IMG/VR virus record: IMGVR_UViG_3300042731_005244
Coordinates: 1-41,470 of that record
From: a virus
DNA: 41,470 nucleotides
Strand: one strand, 5' to 3'
Shown here in pieces: positions 1 through 41,470 of the stretch. Below the pieces are notes generated by a model. It did not search any database, was not told the origin of the DNA, and saw only the letters and a list, made by a program, of their open reading frames with translations. The position numbers and the translations under genes were made by a program. The number at the start of each line of letters is the position of its first letter. The first letter of the stretch is position 1.

Positions 1-629
1 TGGCCGAAAAACAACAGATAACACCTGTGAATGCACCAGAGCAAACAGAGGAGCCAAAACGAGAGCTAACCAATGCTGATGTAAAAGGCGACCCCCTGTT
101 TCAAAAAGTTGCTGCCGAGCTTGCAGAGCTGAAAACTCAGATTGCCGCTGAGAAAACAGCACAGCAAAAAGCGGCGGAGGCTGCCGAGGTTGAACGGCTC
201 AAAGAAGCTGGGAAATACGAAGAAGCCATAAAGATGCATACTGCGAAGTTGGAGCAAATGGAAGCCCAGCATAAAGCCGACTTGCTTAGGCGAGATTTGA
301 CAACAGAGCTTGTAAAAGCAGGTGCCAAAAATGATGTGTTCTTAAAGGGAGCTATCGCAGCCTATGATGGCGAAAGCACTATCGCTGAATATGTGCAATC
401 TCTTACAGACAGCGACGAACACAAACCGTTTTTCGGCAGCTTGGAACAATCCAGGCAAACACAACCATCTCCTAGAGCTGCTGCGCCGAATGGAAATACC
501 CAGAAAACCTGGGAGCAGGTAAAGGCCATGGAGAAATCAACAGACCCTAAACAGAGATTAGAGGCAGCGGATATAATTGGCGAATATATGATGGCCAATA
601 ATGGTGAGCTGCCTCCAGGATTGGAGTAA
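1..629 (+). CDS. Scaffold protein (start lies at 41401, across the join)
   Basis: The frame is open from base 1. Its true ATG is at 41401, preceded by AGGGAG at 41391-41396, so across the circular join the protein is about 210 aa and begins MAEKQQ. The first 100 residues or so are highly charged and rich in A, E, K and Q, a long predicted coiled coil. The C-terminal third is less regular and ends in a short acidic helix. Length, composition and position directly before the major capsid gene fit a phage scaffold protein of the GP20-like kind, which guides capsid assembly inside the procapsid and then leaves. The GTG at 27 is in frame but has no ribosome site. Confidence 0.75.
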   Translation, partial: AEKQQITPVNAPEQTEEPKRELTNADVKGDPLFQKVAAELAELKTQIAAEKTAQQKAAEAAEVERLKEAGKYEEAIKMHTAKLEQMEAQHKADLLRRDLTTELVKAGAKNDVFLKGAIAAYDGESTIAEYVQSLTDSDEHKPFFGSLEQSRQTQPSPRAAAPNGNTQKTWEQVKAMEKSTDPKQRLEAADIIGEYMMANNGELPPGLE

Positions 630-634
630 CGTGA

Positions 635-1537
635 ATGTTGAATTATAATTCGCTTATTCAACGCGTGATGAAACCTCGTGTACATAACACCGTGTTTCAA
701 AAAGCGCTTGATGATTTGACTGCAATTTTTGGTATGAACGAAGCAGCCTACGAAGGCGATAGGATTACAGAAAATTTCAAAACCTCGATCACTACTAATG
801 CCGGTGCCTATACTAAGGCAGATGTAAACCCTGCTCCTTTTGACCAGGTATGGGTTAAGCCGTACTGGGATAAAGTCCAATATCATGAGGCGGTTGAGGT
901 TTCCGGGATTGACCTTGCTAACAAACAAGGAGAAAATCCAAAAATCCAACTGATCACAGAAGCGATGGATCAGGGAGCTATCAATCTGTACGAAAAAGTA
1001 TTTGATGGTTGCATGACTCAACTTCGCGCTGATGTGGATAGCAACAATACTTACAGTGATGCTGGTCTATCTAGAACGACTTATCCCACCCTGGCGAGCT
1101 ATGAAGAAGGCACCGATGCTGCTGTGACTCTCGATTATATGCGGGGAGCTCGCAATGCAACTATGCTTGACCACAGCAGGTCTCCTAGAAACGCATACTG
1201 TTGGCTGATTGAGCAGAACGTCATGGACGTGTTTGAGCCACTTGCTAACGCACAGCAGACCTGGAACACGCCTAATCCTTCAAGAGATGCTGAAGTAGAT
1301 TCTGGCCTTCGGCCTATCCGTTCTTGGGAAGGGACTGACACGTGGGTAGTGCCCGGAATGACCGTCGGTGATGTATTCTTTTTGCGCAAACAAGATGTCT
1401 TGATTTGCCCTCATCGTGCGCTCGAAATTGAGCAGGTTCCAAGCGGCAGAGATAGCCTTCTGTGGATCATGCGAGTGGGAATCAACCTGCATGTAATCAA
1501 TCCCGGCTGGCAGGCCAAGATGACGGATAAGGACTAA
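635..1537 (+). CDS. Major capsid protein
   Basis: This 300-aa protein forms the capsid shell. It lies 5 bases after the scaffold stop, with GGAG at 623-626 as ribosome site. The N-terminal part is a charged helical stretch followed by a region rich in aromatic and beta residues (DQVWVKPYWDKV), then helices with conserved-looking WLI and NVMDVF segments, and a C-terminal beta segment (IMRVGINLHVINPGW) like the P-domain strands of HK97-fold coats. Size and order (portal, MuF, scaffold, coat) are standard. No separate protease is visible, in keeping with scaffold-driven assembly. The HK97 fold is inferred from context and composition, not from a motif. Confidence 0.85.
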   Translation: MLNYNSLIQRVMKPRVHNTVFQKALDDLTAIFGMNEAAYEGDRITENFKTSITTNAGAYTKADVNPAPFDQVWVKPYWDKVQYHEAVEVSGIDLANKQGENPKIQLITEAMDQGAINLYEKVFDGCMTQLRADVDSNNTYSDAGLSRTTYPTLASYEEGTDAAVTLDYMRGARNATMLDHSRSPRNAYCWLIEQNVMDVFEPLANAQQTWNTPNPSRDAEVDSGLRPIRSWEGTDTWVVPGMTVGDVFFLRKQDVLICPHRALEIEQVPSGRDSLLWIMRVGINLHVINPGWQAKMTDKD

Positions 1538-1541
1538 TCAA

Positions 1542-1913
1542 ATGGCAATTACAGTTACTAAATTGAGTGGTCCCGCTGTTATTCCTGGTGGGACTGGTGT
1601 TCGGTATGATTTTTCGCTGTTGCTTGATAGCGCACATGCTTCTGGTGGTGAGGCGATTGATCTGACGAGCTATTTTAGCTATATCCATTCAGCAACTATC
1701 AATTCAGTTGATGCCGCTGCGGACCAGGTCTATAAATTTGGTGTTGTGATTCCGTCAGCCGGAACTGCTGTTGCAGCTGATAACGTGCTAATCACTGCGC
1801 ATTACAGCAACGCTGACGAGGGTGCAATGGTAGAGGTAACTGGTGACTTATCAACGGTTGGTGAGCTTACCATTACGGTGGTAGGCAAGGCCTATGTTGA
1901 TACTAGCTGGTAG
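1542..1913 (+). CDS. Probable capsid decoration or head-stabilising protein
   Basis: A 123-aa protein rich in beta-forming and small residues (V, T, A, G, S), with few charges and no cysteine. It looks like a single immunoglobulin-like or jelly-roll beta domain ending in Asp-Thr-Ser-Trp. It starts 4 bases after the major capsid stop and is surely co-transcribed with it. Small beta-rich proteins directly after the coat gene are commonly decoration or cement proteins on the outer shell. No family motif is recognised, so the role rests on position and composition. Confidence 0.5.
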   Translation: MAITVTKLSGPAVIPGGTGVRYDFSLLLDSAHASGGEAIDLTSYFSYIHSATINSVDAAADQVYKFGVVIPSAGTAVAADNVLITAHYSNADEGAMVEVTGDLSTVGELTITVVGKAYVDTSW

Positions 1914-1920
1914 GCTTTAA

Positions 1921-2166
1921 ATGGCTAAAGCCAAAACTAAAAAAGCGATTAAAGCAGTGGCTTTTGATGCGCCATTCAGCGCTGGCGACGTGATGGTTAC
2001 AACCAAACAGATCAATGGGCAGCACGAAGGACAAATGGGAATCGTTATTTCTTGTGATCCGTTCTCTGTGCTGCTTGATTTTGAGGTTGGTCCATTGGCT
2101 GGCAAGCGTATTCGCTGCCCGTATAGCGCAATTAGGCGAGTCAAAAAAGCCAAGGTTCGTAAGTAA
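1921..2166 (+). CDS. Small basic protein of the head operon
   Basis: An 81-aa protein with Lys-rich ends (MAKAKTKKAIKA at the start, RRVKKAKVRK at the end) and a central beta-type segment (GQMGIVISCDPFSVLLDF, then GKRIRCPYSAIRRV). The centre resembles a small SH3/KOW-like barrel, but no firm family match can be made. The basic ends suggest contact with DNA or the acidic inner capsid surface. It sits between the decoration-like gene and an unknown head gene, with an 8-base gap upstream. The call of a real gene is secure from spacing and codon content; the function is unknown. Confidence 0.5.
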   Translation: MAKAKTKKAIKAVAFDAPFSAGDVMVTTKQINGQHEGQMGIVISCDPFSVLLDFEVGPLAGKRIRCPYSAIRRVKKAKVRK

Positions 2167-2207
2167 AAACATTTTTTAGGCGCTCAGGCGAGAGAGGTCA
2201 ACGGTTT

Positions 2208-2858
2208 ATGCCTAAAATAAAATTTTCAGAAATACAAACACTGAAATCAGACGATGCGGTCAAGCTATGGCTGAGAGAAACCCTTGATAAGTTCAGCCCG
2301 GATGATCCTCCATTGCTTAGCGACTGTATCGCCAATTATCATGTTGGCGCTGCTCCATTTATTGTTCACCTCGCAGCGGACGACGAAGAGCGAGCACATC
2401 GAAACCTTGATAGGTTTCGGTGGAAGATAGAGGTACTTTGCGATGAATGGGGGCAAAAGGTCAAGCCTGGCGATATTGTACAGCGTCAACACAAGCGGTC
2501 ATTTAGTTACAAGCCCGGGCGACCAATTCCGGGATCTGAGTTATCCGCAATGAAGATGGACGGCAGGTACGAGGAGGAGCTCATCTATTATACTCCGTTC
2601 GTCGTTGACGATAAAGGGTGCATTGATTGTGGGTTTCACGATGCAATGAACTTTTTAAGTCTGTACGGGGTCCATCCTAATGGACGCAAGCTTACCAGTA
2701 AACAACCGACAAATAAATCGCCTGTATATGACGAGATGAATCCTGACGCTCCTCCAAAACACGTGCACTACCTCAGATACAAAGAGGCCGATAAACACCG
2801 ATACTCACAAATGCCGAAGATTAAAAAGAGTCAAAATCGAGGCGAACTACAGGAATAA
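2208..2858 (+). CDS. Hypothetical protein in the head operon
   Basis: A 216-aa soluble protein that I do not recognise. It is charged and aromatic throughout, opens with a helical region (SDDAVKLWLRETLDKF), has two close cysteines in a CIDCGFHDAMNF segment near residue 140, and ends in a lysine-rich tail. A central basic stretch (QRQHKRSFSYKPGRPIPG) is followed by beta-like segments. No signal peptide or membrane segment is present. Position between coat/decoration and fibre genes suggests a virion or head-assembly role. The upstream bases GAGAGAGG near 2190 give a distant ribosome site. Confidence 0.45.
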   Translation: MPKIKFSEIQTLKSDDAVKLWLRETLDKFSPDDPPLLSDCIANYHVGAAPFIVHLAADDEERAHRNLDRFRWKIEVLCDEWGQKVKPGDIVQRQHKRSFSYKPGRPIPGSELSAMKMDGRYEEELIYYTPFVVDDKGCIDCGFHDAMNFLSLYGVHPNGRKLTSKQPTNKSPVYDEMNPDAPPKHVHYLRYKEADKHRYSQMPKIKKSQNRGELQE

Positions 2859-2861
2859 AAA

Positions 2862-3293
2862 ATGGCAACTCTAACTTTTGTTGACTTCGATTGTTTCGTT
2901 GAAGATCTATTTGAGAAAGTTCACAACCTTGGTTCTGACACTCTCAAGCTCGGCCTAACAAATACAGCCCCTACAGTTGGGACTGATGATGAATGGGCCG
3001 ATATTACAGAGATCTCAGCGGGCAATGGCTATACCGCTGGAGGCGAAACGATTACTATATCAAGTTCGTCCCAAACAGGCGGCAGTTATTCTCTCGTCGG
3101 GTCAGGTACTGTTGTTTGGACCGCGTCAGGTGGTTCTATTGGTCCTTTTCGCTATCTGGTATGGTACAACGATACTGCCACAAATGACGAGTTGATTGGT
3201 TACTACGACTATGGCTCTGCTCTTACTCTCAATGATGGAGATGACCTGACGGTATCAGTTGCTGTGTCATTGTTAACCGCCTCCTTTAGCTAG
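2862..3293 (+). CDS. Small beta-rich virion protein (phage structural family)
   Basis: A 143-aa protein opening with an aromatic acidic helix (FVDFDCFVEDLFEKVHNL), followed by LKLGLTNTAPTVGTDDEWADI, broken here only by my reading into one strand and loop, and then Ser/Thr/Gly-rich beta strands. The pattern of helix, LxLTNTAP and an ITxxNGYTAGG-type segment recurs in many tailed phage structural operons, where the protein is usually annotated as hypothetical structural. It begins 3 bases after the previous stop and lies just before the long fibre gene. A part in capsid decoration or fibre attachment is inference. Confidence 0.5.
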   Translation: MATLTFVDFDCFVEDLFEKVHNLGSDTLKLGLTNTAPTVGTDDEWADITEISAGNGYTAGGETITISSSSQTGGSYSLVGSGTVVWTASGGSIGPFRYLVWYNDTATNDELIGYYDYGSALTLNDGDDLTVSVAVSLLTASFS

Positions 3294-3306
3294 CAAGGGG
3301 GCATCC

Positions 3307-5973
3307 ATGGCGACAACATTTGTTGCACATGCTGACGACAGCTCATCTTATGCATCGTCCGTTATTGTATCTAAACCGACTGGGACAACAGAAGATGACC
3401 TTATGGTTGCGATTGTGTCCCGGAGTTCGTCTGATACATCGGCCCCAAGTTCTACACCTAGTGGTTGGATCCTAATTGGCGAGGTAACTTCTGCAACAAA
3501 TAATTTAGGTTATGTCGGAGCATGGTATAAGTTAGCTGGGAGTTCCGAACCGAGTAGTTACACATGGTCATTTTCTGCGTCTGGCAAAATCCGTGGAGAC
3601 ATATCCTCTTACAGGGGAGGCTTTGACACATCTGACATCGTTGATATATCAGGAACCAGAGCATATTCGGTTAATTCTACATTGTTTCCGTCTGTCACAG
3701 GGCTGACTACATCTGACGATGGCTCTTCTGCTATTTTTTTGGGTGTGCAGTTTAAGACATCTTCTTGCACAGTGACGCCACCGTCTGGGTATAGTGAGGA
3801 CGTTGACACAGGAAATACCAGCGCAGATCTGTGGGTATTTTATTGCAATGGCGAGGAGGATTCAGGAACGTATTTTGCGTCAGCATCGACTCAGACAAAT
3901 AATGCTAAATTCACGGCATCTCTTGTTTTAACTCCAGGGATTGAATCATATGAAGCAGATCTTGGAACAGGAGCACTATCCCTTTCTGATAATAGCATAA
4001 CAGCAGGTGTATCTCGTGATTCGGCTACTGCCGGCACTGGTTCGTTGGCCTTGTCAGGCGGAGGAGTTGACGCAACTCTAACAGTTGCAGCCGATGCTGA
4101 GCTTGAAACAGGAGCACTTGGTCTTACTGGTGGAAATACAACAGCAGTTGTTGACAGAGTTGCCGATCTAGGCACAGGTATTATCACCCTAGGAGCTGGC
4201 GAACCAAGAATTGCCGATGACTTTGAAGCGGACTTAGGTACTGGCGTGATGGTTCTGGGTGCTACTCGCATCAAAGAGCCTGAGGATATTGAAACCGGGG
4301 CGTTGACATTAGGTGCTGATCCATTAGTCACCGCTGGATTGAGTTATCTCGATTACAATCAAGAGCGTTGGTTTGCGTTGGCTGGTGAACGTATTAGGGG
4401 CTGTGTGTTTGCTGATAATTATATCAGCGAATACAGAACTAGGCGAACGGGTGGCACTGTAGCAGGATCTCCAACTTATACGAGTAGTGTGGTTTTAGAC
4501 GGATTTCAGTATATCGTGTATAACGAACAGGCTCTGACTAACACGTTCTCTGCCGTTGTTAAATTCAGCGCAGAATCGGCATCAAGTGGCGTTCTGTTTG
4601 GTACCACATCACCACTATCTGTTGATGGGTGGCGAATACAGGTGGATGCTACAGGGATTAGAGCTAATCACTCAGATGGTACATCGATAGGAACTGAATG
4701 CTCAGTTGATTGTGATTACGCTGACGGAGAGGTACATACTGTAACATATGTAGTTGATATGGTATCAGGCGACCACACGCTTTATGTCGATGCTGACAGT
4801 GATACTCAGTCGACGTCAGCTACTGGCACGATTGGAGCCGGAAGAGAAATAGTTGTAGGAGGTATTGGATTTGCTGGGACGATACAGTCAGCACGATTGT
4901 TCGAGGGTGAGCTCACTGCTCAAGAGCACCTGGTTTATCTCAATGATAATTTGCCATCACTACTATCTGATAGTATTGCAACATATCGATGCGATGCTGT
5001 CTGTGATCAAACAAATCATATATGGTCCCAAACGCTAAACCTCAACGATCTTACAAAGGGAGATGGTGTTTCTGCTGGCTATCCAACCCAAACGGATGAG
5101 CACTATGTTTTTGATGGTGTCGATGACTATGTGTCTGGGTGGCCTACTAGACCGACGACATACACTGATTCGGCTGCGCTAGAAACTACAGGATATCCCT
5201 ATATCCAGCAGGTCAATGACGACACGGTAAAGACATCACTGACCACTAGTGGCTCATTTACAGGCAACCTGTACAACCTTGTATTGTGCACAGGATCTTT
5301 GACCGAGTTAGAGAAAAACCATCTAGAGTATTTGCAGTTAAAACGCACTGAGAGAGGCTATGCTACAGACATAGAAAACGCTCTGATTGTTGATGGAACA
5401 TGTGTTCTTAATCACTATTACGACGAGACTGACACAACTGATGACTATTCGAAAACAAATGCTACTGCCGTTGAAACCGATACAACATGGAATAATGGGC
5501 TAACTTTTCCTTTGCCAACAAGTCTTGTAACAGTAACCGACGAGGCTGCATTGAGGCTGGACAAGCTCACCCTGGCGATATCAGGTCAAGGGCTGGATGA
5601 CACATCAGGCACAGAGTATCTCGTTTACAAAAACGGAAACTACTATCTGACAGTATCTCCGATTGATGCATCTACTTTCCAGGCTGATTTTAATGGTTCA
5701 ACTGCTACTCTTGATAGTAACTCAGTTACACATATATCTGTTACGGCTGTTGATGGTGCTAAGCCTAGGTTTCATGTAAACGGAGAGTACATCACAGAGG
5801 GGTCGTCAACAGTAACTCTAAATAGCGCAACTACTAATAATTTGATCATCGGCAATGACTCTGGCAGTAATCAATTCGCGGGAACCCTTGAGAGGGTACA
5901 CGTGTACAATGCACCGTTGACCAACACTGAAATAAAGCATCTGTATAACCAATCACTGAAGGCATTTCCATGA
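3307..5973 (+). CDS. Long fibre with two LamG/concanavalin-like domains
   Basis: An 888-aa beta-rich protein, probably a virion surface fibre that binds glycans. Residues 1-215 look like a beta-sandwich attachment domain. Residues about 215-345 hold six imperfect short repeats built on a GTG-x-hydrophobic-x-L core (GTGALSL, GTGSLAL, ETGALGL, GTGIITL, GTGVMVL, ETGALTL). Residues about 400-550 and 745-885 look like two LamG-type jelly-rolls, each with an HTVTYVVD- or HISVTAVD-like strand and closing on a helix (LTAQEHLVYLNDN; LTNTEIKHLYNQ). The gene lies in the head rather than baseplate region, so it may decorate the capsid. SD GGGGG at 3297-3301. Confidence 0.6.
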   Translation: MATTFVAHADDSSSYASSVIVSKPTGTTEDDLMVAIVSRSSSDTSAPSSTPSGWILIGEVTSATNNLGYVGAWYKLAGSSEPSSYTWSFSASGKIRGDISSYRGGFDTSDIVDISGTRAYSVNSTLFPSVTGLTTSDDGSSAIFLGVQFKTSSCTVTPPSGYSEDVDTGNTSADLWVFYCNGEEDSGTYFASASTQTNNAKFTASLVLTPGIESYEADLGTGALSLSDNSITAGVSRDSATAGTGSLALSGGGVDATLTVAADAELETGALGLTGGNTTAVVDRVADLGTGIITLGAGEPRIADDFEADLGTGVMVLGATRIKEPEDIETGALTLGADPLVTAGLSYLDYNQERWFALAGERIRGCVFADNYISEYRTRRTGGTVAGSPTYTSSVVLDGFQYIVYNEQALTNTFSAVVKFSAESASSGVLFGTTSPLSVDGWRIQVDATGIRANHSDGTSIGTECSVDCDYADGEVHTVTYVVDMVSGDHTLYVDADSDTQSTSATGTIGAGREIVVGGIGFAGTIQSARLFEGELTAQEHLVYLNDNLPSLLSDSIATYRCDAVCDQTNHIWSQTLNLNDLTKGDGVSAGYPTQTDEHYVFDGVDDYVSGWPTRPTTYTDSAALETTGYPYIQQVNDDTVKTSLTTSGSFTGNLYNLVLCTGSLTELEKNHLEYLQLKRTERGYATDIENALIVDGTCVLNHYYDETDTTDDYSKTNATAVETDTTWNNGLTFPLPTSLVTVTDEAALRLDKLTLAISGQGLDDTSGTEYLVYKNGNYYLTVSPIDASTFQADFNGSTATLDSNSVTHISVTAVDGAKPRFHVNGEYITEGSSTVTLNSATTNNLIIGNDSGSNQFAGTLERVHVYNAPLTNTEIKHLYNQSLKAFP

Positions 5974-6857
5974 ACACTGTGAAATATGATTTTGCATCAA
6001 ATGTTTTGAGGCTGAATTTTCCTGCTCAGTGGGACCCTGCCTTGGTGTCAGCTGCGACTGTTACCGTCACAGATACAGCAGGCACAGAACTACAGGCAGC
6101 TGACGCCGCTACATTGCCAGGCAGCACGACAACAAGAACAGCTGTGTCACGCTTTGCTACTACAATAAATATTCATGCATCATATGCAGGTGATATCTCT
6201 ATTGGAGATCAACTCAAACTAGTTGGCAATGGTGGTTCTGAGGTTGTAATCGTAAAAGGGTACGAACCTATTGATAGGATCGTAGAGATATACGGCACTA
6301 CAGACAACGAGTACGAACGGCTGGCTGGTGTTTATCCGATGTATGCAACGTATACTCTCGATACTACCAATACGACCAACTATCCAAACGGTTCGAACAT
6401 ACGTGTTACATGGACACCTACAGGAGCAGGCAACGCGACTGATCAGATGTTCGAGGTGTTACAGACAGCACTGGAGATAGAAGGGTTTGAAGCCTCTTTC
6501 CGGGCGCTGTATCCGAGAGCTTACGACGTACTTTCCAAAACACCAGGACGGTTTGAGGAGGTGCGAGATGCTGCGGAAATGCGACTATACGTTGATCTTA
6601 GCAGCGATAACCTAGACCTGTATCAAATCAAGGACCAGAGAGTTATCAAGCCTGTAATGATGGCTCTGACTGCGTATATGTATACACTAAACGGAGACAA
6701 AGACATCGAGGATGAGCGCAACGCCTTAAGGGTGGATTACGATGACAGACTTGCATCGCTTAAACGTCTGCCTATATGGGTTGATACTAATCTAGATGGT
6801 ATCCAGGATGAAGAAGAGATTACAACGCATCAAACAACATTTGAGCGAGGATGGTAA
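5970..6857 (+). CDS. Head completion or head-tail adaptor protein
   Basis: A 295-aa protein whose start overlaps the previous stop by 4 bases (ATGA). Residues 1-140 are beta-rich and hydroxyl-rich. Residues 150-270 are helical with aromatic and acidic positions, the usual make-up of connector adaptors. Near residue 270 there is DTNLDGIQDEEE, an EF-hand-like calcium loop, possibly metal-stabilised. Position between the head fibre and the neck/tail-terminator genes fits a head completion protein joined to the portal. The beta N-terminal half is larger than in simple adaptors and may form an added collar or decoration domain. Confidence 0.5.
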   Translation: MNTVKYDFASNVLRLNFPAQWDPALVSAATVTVTDTAGTELQAADAATLPGSTTTRTAVSRFATTINIHASYAGDISIGDQLKLVGNGGSEVVIVKGYEPIDRIVEIYGTTDNEYERLAGVYPMYATYTLDTTNTTNYPNGSNIRVTWTPTGAGNATDQMFEVLQTALEIEGFEASFRALYPRAYDVLSKTPGRFEEVRDAAEMRLYVDLSSDNLDLYQIKDQRVIKPVMMALTAYMYTLNGDKDIEDERNALRVDYDDRLASLKRLPIWVDTNLDGIQDEEEITTHQTTFERGW

Positions 6858-7240
6858 TGATTATTGTTAGTAGCATAGATACATTGGTCGGCCGCGGTGA
6901 TAATCGCGTTAAAGTCCATACTGGCAAGGGCAAATATGCGATTGACTACAAGGATCCAATGACTGCATTGCAGTTGTCAATTTTTAAAAAACTTGGCGTA
7001 ATGAATTTTGAAGAGCGCGTAGATGCCTATATTGAGGGACCTCAAAAAAACAAGAAAACTGCTGGAACGATTGAACCAGTTCTTGGTGTTGATCTCGGCA
7101 GTGGGAAGATACAAAAACAAGAGACAGACCAGGGTTCAGGACGTAGCGCATTACCAGAACGACGGGACGGAGACGATAAAGCCAAGCCGGTTCGTCGAAC
7201 GCGCCGCAAGAAAAAATCGGCAGTGGCAAAAACAAATTAG
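6851..7240 (+). CDS. Hypothetical neck-region protein with basic tail
   Basis: A 129-aa reading frame overlapping the end of the previous gene by 7 bases. Residues 1-65 look like a folded domain (VKVHTGKGKYAIDYKDP, then a helix LQLSIFKKL). From residue 66 it is polar and low in complexity, ending in a strongly basic tail (RRTRRKKKSAVAK). The last 218 bases run over another open frame (7023-7385), which I read as the gp10-like neck gene, so the C-terminal half may be extra read-through coding or real dual coding. The first half is likelier to be functional than the tail. Function unknown. Confidence 0.4.
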   Translation: MVMIIVSSIDTLVGRGDNRVKVHTGKGKYAIDYKDPMTALQLSIFKKLGVMNFEERVDAYIEGPQKNKKTAGTIEPVLGVDLGSGKIQKQETDQGSGRSALPERRDGDDKAKPVRRTRRKKKSAVAKTN

Positions 7241-7385
7241 AGCTGCTTTAAAGGCTTATATCAATGGTGACCTAAAAGAGTTTCATCGCCTTGGCGAGGC
7301 GGTATCTAGAGATATAAACAATACAGTTGATAGAATTGATACGCATCGATTAATGCATTCTATGAGGCATATTCTGAGGGGATAG
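7023..7385 (+). CDS. Neck/tail completion protein, HK97 gp10-like
   Basis: A 120-aa protein in the +1 frame relative to 6851-7240. It has the layout of HK97 gp10-like neck proteins: an N-terminal amphipathic helix (LKKTRKLLERLNQ), a short strand region, a segment VAHYQNDGTETIKPSRFVERA that occupies the place of the family's EFGT...IPPRPF element (quoted here in two parts: VAHYQNDGT and KPSRFVERA), and long C-terminal helices. These proteins link the head connector to the tail terminator. Position just before the terminator supports this. The start is uncertain: ATG 7023 has only weak GAAG upstream; GTG 7101 is an alternative. Confidence 0.5.
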   Translation: MPILRDLKKTRKLLERLNQFLVLISAVGRYKNKRQTRVQDVAHYQNDGTETIKPSRFVERAARKNRQWQKQIRAALKAYINGDLKEFHRLGEAVSRDINNTVDRIDTHRLMHSMRHILRG

Positions 7386-7387
7386 TC

Positions 7388-7522
7388 ATGTGGTATTTAA
7401 AACAACTTTTTCCGTTGAAATACAAAACTGAATATATTGAAAACGGAAAACGACACTATTGTGAGTGGCGCATGTGGTTAGGCAGATGTTTTAACATAGT
7501 GGACACAGAATATGAATCCTAA
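7388..7522 (+). CDS. 44-aa aromatic/basic small protein
   Basis: A short gene from ATG 7388 (GAGGGG at 7376-7381 as ribosome site) to TAA 7520-7522, overlapping the terminator gene by 11 bases. The product begins MWYLKQLFPLKY and contains CEWRMWLGRCFNIV, with two cysteines, five tryptophan/phenylalanine positions and a net positive charge. Small proteins of this composition occur in many phage neck regions and are annotated as hypothetical. The tight overlap on both sides supports a real gene. It has no clear membrane segment. Function unknown. Confidence 0.5.
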   Translation: MWYLKQLFPLKYKTEYIENGKRHYCEWRMWLGRCFNIVDTEYES

Positions 7523-8021
7523 CACAACAATTCGCCCGTGGTTACTGGCCTGCGGCAATCAGTACGGTATAAACGAGGCGTTCTATTTGCGTTGGCCAGA
7601 TGAATCCTGTCGGCCCGAAACGAGGTTTTTCACCTATCGTTTCGAGGGGATGACATCGAAACAACCAGCGCGATATATATCAAACACTGGCTCGGAGTTC
7701 TCAGCAACATACAGGGCAATACAGCCATGGACGACAATGGTTAGAGTTGACCTGTACAATAGCGAAGATGGACTATACGAACTTGCTTCGTGTTGTGCTG
7801 GACTCGACGGTATCGAAGTTTTACAGCGTATTATGAGGAGCGGAGGAGTCGGTGGATTTGAAATGATCGAGCTAGAGGATGATACCGACTTCGACGCTGA
7901 TGAAATAATTTATCACCAGCACATGGTGTTAGAGTTTAACGAAAATGTCGAGCTGGCTCTTACGTTTGACAACGAGGTTGTCGAACAAATCCTATTTGAA
8001 TTAACAATAAACGAGGGTTAA
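7512..8021 (+). CDS. Tail terminator-like protein (LIC12616-type)
   Basis: A 169-aa protein placed between the neck genes and the sheath, where myophages carry the tail terminator. It begins with an Ile-Arg-Pro-Trp-Leu-Leu-Ala-Cys-Gly segment, followed by a YxxFEGMTSKQPARY beta region and a mixed alpha/beta core with a helix IEVLQRIM and an acidic C-terminal strand region. The fold and order resemble the LIC12616 neck/terminator family of small contractile phages. It would cap the tail and join it to the head. The family assignment is from memory of its general pattern and could be wrong. Confidence 0.5.
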   Translation: MNPNTTIRPWLLACGNQYGINEAFYLRWPDESCRPETRFFTYRFEGMTSKQPARYISNTGSEFSATYRAIQPWTTMVRVDLYNSEDGLYELASCCAGLDGIEVLQRIMRSGGVGGFEMIELEDDTDFDADEIIYHQHMVLEFNENVELALTFDNEVVEQILFELTINEG

Positions 8022-8039
8022 TACCCTAAGAGGTAATAA

Positions 8040-9482
8040 ATGCCTACAGTATCTGATATTGTCAATGTACAAATCAGCCTTGCAGCAACTCCGCCTAGCA
8101 CGGCAAGTTTCGGGATTAGCTGCTTACTGGTTGATGATTCTAATGTGCCAATTGACAGACGACAAATACAAGTGACTAGAGCGGATTACGCAACTAGTCT
8201 TACTTCTGGCACCGATGCGTACAGCTGGTGTTCCACCCTATGGGGACAGACACTATCCCCAGAAAAAGCGTATATTGGACGCTGGGTGTCCGCAGCGACT
8301 GGTCATCAATTTATAATGCCAGATTATAACACCACTCTGGCGACATGGACTGCGGTCACCGATGGCGATATCCGGATTACGGATGGAACTAACGATGATG
8401 ATTTGACGGGGCTTGATTTTTCCTCTGCTACGTCGCTTGCCGATGTGGCACAGGTAATTGAAACTGCAATGCAGGCTATTGGAGCGCCTAATATTACAGG
8501 TATCGACACTGCGACGATAGAACTTGATGCCCTTGACCGGATGGTGCTCACTCACTCTGTGACTGGTGCTTCATCTCCGACTATTAGTCTTGAGCAATTG
8601 CCAGCCGGTGCTGGCACTGACATTAGTGTCGCAGGCTTCCTGAGCACGGCAACAGGGTTTGCGCAGGTTGGTCTTGATGCTGAGGGGCTTGACGATGCAC
8701 TGGCAGCAGTGCTGACTAAAACTAACGAGCCGTTTTCGTTTTGCGAACGCGGTGGATCTATTGCTCAGAAGGTTGCGTTTGCAACTGCAATCAATGCGCA
8801 GGCAAAACTTGGTTTTGTAGTTGTTAATGATACTGATGCAAAGGATTCTAGCGCAACCACTGATGCAGGCTATTTGATTAACGCGCTTGGTTACAACAAG
8901 GTTAGGGTACTGTATCATGAGGATAGTACTATCAACCCTGATGCTGCTGAGTGTGGAAACATTATGACCTATACTGAAGGAGCTCGACACTTTGCGATGT
9001 GGGAACTCCAGGGTGTACCAAAATCAGGACTGGACACTGACGGTACGACAGTAAAGGAGATGACTGCGTCCGAGATCTCTGCGTTAACTGCTAAGGGGTA
9101 CGACTACTACAGCAAACCGTCCACGATTGCACATGCGATGACAGGCCTTGCAAGCGGTGGTAACGAGTTTAGGATAATGTTTGCTAAGCTCTATACAGAG
9201 GCTATGATCTCGGCTGACGTTTATGGATATATGGTTGCGCAAAATGTTGTGACGTTTAGCGACACAGATATTTTGGCCATTCAGGGAAGGATTGATTATT
9301 GGCTTAACGAGATGGTCAATCGAAAAGCTCTAGACCCTGGGTATACAATCACAATGCCGAGCGCATCGGACTTTACCGCTGCTGTAAAAGCGACTCATAT
9401 TATGGATCTCGACAATGTTGCAGAGGCTGACGCACAAATCGCGGTCAACAAGATCAACATCACGTTGACCTGGAACGTATAA
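8040..9482 (+). CDS. Tail sheath protein (DUF3383-like)
   Basis: A 480-aa protein forming the contractile sheath. It opens with MPTVSDIVNVQISLAATPP, the N-terminal pattern of the DUF3383 sheath group. The middle (about residues 110-210) is a beta-rich insertion, and the C-terminal part has the helix-rich end used in sheath-sheath contacts, with an Arg-Ile-Asp-Tyr-Trp-Leu-Asn-Glu segment. AGAGG at 8029-8033 gives the ribosome site. It is followed directly by tube-like genes, as in other contractile tails. This gene is the main evidence for a myovirus. Confidence 0.85.
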   Translation: MPTVSDIVNVQISLAATPPSTASFGISCLLVDDSNVPIDRRQIQVTRADYATSLTSGTDAYSWCSTLWGQTLSPEKAYIGRWVSAATGHQFIMPDYNTTLATWTAVTDGDIRITDGTNDDDLTGLDFSSATSLADVAQVIETAMQAIGAPNITGIDTATIELDALDRMVLTHSVTGASSPTISLEQLPAGAGTDISVAGFLSTATGFAQVGLDAEGLDDALAAVLTKTNEPFSFCERGGSIAQKVAFATAINAQAKLGFVVVNDTDAKDSSATTDAGYLINALGYNKVRVLYHEDSTINPDAAECGNIMTYTEGARHFAMWELQGVPKSGLDTDGTTVKEMTASEISALTAKGYDYYSKPSTIAHAMTGLASGGNEFRIMFAKLYTEAMISADVYGYMVAQNVVTFSDTDILAIQGRIDYWLNEMVNRKALDPGYTITMPSASDFTAAVKATHIMDLDNVAEADAQIAVNKINITLTWNV

Positions 9483-9492
9483 GGGGTAACAA

Positions 9493-9936
9493 ATGGGAAC
9501 GTTTAAAGACCGAATCAATTACCAACCCCATAATTTTAACACTTTCCGTGTCACGTTTGACGGCGAGCAAAATTGCACCGGCTTGAATTCCTTCGCGGTA
9601 GAACGCAATGAGGATGAGATTTCAACCGGTATTGCTGCTGATGGCGTTGGACTGTTCCAGGAAAACCCAAACATCAGTGGGATATTTGAAATTGAAATCA
9701 TCGAAGCCGATGCGACAAATGCTTGGCTCTGGGACAAATGGCAAGAGGGTGTTACGTTTGGTGTAGCTGCAACAGACAGCAACGAGACTCGACTCAACTG
9801 TGCTGGCGCACAATGCAGAGTTAAAAAAGCCCCAAGACGAGAAAAGAAACTAGAAGTATCTTACGTAACATGGACGATTGAAACAATCTACCTTGACCTC
9901 AATGGTGGTGGATACTCAATCGTTGACGCCGGATAA
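9493..9936 (+). CDS. Tail tube protein
   Basis: A 147-aa protein right after the sheath, preceded by AAGGGG at 9481-9486. It is beta-rich with an acidic middle segment (FEIEIIEADATNAWLWDKW) and a basic patch (RVKKAPRREKK), followed by a beta strand (VSYVTWTIETIYLDLNGG). Sheath followed by a protein of about 150 aa is the standard order for the inner tube of contractile tails. It overlaps the next gene by one base (TAATG). The tube assignment is from position and fold type; the next gene is an alternative candidate. Confidence 0.7.
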   Translation: MGTFKDRINYQPHNFNTFRVTFDGEQNCTGLNSFAVERNEDEISTGIAADGVGLFQENPNISGIFEIEIIEADATNAWLWDKWQEGVTFGVAATDSNETRLNCAGAQCRVKKAPRREKKLEVSYVTWTIETIYLDLNGGGYSIVDAG

Positions 9937-10403
9937 TGTCCAACGCACTAGCCAAAATATTGGCTGGTAACGATTTAGGTAAACTGGCATATGCGCCTCA
10001 TAGTATGGCTAAAGTACAGCTGTACTATGGGGCACCGCCTTCCCTCCTGTCTGGCATTGAATATGTCTTTGCTTCATTTGATAACGCACAGACTGTACTA
10101 AAAATGGGACTTGACGGAGGCGGCAGGTATATTCCAAATCGTAATCAGTCCGGTACGATAGAGTTTGCAATCATCGACGGAACTTTATCAAATGGGATAG
10201 TACAGCTAGCACTGGAGACGGGAATTCCCTACCCAATTTATGTGATCGATACACAGAGCGAAGGCACATCTTTTTTACATGCTGAAACATGTACTAGAGT
10301 AAGCACACCTGAGTGGAGGAAAGAGCGTGCAATAGGTATGCAGCTATATACGTTTCAGACAAAAAAATTAATCATGAGCGCAGGTGTTAAGAGTCCAGGA
10401 TGA
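9936..10403 (+). CDS. Second tube-like or tail-associated protein
   Basis: A 155-aa protein starting within the stop of the tube gene. It has a helical start (MSNALAKILAGNDLGKLAYAP) and a beta-rich core (GTIEFAIIDGTLSNGIVQLAL; CTRVSTPEWRKERAIGMQLYTF). Its length and secondary structure pattern are close to a tube or tube-initiator protein, and several small myophages carry two such genes in a row. It could be the tube initiator at the baseplate or a tail protein that completes the tube at one end. No catalytic motif is visible. Confidence 0.45.
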   Translation: MSNALAKILAGNDLGKLAYAPHSMAKVQLYYGAPPSLLSGIEYVFASFDNAQTVLKMGLDGGGRYIPNRNQSGTIEFAIIDGTLSNGIVQLALETGIPYPIYVIDTQSEGTSFLHAETCTRVSTPEWRKERAIGMQLYTFQTKKLIMSAGVKSPG

Positions 10404-10957
10404 GATACGAATATTTAGGCTCAAAATCTTCTAAACCGCCGCTACGTATAACGGCGAGAAAAAAACTTTGGCTTAAGCGCATGGTCGTTGGAGAGGGGGG
10501 GCACCGTTGTTCGAGACAGAAAGCCTCTGCTCTGCTGTGGGCAATTGTTAATCGCTGGTTTTTGTGGCCAGGTGCTAGATTCTATCCGACGTTTATTTCT
10601 TTGTTGAGAGCTTTTTCGCAGCCAATAAATCCACGGTGGATGCGAGGCGGAGATTTAGCAAAAAAATATTTTGGCAGAAATGCAGCTGCTAAAAGTAGGC
10701 TAGACAGACGAGCCAGGATTTGTTCATGCACAAAGTTTCGCTACTCAGTTGACAAGGCGGTTGAGGACTTTGCAGCCGGAAAATTATTCCCACCAGAAGC
10801 GCTGACTGAAATAGAACGGTCAAGGATTTCTAACTGGGCGTCTCTTAAAAGTACTCCTAAAAAATTTCCACATGGGATTGACATTGGTGGGGATTGGTTT
10901 TTTGAAGATCAAAATCTAAAGCCTGGAATTGTAGTGATCAGACAAAAGGGAAAATAA
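10400..10957 (+). CDS. Possible virion-associated cell wall hydrolase (SleB-like)
   Basis: A 185-aa basic protein overlapping the previous gene by 4 bases. It contains VGEGGHRCSRQKASALLWA followed by IVNRW and later a FSQPINPRW segment. The order Glu, then an A-x-LW-A helix, then N-R, then FSQP is the arrangement of phage structural wall hydrolases related to SleB, with the Glu of VGEGG (about residue 34) as likely catalytic residue. It would locally open peptidoglycan during DNA entry, or possibly serve as the lysin, since no other lysin is recognised here. The family call is tentative; the protein lacks a signal peptide. Confidence 0.45.
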   Translation: MRYEYLGSKSSKPPLRITARKKLWLKRMVVGEGGHRCSRQKASALLWAIVNRWFLWPGARFYPTFISLLRAFSQPINPRWMRGGDLAKKYFGRNAAAKSRLDRRARICSCTKFRYSVDKAVEDFAAGKLFPPEALTEIERSRISNWASLKSTPKKFPHGIDIGGDWFFEDQNLKPGIVVIRQKGK

Positions 10958-10960
10958 AAA

Positions 10961-11452
10961 ATGGAGAAAACGATAAAGGGGCGGAATCATGAGGGCGTAG
11001 AGAGGACATATACCTTCAACCTCCTGACACCTATGCAGGGAGTAATGCTGGTACATAATTATGCAGGTGTAGCAGGGGTAGCATATCAGCATTTCAAGTC
11101 GTTGTTTCAGAAAATGGCTGATTCAATAGAGGATATTGAGGCTGGCAAGGAGTCGTCTGGAACTAATGCGGTTGGGTTTATTGACATCGTATCGATGATC
11201 CCTCAAGTGCTAACTGCTGATAAAATTGAGCAGCTGGCCAAGATGATGTTGGCCAATGGCAAGGTTGATAATCATACCCTAGATGACAAAGGCTTCTGCG
11301 ATCTGTTTGGCGAGGATTTTGTTGAGTTCTATTTTGCGCTATTCTACGCCATTGCAGCAAATTACCCACGGTACGTGCTCCCTTTTTCGGATATGGTCCA
11401 AGACGTTTTGACCCCAGATTCGGAGGAGACGAAAAAAGCGGAGACTTTGTAA
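10961..11452 (+). CDS. Tail assembly chaperone, short form
   Basis: A 163-aa helical, acidic protein lying immediately before the tape measure gene, the fixed place of tail assembly chaperones such as lambda G. It contains a Gln-rich/aromatic helix (GVAYQHFKSLFQKMADSI) and a C-terminal helix region (FVEFYFALFYAIAANY). Near the end a six-A run (11432-11437) lies in two lysine codons, followed in the -1 frame by an open frame to 11661. This is the usual G/GT design, in which the short form and a rarer frameshifted form together coat the tape measure during tail assembly. TAA is at 11450-11452. Confidence 0.65.
   Translation: MEKTIKGRNHEGVERTYTFNLLTPMQGVMLVHNYAGVAGVAYQHFKSLFQKMADSIEDIEAGKESSGTNAVGFIDIVSMIPQVLTADKIEQLAKMMLANGKVDNHTLDDKGFCDLFGEDFVEFYFALFYAIAANYPRYVLPFSDMVQDVLTPDSEETKKAETL
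11431..11438 (+). promoter_or_regulatory. Candidate -1 ribosomal frameshift site
   Basis: The run G-AAAAAA-G sits where the zero frame reads ACG AAA AAA GCG. A lysyl-tRNA on the second AAA can re-pair one base back, giving the -1 frame AGC GGA GAC. It is not the textbook X XXY YYZ heptamer because the preceding codon boundary is G|AAA|AAA, so slippage would rest mainly on one tRNA. I see no strong downstream stem. Confidence 0.45.
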
Positions 11453-11661
11453 AACTACCTGCTAACTCATTACGCAGCTGGCAACACGAAATATACCAAG
11501 TGGAAAAATGGTGGGGTTGCTCTAGCAAAGACTGGACAATGGTTGAGTATGCTGATCGCCAGGAATACATGTTTATTCAAAACAAGATTTTAAACGACAG
11601 CTACAAGGATGAGCCGACAGAACGCGGAGAAGAATGGAAGGGGCCTTATATAGATGGCTAA
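11437..11661 (+). CDS. Frameshifted extension of the tail assembly chaperone (T part)
   Basis: The -1 frame relative to the chaperone is open from 11326 to the TAA at 11659-11661 and has no ATG, GTG or TTG before 11500. After a -1 slip on the A run it adds about 74 residues, starting SGDFVKLPANSLRSWQHE and containing EYADRQEYMFIQNKI, to give a fusion of about 233 aa. The piece looks like real coding sequence (Trp-, Tyr- and Gln-rich helices) and ends inside the start of the tape measure gene. It would be missed by start-codon-based gene callers. The T domain is known in this class to contact the tape measure. Confidence 0.6.
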   Translation, partial: SGDFVKLPANSLRSWQHEIYQVEKWWGCSSKDWTMVEYADRQEYMFIQNKILNDSYKDEPTERGEEWKGPYIDG

Positions 11662-14563
11662 TTTTGAAAAAGTCTATAGCATTGGATTTAATGCCCAAAA
11701 GGCTCTGAAATCCCTTGATGCGTTTGAAAAACGTTTTGCTAAGCTAGATAAGAAGTTGATGAAGATTGGTGAATCTTTTGCAATCTTCAACAGAGCTATC
11801 AGTCAGAATCAAGGCAAGGCCGTTGCATCTTTGGACAAGATGGACGACTCGCTCAAGAGCATCAATAAGCAGACTACGCAGGCTGGCAAAAAGATCCAAA
11901 AACTGCTCGGCGTACAGGCTCGCAAACCCATCAACAAAACGTCTAAGGCACTAACAGCTCTAGGGCGTAAGGGGCTACTTGCAACGCAGCGAATAGAGCA
12001 GGGTGCCAAGGGAGCTGCTCGTGGTATTCGTCGGATTGGAGCCGTATCAAAAGGAGCTCAGCGTTCTATTGCTGGTCTGATTACAAAAATTGGTTTGTTT
12101 ATTGGTGCTGCACAAGGTATCCGCAGTGTAGTGTCAACTTTCATGGACTTCGACAGATCTATGACGTTGGCAGGTGCTAAGTTCAGCGCCATCAACAAAG
12201 ACATGGCCCCTGGTACAGCAGCGTTTAAAGATTTTCGAAAGGAAATAAGAGCAGCTGCTGTTGATACAGAGCACACAGCATCTGCTGTTGCTGGTGCTGT
12301 TGATTTCTGGGCAAAGGCAGGTAAAACTGCCAGCCAAACCAAAGCGGTAATCCCTGTTACTCTTGATTTCGCATCAGCCAACACTGACGCAACCGGCGCT
12401 GCTCTTGATATGGCCCGCGCCGGTGACATCCTGTCCGATGCGCTCGGACAGTTTAAGCTGGACACTGCTGATCCAACTCAGCTAATGGCAAACACGGCCC
12501 GTGTCGCTGACGTAATGTCAAAGGCTGCTAATAGTGCTAACGTCAGCGCAGAGGAGTTGTTTGAGTCTTACAAACAAGCCGGTCCTGTGCTGTCGGCAGT
12601 TGGTGGAGACATCGAAGAGACGTCAGCGCTATTGGCTACAATGGCCAATGCAGGTCTCAAAGGCAGCATCGCTGGTCGGTCGCTTAAGATTGCTACAGCA
12701 GCGCTAAACGCTCCCTCTGCTAAACAAGCTGCGTTAATGCAGCGGCTAGGTGTGCAGGTTAAGACGGCCGAAGGGGATATGAACTCCCTCACCAACGTTA
12801 TAGGTCAGCTCGATAAAGCCACTGCAAAAATGGGAGAGGCTGACCGGTTTGAAGCTTTTGCTACAGTATTTGGTCGAGAAGGTGTTACTGGGTTTCTTAA
12901 TCTTGTTGCAAAAGGCGAAGCCGATATCGCTGGACTTACAGAGCGATTAAGAGATGCGGGGGGCGAAACCAAACGCCTGGCGGAGATTATCCGCAAAAGT
13001 GCATCTGCACAGATGCAGCGATTCTGGAACAAGCTGAGTGAAATCGGTTTTGAAATTATCGAAGAAACCAGATTGTTTGACAGGCTTGGCGCTGCACTTA
13101 AACGAGTTGATTGGAAATCAGTATCAAAGTTTATTACAGAGCGTTTAATCCCAGCATTTCTTGGAGTAGCACAGGCAATCAAAAACTATATCCTTCCTGT
13201 CGTAGGTGTCCTCTCTGATGCGTTTGGAATGGTGCTAGGGCCTGCAATCGATTTCATAACGGGGCGCTTTAACAGGCTAAACAAGAACGGCGCATCGTTC
13301 AAATCTGCGCTTGATTCGATCGTCAAGGCGATCCCTGGTATTACTACCGAATGGATTAGTAGGCTATCGACAGAGTTTAGCGCGTTCGTTATGATGTTCC
13401 AAAACTCATTGTGGAACATGCAAGAGCTGTTTAACGGTTTCGCTAGAGGCACATCTCGCGAATGGGACTCCACAATTGGCCACCTGAGCGCGCTGGGTAA
13501 TACCCTGCTGAGCTCATACAACGATGTATTTCAAGAGCTCAAGGCGCTATTTTTGGAGGTAGTGTCGATATTCCTTGGTGGAACAGATGACATCGAAGAA
13601 GACTGGTATCAGACTGGTGACAGAATGTCTTCTGATATTGCTGACACTGTAAAGGCAATATCTGCTATAATCAGCACAATTGCACAAGTAGCAGGTGCTG
13701 TGTTTTCCGCATTGATTCGAGTAGTAACTGTTGCTGTGGCTGGTATCCGGTCAAGTTTTGAAAATCTGTTTGGTGGTATCCTTGATATTGCTGAGGGCAA
13801 TTTTCTGCGTGGGTTTGCGCGAATTGGTGTAGCAATCGCTGATGCAATTACGCTGCCTGTTAGGGCTGCATTTGGTGGGTTGCTTAAGCTGGTCTCTAAA
13901 ATTCCAGGTGCCAAGGATTTGGCAGCATCTGTCGGTGTAGACCTTGATTACATGGGCGATATTGTCAAAGAGGGCTTCGGTGGACTGGTACCACCAGAGA
14001 CCGAAAAGGCGATTGCCTTTGACGATAATAGAGGCTTCCAGGGGCGTGGAGCTTTCGCTCCTGAGGAGGATTTATCCTATCCAAGTTTCCACTCAGATGT
14101 TATGGATGACATAGACTTTGGTCAAACTAAAATGCCTGACTTCCAGGTGCCTGACTTAGAAGTTACGCCTAATTTGTTGGAGACGCAATCGGTTGGAGCT
14201 GAACTACAAAACGAGCTGTCCAAGCTCAATGCTAATATCGAAACGCTTAGACCGACACAGCAAGACTCTGTATTGCAACCGTTTATCGATGGGCAATCCG
14301 AACAGTTAAAGCTCCAGGAATCAATGGCAGCAAAAACTGAGAGCTTCCAGCAAAAAATGCTGGAGGCAACTCAACAGCAGGCCAAGGCGAAATCACCTGC
14401 CGTAAACATTGATGTCGCTGGCTCATCGTATGTAATAAACGCTAATGGCGCTGATGCTCAAGAGGTTGGTCGGATTGTGCGTAGAGAGATGGCAGCAGGT
14501 GAGAGACGCCAGCGATCAAACATGGAAAACGCAGCTAGATCCATCACGTTCGGAGAGCAGTAA
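11654..14563 (+). CDS. Tape measure protein (TP901-like core)
   Basis: A 969-aa protein that sets tail length and travels with the DNA at ejection. Residues about 1-130 are basic and coiled-coil-like. Residues about 160-460 form the TP901-type minor tail domain, with the features FMDFDRSMTLAGAKF, TEHTASAVAGAVDFWAKAG, a Met-rich ARVADVMSKAA helix and IEETSALLATMANAG. Hydrophobic segments at about residues 500-530 and 665-700 are likely membrane-active. The C-terminal 150 residues are acidic and Gln-rich. At roughly 1.5 angstrom per residue the length implies a tail near 145 nm (inference). The start overlaps the chaperone extension by 8 bases. Confidence 0.85.
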   Translation: MANFEKVYSIGFNAQKALKSLDAFEKRFAKLDKKLMKIGESFAIFNRAISQNQGKAVASLDKMDDSLKSINKQTTQAGKKIQKLLGVQARKPINKTSKALTALGRKGLLATQRIEQGAKGAARGIRRIGAVSKGAQRSIAGLITKIGLFIGAAQGIRSVVSTFMDFDRSMTLAGAKFSAINKDMAPGTAAFKDFRKEIRAAAVDTEHTASAVAGAVDFWAKAGKTASQTKAVIPVTLDFASANTDATGAALDMARAGDILSDALGQFKLDTADPTQLMANTARVADVMSKAANSANVSAEELFESYKQAGPVLSAVGGDIEETSALLATMANAGLKGSIAGRSLKIATAALNAPSAKQAALMQRLGVQVKTAEGDMNSLTNVIGQLDKATAKMGEADRFEAFATVFGREGVTGFLNLVAKGEADIAGLTERLRDAGGETKRLAEIIRKSASAQMQRFWNKLSEIGFEIIEETRLFDRLGAALKRVDWKSVSKFITERLIPAFLGVAQAIKNYILPVVGVLSDAFGMVLGPAIDFITGRFNRLNKNGASFKSALDSIVKAIPGITTEWISRLSTEFSAFVMMFQNSLWNMQELFNGFARGTSREWDSTIGHLSALGNTLLSSYNDVFQELKALFLEVVSIFLGGTDDIEEDWYQTGDRMSSDIADTVKAISAIISTIAQVAGAVFSALIRVVTVAVAGIRSSFENLFGGILDIAEGNFLRGFARIGVAIADAITLPVRAAFGGLLKLVSKIPGAKDLAASVGVDLDYMGDIVKEGFGGLVPPETEKAIAFDDNRGFQGRGAFAPEEDLSYPSFHSDVMDDIDFGQTKMPDFQVPDLEVTPNLLETQSVGAELQNELSKLNANIETLRPTQQDSVLQPFIDGQSEQLKLQESMAAKTESFQQKMLEATQQQAKAKSPAVNIDVAGSSYVINANGADAQEVGRIVRREMAAGERRQRSNMENAARSITFGEQ

Positions 14564-15114
14564 TGGCACTTCCAACAGATATAATGAGCCTAATCAATCA
14601 GGCCAAAGCTGGGTCAATTAGCAACATAGAACAGATCAAGATCGGCGATGTGCTAGTTGACGTGCTGGAGAACGTAACTGGCAGTGATATGATGCGAATC
14701 ACTCGGAAACCAGTAGAGTCCGGTTTTGCGGTCACTGACGCAGCAATCAGGGAGCCTACAGAGCGAACATTTGACGTTGTGTTGACCAACCCTGAATACT
14801 CAGCGTCAGCGGCGACTGACGCCGCTTTAACGGGTTCTCTTGAGGCATTTAGCACTACGTGGCGCGATAAGCGGGATACAATCTACGGTTATTTCGAAAA
14901 CCGAGAAATTATCGACATCATGTCACACGATAGGCTTTATCAGTCGATGATGATACAGAGCATAACTCCTCTGTATGATACGGCCGAGAACCTTGATGCC
15001 TTTGTAGCCTCAATCCATTTCCAGGAGTATCAGGTGGTAGGCGATACGTCAGTTGCTGCTGATGATCCTACTGCTCGTTTTGTGGCTGCAAAACAGGATG
15101 CGGGGAGGCTTTAG
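14563..15114 (+). CDS. Baseplate hub/distal tail protein (Dit-like N-terminal domain)
   Basis: A 183-aa protein whose start shares a base with the tape measure stop. After a short helix it reads IKIGDVLVDVLENVTG and then RITRKPVESGFAVTDAAIREP. The K-PVESG-xx-(T/S)D-x-x-x-x-P pattern is the mark of the Dit-like N-terminal domain found in contractile baseplates. The rest is an alpha/beta barrel-like region with an FENREIIDIMSHDRLYQ segment. It likely forms the hub that links the tape measure and tube to the baseplate. It runs to the TAG at 15112-15114, overlapping the stop of an opposite-strand gene. Confidence 0.6.
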   Translation: MALPTDIMSLINQAKAGSISNIEQIKIGDVLVDVLENVTGSDMMRITRKPVESGFAVTDAAIREPTERTFDVVLTNPEYSASAATDAALTGSLEAFSTTWRDKRDTIYGYFENREIIDIMSHDRLYQSMMIQSITPLYDTAENLDAFVASIHFQEYQVVGDTSVAADDPTARFVAAKQDAGRL

Positions 15115-16064
15115 GATATACCCAGTGAAAAGTTATTAAATGCTTCTCGCCTTTCCATTGCGTTTACTATTGAAAAGGCAATTGACGCAAAGATCTTCTC
15201 CAGTATTGTTTTGCAAACAGATGTACTATATCTACCCATTGTTTGATGAGCTTTAATCGCAGCTGCTTGTTTGCTGTCAAAGGATAACAGCGATGCAATA
15301 CCTGGATACTTATGAAGTATGTATGCAAGGTCCCCTTTGCTCAATTTAGGTATAGCTATAGCCAGGCTTCTACGGTTGATCCAGTTGTGTGGCAATGAGT
15401 GTACTGTATATATGTTGTCACCGTATGGCGTTGAGTACCCTGATCGTATTCCATGCCCGGCATAGTTTAGGGTGATCATAGGAGAGCTGCTTTGGTACTC
15501 TATCAGAGTGCTAGGGAATGGTGTTACACTTTTGCCATAATAGATATTTGGCCTAAGATAACTAGAAAAGAATTCAGCCCTATCAAAAAGAGTTCCATAA
15601 CATGGACTATTTATACAACTTGGCTTCGGTATTTTATGGGCATAATCTAGCACCTTTTTGTCACGTCCTTTTAGTACAGTGATGGAATAACCATTGACGT
15701 TACTGTTTGTTACCAATGGCTTGAAATGCCTAACCATTTTGTCTGATAAGCAACAGCAAAGATCGAGGTTTATAGATGCAGTTGTTTTTACATACTTGAA
15801 CGCATTGACGATGTCGTCGTTGAATGCGTTAACATCAGGATATTTGCGCTTGCATTCCTCAACGGCTAAATTGTCTATGTCGAATCCGTAAATATTCTCA
15901 GGTCTTACGCCTAGTGCGATCAGTGGTGCAATATCAGAAAGATCTCTTGACAAGGTTGTTATCACGGTCTCATGATCTGAAAATGCTATATCGATTAGCC
16001 TCATTAGATTGAATATTCTAGCAAGTTTCTTGCTGTAGTTTTCTCCCGCGTATGTGTATGTCAT
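15111..16064 (-). CDS. Methyltransferase-like protein, opposite-strand gene in the late operon
   Basis: A 317-aa protein on the minus strand between two baseplate genes that read the other way. Residues about 30-115 look like the Rossmann core of class I SAM-dependent methyltransferases: a strand and loop VITTLSRDLSDIAPLI, then an acidic strand end NIYGFDIDNLAVEECKRKYP, and a later strand INLDLCCCLSD. The glycine-rich SAM loop is degenerate, so activity is doubtful. The substrate is unknown. The start has a strong ribosome site (AAGGAGG, about 16069-16075). Its own orientation and A/T-rich ends suggest a later-gained accessory (moron-like) gene. Confidence 0.45.
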   Translation of the reverse strand: MTYTYAGENYSKKLARIFNLMRLIDIAFSDHETVITTLSRDLSDIAPLIALGVRPENIYGFDIDNLAVEECKRKYPDVNAFNDDIVNAFKYVKTTASINLDLCCCLSDKMVRHFKPLVTNSNVNGYSITVLKGRDKKVLDYAHKIPKPSCINSPCYGTLFDRAEFFSSYLRPNIYYGKSVTPFPSTLIEYQSSSPMITLNYAGHGIRSGYSTPYGDNIYTVHSLPHNWINRRSLAIAIPKLSKGDLAYILHKYPGIASLLSFDSKQAAAIKAHQTMGRYSTSVCKTILEKIFASIAFSIVNAMERREAFNNFSLGIS

Positions 16065-16121
16065 ACGACCTCCTTTTTTAAAAAAAAGTTATCACATCAC
16101 AAACGAGGAATCAATATAAAA

Positions 16122-16445
16122 ATGAGAATCAATATAAAAGAGCTACCATACTACGAAGGCATAGTTTCCTTGGAGGGTAGCACCTACCGGATCATCATCA
16201 AGTGGATGGAACACGAGTACTCAAGTGGAGTAGGCAAATGGTACATGGATTTGATTGGCGTTGTGAACGACATTGAAATCAGAGGTATCGCGCTGTTGGT
16301 AGGTAGAGACCTACTTGAGCCGTACGGATATGGAATCACGTTCGGACGGTTGGAGGTTGTAGACAACTCCGAGGCTAACGAGGATCCAGAATATGAGGGG
16401 ATGGGTGATCGGTGGACTCTCGAATATTCTGAGCTTGTGTCATGA
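16122..16445 (+). CDS. Baseplate plug protein (Pam3 gp18-like)
   Basis: A 107-aa beta-barrel-like protein. It begins with MRINIKELPYYEGIVSLEG, then YRIIIKWMEHE and a strand region WYMDLIGVVND, followed by GIALLVGRDLLEPYGYG and a final acidic end. The order strand, YRI, YMDL, G-I-x-LV-x-G-x-DLL is what is seen in small baseplate plug proteins of the Pam3 gp18 kind, which seal the hub. GAGGAATC upstream (16104-16111) supplies a weak ribosome site. It overlaps the hub gene by 4 bases (ATGA). Confidence 0.6.
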   Translation: MRINIKELPYYEGIVSLEGSTYRIIIKWMEHEYSSGVGKWYMDLIGVVNDIEIRGIALLVGRDLLEPYGYGITFGRLEVVDNSEANEDPEYEGMGDRWTLEYSELVS

Positions 16446-17485
16446 CACAGATCCAAAACCATAAGGTTCAAGTTGTTATTGACTCCGATGAGCAGCTTAT
16501 CATCGAGGATCTCGTAATAGAATTTGATGTCGTGAAGGATCTAGAGGATGAGCCGAATGAGGCCACCATCACTATCCATAATTTGGAAGCTGACAAGCGC
16601 AATAGGATTATCAATCCTACTTATCAGGACTTGCCAGTCGATCTGTTTATAACCCCACATCTGGCTGACCCAAACCAGGAGCAGGAATTTGTATTAGCGT
16701 TTAGGGGAGAAATCGACCGCGTTGAAAATCAAGCATTACGGCCTGGATATGCTACAATACTACATTGTCAGAGCCAAAAAGAACAGCACAGGGCGAAATA
16801 TATTGATGGAAAAACATATGCAGCCGGAACAACATACAAGCAGATAGTTGATGATCTGCTTGCCGTTATCGATATGCCCTCAGAGATATTAACGATGCCA
16901 GAGACAGGTATTCGCAAGGCGCGGTCGTTTACCGGTCCAGCATATGAGATCCTGCAACAGTTTGTTTACGATATAGGCTACAAAACGTATATCCGAGATG
17001 GAGTGCTGTATATCTCGTCGGTGTATGAACCGGCGACACCAGTTAGTTATATTTTAAATCGAAACATGCTGCTTGAACCACCAATATCAACAGAACGGGT
17101 TGACTCTGACGATATTGAGATGCGCACCATTGTAGATACAATAAATATTGATCCATTCGCACAAGACAGGAAACGCAAAAAGCGTTTTACGAAAATCAAA
17201 TATGGCGACAAGGGCAAAAAAAAGGTGGTCCGCCGAGAAATACAAGAGACACCTGACCATGGGGCAACTGTTACATTCGACGCGGTCGACGCGGTGATAA
17301 CAGGCGCAGATTTTCACGCATTTGCTGATCCTACTGTGCAGCCTGATTTTTTGGTTTCGCTAATAGATGACCCTGATGGTAAATACAGAGTCCGAGAGGT
17401 TCATTTGTGGGGCGACAACTGGGGAGGAGATTACGACATGGTGCTCAAATGCGATGATTTCGATGATTTCCTGAGCAACTCATGA
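16442..17485 (+). CDS. Baseplate hub protein (gp27/gpD-like)
   Basis: A 347-aa beta-rich protein in the place of gpD/gp27, between plug and spike. It shows the hub pattern: an N-terminal strand pair (HKVQVVIDSDEQLIIEDL, then EPNEATITIHNLEAD), an F-x-GEIDRVE strand, and a helical insert (YKQIVDDLLAVIDMP). The segment EILQQFVYDIGYKTYIRDG leads into a beta strand ending VLYI. The C-terminal region ends in a strand region DYDMVLKCDDFDDF. The hub trimer connects tube to spike. Overlaps of 4 bases on both sides mark tight translational coupling. Confidence 0.75.
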   Translation: MTQIQNHKVQVVIDSDEQLIIEDLVIEFDVVKDLEDEPNEATITIHNLEADKRNRIINPTYQDLPVDLFITPHLADPNQEQEFVLAFRGEIDRVENQALRPGYATILHCQSQKEQHRAKYIDGKTYAAGTTYKQIVDDLLAVIDMPSEILTMPETGIRKARSFTGPAYEILQQFVYDIGYKTYIRDGVLYISSVYEPATPVSYILNRNMLLEPPISTERVDSDDIEMRTIVDTINIDPFAQDRKRKKRFTKIKYGDKGKKKVVRREIQETPDHGATVTFDAVDAVITGADFHAFADPTVQPDFLVSLIDDPDGKYRVREVHLWGDNWGGDYDMVLKCDDFDDFLSNS

Positions 17486-18378
17486 TCCGGGAAGTAACGA
17501 GATTAGTAAAGCGACTCTTCAAAAAAGAAAAATCGAAAATCTTTACAACATTGATCGGTCAAGTCGTTTCCTACGATGGAGCAACGAACACATGCAGTGT
17601 GATCCCTGTTCAACGACGAATCAGAGTAAACGACCCGAATCACACTACCACTATTGATCTTCCTCAACTTGATGACGTACCAGTCAAGCAGTTTGGCAGC
17701 GGTAAGCTTTTGTTTAGCGTTGCTCCTCAAGAGGGGTCATATGGTGAGATTACTATCTGTCAGCGATCAATAGAGCGATGGGCCCTAGATGGCGGAATAG
17801 GCGACCCTGACTCTGCTAGGATGTTCGATATATCTGATGCGTTATTTTCTCCAGGCCTTTATCCTCAGGCGGTTGATGGCGATAACGGTCTGATCGAAGA
17901 GCCGATCCAAACCGACAGAATAGAGATGCGCACCCGTAGCGCTGTTACTTCGATTGCCGTAATCGACGATGAAACGTTAGAGATCAAAAACGAGAAATGT
18001 ACTATTGGGATTGATGTCGATGGTAATGTTGCGTTAACGACAGAGGGTAACATATCAGCTGAAAGCACAGGAGGTGATGTTGATACAGTGTCAGACGGCG
18101 ATACCACTTTAACGGCAACGGGTAATATCGTAACAAGCGCAGCTGAAACGGTTCTTCAAGACGGTTCTGACTATGCTATACAGTTCACAGCAATGCAGAC
18201 AGCGTTTGATACACTTAAGAGCGAGTTAAACACACTTGTGACGACATTTACGGCTCATACTCACCCATATGTTGACACTCCTGTTGGTGCTGCTGTGACA
18301 TCTCCAACGACAACTCCAGGAGTAGCCCCAGCGGCATCAATGGCGTCAGCTAAAGTTACTGATGTGAGGTTACCATGA
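17482..18378 (+). CDS. Baseplate central spike protein (gp138/gpV-like)
   Basis: A 298-aa protein with an OB-fold start (TTLIGQVVSYDGATNTCSVI; QRRIRVN) and GEITICQRSIERW, matching the N-terminal domain of phage spike proteins of the Gp138 type. The middle (about residues 160-235) is a repeating beta-helix-like region with short hydrophobic periods (LEIKNEKCTIGIDVDGNVAL, then NISAESTGGDVDTVSDGDTTL). The end has THPY followed by VDTPVGAAVTSPTTTPG, as seen in many spike C-termini. It would form the membrane-piercing tip of the tail. Confidence 0.75.
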   Translation: MIREVTRLVKRLFKKEKSKIFTTLIGQVVSYDGATNTCSVIPVQRRIRVNDPNHTTTIDLPQLDDVPVKQFGSGKLLFSVAPQEGSYGEITICQRSIERWALDGGIGDPDSARMFDISDALFSPGLYPQAVDGDNGLIEEPIQTDRIEMRTRSAVTSIAVIDDETLEIKNEKCTIGIDVDGNVALTTEGNISAESTGGDVDTVSDGDTTLTATGNIVTSAAETVLQDGSDYAIQFTAMQTAFDTLKSELNTLVTTFTAHTHPYVDTPVGAAVTSPTTTPGVAPAASMASAKVTDVRLP

Positions 18379-18740
18379 AAGATGCAAGACTAACAGGATC
18401 AGGCGGAGTGTATGATCTAAAACTCGACGAAGGCGTGCTAGGGCCCTGGTGTTACGATGGCACACAGGTAGCAAATCATGGCTTGATAAGGATTAGAACA
18501 TTTCGCGGCGAGCGAGCGATTGATAAGAACTGGGGGACTCAGTGGTATCAAATCATCTTTGATGCCTCGGTTGCTAAAGTGGAAAAAGAGCTAGAGATAA
18601 AACGACAAATACTGTCACTGCCTGGCGTTGAGTATATCGAAGAATTTGAGATGACTCAGGACGGCAACGAATACAACGTGACCGGCATTGTACAAACCGA
18701 GTTTGGAACAGAAACATTTGAAATGGTGATGGCATTATGA
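18375..18740 (+). CDS. Baseplate wedge protein, gp25/gpW-like
   Basis: A 121-aa protein between spike and baseplate J. It contains LIRIRTFRGERAIDKNWGTQWYQIIF and two C-terminal strand-helix elements (EKELEIKRQILSLPGVEYIEEFE; quoted in parts: ELEIKRQILSLPGV). The L-P-G-V turn after a helix is typical of the gp25/DUF2634 fold. Wedge gp25-like proteins join the sheath to the baseplate. Overlaps of 4 bases at both ends continue the coupled baseplate cassette. Confidence 0.65.
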   Translation: MKDARLTGSGGVYDLKLDEGVLGPWCYDGTQVANHGLIRIRTFRGERAIDKNWGTQWYQIIFDASVAKVEKELEIKRQILSLPGVEYIEEFEMTQDGNEYNVTGIVQTEFGTETFEMVMAL

Positions 18741-19876
18741 GCAGCACTTACGACTCATCAGGAATTAATATGGCCCCGTATGCCGATGTTAAAGACGACA
18801 TGGATACGGATGGCAAGGCCTTATGGGGAGACGGAATAAACCTGGAGCCAGACGGCTTTGTCGGTGGTACGTTTGAGCTTGATGCGCAAGCTTTAGCTGT
18901 TATAAACCAGATTGTACAAGATGTTTATGATTCGTTTCGAATACCAAATGCAAGTGGAGCGGCACTTGATTCTCTTGTCGCACTAATAGGACTCGAAAGG
19001 CAATCACAAGCATATTCTACTGTGACACTCACCCTAACCGCTTCTGTCCCGACGACTGTTACCGCTGGATCTTTGTATGGCACCACAAGCGGGATAAATT
19101 TTGCTACTGATACCGAACTGGTGTTTTCCGCTGCTGGGTCTCAGGATGTGGACGCAACTTGTGTATTAGTTGGTGAACAAACTGCCGCTGCTGGTGAGAT
19201 TACTCAAAAAGTGTCATCCATTTATGGAATTACTGCTGTAACAAATGCCGCGGCAGCTATTCCTGGACGTGATAGAGAGACTGACCCTGAAATCAGGGTG
19301 CGCCATGCTGCCGCTGTTGCGACGTCTGGCGAAAATGACGCTGCCTCCATCTATGAGGCTGTAGGAGCTGTTGACGGTGTCTCATCCGTGTACGTGGAAG
19401 ACAACGATACTGACGGTTATGTCGCTGTATCGGTTATCGGTGGTAGCGATGAGGATGTCGCCACGGCAATAGCAAACAATCTAACGGTAGGTATACCAAC
19501 GATTGGAACAACGTCGGTAGACCTCTACAACGAAACAACCAGGCAGGTAAAAACGATCAACTTTACACGAGCAACTAATCTTCCTATATATATATCCATG
19601 ACGATTACAGGGGCTACAGGACTGTTTCCAGATGACGGAACAGATCAGATAAAAGATGCGTTAGCTGAGCATTTTGAAAGCCTAGAAATCGCGGAAAATG
19701 TCATTTATACGGCACTATACGCTCCTATCTATTCTATCGATGGAGTTACTGTAAATAGTCTATTCACCTCATCTTCCTACTCACCTACTGGACCCACTGG
19801 AACTACTGATATATCTGTAACTTCCGTCCATAGAGCGACAATAGACTCCGCAAACATATCAATCACGGTGCAATAA
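18737..19876 (+). CDS. Baseplate J-like wedge protein
   Basis: A 379-aa protein with the gpJ/gp6 pattern. The N-terminal helix AVINQIVQDVYDSFRIPNASGAALDSLVALIGLERQ (seen in parts: VINQIVQDVYDSF and ALDSLVALIGLERQ) is the family signature, followed by beta domains (ASVPTTVTAGSLYG; TCVLVGEQTAAAGEI), the segment IPGRDRETDPEIRVRHAAAV and an end with IYISMTITGATG. It forms the baseplate rim wedge and contacts gp25-like and DUF2612-like proteins. Overlap with both neighbours is 1-4 bases. Confidence 0.8.
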   Translation: MSSTYDSSGINMAPYADVKDDMDTDGKALWGDGINLEPDGFVGGTFELDAQALAVINQIVQDVYDSFRIPNASGAALDSLVALIGLERQSQAYSTVTLTLTASVPTTVTAGSLYGTTSGINFATDTELVFSAAGSQDVDATCVLVGEQTAAAGEITQKVSSIYGITAVTNAAAAIPGRDRETDPEIRVRHAAAVATSGENDAASIYEAVGAVDGVSSVYVEDNDTDGYVAVSVIGGSDEDVATAIANNLTVGIPTIGTTSVDLYNETTRQVKTINFTRATNLPIYISMTITGATGLFPDDGTDQIKDALAEHFESLEIAENVIYTALYAPIYSIDGVTVNSLFTSSSYSPTGPTGTTDISVTSVHRATIDSANISITVQ

Positions 19877-20502
19877 TGTCATTTGATGTTCGTCAATACA
19901 TGGCTGACAAGTTGTTGTCTCAATTTAGAGAATCCGTCCATGTCAATGAATTGCTAGATGTGCTGGCTAGTGCCAAACAAGATCCCGTAGATGTGTGCGA
20001 ATTTATTTTATCCAGTACGGATATCCATACTGCGACAGGTGACATCCTGAACATATATGGCGAGATGATTGGTGTAAAAAGACCCCCAGCTCAGGAGACG
20101 AAGCTTTTTCAACTCACGAGTTCGGTTGATCCGCCAGACGACTACGAAAACAACCACGGATTTTACGATTCGAACGATGGTACTGGTGGGTACATGAGCA
20201 GCATCATAGGCCTACCAGCGATTGATGGATCGGAGCTGTCAGACGATGACTATCGAGATCTAATCCTGGCTAAAGCTGCGACCTTTAGAACAAGGGCAAC
20301 TAGGGAAGAATTCTTTTCGTATCTTCTTCAATTCGGCGCAAGGTGCATCCTGGATGACGATACTAAATTTTCAGTGGAAATAGAGCAGGTAACTTGGTCT
20401 GATTTCAACGATTGGCAACGAAACTATGTACTCACCAAAGGTTTCGACCCAGCCGGAATCAACGTAGCTTTTAAAGATAACTTGACAAAAGAGGTTCTAT
20501 AA
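19876..20502 (+). CDS. Baseplate protein, DUF2612-like (gpI role)
   Basis: A 208-aa protein that starts inside the stop of the J gene. Residues 1-75 are helical, with ILNIYGEMIGVKRPP, the segment that marks DUF2612 and related tail proteins; later it has the segment DYRDLILAKAATFRTRATREEFFSYL. It lies between J and the tail fibre, where gpI attaches fibres to the wedge. A one-base overlap with the fibre gene (TAATG) supports co-translation. Confidence 0.65.
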   Translation: MSFDVRQYMADKLLSQFRESVHVNELLDVLASAKQDPVDVCEFILSSTDIHTATGDILNIYGEMIGVKRPPAQETKLFQLTSSVDPPDDYENNHGFYDSNDGTGGYMSSIIGLPAIDGSELSDDDYRDLILAKAATFRTRATREEFFSYLLQFGARCILDDDTKFSVEIEQVTWSDFNDWQRNYVLTKGFDPAGINVAFKDNLTKEVL

Positions 20503-21911
20503 TGAGTATCGACAGGATTGATCATCCATGGGCTGAAAGTGGATCGCTTGAGACTACCCTTACAGACGACAAGCGCGATATCGGCTGGGTTGCAGGCGAC
20601 AGTCCTGACCAGCCAACGGTTGAACGATTTAACCTCTTGCAAAACGAAACAGACAATAAAATAAACGAAGCGATTGAGGTTGGCGTTGGGTCTGGAGCCG
20701 AAAAAACACCGTATTATCTTGGCCTATTTGAACATGGATCATCACCAATGCTGCCGGATGATGAATCCAATACTATTGCTCAGGGTAGCTCAGCAGGTGG
20801 CAGCTTAAACGATCTAGTTTACACCACAAAGGATGGAAAGAATATCATCCTGGCTGTCAGAGGTGACACTAGACTTGTTTTGTACGATATAGATAATATG
20901 GTATGGCTCGAGGATGTCGAAGAATCAACATTGGGCAGCATTGGAGATGAGATATATTCAGCTTGTTCGGACGGAACGTATGCTTACGTACTGTGGGCGG
21001 ATACTACAGCATCACCTGATGATTATTTTGTCCAAGCGTACGACATGTCTACGTGGAGCATAAAAGCAGGCTGGCCAGCTGGAGGCGTTGAATTAACCGC
21101 ACATGGTACAACGTTTACGTCTTTTCAGGCCAAAATTAGGATGGCAACCTCTGAAAAGCTTGTTGTGACACAACCGTGGGTTGTATTGTCAAGCGGGACT
21201 AGCGCTGCTGTATCGATATTATCGACTGACGATGGAACGATAGACGGTACTGGAGCAGGCGATTGTGGATCTTTATCATCCGGACAAATATTTGGCGCCT
21301 GCTCAAATGGCACATATGTTTTTTTGGCTATAGATAACGGTACTGATTTGATATTATCGTCGATGTCAATCGCTTCGCCAGGTTCTACAGGGTGTAGTTG
21401 GTCATGGACACCAAGTAGTTATACTACGGGAATCGCATCTACATATTTCGGCGGTATAGCATGCTGTGGCAACATGATAGTGATGACTTTTAATGATAAT
21501 ACCAACCTAGCAACGATATACACTACAGCACAAGGTCGGACGGCACACTTCCAGACATCAGACGCGGATGTGATCGAAAAGCTTGGGCCTGTTTGCTCAG
21601 ATGGTCTTAATTTCTGGGCCCTTGGGACCAGGGAGCGACAGGGGGCAACTGATGATATATTGATGTTATACAAATTTGAGACGCATGGCACAGGGTATTA
21701 TTCAACCGGGGCGTCAACATATGAGACGTACACAAACGGCGACGAATACTTCCACGGATTTAAATCAATGCCAACTCTACCAGATGGTTTTGCTGATTTC
21801 AGCGATAACCCAATTTCATCTGATGGAGATGCCATATGGTTTTGTCCTTCTACTGATGCATCAGGAACAGGTGCTTCGGTTTACAGATTAAGAAGATCTT
21901 TGTTTAGGTAA
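20502..21911 (+). CDS. Tail fibre / receptor-binding protein
   Basis: A 469-aa protein at the end of the baseplate operon. The first 60 residues (DRIDHPWAESGSLETTLTDD; ERFNLLQNETDNKINEAI) look like an attachment domain. From about residue 95 to the end there are repeating beta modules with CSDGTYAYVLW, CSNGTYVFLAI, CCGNMIVMTF and CSDGLNFWAL segments, spaced about 60-110 residues, like the blades of a beta-propeller. It is the most likely host-recognition protein of the tail. It ends 8 bases into the 3' end of the opposite-strand sigma gene, with no terminator between them. Confidence 0.6.
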   Translation: MSIDRIDHPWAESGSLETTLTDDKRDIGWVAGDSPDQPTVERFNLLQNETDNKINEAIEVGVGSGAEKTPYYLGLFEHGSSPMLPDDESNTIAQGSSAGGSLNDLVYTTKDGKNIILAVRGDTRLVLYDIDNMVWLEDVEESTLGSIGDEIYSACSDGTYAYVLWADTTASPDDYFVQAYDMSTWSIKAGWPAGGVELTAHGTTFTSFQAKIRMATSEKLVVTQPWVVLSSGTSAAVSILSTDDGTIDGTGAGDCGSLSSGQIFGACSNGTYVFLAIDNGTDLILSSMSIASPGSTGCSWSWTPSSYTTGIASTYFGGIACCGNMIVMTFNDNTNLATIYTTAQGRTAHFQTSDADVIEKLGPVCSDGLNFWALGTRERQGATDDILMLYKFETHGTGYYSTGASTYETYTNGDEYFHGFKSMPTLPDGFADFSDNPISSDGDAIWFCPSTDASGTGASVYRLRRSLFR

Positions 21912-22689
21912 GCTCAGACTTTAGCAAAATTTTAAGTTTGGCAATTGCCATTTTTTTTATTTGATCTATTCTCTGCCTGGTCACTCCGTACTCCTCACCT
22001 ATTGCTTCCATGGTTTTGCCCTGCAAGCAATGATCTTTCAAAATTATCTGTGCGATATCGTTAGGTACGCCAGCATTATTTCCAAAGCGCAAATGCACCT
22101 TATCTATCGTCTCTAGCAGTTTTTCTATCGTCTGTTTTGTGTCTAGCACATCCTCTATTTCTGGGTCAGGTGCAGCACCTGAAGACAAAACAGCCTCCTC
22201 ATCAATCCATCCTCGCCGGCTGTAGTCTTCGTTGTCGTTCTTGTTATACATATGCAAAACAGTCGTGGAATATTCTCGCTCTAAAAATGCAGTTCGGCTT
22301 TTTGTGCTGTTATATTTTGGCAGTATATTTTTTATTTCTGGCGAATCAATTGTCAGAGATGGATCTTTTTGGAGTTTTGCTTCCATTAGTAATTTTTTGT
22401 GCGCAGTGCCAAATGGAGCAAACACTAGTTTGTCTTCGTAGCTGTACTCACGTAGTAGCCTTCTGATCCAATACCACGCAATCGTCCCAAGTGATCCTCG
22501 GGATTCATCCCAAACTTTTACTGCTCGCATTAGTCCAAATGCTGCGATTTGATGGATATCATCTACTCTATTACTGTTTCTATCCTTGTCACTTGCGATC
22601 CATTTTTGAGCGTGAAACCTTGCTAGGCCAATATTTTCTTCGACTATTCTTGCTTCTCTAGGGCTCAGTGGTTCCATGTTTAGTCTCAT
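21904..22689 (-). CDS. Phage RNA polymerase sigma factor
   Basis: A 261-aa sigma70-family factor. Region 2 lies near residues 18-75 (LARFHAQKWIAS, VDDIHQIAAFGLMRAVKVWD, IAWYWIRRLLREY). Region 4 lies near residues 225-255 (MEAIGEEYGVTRQRIDQIKKMA), a helix-turn-helix that would read the -35 box. Between them is an acidic linker. I chose ATG 22689 rather than the upstream ATG 22716: it overlaps the stop of the previous gene by 4 bases (ATGA) and has AGGAG nine bases before it. As last gene of the leftward early operon it probably redirects host polymerase to late genes. Confidence 0.8.
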   Translation of the reverse strand: MRLNMEPLSPREARIVEENIGLARFHAQKWIASDKDRNSNRVDDIHQIAAFGLMRAVKVWDESRGSLGTIAWYWIRRLLREYSYEDKLVFAPFGTAHKKLLMEAKLQKDPSLTIDSPEIKNILPKYNSTKSRTAFLEREYSTTVLHMYNKNDNEDYSRRGWIDEEAVLSSGAAPDPEIEDVLDTKQTIEKLLETIDKVHLRFGNNAGVPNDIAQIILKDHCLQGKTMEAIGEEYGVTRQRIDQIKKMAIAKLKILLKSELT

Positions 22690-23279
22690 TGTTTGTTGCT
22701 CCTGCATCGTTTGCATATCGCGCGATATCCATCGCCAGCTTTGTGAAATTCACCGATATGCGGATATCCGTTATAACAAATCCCAATCCTTCCCGACTCA
22801 AGACCCTCTCGCATGGAGTCTTCATCTTCGCCGTTGTTATCCATAAATTTATCGATTTCTAACGTGGTTTCTATTCCCCGAATTGACCGAGTTTCTTGAG
22901 TGTTTTCTTTTTTGTTGTAATAACCACCCGTTGGCAATACCGCTCTATCTATTCTGCTCTGTTTTCCTGAAATGGTTGTTCCTGTTAGAACCTCATTCCG
23001 AAATGAGGCATAGTCAGAAACTATCTCATTTCGGCACATGGATTCCTCATATAAACCAATGCCTTCTTGGGTTATTACATAATTTTTCTTATCTACTGCA
23101 AGGTATCCGTTTTTTAGTCCTCTTGTAACCGCATCAATGATTATGTCGTTGTCTGTTGGCGATATTTTGCAAAGCAATTCGTTGTTAAAATCAACGTTAT
23201 CATTCTGGTGTCGCATCATTACGCCGAGGATTGAATACATCGTTTGTTCTATTTTTATTTCTCGCTGTTTATCTCTCAT
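22686..23279 (-). CDS. Winged-helix protein with C-terminal zinc finger
   Basis: A 197-aa protein. Residues about 5-80 form a winged-helix-like domain (EQTMYSILGVMMRHQ, DAVTRGLKNGYLAVDKK, YVITQEGIGLYEE). A long polar linker follows. The end holds CYNGYPHIGEFHKAGDGYRAICKRC, given here in parts: CYNGYPHIGEFH and GYRAICKRC. This is a treble-clef-like arrangement of Cys, then F, then C-x2-C, like the N-terminus of endonuclease VII-type zinc modules, though the first Cys pair is incomplete. It lies between the nuclease and sigma genes and may be a transcription or DNA-processing factor. Confidence 0.5.
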   Translation of the reverse strand: MRDKQREIKIEQTMYSILGVMMRHQNDNVDFNNELLCKISPTDNDIIIDAVTRGLKNGYLAVDKKNYVITQEGIGLYEESMCRNEIVSDYASFRNEVLTGTTISGKQSRIDRAVLPTGGYYNKKENTQETRSIRGIETTLEIDKFMDNNGEDEDSMREGLESGRIGICYNGYPHIGEFHKAGDGYRAICKRCRSNKQ

Positions 23280-23644
23280 GACAAATAATCTTCGATTTTA
23301 TCCAGTGCATCTTGGCACGAATATACAATATGCATTAGGTGGCCTTGGTTTTCCATGTCGATTCCCCACTCAAATTGACTGGCACTTAAACCTCCGTTTT
23401 TGCGTTTTTTATATTTTGGGTCTTTTACTTCAAGCCACATACTGTGATATCCTTTGATTCCTATCGCAAGCTGAAGGTCCCACACTCCTGATGTTACCCC
23501 CTCTCTCTTTAGCCTTGCTCCAGTTATGATATTTCTATTGCCGCCATTTGGGATAGCAAACAGCAGCGTTTTTAGCTCTGGCCAACGTTGTCTGGCGTGC
23601 TCAATAATCGAGCACTGTATGTCATGTTCATCATTGTTTCTCAC
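23276..23644 (-). CDS. VRR-NUC domain nuclease
   Basis: A 122-aa stand-alone VRR-NUC protein, a PD-(D/E)XK-type Holliday junction or structure-specific nuclease. Motifs in order: E6 near the start, IPNGGNRN (31-38), GARLKREGVTSGVWDLQLA (42-60, D56) and WLEVKDP (70-76, with E72 and K74 as metal-binding residues), then a C-terminal helix with ALDKIEDYL. The start is GTG 23644, with AAGGGAG seven bases upstream. It likely resolves branched replication intermediates before packaging, together with the exonuclease-annealase fusion upstream in the operon. Confidence 0.8.
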   Translation of the reverse strand: MRNNDEHDIQCSIIEHARQRWPELKTLLFAIPNGGNRNIITGARLKREGVTSGVWDLQLAIGIKGYHSMWLEVKDPKYKKRKNGGLSASQFEWGIDMENQGHLMHIVYSCQDALDKIEDYLS

Positions 23645-23810
23645 TTCTTTTCTCCCTTACTCGTTTGTTTATTATTTTGGCAGCAATTGCACCTAGTTTG
23701 TCGTACAAAGTCAACGCTTCGCTATCGGTCAGAACCATTATGTCCAGCCCTTGATCATCCTTGATTTCAACCGATAATAAAACGCCTGGAGTGTATTTTA
23801 CGTCAATCAT
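23631..23810 (-). CDS. 59-aa small protein of the recombination operon
   Basis: A small gene from ATG 23810 to TGA 23631-23633. The start overlaps the stop of the exonuclease-annealase gene by 4 bases (ATGA) and the end overlaps the VRR-NUC start by 14 bases. The product (MIDVKYTPGVLLSVEIKD, then a helix EALTLYDKLGAIAAKIINK and a basic tail) looks like a beta-hairpin followed by a helix. The tight overlaps are good evidence for translation. Function unknown; a partner of the nuclease or annealase is possible. Confidence 0.6.
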   Translation of the reverse strand: MIDVKYTPGVLLSVEIKDDQGLDIMVLTDSEALTLYDKLGAIAAKIINKRVREKRSEKQ

Positions 23811-24388
23811 TCCATCTCTTCCGTAGCGTAAAGGCCGTTAATAACATCCGGAAAAAGTTCTCTAATAATCATAGTTGCAGCTCGCCACTTGAGCATAATT
23901 GCAGGTTGTTTTATCCAGTTGTCTTTGCTAGCGAGTTCTAGTCGTTCAGCATCTTTCATCGTAAATGTTCTTTTTATTCCCTCAGGCGTGCCTTTCCTCT
24001 TACCGGCCCATGATGATTCAGAATCGGTAGTATCAACACAGTATAAATACTCACATTGCTGAGAAGCCAAAACCAAGCCAACCATAAGACTAGCGGCCAT
24101 GGTTGGCTTACCTTTGATAACGTTAATACCGTCGAGTGCTGTCGTAGCGTCAAGACCTAGGGCTCTGCCTCTCATGATAGTTACCATTATCGCCTGAGGA
24201 GTCGGAAATTTTGAGTAGAGCCGAGATTGAAAAAAGGCCTCTGAAATCCTGTAGCACTCATTGACCCCGATTGGCTCTAGGGATTGCCGGAACCCAACTG
24301 GGTCGTGTTGCACCGTTATTGCTGCGGTTTGTGCTGGCACGGGTTTTGTTTCTTGCGCAACGGTTTCTTCACTTGTTTTTTGCTGCAT
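23807..24388 (-). CDS. Candidate internal start: stand-alone RecT-like protein
   Basis: Inside the fusion gene, codon 240 is ATG (24388), in frame, and sits exactly at the start of the linker before the annealase domain. AAAGGAG (24395-24401 on the minus strand) lies 6 bases upstream, a near-perfect ribosome site and better than that of the full-length gene. Initiation here would give a 193-aa annealase alone, so one frame could make both a fusion and a free annealing protein. It may instead be a relic of a separate gene before fusion. Only the sequence evidence is direct. Confidence 0.5.
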   Translation of the reverse strand: MQQKTSEETVAQETKPVPAQTAAITVQHDPVGFRQSLEPIGVNECYRISEAFFQSRLYSKFPTPQAIMVTIMRGRALGLDATTALDGINVIKGKPTMAASLMVGLVLASQQCEYLYCVDTTDSESSWAGKRKGTPEGIKRTFTMKDAERLELASKDNWIKQPAIMLKWRAATMIIRELFPDVINGLYATEEME

Positions 24389-25105
24389 GTCTTTCTCCTT
24401 TTGCTCAATAGTTAGCACTGATGCGCAGTCTTGCAGCGTAATGAGTTTTTTCATCTCGAATATATATTCGAGAGCTGCGTTTAGGTTTGCGAGCGTAGAA
24501 GGCTTAAACTTATCTGGAGATCTCAATCTCTGCTCAAAAATCTCCTCAATGGAGCCAAAAGTGTCTAGAAGCGCAATTGCAGTCTTCGGGCCAACGCCTT
24601 TTACACCTGGAATATTGTCTGAGTTATCACCAATCAGTGTTAAAAAGTCGACAACTTGGCTACGTTTGACGCCAAGAGTGTTTTCGGCAGTTTTGCAGTT
24701 TCTGCTCCATGGCTCAATCACATCGCAACATTGCAGTAAATCTTTGTCGCTCCCATATACAACGGCATCCTTGTATTGATGTTGTATAAGTGTGTATATA
24801 ACGTCATCCGCTTCGTATTTTTTTGCTGAAGCCACTTTCCATCCATCGTTAAGTATCTCTTCGGTGCATCGCTTGAGCTCCTCCTGTGCAGCCTCGCTGC
24901 GGTCTGCTCGATTTGCCTTGTACTCTGGATATTCATCAGTTCTCCAGTAGGGTGGACTATCCAAAGCAACAATTACATCTCCGTTCCCATACAATGACCG
25001 CACAAATCCGAGTGTTTTCCTTCTGGCACTGGAAACTTCGTCTCCGTCTGAGGCATGCCAGTTCCGCCAATATAGAGCGGATAAATCAATTATCTGCGCT
25101 GGCAT
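23807..25105 (-). CDS. 5'-3' exonuclease fused to RecT-like annealing protein
   Basis: A 432-aa fusion. Residues 1-235 are a complete flap/5' exonuclease of the Pol I type: D7 (IIDLSAL), D49 (ALDSP), YKANR near 62-66, YEADD 97-101, GSDKD 118-122, LIGDNSDNIPGVKGVGPKTA (157-176; D160 and D163 bind metal, then helix-hairpin-helix). Residues 236-275 are a polar linker. Residues 280-432 look like a RecT-type single-strand annealing protein: RISEAFFQSRLYSKF, MRGRALGLDATTALDGINVI, GKPTMAASLMVGLVL, WRAATMIIRELFPDVINGLY. An exonuclease and an annealase are normally separate genes that work as a pair. GGGATGGAAG precedes ATG 25105. Confidence 0.75.
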   Translation of the reverse strand: MPAQIIDLSALYWRNWHASDGDEVSSARRKTLGFVRSLYGNGDVIVALDSPPYWRTDEYPEYKANRADRSEAAQEELKRCTEEILNDGWKVASAKKYEADDVIYTLIQHQYKDAVVYGSDKDLLQCCDVIEPWSRNCKTAENTLGVKRSQVVDFLTLIGDNSDNIPGVKGVGPKTAIALLDTFGSIEEIFEQRLRSPDKFKPSTLANLNAALEYIFEMKKLITLQDCASVLTIEQKEKDMQQKTSEETVAQETKPVPAQTAAITVQHDPVGFRQSLEPIGVNECYRISEAFFQSRLYSKFPTPQAIMVTIMRGRALGLDATTALDGINVIKGKPTMAASLMVGLVLASQQCEYLYCVDTTDSESSWAGKRKGTPEGIKRTFTMKDAERLELASKDNWIKQPAIMLKWRAATMIIRELFPDVINGLYATEEME

Positions 25106-25331
25106 CTTCCATCCCTTTCTTTATAAACACAGTATCGATAGTATCGTCGCGGTGCGAATACACAGTAAGCAATAGTTCGCAGTACGACTCAAGTAAGTAC
25201 CACTCATATCCCTCCACCCATGTTGTAGTAATCTTGTTGCCATATATCCGCTTAAGTAAACGATATACAGCGTCCCTGTAGGTCTCTGTGTCCTTCTTAA
25301 ACGTATGTCGCCCATTACACAATAATTTCAT
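25086..25331 (-). CDS. 81-aa protein, first gene of the leftward operon
   Basis: An 81-aa protein, starting MKLLCNGRHTFKKDTETYRD, with a helical first half (YRDAVYRLLKRIYG), a Trp/Tyr-rich middle (TTTWVEGYEWYLLESYCELLLTV, quoted partly: WVEGYEWYLLESYCELLLTV) and a charged end. I chose ATG 25331 because AGGAGG lies six bases upstream (25338-25343); an upstream ATG at 25385 has no ribosome site. It is the first gene after the leftward promoter and overlaps the fusion gene by 20 bases. Early phage proteins in this place often modify host functions. Function unknown. Confidence 0.55.
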   Translation of the reverse strand: MKLLCNGRHTFKKDTETYRDAVYRLLKRIYGNKITTTWVEGYEWYLLESYCELLLTVYSHRDDTIDTVFIKKGMEDASADN

Positions 25332-25353
25332 CCCAAACCTCCTTTTGGTCATG

Positions 25354-25382
25354 ACAATATCACGCCATAGCCAACCTGTCAA
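25354..25382 (-). promoter_or_regulatory. Leftward early promoter
   Basis: On the minus strand the sequence reads TTGACA (25377-25382), 17 bases, then TATTGT (25354-25359), with an extended TGA before the -10 box. It drives the operon 25331 to 21904. Confidence 0.65.
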
Positions 25383-25418
25383 CATTTTTTTATTGACACC
25401 TTTTTATCGCGTGATATT
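25357..25418. promoter_or_regulatory. Inverted repeat overlapping both -10 boxes
   Basis: AATATCACGC (25357-25366) and GCGTGATATT (25409-25418) form perfect 10-base arms centred near 25387, one over each -10 element. This could be an operator that switches both operons together, or just the shared extended -10 sequence of two copies of one promoter type. Confidence 0.45.
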
Positions 25419-25420
25419 CT
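25393..25420 (+). promoter_or_regulatory. Rightward early promoter
   Basis: TTGACA (25393-25398), 16 bases, TATTCT (25415-25420), preceded by TGA as an extended -10. It lies back to back with the leftward promoter, -35 boxes 10 bases apart, and drives the gene at 25455 onward. Confidence 0.65.
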
Positions 25421-25454
25421 AGGTGAGTAAAACGCGGACAAAAAAGGAGATGAT

Positions 25455-25610
25455 ATGCAAAATCCATATACAAAGATTTGTATAAATTGCGGAGAGAACT
25501 ATGATTCTGAGATAATGGGTTATCGGCTTGGGTCGAAGGTGTTTTGCTGTCGCCACTGTTATCTTGCATGGATTGAGGATTTCTCTGATTATTACGGGGA
25601 GGATGATTAA
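25455..25610 (+). CDS. 51-aa zinc-finger protein
   Basis: A 51-aa protein starting at ATG 25455 (AAGGAG at 25445-25450). Cysteines at C9-x2-C12 and C32-x2-C35 (C31 is next to C32) form a two-knuckle zinc module, separated by a short beta-type stretch, followed by an acidic tail (YLAWIEDFSDYYGEDD). Phage proteins of this size and make-up often contact host transcription or the ribosome. The stop shares a base with the next start (TAATG), so the two genes are coupled. Partner and function are unknown. Confidence 0.65.
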   Translation: MQNPYTKICINCGENYDSEIMGYRLGSKVFCCRHCYLAWIEDFSDYYGEDD

Positions 25611-25945
25611 TGAAAGTTGATTACATTATTATAAAGATGAGCGAGCATCATAAATCATTTACGACTATAGATCTTGCACATGTGTGTATGTGCCTACATT
25701 CCAAGCTGGGATTAGAGATCCCTCGCCAGGTTTCAGACCTCAGATCCTTTTTTCGTCTTTGGCGTAATAGATTTGAGTGGGACGGCATTAATATAGAAAC
25801 TACTCAACCGTTCAGTAGGCAACTTCTTGATGCAGCCTGGATTGTGTCGACCCTAGGGTATAAAGGAGATCGTAATACAATAGACAATATAATAGAAACT
25901 TCTCTATCTAATAGTAAAATCCATGAAAGCTCACTTTTCGCTTGA
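25610..25945 (+). CDS. Hypothetical early protein
   Basis: A 111-aa protein beginning MKVDYIIIKMSEHHKSFTT. It has a His/Cys-rich stretch (DLAHVCMCLHSKLGLEIP), a helical Arg-rich part (FFRLWRNRFEWDGI) and a Ser/Asn-rich C-terminus. The layout (helix, RQVSDLRSFFRLWRNRF, strand-like end) resembles a small winged-helix or DNA-binding protein, but no family is recognised. It starts on the stop of the zinc-finger gene and its end lies over a promoter for the following gene (25942). Confidence 0.5.
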   Translation: MKVDYIIIKMSEHHKSFTTIDLAHVCMCLHSKLGLEIPRQVSDLRSFFRLWRNRFEWDGINIETTQPFSRQLLDAAWIVSTLGYKGDRNTIDNIIETSLSNSKIHESSLFA

Positions 25946-25969
25946 CAGGCTGCTACTGTGTGATATCCT
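25942..25969 (+). promoter_or_regulatory. Rightward promoter before the gene at 26012
   Basis: TTGACA (25942-25947), 16 bases, TATCCT (25964-25969), again with TGA before the -10 box and a GGCTG after the -35 box, as at 40358. It overlaps the stop codon of the upstream gene. Confidence 0.6.
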
Positions 25970-26011
25970 TTAATTACAGGCTAACGACATCACAATAAAA
26001 AAGGAGACGAA

Positions 26012-26278
26012 ATGAAAAATTTCACATCTAGAAACGACGTCGGTGATTATCTGAAAACTAGGCCAGCGCAGCTCGAGATCTATAACTACCTGTGCGCACA
26101 TCCGGAGGGTTGCGCAGGTGCGGTGCGGACAAATCAGAGAGCTCGCGGATTTGTTAACGACAAACAGTGTGGTGGGAGAGAGTGCTTGGAGCCTCTCTAC
26201 CGCCTGGTAGATGTCGGATTAGTGTCCGTAGACAGTTCAGGTCCAGTAGATCTCTATAAAGCAGTGCTGGTCGACTAA
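26012..26278 (+). CDS. Small winged-helix-like protein
   Basis: An 88-aa protein with AAGGAG (26001-26006) before ATG 26012. The helix pattern RPAQLEIYNYLCAHPEGC, then VRTNQRARGF, then ECLEPLYRLVDVGLVSVDSSGP (helix, then wing with the L-V-D-V-G-L turn) is typical of a small winged-helix fold of the replication or transcription kind. It has four cysteines without a clear zinc pattern. It has its own promoter and stands as a one-gene unit. DNA binding is likely; its target is unknown. Confidence 0.5.
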   Translation: MKNFTSRNDVGDYLKTRPAQLEIYNYLCAHPEGCAGAVRTNQRARGFVNDKQCGGRECLEPLYRLVDVGLVSVDSSGPVDLYKAVLVD

Positions 26279-26502
26279 TCCTACCTTTTCTTCCGTTCTC
26301 ACTTCCCAACATGATTTTGCTGTATATTCGCTTTATTAGGCGATAAATTGGTGCGCTACAATACGTAGATGCTCACCAATAGATAATTCAATCGCCACAC
26401 GAAACATAAAAAATAATTTTTCTCTTGACAGCTACGGCGGCCGTGGTATCGTCATAATCATGTTATGACAACTTTGTGGCCGCCTGCAACAGGAGGGAAA
26501 CC
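26279..26502. promoter_or_regulatory. Intergenic region with promoter and inverted repeat
   Basis: No gene is seen. Near its end lies TTGACA (26425-26430), 16 bases, TATCGT (26447-26452). GGCGGCC (near 26437-26443) and GGCCGCC (near 26477-26483) form a perfect 7-base inverted repeat around the -10 box and start site, a likely operator or leader hairpin. The rest is A/T-rich. Confidence 0.5.
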
Positions 26503-26742
26503 ATGGTATTTGATGATGTCGTGAATCGCAACGTTGAGTTTCCAGGATTAGGCGCAGTTGACTCAGTTAGACAACAACGGATCCTCTGTGCAGAAATCCT
26601 AAAAGGGGTACTGTTTGAGGGGATAGAGTACTCGTTTCCTGAGCTAAAACTTGTTTACCGAACACAGAGGTCTACCGATCCTGTCTCTGCGCAGGTGCTC
26701 AGTGTTTTGAATAATATTGCTGCTCGTAGGTTACAGCAGTAA
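26503..26742 (+). CDS. 79-aa hypothetical early protein
   Basis: ATG 26503 has a strong ribosome site (AGGAGG, 26491-26496); an earlier in-frame ATG lacks one. The product (MVFDDVVNRNVEFPGLG, then VRQQRILCAEILKGVLFEG, then SFPELKLVYRTQRSTDPVS) looks like an alpha-beta protein of about 80 aa ending in an amphipathic helix. No known domain is recognised. It lies directly before the replication initiator, so a role in replication or its control is possible. Confidence 0.55.
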   Translation: MVFDDVVNRNVEFPGLGAVDSVRQQRILCAEILKGVLFEGIEYSFPELKLVYRTQRSTDPVSAQVLSVLNNIAARRLQQ

Positions 26743-26790
26743 TCCTGCTGAGTCGTTTAAGGTCTTAAAAAAACATAGGTGGGGTGAAAA

Positions 26791-27576
26791 ATGTCAGGTT
26801 TTGTTAAATTACAGTCCTCTATTTTACAAAGTACGGTTTGGCAGGAGCCAGACCATATCAGGATATTATGGATCACTATGTTGGCTCTAAAAGGGCATGA
26901 CGGCGTCGTTGAGGCATCAATTCCTGGCCTTGCTGATGCTGCTAGAATTACGCTTGAAGAATGCGAAAACGGACTTAATCGACTCACTTCTCCCGATAAA
27001 TATTCGCGCACAAAAGCGCATGAGGGGCGACGAATTGAGGAAATAGATGGGGGTTGGCTAATCTTAAATCACGAGAAATATCGTGGAGATACATCAACTG
27101 AGCGAGTCAGGAAGCATCGAGAAAAAATAATGAAAAACGATGAAACGTTACAGAAACGTTCGAAACGTTTCGAAACGAATGAAACGGGCGAAACCGGATC
27201 AGATCAGATCAGATCAGATCAGAATAAGAAGAATACTGTCGCAAAGCGACAGCGTTATGGTGAGAATTTTGGACGATTTTGGGAGGCATGGCCTGGCAGA
27301 CCTAAGGGATCCAAAGAAAATGCATACACGTACTGGACAAAGACTAAACAAGACAGACCTGGCTGTGAGTGGCTTATCACTGCGGTTCGGGGCCAGGAGC
27401 AACAAAACGAAGAGAAACGAAAACGAGGAGAGTTTGTCCCACAGTGGCCTCACTGTGAACGTTGGTTAAAAAGGCACGGTTGGGACGAGCTAGAGTCACC
27501 GAAGAAAAAAGGACGATGGGTGATCGAAAATGGAATAGGACCGCAGTACCCCAAAAGAGTTTGGGTTGAGGAATAG
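26791..27576 (+). CDS. Replication initiator, lambda O-like
   Basis: A 261-aa initiator. Residues 1-110 form a winged-helix domain (FVKLQSSILQSTVWQEPDHI, VEASIPGLADAARITLEECENGLNRL quoted in part: IPGLADAARITLEECENGL, GGWLILNHEKY). A polar linker (about 111-155) holds a low-complexity stretch made by the DNA repeat block. The C-terminal part has ENFGRFWEAWPGRPKGSK and ends KRVWVEE, a DnaT/DnaB-recruiting type of domain (F-W-x-x-W-P in replication proteins). It should bind the origin and hand over the DnaB helicase (28511). GGTGGGG before ATG 26791. Confidence 0.65.
   Translation: MSGFVKLQSSILQSTVWQEPDHIRILWITMLALKGHDGVVEASIPGLADAARITLEECENGLNRLTSPDKYSRTKAHEGRRIEEIDGGWLILNHEKYRGDTSTERVRKHREKIMKNDETLQKRSKRFETNETGETGSDQIRSDQNKKNTVAKRQRYGENFGRFWEAWPGRPKGSKENAYTYWTKTKQDRPGCEWLITAVRGQEQQNEEKRKRGEFVPQWPHCERWLKRHGWDELESPKKKGRWVIENGIGPQYPKRVWVEE
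27142..27221 (+). repeat. Iteron-like block inside the initiator gene, candidate origin
   Basis: GAAACG occurs at 27142, 27153, 27162, 27172 and 27181, and GAAACC at 27190, so six units sit at 9-11-base steps. They are followed at once by five GATCA units (GATC at 27197, 27202, 27207, 27212, 27217). Lambda-type phages keep their origin inside gene O in the same linker region. The helical spacing suits an initiator dimer array, and the GATC run could respond to Dam methylation. Confidence 0.55.
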
Positions 27577-27585
27577 GGAATTGAC

Positions 27586-28077
27586 GTGAGAGTAACAGTA
27601 GAAAAAGTTTTGGCCTTGAATCCATGTTACAGTCGCGAAGAAATCAAAACGCTCGCCGCTGGCAGAAAATGGGTTAGGCCTAGGACAATAGCAAAGATGG
27701 ATATAGCATACCGCGACAGGCTTTGGGTGTTAACAGGGTTGATGTCTGGGCAACAACAGGGCGAATTTGCGCGCAGATGTGCACTCGACGTTAAACGTTT
27801 CTGGGATGCGCCTGATATAGTAAAAAAATACTTAGAAACAGGGGATGGGGCGATTATGGAGGCTGCAAGGGAGGCGGCTTGGACAGCTGGCCGGCCCGCA
27901 TTTGCTGACCAGACATGGGATAGGGCTAGATCGTCAGCCTTCTCGGCGTCTCAGGCTGGATCCTGGGATGCGTGCAGGGATGCATCCTGGGATGCAGTTT
28001 ACGCCAATGTTGCCTCCAGACGCTTGGCGTGGGAAAAATATATCAGTTGGTGTGTTGAGTATTTAGACCAACAATAA
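27586..28077 (+). CDS. Paralogue 1 of the six-gene Ala-rich family
   Basis: A 163-aa protein starting at GTG 27586 (RVTVEKVLALNPCYSREE). The family core has three parts: an N-terminal CYSR...AGRKW...RTIAK segment, a DRLWVLTGLMS-x-x-Q-x-x-EFARRCALDV helix region, and an Ala-rich variable C-terminal half closed by EKYISWCVEYLD. This copy stands alone, before the small genes and dnaB, and ends DQQ rather than GTKE. The helix-rich A-x-x-A-W-D-A pattern resembles the Ala-rich proteins often annotated as Imm5-like immunity proteins; that link is from memory and weak. Function unknown. Confidence 0.6.
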   Translation: MRVTVEKVLALNPCYSREEIKTLAAGRKWVRPRTIAKMDIAYRDRLWVLTGLMSGQQQGEFARRCALDVKRFWDAPDIVKKYLETGDGAIMEAAREAAWTAGRPAFADQTWDRARSSAFSASQAGSWDACRDASWDAVYANVASRRLAWEKYISWCVEYLDQQ

Positions 28078-28087
28078 GGAAAGAAAA

Positions 28088-28168
28088 ATGAAAGACGCAA
28101 AACCGACACCGATGAGCGCAATAAAATCTCACTGCCATGAGTGCCTAGGGTGCTACTATGACGGATAG
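28088..28168 (+). CDS. Very small Cys-rich ORF, possibly amber-interrupted
   Basis: A 26-codon frame from ATG 28088 with Cys at CHECLGC ends at TAG 28166-28168. The same frame goes on for 13 codons (beginning RACEKAS) to TGA 28208-28210, so one stop splits a possible 40-aa zinc protein. Phages often carry small zinc proteins with CxxCxG near a similar place. Read-through or a decayed gene are both possible. The upstream AAGGAAAG (28077-28084) is a fair ribosome site. Confidence 0.3.
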   Translation: MKDAKPTPMSAIKSHCHECLGCYYDG

Positions 28169-28219
28169 CGAGCCTGTGAGAAGGCATCACGGACTTTAAA
28201 AAGTGAATGAGGTTAACAG

Positions 28220-28432
28220 ATGAAAGATGCTGAGGTAAGAAAAGAAATAGGGTGTTTGATAAAAATTGGTGCGCTTGTTGAGTGTCTAATGCAGTGTGGG
28301 AATTGCAAGCACTATGAACCAGCCGATTTAATGTGTGCTAATCCTGCACACGAATTACCAGAATCAGTAGAAATCACAGAGCGCTGTGGAAATTGGGAAT
28401 TAAACGAAAGACCGACAGATCGAGGATTGTGA
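28220..28432 (+). CDS. 70-aa Cys-rich zinc-binding-like protein
   Basis: A 70-aa protein with CGNCKHYEP, then C-x10-14 spacing to a final RCGNWEL. The pattern C-x2-C-x-x-Y, then a lone C, then C-G-x-W is that of many short phage and bacterial zinc proteins. The N-terminal 25 residues are a helix (DAEVRKEIGCLIKIGALVE). GAGGTTAACAG precedes ATG 28220. It lies between a paralogue gene and dnaB, so a role in replication or gene control is plausible. No partner is identified. Confidence 0.55.
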   Translation: MKDAEVRKEIGCLIKIGALVECLMQCGNCKHYEPADLMCANPAHELPESVEITERCGNWELNERPTDRGL

Positions 28433-28510
28433 GGCGCGTATATCGAGCGAATCCTCGTTAGAGGCACTAAGACTGGGGAGAGCTCGTAAGTCCGAGAGGA
28501 GTGAAGAGGA

Positions 28511-29803
28511 ATGAATCACACACCACCGCACGATCTGGAGCTAGAAAAAGCTGTACTCGGCTGCGTGATATTGGACAACCGGCTTGGTGCTACAGTGTGC
28601 GGGGATGTAAGTGTTGATAGTTTTTACGATACTCGTAATAGAGTCATTTTTGATGCAGTAAGGCAACTTGTGGAGGCAAGCGAGCCGGTAGATGCCGTTA
28701 CAGTCCACGGGAGGCTATCTGAGGCCGCTAAGAAGGCAGATGGCATGGTAGCATACCTGTCGACGCTTACGGACTCTGTAGCCACCATACAGCGCCTTGA
28801 GAGCTATATTGCAAAACTGAAAGAGCTTGAGCGCCATCGCAACCTTATTTGCACCGCAGCTGGCATCGCTGAGAAAGGCTACTCGGCAACAGACACGGTT
28901 GATTATATAAAAACGGCTCGTGAGGAGATCACCAAAATTACGGATAATGTCGAGGCATCCTCGTTTGTGCAGGTTAAGGAGGTGTCAGGAGATGTGTACG
29001 ACGAGCTTTTGAGCAATGATCCTCCAAGGGGACTGATAAAAACCGGAATACATGCTATCGACTCAGAGTATGGAGGTCTTTGGCCTGGGGTGGTTACGAT
29101 GCTAGCTGCTCGTCCGTCGATGGGAAAATCGGCTCTGGCTCTGACGATATTGGCTAACGCAGCGCTGGCTCAAAAAAAAGTGCTGTTTTTTAGTTTAGAA
29201 GACACAAAGGAGATGGTAGTCAGGCGCTTATTCGCGCGATTTGCGGATATCAATAGCCACAAACTGCTTAACAGGTCTCTGAATTTTGAGGAGATTAGGC
29301 GACTAGAGGGTGCGCGCGATATAATAAACTGCCTGCCTATTACAATTGATGATACTAGCGCCTACAATGCGCAGACGCTAAGAGGACGCATACAGCGACA
29401 GATTGATACTGAGGGGGTTGATCTATTGGTGATAGATCACCTGGACTACATTGACGCGGGAGGGGATGGCGTTTACGAGCGAACTACCGCTAAGGCAAAG
29501 GCAGTTACTCAGATAATCAGAGATCTCAAGTTGCCTAATATCGTGTTGCACCAACTAAACCGGCAAAACACTACGAGACCTGATAAAATGCCAGCTCTAT
29601 CAGATCTCAGAGGATCAGGCGATATTGAGCAGTTAATTAGAGTTGCGTGGTTTTTGCACAGGGAGCACTACTACGACAAAGACCAGGGAGATGAAAACGA
29701 GGCTACTTTGCTTATTGCAAAAAACAGTCATGGACCCACAGGTTCAATCGGACTACATTGCGATTTATCCAGGATGCATTTTTGTGATAAGCAGCAGTTT
29801 TAA
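28511..29803 (+). CDS. dnaB: Replicative DNA helicase DnaB
   Basis: A 430-aa DnaB-type helicase. N-terminal helical domain: residues 8-105 (LELEKAVLGCVILDN, DSFYDTRNRVIFDAV). RecA-like core: Walker A RPSMGKSA near 201-208, followed by LALTILANAAL, Walker B LLVIDHLDYID near 305-315, a LSDLRGSGDIEQ sensor (near 365-376), and a C-terminal ALLIAKNSHGPTG-like strand (here ATLLIAKNSHGPTGSI). It is slightly shorter than the usual 440-470 aa but complete. AGAGG at 28504-28508. With the O-like initiator upstream it supplies the fork helicase. No phage primase is seen, so host DnaG is probably used. Confidence 0.9.
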   Translation: MNHTPPHDLELEKAVLGCVILDNRLGATVCGDVSVDSFYDTRNRVIFDAVRQLVEASEPVDAVTVHGRLSEAAKKADGMVAYLSTLTDSVATIQRLESYIAKLKELERHRNLICTAAGIAEKGYSATDTVDYIKTAREEITKITDNVEASSFVQVKEVSGDVYDELLSNDPPRGLIKTGIHAIDSEYGGLWPGVVTMLAARPSMGKSALALTILANAALAQKKVLFFSLEDTKEMVVRRLFARFADINSHKLLNRSLNFEEIRRLEGARDIINCLPITIDDTSAYNAQTLRGRIQRQIDTEGVDLLVIDHLDYIDAGGDGVYERTTAKAKAVTQIIRDLKLPNIVLHQLNRQNTTRPDKMPALSDLRGSGDIEQLIRVAWFLHREHYYDKDQGDENEATLLIAKNSHGPTGSIGLHCDLSRMHFCDKQQF

Positions 29804-29813
29804 AGGAGATGAC

Positions 29814-30365
29814 ATGCGTGTGACACTGGAAAAAATATTGGAGATGGGCCCGTGCTATAGTAGAGGAAAAATCGAAAAACTTTTTGCTGGCCGAAAATGG
29901 CTTGCGCCTAGAACAATCTCTAAATTGAATATACCACCAGATGATCGGATTTGGGTATTAACAGGATTAATGTCAGGAAAGCAACAACGCGAATTTTCTC
30001 GCAGGTGTGCATTGGACGTTATACATTTATGGGATGCTTCACCGGTTGTAAAAAAATACTTAGAAACAGGCTATGAGGAGATTAGGGAGGCAGCTAAGGA
30101 GGCGGTATTATTCTCTGCCGTTTCTGCCGCCTGGGGCACGGATTGGGAAGCCCCTTGGCTAGCAACTAAAAAAGTGTCCACGAATGATAGCGTTGTAATA
30201 GCCAGGCGTGCAGCAATTGCAGCGTCAAGGGCCGCCGCAAACCATGTATGCGCGAACACGCCAGAGGTAGCGCCATGGGATTTAGTGAGGAACGCTGAAA
30301 TAGAAAAATATATCAGCTGGTGTATCGAATACCTCGATGGAACAAAGGAGATAACGTGCGAGTAA
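29814..30365 (+). CDS. Paralogue 2 of the Ala-rich family
   Basis: A 183-aa protein starting at ATG 29814 with AAGGAG (29803-29808), right after dnaB. It keeps the family core and ends EKYISWCIEYLDGTKEITCE. Its variable half (residues 95-155) is a private version with VSTNDSVVIARRAAIAAS. The stretch 29950-30025 is identical, base for base, to 30492-30567 in paralogue 3. The end overlaps the next GTG start by 10 bases; the GTKE codons supply the AAAGGAG ribosome site of the next copy. Function unknown. Confidence 0.65.
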   Translation: MRVTLEKILEMGPCYSRGKIEKLFAGRKWLAPRTISKLNIPPDDRIWVLTGLMSGKQQREFSRRCALDVIHLWDASPVVKKYLETGYEEIREAAKEAVLFSAVSAAWGTDWEAPWLATKKVSTNDSVVIARRAAIAASRAAANHVCANTPEVAPWDLVRNAEIEKYISWCIEYLDGTKEITCE

Positions 30366-30898
30366 CAATGGAAAAAATATTGGAGCTAAAGCCGTGTTAC
30401 AGTCGCGAAGAAATCGAAAAACTTTTTGCCGGTAGAAAATGGATTAGCCCTAGAACAATCGCTAGATTGGATATCCCTTTAGATGATCGACTTTGGGTAT
30501 TAACAGGATTAATGTCAGGAAAGCAACAACGCGAATTTTCTCGCAGGTGTGCATTGGACGTTATACACCTCTGGGAAGCGCCGGATATAGTAAAAAAATA
30601 CCTGAAAACTGGCGATGAGGATATTAGGGAGGCAGCAAATAAGATCGATTGGTACGATGCCATCGCAGCAGCGATGTATGAATTTAAGGCAGCAGCAAGG
30701 GACGCAGCAGCTCTGGCAACAACGACTGACGAAACATGGGCCTCAGCAAGAGCTGCCGCTAGAGCCACAGCGAGTCATGTTTCTGGAAACATGCCCGATG
30801 TGGCATCTTGGAATTTTGCTTGGACCGACGCAATGGAAAAATATATTGGCTGGTGTGTCGAATACCTCGATGGGACAAAGGAGATAACGTGCGAGTAA
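30356..30898 (+). CDS. Paralogue 3 of the Ala-rich family
   Basis: A 180-aa protein from GTG 30356, translated VRVTMEKILELKPCYS. Its first half is close to copy 2. Its variable half has MYEFKAAARDAAALATTTDE and then a segment WASARAAARATASH, which it shares with paralogue 6 (34 identical bases at 30735-30768 and 32298-32331). Overlap with both neighbours is 10 bases, and the next copy's ribosome site lies in its last codons. The pattern of one half like copy 2 and another like copy 6 points to recombination between copies. Function unknown. Confidence 0.65.
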   Translation: MRVTMEKILELKPCYSREEIEKLFAGRKWISPRTIARLDIPLDDRLWVLTGLMSGKQQREFSRRCALDVIHLWEAPDIVKKYLKTGDEDIREAANKIDWYDAIAAAMYEFKAAARDAAALATTTDETWASARAAARATASHVSGNMPDVASWNFAWTDAMEKYIGWCVEYLDGTKEITCE

Positions 30899-31407
30899 CA
30901 ATGGAAAAAATATTGGCGCTAAGGCCATGCTACAGCAGGAAAAAGATCGAAAAACTTTTTGCCGGTAGAAAATGGATTTGCACTAGAACAATAGCTAATT
31001 TAGACATCCCACACGGTGACAGGCTTTGGGTGTTAACCGGGCTAATGTCAATAAAACAATGTCGAGAATTTGCTCGACGTTGTGCACTCGACGTTATCCA
31101 TTTATGTGAGGCACCTGATATTGTAAAAGACTACCTTAAAACAGTCGATGAGGAGATTAGAGAGGCGGCTTGGGACGCGGTAAACAGTAAAATCTGTTCG
31201 CTCGTTTGTGATTTCGCCTGTTCAGCGGCTTGCACAAGAGATCCAGAAATAACCAGAGATGCTGCATATCACACCGCTTGGGAAGCGGCTAGAGAGGCGG
31301 TTTTTGACACTGCCAAATATACGACTTACGAGGAAAACTGTGAAAAATACATCAGTTGGTGTGTAGAGTATCTCGATGGAACAAAGGAGATGACATGCGT
31401 GGGATAA
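30889..31407 (+). CDS. Paralogue 4 of the Ala-rich family
   Basis: A 172-aa protein from GTG 30889. It has the family core with RRCALDVIHLCEAP (Cys in place of the Trp seen in copies 2, 3 and 6). Its variable half is Cys-rich (KICSLVCDFACSAACTRDPE) and nearly identical to copy 5: 70 consecutive bases at 31228-31297 match 31734-31803. It ends GTKEMTCVG, the only copy with this end. The overlap with copy 5 is 13 bases. Function unknown. Confidence 0.65.
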   Translation: MRVTMEKILALRPCYSRKKIEKLFAGRKWICTRTIANLDIPHGDRLWVLTGLMSIKQCREFARRCALDVIHLCEAPDIVKDYLKTVDEEIREAAWDAVNSKICSLVCDFACSAACTRDPEITRDAAYHTAWEAAREAVFDTAKYTTYEENCEKYISWCVEYLDGTKEMTCVG

Positions 31408-31910
31408 TGGAAAAAATAATGAAGATGGATCCCTGCTATAGCAAGAAAAAAACCGAAGAAATATTTGCCGTTAGAAAATGGCTTACGCCTATAACAATCG
31501 CGAAATTGGATATTCCGCTAAATGATAGGCTCTGGGTGTTAATAGGCTTGCTCTCACAACAACAACAACGCGAATTTTCTCGCCGATGTGCACTGGACGT
31601 AATTCACTTATGTGTTGCTCCACCGGTTGTAAAAAAATATTTAAAAACTGGTGATGAGACGATTAGGGAGGCAGCTTGGCTCGCGGTAAACAGTAATATC
31701 TGCTCATTCGTTTGTGATTTCGCCTTTTCTGCTGCTTGCACAAGAGATCCAGAAATAACCAGAGATGCTGCATATCACACCGCTTGGGAAGCGGCTAGAG
31801 AGGGAGTTTGGGACACTGCCAAATATACGACTTACGAGGAAAACTGTGAAAAATATATCAGTTGGTGTGTCGAATACCTCGATGGAACAAAGGAGACAAC
31901 GTGCGAGTAA
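31395..31910 (+). CDS. Paralogue 5 of the Ala-rich family
   Basis: A 171-aa protein from ATG 31395 (AAGGAG at 31384-31389). Its N-terminal half is the most diverged (MRGIMEKIMKMDPCYSKKKT, VRKWLTPITIAK, LIGLLSQQQQREFSRRC). Its C-terminal half repeats that of copy 4 with few changes. A diverged first half joined to a near-identical second half is best explained by gene conversion or crossover. It ends GTKETTCE, overlapping copy 6 by 10 bases. Function unknown. Confidence 0.65.
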   Translation: MRGIMEKIMKMDPCYSKKKTEEIFAVRKWLTPITIAKLDIPLNDRLWVLIGLLSQQQQREFSRRCALDVIHLCVAPPVVKKYLKTGDETIREAAWLAVNSNICSFVCDFAFSAACTRDPEITRDAAYHTAWEAAREGVWDTAKYTTYEENCEKYISWCVEYLDGTKETTCE

Positions 31911-32470
31911 CGATGGAAAAAATAATGAATATGGGCCCATGCTATAGTAGATGGAAGATCGAAAAAATTTTTGCTGGTAGAAAATGGCTTAGCCATAGAA
32001 CAATAGCCAGATTGAATATATCGCTAAACGATCGACTCTGGGTATTGATAAAATTGATGCCTGAAAAACAATGTCGTGAATTTGCCCGCAAATGTGCACT
32101 TGATGTAATCCATCTTTGGAATGCTCCTGATATTGTAATAAGATATCTCGAAACAGGTGATGAGGAGATTAGGGAGGCAGCCAGGGAAGCGGCTAGTGCA
32201 GCAGTCCGGCCCGAATTTGCCGACTTGGCATGGGATTCAGCTATAGCATCAGCTTTCTCGGCGTCTCAGGCTGGATCCTGGGAAGCGGCTAGGGATGCAT
32301 GGGCCTCAGCAAGAGCTGCCGCTAGAGCCACGGCTAATCAGATATCTCTGAGCATACCCGAGGCAGCTCCATGGGATGTTGTTTGGGCTGAGGCAATGGA
32401 AAAATATATCGTCTGGTGTGTGGAGTATTTGGATATGCAATGTTTTTGGCGGAGCTTATGTGTCCGCTGA
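31901..32470 (+). CDS. Paralogue 6 of the Ala-rich family
   Basis: A 189-aa protein from GTG 31901. The core has LIKLMPEKQCREFARKCALDV. Its variable half joins a segment shared with copy 1 (29 identical bases, 27940-27968 and 32255-32283) to one shared with copy 3 (32298-32331), so it is a mosaic of both. It ends with EKYIVWCVEYLDMQCFWRSLCVR: the GTKE end is lost and a different tail follows, fitting the last copy of a tandem array. Function unknown. Confidence 0.65.
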   Translation: MRVTMEKIMNMGPCYSRWKIEKIFAGRKWLSHRTIARLNISLNDRLWVLIKLMPEKQCREFARKCALDVIHLWNAPDIVIRYLETGDEEIREAAREAASAAVRPEFADLAWDSAIASAFSASQAGSWEAARDAWASARAAARATANQISLSIPEAAPWDVVWAEAMEKYIVWCVEYLDMQCFWRSLCVR

Positions 32471-32517
32471 TAGTTGTTTGTGCTAAGTTGGAAACTTTTT
32501 AAAACAAAGGAGCAGAT

Positions 32518-33144
32518 ATGAGGATTACAGGTGTAATGGGGGGTGCTTTGCCATTTGTTGCTGTACTATCGGCTGGGTGCTACGAGTCTAGCTTTTGTGC
32601 GGAGGATTTCATTTCTGACAGCTGTATCGGCGATAGTGACCGAGTGTGGTATTTTTCAAATTCCTTCAGCTCTGATGAGCTTGCCGAAATTGCCGATGCG
32701 ATTGATACAGTCAATGACATATTTAACGCTGACATACAGGTCTGTGGGATAATCGGAGGTACCAAGGCAACTGGCACTATCAGAGATGGTAAATATAGTG
32801 TGAGTGGGCTGGAATATTCTGGGTTTATTTGCACTGAGGCTCCATACCATTGCTGGTACCTGGACGATTATCAAGACCCTGGCATCAGGGTATTTCAGAG
32901 GGACTATACATCCAGTGGGGATACAACAGGGTATTGTCAGTATAGCGCTGGTGGGGATATTATTTTGAACACTCAAAATATTAGAAATGAGCGTCATTTT
33001 CGCAAGGTGATTTTGCATGAGATTGGACATTATCTAGGCTTCAGGGGGCATCTTGATGACCCTGACAATATAATGGCTCAAGGATGGAGTGGGGTGTCAG
33101 AATACACACAAGCGGATATTGATGGAATTTCGAACAGCATGTAA
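32518..33144 (+). CDS. Metzincin-like zinc protease, predicted lipoprotein
   Basis: A 208-aa protein with a signal peptide (MRITGVMGGALPFVAVLSAGC, lipobox LSAGC with C21 as lipid site), so probably anchored in the outer or inner membrane of the infected cell. Residues 167-178 read HEIGHYLGFRGH and residues 183-186 DNIM, the zinc-binding helix and Met-turn of the matrixin/metzincin clan. The usual spacing is HExxHxxGxxH; here one extra residue (G177) pushes the third His to 178. Several cysteines suggest disulfides. AAAGGAG at 32506-32512. It could act on host surface proteins. An odd gene for a phage. Confidence 0.6.
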   Translation: MRITGVMGGALPFVAVLSAGCYESSFCAEDFISDSCIGDSDRVWYFSNSFSSDELAEIADAIDTVNDIFNADIQVCGIIGGTKATGTIRDGKYSVSGLEYSGFICTEAPYHCWYLDDYQDPGIRVFQRDYTSSGDTTGYCQYSAGGDIILNTQNIRNERHFRKVILHEIGHYLGFRGHLDDPDNIMAQGWSGVSEYTQADIDGISNSM

Positions 33145-33155
33145 AAGAGGTTAGG

Positions 33156-33494
33156 ATGTCTGAGATTGACGGTATAACAAAGAAATTTACGATAGGTAAC
33201 CATGACTGTTATTTGCACGTTGGAGTAGATAACGATGGCAATGTCTGTCGGCTTGATTTGACAATTTCAAAAGGCCATGACGAGATGCGCTGCTATGAGG
33301 TTTTGATGCTGATGGCTAATCATGCCCTTTCAAGGGGCTGTGAGTTGTCAGAGATAGCAGGCATATTGATCGGGCACAGGTTCCCACCTGATGGGTTTGT
33401 ATCTGAAAATGGGGAGGGTCACTATTACGGGTCTATCTGTGATTATATCGGGAAATATCTAGTCAATAACTTTTTGCGGTCAAATTTGAGTTGA
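33156..33494 (+). CDS. TSCPD-domain protein
   Basis: A 112-aa protein matching the TSCPD domain layout: ITKKFTIGNHDCYLHVGVDNDG (in part: KKFTIGNHDCYLHVGV), LTISKGHDEMRCYEVLMLMA, LSRGCELSEIAGILIGHRFPPDGF and YYGSICDYIGKYL. This domain is otherwise the C-terminal part of vitamin B12-dependent ribonucleotide reductase and also occurs alone in phages. No reductase gene is in the window, so a stand-alone role, perhaps in regulating host nucleotide reduction, is inferred. AGAGG (33147-33151) precedes ATG 33156. It closes the rightward operon. Confidence 0.65.
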   Translation: MSEIDGITKKFTIGNHDCYLHVGVDNDGNVCRLDLTISKGHDEMRCYEVLMLMANHALSRGCELSEIAGILIGHRFPPDGFVSENGEGHYYGSICDYIGKYLVNNFLRSNLS

Positions 33495-33525
33495 AGTTCC
33501 GAGACATGACAATATCAGCCCTGTC

Positions 33526-33552
33526 CTTGTGACGCTTGTGACGCTTGTGACG
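33526..33552 (+). repeat. Three tandem 9-base repeats
   Basis: CTTGTGACG is repeated three times without gaps (33526, 33535, 33544). An inverted copy of its core, GCGTCAC, lies near 33632, beside a GTCCCA motif. It looks like a small binding-site array. Confidence 0.7.
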
Positions 33553-33624
33553 CTTAGAGGCCATTTTAGGTTAATCGCCCCATGAGAGCAAAATAGAGAG
33601 AAATAGGTAAAACAGGTGTTATCC

Positions 33625-33953
33625 GTCCCATGCGTCACGCTATACCCCCATTTCTTGTTGATCAGCCTTGCTTACATGTGGGATAATGTAGTTTTCGCTG
33701 TGGTGAATTATCCTTTTAGTAATTCGACACGGTCCCATTCTGCGGGGAAATCGTTGAATATTAGTATGTTACGTTCGTTGTTCAGGGTGGGACTCGCGGG
33801 TTGTCCCACTGTGACTGGGACTTGTGCCCGTCCCATGGTGTCCCACCCTGAATGTAACCCGTTGAAATTACTCGACTGGGACAAGTCCCACTCTGAAATC
33901 CCACCCACAGTGGGACTCTGTACCCCCACCTATATAAGGGGGGTACAGTCCCA
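33625..33953. repeat. TGGGAC/GTCCCA motif cluster
   Basis: TGGGAC occurs at 33788, 33816, 33877 and 33911, and its complement GTCCCA at 33625, 33732, 33803, 33830, 33840, 33885 and 33948. Eleven copies of a 6-mer in about 330 bases is far above chance (about one per 2 kb when both strands are counted). Flanks are often T after TGGGAC and A before GTCCCA, so the site is likely AGTCCCA. This fits multiple binding sites of one protein. Confidence 0.7.
33911..33953. promoter_or_regulatory. Long imperfect palindrome around a TATATAA box
   Basis: TGGGACT-CTGTACCCCC (33911-33927) pairs with GGGGGTACAGTCCCA (33939-33953) with a two-base bulge, leaving a loop containing CCTATATAAG. It contains two of the TGGGAC-type sites in opposite orientation. 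It may be a promoter with flanking operators, or an RNA hairpin. Confidence 0.5.
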
Positions 33954-34177
33954 GTGTGAAATTCAGTGTGGTGAAAAGAGCAAAAATAGGAGGATTGCAC
34001 ACAGGGTCTCTTTGCCATATTCATCGGATAGTAGGTGTATAATTACAGTATTGCCACGAAAGCATATTGTCGTGTCTTGCATGTGTTGCACATGTAGTAT
34101 GTTGCCATCAGTAATAAAAACAGCAACTTACGGCTGCAGCAAAAAAAACGATTTACTTTTGGCAAAAAAAAAGTTAA

Positions 34178-34194
34178 TCTCTCCTAGGGAGAGA
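34178..34194. other. Short palindrome
   Basis: TCTCTCC-TAG-GGAGAGA, a perfect 7-base inverted repeat with a three-base loop, lying just after an A-rich stretch. No T run follows on the plus strand, so it is not a standard terminator there. Confidence 0.45.
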
Positions 34195-34254
34195 GGCGAG
34201 CGGTAGCGAGCCGAACTCCTCTCATGTCGGATTTCCTTTCAGTCAGACTCCTTA

Positions 34255-34288
34255 TCCCAGCCTTGGTTACTCCTTACCAGGGCTGGGA
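34255..34288 (+). other. 13-bp hairpin upstream of the terminase genes
   Basis: TCCCAGCCTTGGT pairs with ACCAGGGCTGGGA (one T-G wobble) around an 8-base loop. The stem is strong but a T run is missing, so it may be an RNA processing or leader structure, a weak terminator, or a packaging recognition element. Confidence 0.5.
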
Positions 34289-34399
34289 GCTTATTCTACA
34301 CAACGATATCAACACTAGGATTGCCTCACTTAATGACTACTGCTCTAAGGAGTAGGATCATACGCGTGCCGTACCAATTGGCGCAAAAAAGATATAACA

Positions 34400-34774
34400 A
34401 TGGGCATATTTAACGGTAAAACTCAAGAGGAAATACTCTCTCTCTGTAAAGAGTTACAAGCAAAAGCTCAGCGATTAGCGGGTGATGACTACGAAGAGTT
34501 GCTTGAGCTGATCCAGTCTGTAGCCTCTGTAAAATGGCTCGAGATGGTCCTTTTGGATATCCCTAAAGGCACCGGTAAAATGCAATGGCAGGCGGAAAAA
34601 GCATGTCAAATGCTAACGGCTCACTATAACAGGCAGGCAATCAAGCTTGAAAACAAGCTCCGAATGTCCGGTCAATCTGGTGATGAGCTTACAATCAAGT
34701 TTGAGCTGCCGGCACCGGCAACGACTACTAGTAGTGACTATCAAATAGAAGGTGATGCAGATGAAAGCTCTTGA
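34400..34774 (+). CDS. Probable terminase small subunit
   Basis: A 124-aa helical protein directly upstream of the large terminase set. It has an amphipathic N-terminal helix (TQEEILSLCKELQAKAQRLAG), a second helix (EELLELIQSVASVKWLEMVL), a basic region (GTGKMQWQAEKACQMLTAHYNRQAIKLENKLR; key part WQAEKACQMLTAHYNRQ) and an acidic, flexible tail. DNA-recognition subunits of terminases have this size, helical fold and place. The non-coding region just upstream has repeated sites it could bind. The ribosome site is weak. Confidence 0.5.
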   Translation: MGIFNGKTQEEILSLCKELQAKAQRLAGDDYEELLELIQSVASVKWLEMVLLDIPKGTGKMQWQAEKACQMLTAHYNRQAIKLENKLRMSGQSGDELTIKFELPAPATTTSSDYQIEGDADESS

Positions 34775-34952
34775 TATTAAAATCACTCGCAAATGGATCA
34801 AAAACTTGCGCAAAAAGGGTCTGACTAACGCGGAAATTATTTCCGCTGCTATCAGCAAGGCTGATCTTTTAAGCGATGAAGGTGATACTGCTGGTTGTTC
34901 TGCTGTTTATGAGGATCTCCGTTTGGCTGGTCTTATCGCAGGCGAAAATTAG
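34761..34952 (+). CDS. 63-aa hypothetical protein
   Basis: ATG 34761 overlaps the end of the small terminase gene by 14 bases, with AAGGTG (34750-34755) as ribosome site. The product (MKALDIKITRKWIKNLRKKG, then LTNAEIISAAISKADLLSDEGD and a short LRLAGLIAGEN end) is helical, with a basic first third. The L-T-N-A-E-I and A-x-S-K-A-D-L-L parts resemble a helix-turn-helix. A cofactor of the terminase is possible. The function is not known. Confidence 0.5.
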   Translation: MKALDIKITRKWIKNLRKKGLTNAEIISAAISKADLLSDEGDTAGCSAVYEDLRLAGLIAGEN

Positions 34953-34962
34953 ATGTATCCCA

Positions 34963-35139
34963 ATGGATTGCAAAAAATGCAATAACTGTACAGCATGGTA
35001 TCCCTTTCCATGGGATGAGCGGTGGATCATGTGTGAGGTTCGTCGCGACAATTTGGACGAAAAACGTAAGGCAAAAAAATGTCGGACCATGTCCTCCGAG
35101 GACTCGGTCCGCCGCACGCCAAACAGCGAGAGCTCCTAG
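34963..35139 (+). CDS. 58-aa zinc-finger-like protein overlapping the terminase start
   Basis: A 58-aa protein starting MDCKKCNNCTAWYPFPWDERW, with cysteines at 3, 6, 9, 24 and 39, a C-x2-C-x2-C cluster plus two more, fitting a small zinc protein. Its last 61 bases overlap the start of the large terminase in another frame, so the Ser/Arg-rich C-terminal end is constrained by that gene. No strong ribosome site precedes ATG 34963, so the start is uncertain. Function unknown. Confidence 0.4.
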   Translation: MDCKKCNNCTAWYPFPWDERWIMCEVRRDNLDEKRKAKKCRTMSSEDSVRRTPNSESS

Positions 35140-36446
35140 ATTATATTCTTACTCCCTCCAATGAGGTAAAAAAGGTTGACTTGGTCTGTGGTCGCGGATT
35201 TGGCAAGACCGAGTTTGCAATAATTCTCTCTGTGATGGCTTTGGCTAGATCGCCGAGAGAGGTTGGTCTTTTCTTGGAACCGGATCTCAATCGTGTCCGG
35301 AAGGTGTTTCTCAAGAAGTGGTTTGCGGCGGTACCTCCTAGTTTGTATACAATAAATCGACAGGATCGAGTAATAACAATGAGGTGGGGCGCTCAACTGT
35401 TTTATGGTGGGCGTAACGTAACAGGAGCCAGTGGGACAGCTGCTGATACTCAGCTAGGGCAAGACACGACGTTTGTAATTTCCGACGAAGAGGCGATTTA
35501 TTGCAACCTTGATTTTTACGTAAATACATTTAATACAATCCGTGTTGATAGCCCATCTAGGTTTTATCTTACTCTATCAACTCCTCGCGTTGGCAGATAC
35601 AAAGAGCTGATTACTAGTAAGGGGCATAAGGTTTTCCAAGGAACCTCATGGGACAATCCATATACCGGGCCTGAGTATGTTAGAGGCATGATGGAGAATA
35701 TGACTCGCTCTCAAATCAGGAGGGAGATATACGCGGAATTCATCAGCCTTGAAGGTCGGATTTGGCCAGAATTTGATGGGGAGACGCCTTGGCCATATGG
35801 AAACTTGTGGAAGGGTGGATTCAACGAAGATAAGCCCTGGTGGCTATTTTGTGATCTTGGTAGCGCAACAGGAAGCTTTGTGGTTGTTCAACGAGAAGAG
35901 CCGATAGCACAGGACGGGCGCAGGTTGTTTGATGGTGACCTGTGGGTTGCTAAGGCCGATCTTTGCCCGCAGTCAGATGGCAGCGCAACCAGGGCTTTTT
36001 CCATGTTGCGTGAACGATATGGTTGTCCTGTAAGTGTTACCGCTGGAGCTGATATTAACACTCGTGGCTCTGGCGAGGGCAAGTCAATTGCCTATTTCGC
36101 AAAACAAACTTGGGGTGACCATGTGACGATCAAGCCGGTGTCAGAGCGGATGTTTGATAAACAGATCCAATATGATCGGCTATCATTCGCCATTAACGAT
36201 AGTTCCGACAGACGTAGGTTCTGTGTCTCTTCGAATTATAAAGAGCTGGACCCAGACTCCAAGAGAGGTGTGCGGCAGGTTATGGAACAGGATGAGTGGC
36301 CGGATTCGGATAAGCGCAACCCCTCCCATTTTCTGCCGAAAAACAAAGAGTGCTTGATCCAGCATTGTAGAGATGCGCTTTTGATGGGAGCTGTGTCAAC
36401 GATGGCTCCACCTACTTGGGGGCATAAAATCAGTGTGGCTAAATAA
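35079..36446 (+). CDS. terL: Terminase large subunit
   Basis: A 455-aa packaging motor protein with ATPase and nuclease domains. Walker A GRGFGKT at residues 38-44, Walker B FVISDEE near 132-139 (E138 or E139 as catalytic base), then a coupling segment (FYLTLSTPR). The nuclease domain has LFCDLGSATGSFVVV with D259 as likely metal ligand, ADINTRGSGEG (D325) and a C-terminal RDALLMG aspartate. The length is standard. AAGG lies seven bases before ATG 35079, within the end of the zinc-finger gene. It translocates DNA through the portal (37577). Confidence 0.9.
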   Translation: MSDHVLRGLGPPHAKQRELLDYILTPSNEVKKVDLVCGRGFGKTEFAIILSVMALARSPREVGLFLEPDLNRVRKVFLKKWFAAVPPSLYTINRQDRVITMRWGAQLFYGGRNVTGASGTAADTQLGQDTTFVISDEEAIYCNLDFYVNTFNTIRVDSPSRFYLTLSTPRVGRYKELITSKGHKVFQGTSWDNPYTGPEYVRGMMENMTRSQIRREIYAEFISLEGRIWPEFDGETPWPYGNLWKGGFNEDKPWWLFCDLGSATGSFVVVQREEPIAQDGRRLFDGDLWVAKADLCPQSDGSATRAFSMLRERYGCPVSVTAGADINTRGSGEGKSIAYFAKQTWGDHVTIKPVSERMFDKQIQYDRLSFAINDSSDRRRFCVSSNYKELDPDSKRGVRQVMEQDEWPDSDKRNPSHFLPKNKECLIQHCRDALLMGAVSTMAPPTWGHKISVAK

Positions 36447-36468
36447 CAAATAAATACACAGAGGCGGT

Positions 36469-36744
36469 ATGGATATTGAAAAACGGGTTGATAGATTAGA
36501 AGACAAAGTTGGCGAGCTGAGGGATTTTTGTAAGGATGAGTTCCACAGCTTACAATTGTCAATGGCAGAACTGACAGCTGCTACAAGGGACCGCGACCGC
36601 ATTTTTGGAAAAGGCATGATACGCGCAATCGTTGCGGTTATTTTGGCTGTTCTCGGCGCGATGGGTATCGGAGTAACCGCATCAGGGGATACTATTGCAG
36701 AGGCATCAGCAGCTGATACGACAGAGGAAGAGGTAGAAGAATGA
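36469..36744 (+). CDS. Holin-like membrane protein with coiled coil
   Basis: A 91-aa protein. Residues 1-45 form a charged coiled coil (DIEKRVDRLEDKVGELRDFC), and residues about 49-70 a hydrophobic segment (GMIRAIVAVILAVLGAMGIGV), followed by an acidic tail. The coil-plus-one-membrane-helix layout is that of XhlA-type and other small phage holins. It overlaps the following lipoprotein gene by 4 bases (ATGA), as holin and spanin genes often do. GAGGCGG at 36461-36467. Its role in lysis is inferred; the class needs a membrane test. Confidence 0.55.
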   Translation: MDIEKRVDRLEDKVGELRDFCKDEFHSLQLSMAELTAATRDRDRIFGKGMIRAIVAVILAVLGAMGIGVTASGDTIAEASAADTTEEEVEE

Positions 36745-37040
36745 AACTGTTTAATATCCTATTTGGTGTGATTGTTTGTTTGGCCTTAACTGGGTGTTCA
36801 CAAATCAAGCTCAAGAATTACGCTGATAATCTCTGTGCTCCAGCCTGTTTTGGTGTAGCGACGATTAGCGCTAACCAATGCTCATCGCTATGCTCCTCTG
36901 CTCTAGCTGGGCAGGCGATGGATTATGCTGCTTTGTGTGGTGATGCATGTATGGGCGCTGCCGAGTTAGGTGAGACTAGCTGCGTTGACTTGTGTCAAAC
37001 GGGGGTAACGGTTGTTTTGGAGAAAGTTGACGCGGAGTGA
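36741..37040 (+). CDS. Cys-rich lipoprotein, possible outer-membrane lysis protein
   Basis: A 99-aa protein with a signal peptide and lipobox (LALTGC, C19). The mature part has four CxxxC motifs: C32/C36, C47/C51, C66/C70 and C81/C85. The spacing is CX3C-X10-CX3C twice, the layout of a twin-CX3C helical hairpin with disulfides, as in small Tim proteins. It is coupled to the holin-like gene. An o-spanin or superinfection role is possible, but spanins are usually proline-rich, so the call stays open. The TGA is 14 bases before the stop of an opposite gene. Confidence 0.5.
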   Translation: MKLFNILFGVIVCLALTGCSQIKLKNYADNLCAPACFGVATISANQCSSLCSSALAGQAMDYAALCGDACMGAAELGETSCVDLCQTGVTVVLEKVDAE

Positions 37041-37051
37041 CTATGTTGTGA

Positions 37052-37339
37052 TTATGGCCGATTGATTGTTATCGTTCTAGTGTCGGAATAGTCGACTATT
37101 GCGATAATCTCGTAATCACTATCGTTGATCTGTCTGTGCTTCCATCCCCAGCAATCTCTGATTGCCAGTTTGTATTTTTGGCCCTGGTAGTTGGTGTGCG
37201 AGTGGGTGAGTATAGCCGCATTAGGATCTATACTATCGCAGATCTCTGTGATCTTCTTGGTTACTCCGTTGATTCTCTTATAAAGGTCTGACCCGGAGCC
37301 GATACACGTTGCTGGTGTCACCAAAATCGCCTTTTTCAT
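37052..37339 (-). CDS. 95-aa hypothetical protein, minus strand
   Basis: A minus-strand gene between the lysis and portal genes. The chosen start is ATG 37339 with AAAGGAG upstream (about 37348-37354, 8-base spacing) rather than the longer frame at 37375, which has no ribosome site. The product starts MKKAILVTPATCIGSGSDL, with a helix (NGVTKKITEICDSIDPN) and beta segments (AAILTHSHTNYQGQKYKLAI; YEIIAIVDYSD). It has an alpha-beta layout without a known motif; TPATCIGSGSDLYKRI is glycine-rich but not a P-loop. Standing alone on the other strand, it may be an accessory or regulatory gene. Confidence 0.5.
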   Translation of the reverse strand: MKKAILVTPATCIGSGSDLYKRINGVTKKITEICDSIDPNAAILTHSHTNYQGQKYKLAIRDCWGWKHRQINDSDYEIIAIVDYSDTRTITINRP

Positions 37340-37576
37340 TCTTGCATCTCCTTTTTTCCATGGCACGATTGCCACTTGGCTAGGCTATGTTGCACTTGTC
37401 GTGCCAAACAGTAACGTGTTAAAAAGCCCAATAGTTTCGTCAGTAAAATCCAGCAACTATGCAAACTTTGCATAATATATTTTGCATACCACCAAAAACC
37501 AAATGATTCAGTACGTTAAAAATTGCATAGCAGTTAAAACATTTTGCACAGTATCAGATCGTAAGAAAGTAACAGA
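37340..37576. promoter_or_regulatory. Divergent intergenic region with inverted repeats
   Basis: This region lies between the minus-strand gene and the portal gene. TGGCACGA (37361-37368) and TCGTGCCA (37399-37406) are perfect 8-base arms. ATGCAAA-C-TTTGCAT (37459-37473) is a perfect palindrome, followed by more TTGCAT/TTGCA copies at about 37482, 37522 and 37542. No clear -35/-10 pair was seen for the portal. The repeats look like binding sites. Confidence 0.5.
37459..37473. promoter_or_regulatory. Perfect 15-base palindrome, candidate operator
   Basis: ATGCAAACTTTGCAT is symmetric about one central base. Partial copies (TTTTGCAT at 37480-37487, ATTGCAT near 37521-37527, TTTTGCA near 37542) follow within 90 bases. 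The layout fits a dimeric repressor or activator with several sites. Confidence 0.45.
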
Positions 37577-39190
37577 ATGAGCATCACGCGACAGAATCCA
37601 AATGATATCCAGCGGTTGGCGATACTAGCCTACGAGGATTCCATACGTGATATGGATCGGTACTTTGGCAGAGTTGACGACCATGATCAGATCAAAGAGG
37701 CGATTAAGACCCAGTATGGCGTTGGAATCAAAGAGGTGGCTGACCCCAGCTCAAACAGTGATGCTGTTAGAGAGACCTATGTAAAACGCGACTTTTCAAC
37801 AGCCGTTGATGAGGGGCTAGTCGAAACGATTAGTGTTGGATTTGGTCAGAAAGTGTCAGCTGCACTCGCCACCTTGTTTAGTGAGCCAGGGATGCGCCTG
37901 GACTTGGTCCATGATGTGGTTGAAGACTTGGCTATGGCTGAGGACTTGATTGATAATCAGCGTAATGTCGGTGGATTGCAGGCTGCGCTCGTGGAGACAG
38001 ATAAACAATCGTGCCAGGTTGGTAGTTCTGTTATCTTCGTACAGCACAAAAACGACACATTAGATTACGCAAAAATTTCCCCCGCTGATATTCGTGCGAT
38101 TTTCGGCGAAACGATAGAGGAAAATGGCGAGCGAAGAGCGGTTGATACGCAAGACATCGAAGATGCATCGGCCGTAATAATAAATTTGGGCCCTATCGAG
38201 CTGGGCAAAAATAGATATATCGGAATTGTTGCTCGCTCAGAGGGTTATCCATACGGCCGCTGGGTCGAATACTCATCACACGATGGTCAGCAATTGCCAG
38301 CGGATTACGACTCATCAGCGATTGAATACGAAATTGATGGCGAACAGGCTAATCCTTTATCCTGGTACGCAGCAACTAACCCAGATGTGAGCGTGCCAGA
38401 ATACCCGTTGATAGTTATAAAAGGAGGAATCTGTGACACAGCCGAGCTTACCCCCATTACAGATAGTCTCTATCTCGACTCTAAAGCATTTGATGTTGCC
38501 GCCAGCCATACGCTATCTAAGAGCCAGGACAACATCAACGGTACCATCGTTATCACCAGGGATCATGAATCGCCGCACGCTCTGCCTCGCACGTTATCCT
38601 CTGCAATTGCGTTAGAGCCAAAACAGGACGCCAAAAAATTGGATTCCGACAGCTCCGGGGCAATCGATGCCCTCGAGGCGTTGGAACGACTAATGCTGCA
38701 CTGCGCCGCCGGTTACTCTGTACCAGATTATCTGGTAGTAAGCAGAGATCACACATTAACGGCATCTAGCGGTGTAGCCTTACAGGTTAAAGCTCGGCCG
38801 CTGATTAAAAACAGAGAATACCGAGCAGAGCTCAACCAGCAGCAGGTAGCTAAGCTGTTTGAGATTGAGAAATACCTGCTTGCGATACATCACGAAGGCG
38901 ATGACACAGCAGTCAATTTGCTGCTTGATTGCCAACAAACCTGGGATCCTGGTGCTCTAAAGTTGCCAGAAGATAAAAACGAGTTAGCAAATCGTTTGTC
39001 GACGCTGCTTGACAAGGGCATCATTGACGTGCTAGAGTACCTTAGAAGCTATTATTTGTTACCTAGTGATGTTGACGCCGAGGAGATGTATCGACGCATG
39101 AATGAGCGGAAAGAGGAATTCCCTCCTCTCAACAAAGAGGCGATGGATGCTCAAAAACCGAAACAGCTCGGCTTACAGCGTAATCGATAG
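37577..39190 (+). CDS. Portal protein
   Basis: A 537-aa protein of portal size in the canonical place between terminase and MuF genes. The first half has helices and strands (KVSAALATLFSEPGMRLDLV; CQVGSSVIFVQHKN, YAKISPADIRAIFGE), and the second half the long stem and crown helices (TASSGVALQVKARPLIKNREY; ELNQQQVAKLFEIEKYLLAI), followed by a C-terminal helix region (LDKGIIDVLEYLRSYYLL). The SSGVALxxK-x-RPL pattern is typical of SPP1-type portals. It forms the dodecameric DNA channel. GTAAGAAAG precedes ATG 37577. Confidence 0.85.
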   Translation: MSITRQNPNDIQRLAILAYEDSIRDMDRYFGRVDDHDQIKEAIKTQYGVGIKEVADPSSNSDAVRETYVKRDFSTAVDEGLVETISVGFGQKVSAALATLFSEPGMRLDLVHDVVEDLAMAEDLIDNQRNVGGLQAALVETDKQSCQVGSSVIFVQHKNDTLDYAKISPADIRAIFGETIEENGERRAVDTQDIEDASAVIINLGPIELGKNRYIGIVARSEGYPYGRWVEYSSHDGQQLPADYDSSAIEYEIDGEQANPLSWYAATNPDVSVPEYPLIVIKGGICDTAELTPITDSLYLDSKAFDVAASHTLSKSQDNINGTIVITRDHESPHALPRTLSSAIALEPKQDAKKLDSDSSGAIDALEALERLMLHCAAGYSVPDYLVVSRDHTLTASSGVALQVKARPLIKNREYRAELNQQQVAKLFEIEKYLLAIHHEGDDTAVNLLLDCQQTWDPGALKLPEDKNELANRLSTLLDKGIIDVLEYLRSYYLLPSDVDAEEMYRRMNERKEEFPPLNKEAMDAQKPKQLGLQRNR

Positions 39191-39199
39191 GGGGAGCTG

Positions 39200-39478
39200 A
39201 TGAGACCAGACAAACCAGGATGGTGGTGGTTCGAAAATACTGCTACAGCAGACGTCTTTCCGCTGGAGATCACAGAGGAAAGTGGATCGCTGATTGTTAA
39301 AGAAATAGCGTTTGATTGTCCTCGTCTCACCGAATTTGAGGTGTTTGCGGGCATAACCGGAGGTTATGCTAAGTGGATCGGGCCAGCACATCCACCTCAG
39401 CGAGTACCTGTATATTGGTTCGAGTCAGATAATTTTGTTAGATTAAGAGATGTCCAAAAATACCTACTAGGTGATTGA
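39200..39478 (+). CDS. Small protein with KPGWWW motif
   Basis: A 92-aa protein starting MRPDKPGWWWFENTATADVF. The (D/N)KPGxWW start recurs in the 77-aa protein at 40409 (NKPGHYWVRYTDG), so the two are probably distant paralogues. The middle holds beta strands, and the end (PVYWFESDNFVRLRDVQKYL) is a strand-helix. Such KPG-W-W proteins are common in phages and are annotated as hypothetical. GGGGGAG (39190-39196) precedes ATG 39200. It lies between portal and MuF genes. Confidence 0.55.
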   Translation: MRPDKPGWWWFENTATADVFPLEITEESGSLIVKEIAFDCPRLTEFEVFAGITGGYAKWIGPAHPPQRVPVYWFESDNFVRLRDVQKYLLGD

Positions 39479-39479
39479 G

Positions 39480-40337
39480 ATGACAACGGCCGAGGAATAT
39501 ATCAGAGCGGTAGATAACGCAGCAGATTATGCCGAGGCTCAGGTGGTTGCAGCAGAGCAAAAAGCCGTTGAGGAGATTGACGCAAGATACAGAGGTGAGA
39601 ATAGGGATTCTGACCTTTGGAGTGCTCTAGGGGTTGATACTGATTTAACAATGGGGGACTATGACGATGCGCTGCCAGAAGACAGGGATATTGACTGGAC
39701 TCTTGGTGTTGCTGGGATTGCTGCCGCCAGCCTTGTTGATTTTTGGCTTACTGATAGAGATGATCTTCTGATTAAACCAGCGGCCTATCAAGAGCAGGTC
39801 GTTGGTGGCTTAAAAATATCAGGCGCAGAGCTTATCAGAGCTGGTAAACGAGGGTTTGAGGTCTTAGGCACAACCAAATACGAAAAGCTGCGATCTGATG
39901 TGCTGGCTCAATTTAAGTTTTTAAAAGAGATGGATTCCGTCGAGCTGTACAGGACCCTGTTAGAGGCTGGAGCCATGAGGACACCAGATAAGATAATCAG
40001 CGATTCGATGGGTTATGTATCTCGTATGACCAGCTATCGACCTGGGTCTACGCAGTTTGTTGAACAAGTAAACAACCTGATTAGTCAATCCTCAAAGCGT
40101 GGACTAAAGGGGATGACTCGGCGAGCAGTGCAGCAAACATATACTGAGACTGAGGTTGCGGGCAAATCGGATCGCGACATGGTTTGGATTGTTGAGGGTG
40201 GTAAAAATACCTGTGGTTATTGCCTGGATAGAGCTGGGATGGTGTTGCCGTATTTCCAGTGGGTGCTTGAGGGCCTGCCTGGAGCAGATGTTTGTCTCGG
40301 CGGGGACCTTTGTCGATGTTTCTTAGCTGCTGTTTAG
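39480..40337 (+). CDS. MuF-like head morphogenesis protein
   Basis: A 285-aa protein from ATG 39480 (AGGTGA five bases before; a GTG at 39471 lacks one). The N-terminal half is helical, rich in Ala, Glu and Asp. The C-terminal part has TRRAVQQTYTETEVAGKSDR, then CGYCLDRAGMVLPY and a final CLGGDLCRCFLAAV: the C-x-x-C-x-D-R-x-G plus C-R-C ending is that of MuF/SPP1 gp7 minor head proteins. Two cysteine pairs suggest a zinc site. It sits between portal and scaffold genes, as usual. A minor capsid or DNA-ejection role is expected. Confidence 0.7.
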   Translation: MTTAEEYIRAVDNAADYAEAQVVAAEQKAVEEIDARYRGENRDSDLWSALGVDTDLTMGDYDDALPEDRDIDWTLGVAGIAAASLVDFWLTDRDDLLIKPAAYQEQVVGGLKISGAELIRAGKRGFEVLGTTKYEKLRSDVLAQFKFLKEMDSVELYRTLLEAGAMRTPDKIISDSMGYVSRMTSYRPGSTQFVEQVNNLISQSSKRGLKGMTRRAVQQTYTETEVAGKSDRDMVWIVEGGKNTCGYCLDRAGMVLPYFQWVLEGLPGADVCLGGDLCRCFLAAV

Positions 40338-40357
40338 GAGATGTTAACAAAAAAATG

Positions 40358-40386
40358 TTGACAGGCTGACCATTGCGTAATATTTT
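40358..40386 (+). promoter_or_regulatory. Promoter before the small-gene group and scaffold/capsid genes
   Basis: TTGACA (40358-40363), 17 bases, TATTTT (40381-40386), with GGCTG after the -35 box as at 25942. It sits at the start of the head assembly part. Confidence 0.6.
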
Positions 40387-40408
40387 TATGTTCAAAAGGA
40401 GGTTCAGA

Positions 40409-40642
40409 ATGGATACGCCTAACAAACCTGGACACTATTGGGTCAGATATACTGATGGCAGTATGAGCCCTGTAACATTCGAGGATGCATGGAATCTGGA
40501 TGGGAGTATAGAAACAGGAAATTTGTATTTTGACGAAGATAACCCTTCTGGAAAATATTTCTCTCCAAAAGAGTTTGAAAAATGGTTCCGTTTTGATTCG
40601 TGGGTCGGTGTCTGCGAACCTCCACATGATGATAACGAATGA
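40409..40642 (+). CDS. 77-aa protein with NKPGHYW motif
   Basis: The chosen start is ATG 40409 with AGGAGG six bases upstream (40397-40402); an earlier in-frame ATG lacks a ribosome site. The product (MDTPNKPGHYWVRYTDG, then VTFEDAWNLDG and FEKWFRFDSWVGVCEPP) is a small beta-rich protein related to the 39200 product by its KPG-x-x-W start. It has many aromatic residues and one cysteine. It overlaps the next gene by 4 bases. Function unknown. Confidence 0.6.
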   Translation: MDTPNKPGHYWVRYTDGSMSPVTFEDAWNLDGSIETGNLYFDEDNPSGKYFSPKEFEKWFRFDSWVGVCEPPHDDNE

Positions 40643-40809
40643 AATTCGTCCGCACAGCAGTTGATGAGGTTAGCTTGATGCCGGAAGATGATCGGGAGGA
40701 ATACGAGGAGCGAGCAGCTATTTTGGAGTATGAAGCCAAGATGGATCGCCGTGATGCGGAGGCATTAGCGCTCGAGATGTGCCGTAAACAGCTGACGCTG
40801 TTTGCATAA
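40639..40809 (+). CDS. 56-aa acidic helical protein
   Basis: A 56-aa protein starting at ATG 40639 (ATGA overlap with the previous gene). It is MKFVRTAVDEVSLMPEDD, then a charged helix (REEYEERAAILEYEAKMDRR), ending LCRKQLTLFA-like (MCRKQLTLFA). The helical, acidic make-up resembles small scaffold- or capsid-associated proteins, but the function is unknown. Coupled start, then an SD in its own end (AAGGAGG, 40808-40814) for the next gene. Confidence 0.55.
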   Translation: MKFVRTAVDEVSLMPEDDREEYEERAAILEYEAKMDRRDAEALALEMCRKQLTLFA

Positions 40810-40819
40810 GGAGGGTACA

Positions 40820-40963
40820 ATGGTACATTTGGAATTTGAGCTCACAGACGCAGACGACATGCCGTGGATCTCAGCTGAGGATCTGATATTGATTAAGTCC
40901 AGATGTGACTGGGTCATGTCCCTGATCAGATCAGGCAACATTGATAGAGTGTTTGAAAAATAA
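40820..40963 (+). CDS. 47-aa small protein
   Basis: A 47-aa protein from ATG 40820 with AAGGAGGG (40808-40815), a strong ribosome site. The product (MVHLEFELTDADDMPWISAED, then LILIKSRCDWVMSLIRSGNID and RVFEK) is short and alpha-beta in character, with a helix LIKSRCDWVMSLI. No motif is recognised. It is the last gene before the long structured untranslated region of the scaffold gene. Confidence 0.5.
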   Translation: MVHLEFELTDADDMPWISAEDLILIKSRCDWVMSLIRSGNIDRVFEK

Positions 40964-40967
40964 CGAT

Positions 40968-41030
40968 GGCATCGCGATATCCTAGTAGCCTAGGCGGAGG
41001 GTAAGGGCTGTTCGAGTCGGCCCGGTGCCG
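40968..41030 (+). ncRNA. tRNA-like element 1 (T arm and acceptor)
   Basis: GGCATCG (40968-40974) pairs with CGGTGCC (41023-41029, one T-G wobble) as a 7-bp acceptor-like stem, next to a T arm GGCTG-TTCGAGT-CGGCC (41006-41022) whose loop is the canonical TTCGAGT. The part between is only 31 bases, about 10 short of a tRNA, and has one hairpin rather than separate D and anticodon arms. It is followed by G then CA. It could be a decayed tRNA, a tRNA-like structure or an attachment remnant. Confidence 0.5.
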
Positions 41031-41147
41031 CAGGCTGTAAAGCGCTTTTGCGCCCCGGAGCAATGACCCGGTTGCCGTTATCGTCCGCGCACAGTGACGT
41101 TAAGAAGTGCCAACGTAGTCCATGCGTTGTAAATGTGAATTTGGATA

Positions 41148-41253
41148 GAGCCAGTGTTGGCGTAGGCCCAACTGCCAGTGTCAGAGCTTGACGGCTCTGG
41201 AGATCGGCGCTCGTATAAGAGATAGAAAAGGTGGTGCAATTCCACCCTGGCTC
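41148..41253 (+). ncRNA. tRNA-like element 2
   Basis: GAGCCAG (41148-41154) pairs perfectly with CTGGCTC (41247-41253) as a 7-bp acceptor. Two bases later TTGG-CGTAGGC-CCAA (41157-41171) makes a 4-bp D-like arm, and GGTGG-TGCAATT-CCACC (41230-41246) makes a 5-bp, 7-base T-like arm that abuts the acceptor, with A then CA after it. The central part has CAGAGC-TTGACG-GCTCTG. The geometry at both ends is that of a tRNA, but the T loop is not canonical and the middle is too long. Confidence 0.4.
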
Positions 41254-41400
41254 ACAATCAATAACATCCAGTAATGTCCATGGGTTGAGTCGCAATGCGC
41301 CACCATGGTCCACGCTGGATTTTTAAATCCATCAACAATTTAGTTGTTTTGATACCTCCAGGACTGGAGCGCCAACCAGTATAAAAACGCAGGGAGACCA

Positions 41401-41470
41401 ATGGCCGAAAAACAACAGATAACACCTGTGAATGCACCAGAGCAAACAGAGGAGCCAAAACGAGAGCTAA
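41401..41470 (+). CDS. Start of the scaffold gene and 69-base end repeat
   Basis: ATG 41401 begins the scaffold protein, and bases 41402-41470 equal 1-69, so reading continues at position 1. This shows that the window is one full unit of a circular or circularly permuted molecule; the overlap may come from assembly or from a real short end repeat. AGGGAG lies four bases upstream. Confidence 0.85.
   Translation, partial: MAEKQQITPVNAPEQTEEPKREL

Follow-up and report, generated by a model that had tools for sequence, protein, structure and literature searches.

Phage exonucleases and annealing proteins are normally two proteins, and in this textbook arrangement they form a complex that loads the annealase onto the newly made 3' strand (PMC9772228). 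The locus studied here raises the question of whether one phage gene can encode both partners in a single chain and, as an earlier note on this DNA had proposed, whether the same frame could also yield free annealase. The window analyzed is the whole of an IMG/VR virus record (IMGVR_UViG_3300042731_005244; 41,470 bases), which encodes a tail sheath and a tape measure protein, and thus represents a phage with a contractile tail, as well as a DnaB-type helicase. A sheath query returned no relatives of this record and a DnaB query a single 28% relative; neither query thus revealed a close relative. The gene in question is a single open frame embedded in an operon of tightly overlapping minus-strand genes that runs from 25385 down to 21904 (Table 1), and its 3' stop looks native, since the next gene begins in an ATGA overlap. 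Pfam and PHROG searches gave no family for the ORF upstream of it, and no family match was found for the short ORF on its 3' side. When the protein was modeled with AlphaFold2 using an alignment of 37 fusions, the mean pLDDT was 90 and both domains were confident, while the pTM of 0.59 fits two domains whose mutual orientation is predicted to be free.

Table 1. Features of the fusion gene and its operon (positions in the 41,470-base window)
Feature	Position	Strand	Details
Exonuclease-annealase fusion gene	23807..25105	-	ATG start, 432 aa, without internal stop
FEN/T5 D15-type 5'-3' exonuclease domain	24398..25105	-	Residues 1-236
Disordered linker	24290..24397	-	Residues 237-272; pLDDT <50 at 241-272
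RecT/Redβ-type annealing domain	23810..24289	-	Residues 273-432
AAAGGAG, Shine-Dalgarno-like	24395..24401	-	6 bases 5' of in-frame ATG 24388
Putative free annealase from internal ATG	23807..24388	-	193 aa; inferred product
Upstream ORF, 99 aa	25086..25385	-	20-base overlap with fusion start
Downstream ORF, 59 aa	23631..23810	-	ATGA overlap with the stop of the fusion
Nuclease-like gene	23276..23644	-	PHROG 824; PHROG 5702 'Holliday junction resolvase', E 4e-8
Operon gene	22686..23279	-	Next after nuclease-like gene
Sigma-factor-like gene, last in recombination operon	21904..22716	-	Sigma70 regions 2 and 4 (Pfam); PHROG 351, E 2.5e-17

The earlier note had assigned residues 1-235 to a 5' exonuclease with all of its acidic motifs, and profiles, fold and active-site residues all bear this out. 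Pfam 5_3_exonuc_N (PF02739) matches residues 5-130 (E 1.9e-19; 70.4 bits against a curated cut-off of 34.3), Pfam 5_3_exonuc (PF01367) matches residues 147-230 (E 2.1e-21; 76.6 bits against a curated cut-off of 40), and both profiles are matched by 37 of 37 members of the fusion family. In an alignment to T5 D15, all nine active-site acids (D26, D68, E128, D130, D131, D153, D155, D201 and D204 in T5) and the arch residues K83 and R86 have counterparts in the fusion, namely D7, D49, E98, D100, D101, D120, D122, D160 and D163, with K63 and R66; the Cat1 and Cat2 acids and the basic arch residues are invariant in all 37 fusions. The modeled domain matches FEN, ExoIX and T5 D15 structures in Foldseek (E 1e-13) and aligns to ExoIX, T5 D15 and Mycobacterium smegmatis FEN with VIA-align Z scores of 22-25. 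Thus, a two-metal 5' nuclease of T5 D15/Pol I type is complete in the N-terminal half, which is predicted to be active. In T5, Cat1 alone suffices for flap cleavage, while 5'-3' exonuclease activity requires both sites (PMC3783174), and the conservation of Cat2 in the fusions argues for a true exonuclease.

We also found that the C-terminal part is linked to the Redβ, RecT and RAD52 proteins, so that the RecT assignment survives the structure search by which the earlier note had proposed to challenge it, although the domain starts near residue 273 and not at residue 280. PHROG 4171 ('RecT-like ssDNA annealing protein') matches residues 308-430 with an E value of 7.8e-15, or 6.6e-16 when the RecT part is searched alone; PHROG matches to RecT-like annealing proteins span residues 304-432 overall, and the RecT profile is matched by 34 of 37 family members. 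Pfam RecT (PF03837) gives 15-18 bits for the fusion of this phage against a gathering score of 24 and reaches E<=0.001 in 15 of the 37 members. When the annealing domain was folded alone, Redβ (7UJL; E 1.6e-4) was its sole Foldseek match below 1e-3, and the VIA Z scores of the model were 9.3 to Redβ, 6.7 to LiRecT, 6.4 to RAD52 and 5.8 to Sak. R415 aligns to Redβ R161 and does not vary in any of the 37 fusions, and W397, the counterpart of Redβ W143, is kept in 34 of 37; mutation of R161 in Redβ lowers annealing about 1000-fold (PMC9512822). Residues 273-432 are thus a RecT/Redβ annealing domain, for which annealing activity is predicted. In a survey of more than 10,000 annealing proteins (PMC11783212), the annealing domain was N-terminal, with a partner-binding region C-terminal to it. 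In the fusion, the RecT-family domain sits C-terminally instead, and the family is an exception to the placement described in that survey.

The two domains are joined by a Pro-, Ala- and Glu-rich linker that has 36 residues in this phage and varies from 35 to 122 residues across the family. At the other end of the annealing domain, all fusions have only 1-14 residues beyond E430, and the domain ends where the C-terminal tail starts in standalone RecTs; most standalone relatives carry an extra stretch past the annealing core, often of 70-130 residues (that of L008 is short). Loss of this tail through a frameshift was considered and rejected, since the next gene starts in the ATGA overlap and all fusions end alike. 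λ Redβ still anneals without its C-terminal part but needs this part for recombination, partly through the contact that it makes with the exonuclease (PMC5052646). By analogy, we interpret the covalent linker most simply as a probable replacement for the contact that a Redβ-type tail makes with the exonuclease. In one large branch of the family (the L120-L148 group, L118, L109 and L117), the linker also contains a conserved motif, approximately D-I-x-E-A-M/L-P-T, which may be a candidate binding motif for a partner protein.

The fusion recurs well beyond this phage: besides its own gene, 68 further distinct fusions in 55 clusters were found in IMG/VR records. Single-sequence queries returned standalone RecTs only, a single-protein scan with the nuclease half gave no match, and the family surfaced only when an alignment served as the query. 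The exonuclease alignment returned 80 IMG/VR loci, about half of which encode the fusion, and two scans with RecT patterns alone added about 30 fusions; in the RecT subfamily to which they belong, nearly all full-length members are fused. The fusion was not found in 50,697 phage records or 72,556 plasmid records, where no place covered 80% of the query. It was also absent from about 1,090 sampled bacterial genomes (398 Pseudomonadota, 396 Actinomycetota and 296 Bacteroidota, the last with zero RecT matches and thus without a positive control), of which 11 encode RecT, always as a standalone protein. UniProt entry A0A6J5MUB0, from an uncultured Caudovirales phage (462 aa), aligns along its entire length (466 columns) with 29% identity (E 2e-32) and is almost certainly the same fusion as judged from this alignment; its name, 'PIN_53EXO domain containing protein', covers the nuclease half only, and we found no study of the protein in the open-access literature.

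How often the two halves were joined was addressed with a tree of each. In the RecT-half tree, the fusions lie on one side of one branch against 23 standalone RecTs, with one state change, and in the nuclease-half tree a single branch likewise separates them from Pol I and standalone phage FENs; the respective supports of 93 and 94 are just below the program's star, and both trees contain long branches. This pattern points to one old fusion event as the likely origin of the whole family. Only this phage's own record has a recognizable tail sheath among the carriers examined, and the fusions are probably carried by phages of more than one type. Near the fusion, 24 relatives (for example, L109) have a conserved gene of about 135-165 aa on the 3' side, one of which was checked and had no PHROG match, and other relatives have a RusA-like resolvase (PHROG 244) or PHROG 503 close by.

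Several known systems share parts of this design. Like the fusion, lambda Red combines a 5'-3' exonuclease with a physically associated annealase of the Redβ fold; in contrast, λ Exo and Redβ are the products of two genes, λ Exo is a PD-(D/E)XK toroid where the fused nuclease is of the FEN type, and in Redβ the annealing domain is N-terminal and a C-terminal domain binds Exo, while in the fusion the annealing domain is C-terminal and has no tail. The RecE/RecT pair of the Rac prophage and the RecE-like/RecT pairs of phages also couple a RecT-family annealase to an exonuclease, but as separate neighboring genes with a RecE-type exonuclease (for example, in Gordonia phages Hortense and Wizard). 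T7 uses a FEN-superfamily 5'-3' exonuclease, gp6, which serves recombination with the annealing protein gp2.5; these are again two separate genes, and gp2.5 is an OB-fold single-strand binding protein, not a RecT. T5 D15 and the 5' nuclease domain of bacterial Pol I have the fold and active site of the N-terminal half, but T5 D15 stands alone and the partner in Pol I is a polymerase, where the fusion has an annealing domain. The domain assignments and models suggest that the fusion probably works like λ Red, although it lies outside the two-gene systems (λ Red and RecET).

We consider it rather probable that the protein is a single-chain version of the phage exonuclease-annealase recombinase, with a tether in place of the Redβ tail. 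The N-terminal FEN-type domain would degrade 5' strands at DNA ends, gaps or flaps, and the RecT domain, on its flexible linker, would coat the exposed 3' strand and anneal it to its complement. The covalent link would hold annealase and exonuclease together, the job of the Redβ C-terminal domain in lambda, and with the linker doing this job, a Redβ-type C-terminal domain could have been lost. We count the Holliday-junction-resolvase-like gene in the same operon in favor of this proposal. For some family members, perhaps this phage among them, we further propose that another ribosome site at the linker adds free annealase, which would relieve the 1:1 ratio imposed by the fusion and supply extra subunits for the annealase oligomer.

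The fusion could, in principle, be an artefact in which a sequencing error removed a stop between adjacent genes, the alternative that the earlier note had raised for the region near codon 235. Several codons near residue 235 are indeed one change away from a stop, and two nearly identical loci, L114:2752-4597 and L108:2752-4596, differ by a frameshift at the domain boundary that gives L114 two overlapping frames; this split, also seen as L255, reflects either an assembly error or a natural division of the gene. However, the same joined frame occurs in 68 distinct relatives, open frames of 437-780 aa are present in all 41 of the long records compared (this phage's own and 40 carriers; IMG/VR records may be incomplete), and the fusions form one group in each tree, so a sequencing error is rejected as the origin of the fusion and we regard it as extremely improbable. 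The main rival to a single-chain recombinase concerns the substrate instead. Structure-specific flap cleavage, and not processive end resection of the lambda Exo kind, is what FEN enzymes are best known for, and flaps or RNA primers could therefore be the main substrate of the fusion. The protein would then be a replication-maturation enzyme: its RecT domain would bind an annealed lagging-strand or repair intermediate, and its FEN domain would trim 5' flaps and RNA primers without resecting long stretches. Such flap and primer removal is the best-known role of FEN folds, RecT-family proteins act at the lagging strand, and the DnaB-type helicase of the same phage is in keeping with it. Against it, the Cat2 acids kept in every fusion are, in T5, needed specifically for exonuclease activity and not for flap cleavage (PMC3783174). 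In addition, a resecting exonuclease normally accompanies RecT genes (PMC8093625), but in the carrier records the two alternative PD-(D/E)XK families sought, YqaJ and DUF3799, were absent from all 41, and the fused protein was the one FEN-family nuclease match in each of these possibly incomplete records. We judge the maturation role unlikely, and resection and flap or primer trimming may both take place.

A different emphasis, compatible with a single-chain recombinase, makes two products the main point, with full-length fusion as a minor loader and free RecT as the bulk annealase. The in-frame ATG and the AAAGGAG upstream of it, from which the earlier note had proposed both a fusion and a free annealase, are present as described. 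The hybridization energy of this site to the anti-Shine-Dalgarno sequence is -8.0 kcal/mol, compared to -4.4 kcal/mol at the fusion's own start, -8.5 kcal/mol for dnaB and -7.2 kcal/mol for the sheath gene of the same phage, and only 1.1% of 366 in-frame ATGs elsewhere in fusion genes reach -8. Among synonymous reshuffles of this stretch in the fusion of this phage, 20% equal or beat the site because K-E-K codons resemble a Shine-Dalgarno sequence, and a synonymous-codon shuffle over 42 fusion genes gave no signal of codon-level selection (Fisher p=0.44), with acidic and lysine codons explaining the motif. Because the linker can vary freely, selection might also work via the amino acids of the linker, which such a shuffle does not detect. 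We also asked whether Shine-Dalgarno-like sequence precedes the first in-frame ATG of a linker more than it precedes the remaining codons of that linker. In an exploratory set of 27 clusters that left out this phage's own, linker ATGs follow such sequence beyond expectation (p=0.002), while GTG, TTG, control codons, other frames and ATGs within domains were flat. A hold-out of 23 new clusters went in the same direction (p=0.11), and pooling 52 clusters gave p=0.0006; one control codon, CTG, scored p=0.04 among the hold-out clusters, which therefore do not make a clean test, and we treat the linker-ATG signal as suggestive. Many fusions lack a strong internal site and several lack any linker ATG. 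Two products would address a recognized puzzle of stoichiometry, that of matching an annealase oligomer to an exonuclease trimer (PMC9512822). On this sequence evidence, two products from one frame are plausible, and we rate their being the main point somewhat short of an even chance. The fuller claim, that the family is an anciently fused one-chain recombinase in which the linker stands in for the λ Red contact and an in-frame linker site makes extra annealase, we regard as somewhat doubtful.

Both domains are known and their pairing as two proteins is textbook knowledge; we found no description of an exonuclease-annealase fusion in the open-access literature. It has been stated as an open question how an exonuclease trimer and an annealase oligomer come to form a 1:1 complex (PMC9512822). 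With a fusion that is naturally 1:1, whether or not extra free annealase is made as well, loading and stoichiometry become directly testable. Its presence in at least 69 uncultivated phages offers a natural test of why exonuclease and annealase must cooperate, and a recombinase that is complete in one gene would be a useful candidate for recombineering.

Elsewhere in the window, on the plus strand, positions 27586-28077 and about 29813-32470 hold six or more paralogous genes arrayed in tandem, each coding for about 165-185 aa and overlapping the next, whose products share the pattern 'EKIL..GPCYSR..IEKLFAGRKW..RTIA.LDIP..DRLWVLTGLMS..Q.REF.RRCALDVIHLW', an Ala-rich middle and a 'EKYISWCVEYLD' end. 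Positions 32518-33144 (plus strand) encode a metalloprotease-like protein (Pfam Peptidase_M10, E 1.3e-5).

Follow-up and report, generated by a model that had tools for sequence, protein, structure and literature searches.

Why should one phage carry six versions of a single gene, five of them side by side, and what might such a set of proteins do? The question arose from IMG/VR virus record IMGVR_UViG_3300042731_005244, of which positions 1 to 41,470 (41,470 nucleotides, here called the window) were analyzed. ORF reading and alignment, together with a record-wide search that used copy 3 (c3) as the query, bore out the six paralogues, five in tandem, that had been reported in a preliminary description of the sequence. 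The search returned exactly six loci, the five other than c3 itself at E values of 2e-49 to 1e-71. All six ORFs are on the + strand, and c2 to c6 lie head to tail with overlaps (Table 1). The genes sum to 3,192 nt, which is 7.7% of the record and not the nearly 10 percent first estimated; the span from 27586 to 32470 also includes non-family genes, the DnaB helicase (28511-29803) and a small ORF, both located between c1 and c2. Each of the six proteins consists of a conserved N-terminal helical domain of about 90 amino acids, a helical middle that is Ala-rich and variable, and a short end in which EKYI-x-WCVEYLD is conserved.

Table 1. Positions of the paralogues, their shared tracts and associated genes in the window
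Feature	Position	Strand	Remarks
Copy 1 (c1)	27586-28077	+	163 aa, GTG start; separated from the array by two genes
Copy 2 (c2)	29814-30365	+	183 aa, ATG start; opens the tandem five; phrog_18326 E=2.2e-4
Copy 3 (c3)	30356-30898	+	180 aa, GTG start; structure model pLDDT 84
Copy 4 (c4)	30889-31407	+	172 aa, GTG start; phrog_18326 E=1.4e-5
Copy 5 (c5)	31395-31910	+	171 aa, ATG start; middle nearly identical to that of c4
Copy 6 (c6)	31901-32470	+	189 aa, GTG start; phrog_18326 E=4.6e-7
c2/c3 junction	30344-30358	+	last codons of c2 (T-K-E-I-T) spell AAAGGAG, likely ribosome site of c3; 10-nt overlap
76-nt exact tract, c2/c3	29950-30025 = 30492-30567	+	N-terminal domain
70-nt exact tract, c4/c5	31228-31297 = 31734-31803	+	middle
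29-nt exact tract, c1/c6	32255-32283 (c6) = 27940-27968 (c1)	+	precedes the c3-shared tract in c6
34-nt exact tract, c3/c6	32298-32331 (c6) = 30735-30768 (c3)	+	follows the c1-shared tract
DnaB-type replicative helicase	28511-29803	+	between c1 and the array, replication module; Pfam DnaB_C 1.7e-57
5'-3' exonuclease with C-terminal RecT-like annealing region	23807-25105	-	PHROG exonuclease 9.9e-31, RecT 7.8e-15; Pfam 5_3_exonuc

Each gene from c2 to c5 overlaps the next by 10-13 nt. The sequences at the ends of c2 to c5 encode G-T-K-E-x-T, and these codons contain AAAGGAG 5 nt upstream of the next start, so that each unit supplies a likely ribosome site for the copy that follows. The two copies with no other directly after them, c1 and c6, are also without this tail. 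We regard it as likely that the copies form a functional, co-expressed set.

Within the N-terminal 282 nt, pairs of copies are 66-82% identical in DNA. A Sawyer-type permutation test of this segment gave global significance to a c2/c3 run of 37 consecutive identical polymorphic sites (global P = 0.0002) and to no other pair; the rest of the evidence for mosaic structure is drawn from the middle segments. There, c4 and c5 are identical at 158/171 positions (92%), as against 200/282 (71%) in their N-terminal segments (Fisher P = 1.3e-8). The middles of c1 and c6 are 70% identical, those of c3 and c6 66%, and those of the remaining pairs 41-52%. The middle of c6 is itself a join, its first half c1-like and its second half c3-like. 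The c2/c3 run and the c4/c5 excess indicate that the shared tracts go beyond overall similarity. All four exact tracts listed in the preliminary description were reproduced, and its picture of a shuffled cassette with differing middles held. The pairings in the middle depart from those in the N-terminal segment, and such a cassette recurs with variable copy number in relatives, as described below.

The N-terminal domains of all six copies show dN/dS values of 0.11-0.27, characteristic of purifying selection, and point changes thus give no sign of diversifying selection. The selection for variety that had been proposed is not borne out at this level, and for the cassette it is plausible but unproven. 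Values of dS for this domain among the window copies are mostly near or above 1. The copies are, by these values, old and functional, with exchange at a later time; given this age, the window array is no fresh dosage response.

Profile comparisons indicate that the window proteins are divergent members of a widespread phage family, phrog_18326 (PHROGs v4, function not annotated). Searched singly, five of the six match its profile (c3 at 5.8e-4 and c5 at 3.2e-3, with c6 the best), and c1 alone gave 0.34, within noise. Comparison of the six window proteins with 14 relatives from named phages by hhalign gave a probability of 98.6 and an E value of 7.5e-16. The protein of Vibrio phage 367.14 matches phrog_18326 at 3.5e-55, and L007, from IMG/VR, is a bridging relative with a match at 3.4e-10. 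In alignments, the N-terminal motifs T-L-x-x-I ... PC ... D-x2-W ... R-x-FA-x-WCA-x2-V are present in the window copies and in the family, and positions D44, W47, C65-A66 and V69 are common to the window copies and the phrog_18326 relatives. The N-terminal domain of about 90 amino acids is found in all family members. The likeness to named phages (Vibrio phage 367.14, Pseudomonas phages AF and PPpW-3, and Burkholderia phage Bcep176 gp36) takes in both this domain and the Ala-rich second half, but these phages mostly have a single copy where the window phage has six. The window copies also differ from them in their conserved end and in a middle that is less Ala-rich (18-32% Ala in the six copies) and less periodic; in relatives the second half is strongly periodic, in most of them with a W/R/D/S-A-A repeat. 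This repeat has been lost from the Dickeya members, and in Dickeya phage Amaethon (L025, 3343-4549) two very divergent adjacent members have no Ala-rich repeats in their second halves. Proteins of the phrog_21347 or Salmonella phage 9NA gp10 type can be aligned by the phrog_18326-family model, but they are more divergent, are single copy and have AAYAADA-type repeats.

A structure model of c3 built from 67 sequences (pTM 0.78) is all helical save two very short strand-like stretches. The structural check that had been suggested, a Foldseek search, was run on this model and found no PDB neighbor (best E 0.78, prob 0.14); in a search of a viral-structure library, two uncharacterized proteins were the only high-probability matches. 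Pfam, NCBIfam and PADLOC profiles gave no credible family match to the window copies, and none of the known anti-phage defence proteins represented by the PADLOC profiles matches any copy. A DNA-mimic antirestriction protein of the Ocr/ArdA type was considered and rejected on charge, which is not strongly negative (net -4.3 to +3.5 at pH 7). A search of the literature for phrog_18326-type proteins and phage paralogue arrays found nothing on the family.

Members of the family occur in phages of Vibrio, Pseudomonas, Erwinia, Salmonella, Burkholderia, Dickeya and Curvibacter, and 583 family places were confirmed in IMG/VR with one query. When the window copies were used as direct queries of IMG/VR and the GTDB genomes, one relative only was obtained, and searches with the terminase-like protein, the portal-like protein and the array junction pattern found no close relatives of the window phage. 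Among 20 records, 19 of which are named or catalogued phages, most have one family copy each, a count in which one gene gives split matches in two of the records and in which the divergent second copy of Dickeya phage Amaethon does not appear; the Vibrio phage VPALA record has a second copy broken by stops. A single copy was likewise found at 166 of 175 loci, with two copies at six, three at one and four at two, some contigs or populations being included twice in this count. The four overlapping tandem copies at L065 share exact tracts of 63 nt (copies 2/3), 56 nt (3/4), 53 nt (2/4) and 37 nt (1/2); other tandem arrays, which like this one recur in unrelated phages, have three copies (L173) or two (L164/L167, L056 and Dickeya phage Amaethon). 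In a tree of the N-terminal domain every array forms its own clade, which suggests that expansion happened repeatedly, although concerted evolution of older duplicates could produce the same pattern. The phage represented by IMGVR_UViG_3300029982_000034 and 3300030041_000113 (L059, L062, L044) shows that copies can also multiply without forming a tandem array: it has at least three at scattered positions, and some 6.5 kb separates two of these. L059 and L044 had been considered as a replaced gene between identical flanks, but the 3.8 kb that they share is downstream of one and upstream of the other, and they are therefore different copies in one multi-copy phage.

A difference in copy number between near-identical genomes is the mark of a gene accordion, and L167 and L173 differ in this way. 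Their flanks are identical at 2288/2294 and 3333/3334 positions (99.7-99.97%) and their last copies at 679/681, but L167 has two copies and L173 three. Copy 1 of L167 is a recombinant: it tracks copy 1 of L173 on either side of a stretch of 16 informative sites in which it follows copy 2. This difference, with its recombinant copy, identifies a natural gene accordion. The same two-copy array is present on two separate contigs, L164 and L167, which are 99.98% identical over 5.3 kb. In two other pairs the sole indel is in frame and falls in the Ala-rich part of the family gene: 21 nt in 7.0 kb, with 0 substitutions, for L144/L145, and 12 nt in 9.2 kb, with 2 substitutions, for L031/L033.

Recombination among copies and change in copy number thus occur in this family. 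Multiplying and shuffling of copies is a family property, as the independent arrays and the changes in copy number between near-identical phages show, and a recombinational, accordion-like origin of the window array is very probable. According to the preliminary description, relatives in which the copies evolve as one conserved single-copy gene would speak against a cassette. Most relatives are indeed single-copy, but the independent arrays of four, three and two tandem copies and the L167/L173 difference, brought out by the comparison of related phages that it had called for, point the other way. Its cassette idea was right, and applies more widely than first put.

Our overall reading, to which we give an even chance, is that the six genes are paralogues of an early-region family, phrog_18326, which multiplied and have been retained as a gene accordion, and that they encode host-directed early proteins. 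Genes engaged in arms races with bacteria often multiply and shuffle their copies, and phage gene accordions are known chiefly from laboratory selection. T4 amplifies tifA against toxIN through recombination between short homologies (PMC9391042), and in T6 anti-defence loci are amplified through the action of SegB (PMC13096335). In tifA, as here, a small accessory phage gene is amplified in tandem via recombination, but that amplification is recent and laboratory-selected and the window copies are diverged, standing and mosaic; the T6 loci share the accordion behavior, but no homing endonuclease was seen adjoining the window array. By analogy with these accordions, our foremost guess for the family proteins, of somewhat less than even likelihood, is a role directed at the host or at defence. 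The anti-defence function that had been anticipated received no target from structure, neighborhood or family searches.

The neighborhood, with its DnaB and primase genes, makes a housekeeping role in replication the main rival: the copies would be a set of variants, or subunits of one complex, such as hetero-oligomeric partners of DnaB, and drift and gene conversion, not conflict, would have amplified them. The copies flank the DnaB gene in the window, replication or recombination genes (primase, exonuclease or RecT/ERF) adjoin the family gene in many relatives as well, and purifying selection acts on the N-terminal domain. We nevertheless think this role unlikely, since the family is sporadic and mostly single copy, some relatives adjoin terminase or sit elsewhere, and 125 loci showed no conserved neighbor, operon partner or replication partner, the commonest neighbor being present at 10/125. 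The in-frame variation of the Ala-rich repeats among near-identical phages suggests an intrinsically unstable locus, and it could be argued that short internal repeats make the locus prone to recombination and the arrays a passive by-product of selfish or neutral duplication. Against this, the window has six intact frames, its junction ribosome sites have been kept, dN/dS is 0.11-0.27 at dS mostly of about 1 or more, and a size-limited phage genome should lose neutral extra copies by decay; we consider it distinctly unlikely.

Still less probable are Imm5-kind immunity or superinfection-exclusion proteins that protect infected cells against toxins made by bacteria or against competing phages, a link that had been guessed from composition. 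The helical, Ala-rich composition is similar, and heterogeneous polyimmunity loci are known to hold immunity proteins (PMC3482391), but the likeness is one of composition only: a cut-off as loose as E 10 brought no Imm5_like (PF21805) match from the record, and 25 family members, among which no Imm5 or Imm5_like match was found, match no Imm family at E 0.1. Finally, the record is metagenomic, and strain variants might have been collapsed or falsely joined in assembly. Copies that differ by 18-34% in N-terminal DNA, with no exact tract longer than 76 nt, make such a collapse unlikely; the exact junction overlaps carry functional signals, comparable arrays occur in other samples, and one was recovered on two contigs (L164/L167), so that we rate an artefact as highly improbable.

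If the accordion reading with host-directed proteins is correct, both multiplication and exchange would come about when copies anneal or undergo unequal homologous recombination with one another, possibly with the aid of the phage's own exonuclease/RecT-like protein, a candidate engine for the shuffling. The conserved N-terminal domain would do a common job and the Ala-rich helix would give variable binding specificity. The early action of the proteins would be aimed at a host factor that varies, most probably a system of defence or competition, and extra copies would provide dosage plus a variant set. It is conceivable, if rather doubtful, that the whole is a built-in variant generator, in which a constant domain, an interchangeable Ala-rich helix and translationally coupled arrays let the phage keep up, through recombination, with a bacterial defence target that changes quickly. 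The family offers natural arrays that are standing, diverged and mosaic and that arose independently several times, along with near-identical phages whose chief difference is the number of copies. Were its proteins host-directed, it would be a large unstudied pool of counter-defence candidates, partly in named phages (Vibrio, Pseudomonas, Salmonella 9NA and Burkholderia), and the variable region would mark the target interface.

Several annotations of family members in named phages deserve comment. In Vibrio phage 1.154 (L014, 4361-4449), Ala-rich repeats of the family gene are annotated as CRISPR spacers, probably falsely, and the member in Curvibacter phage P26059A (L026, 3989-4576) has a tail fiber protein annotation that is probably wrong. 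In Vibrio phage VPALA (L015, 4714-6534), a long ORF of about 606-611 residues has the family domain at its C terminus.

The window has other features of interest. The terminase-like and portal-like ORFs (35079-36446 and 37577-39190) are almost without relatives in named phages or PHROGs; the lineage of this phage looks undescribed. The exonuclease and RecT-like ORF (23807-25105, - strand) is an apparent fusion of two recombination functions. A sigma-70-like factor (21904-22716, - strand; region 4 E 2e-7, region 2 1.4e-4) is encoded opposite the tail genes. Directly past c6, 32518-33144 (+ strand) encodes a matrixin-like metalloprotease (HEIGHYLGFRGH), an unexpected protein for a phage early region, whose N-terminus (LSAGC) resembles a lipobox. 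Three near-identical promoter-like sequences, TTGACA-16-TATNNT with TG before the second hexamer, lead into the rightward early genes at 25393, 25942 and 26425 (+ strand).
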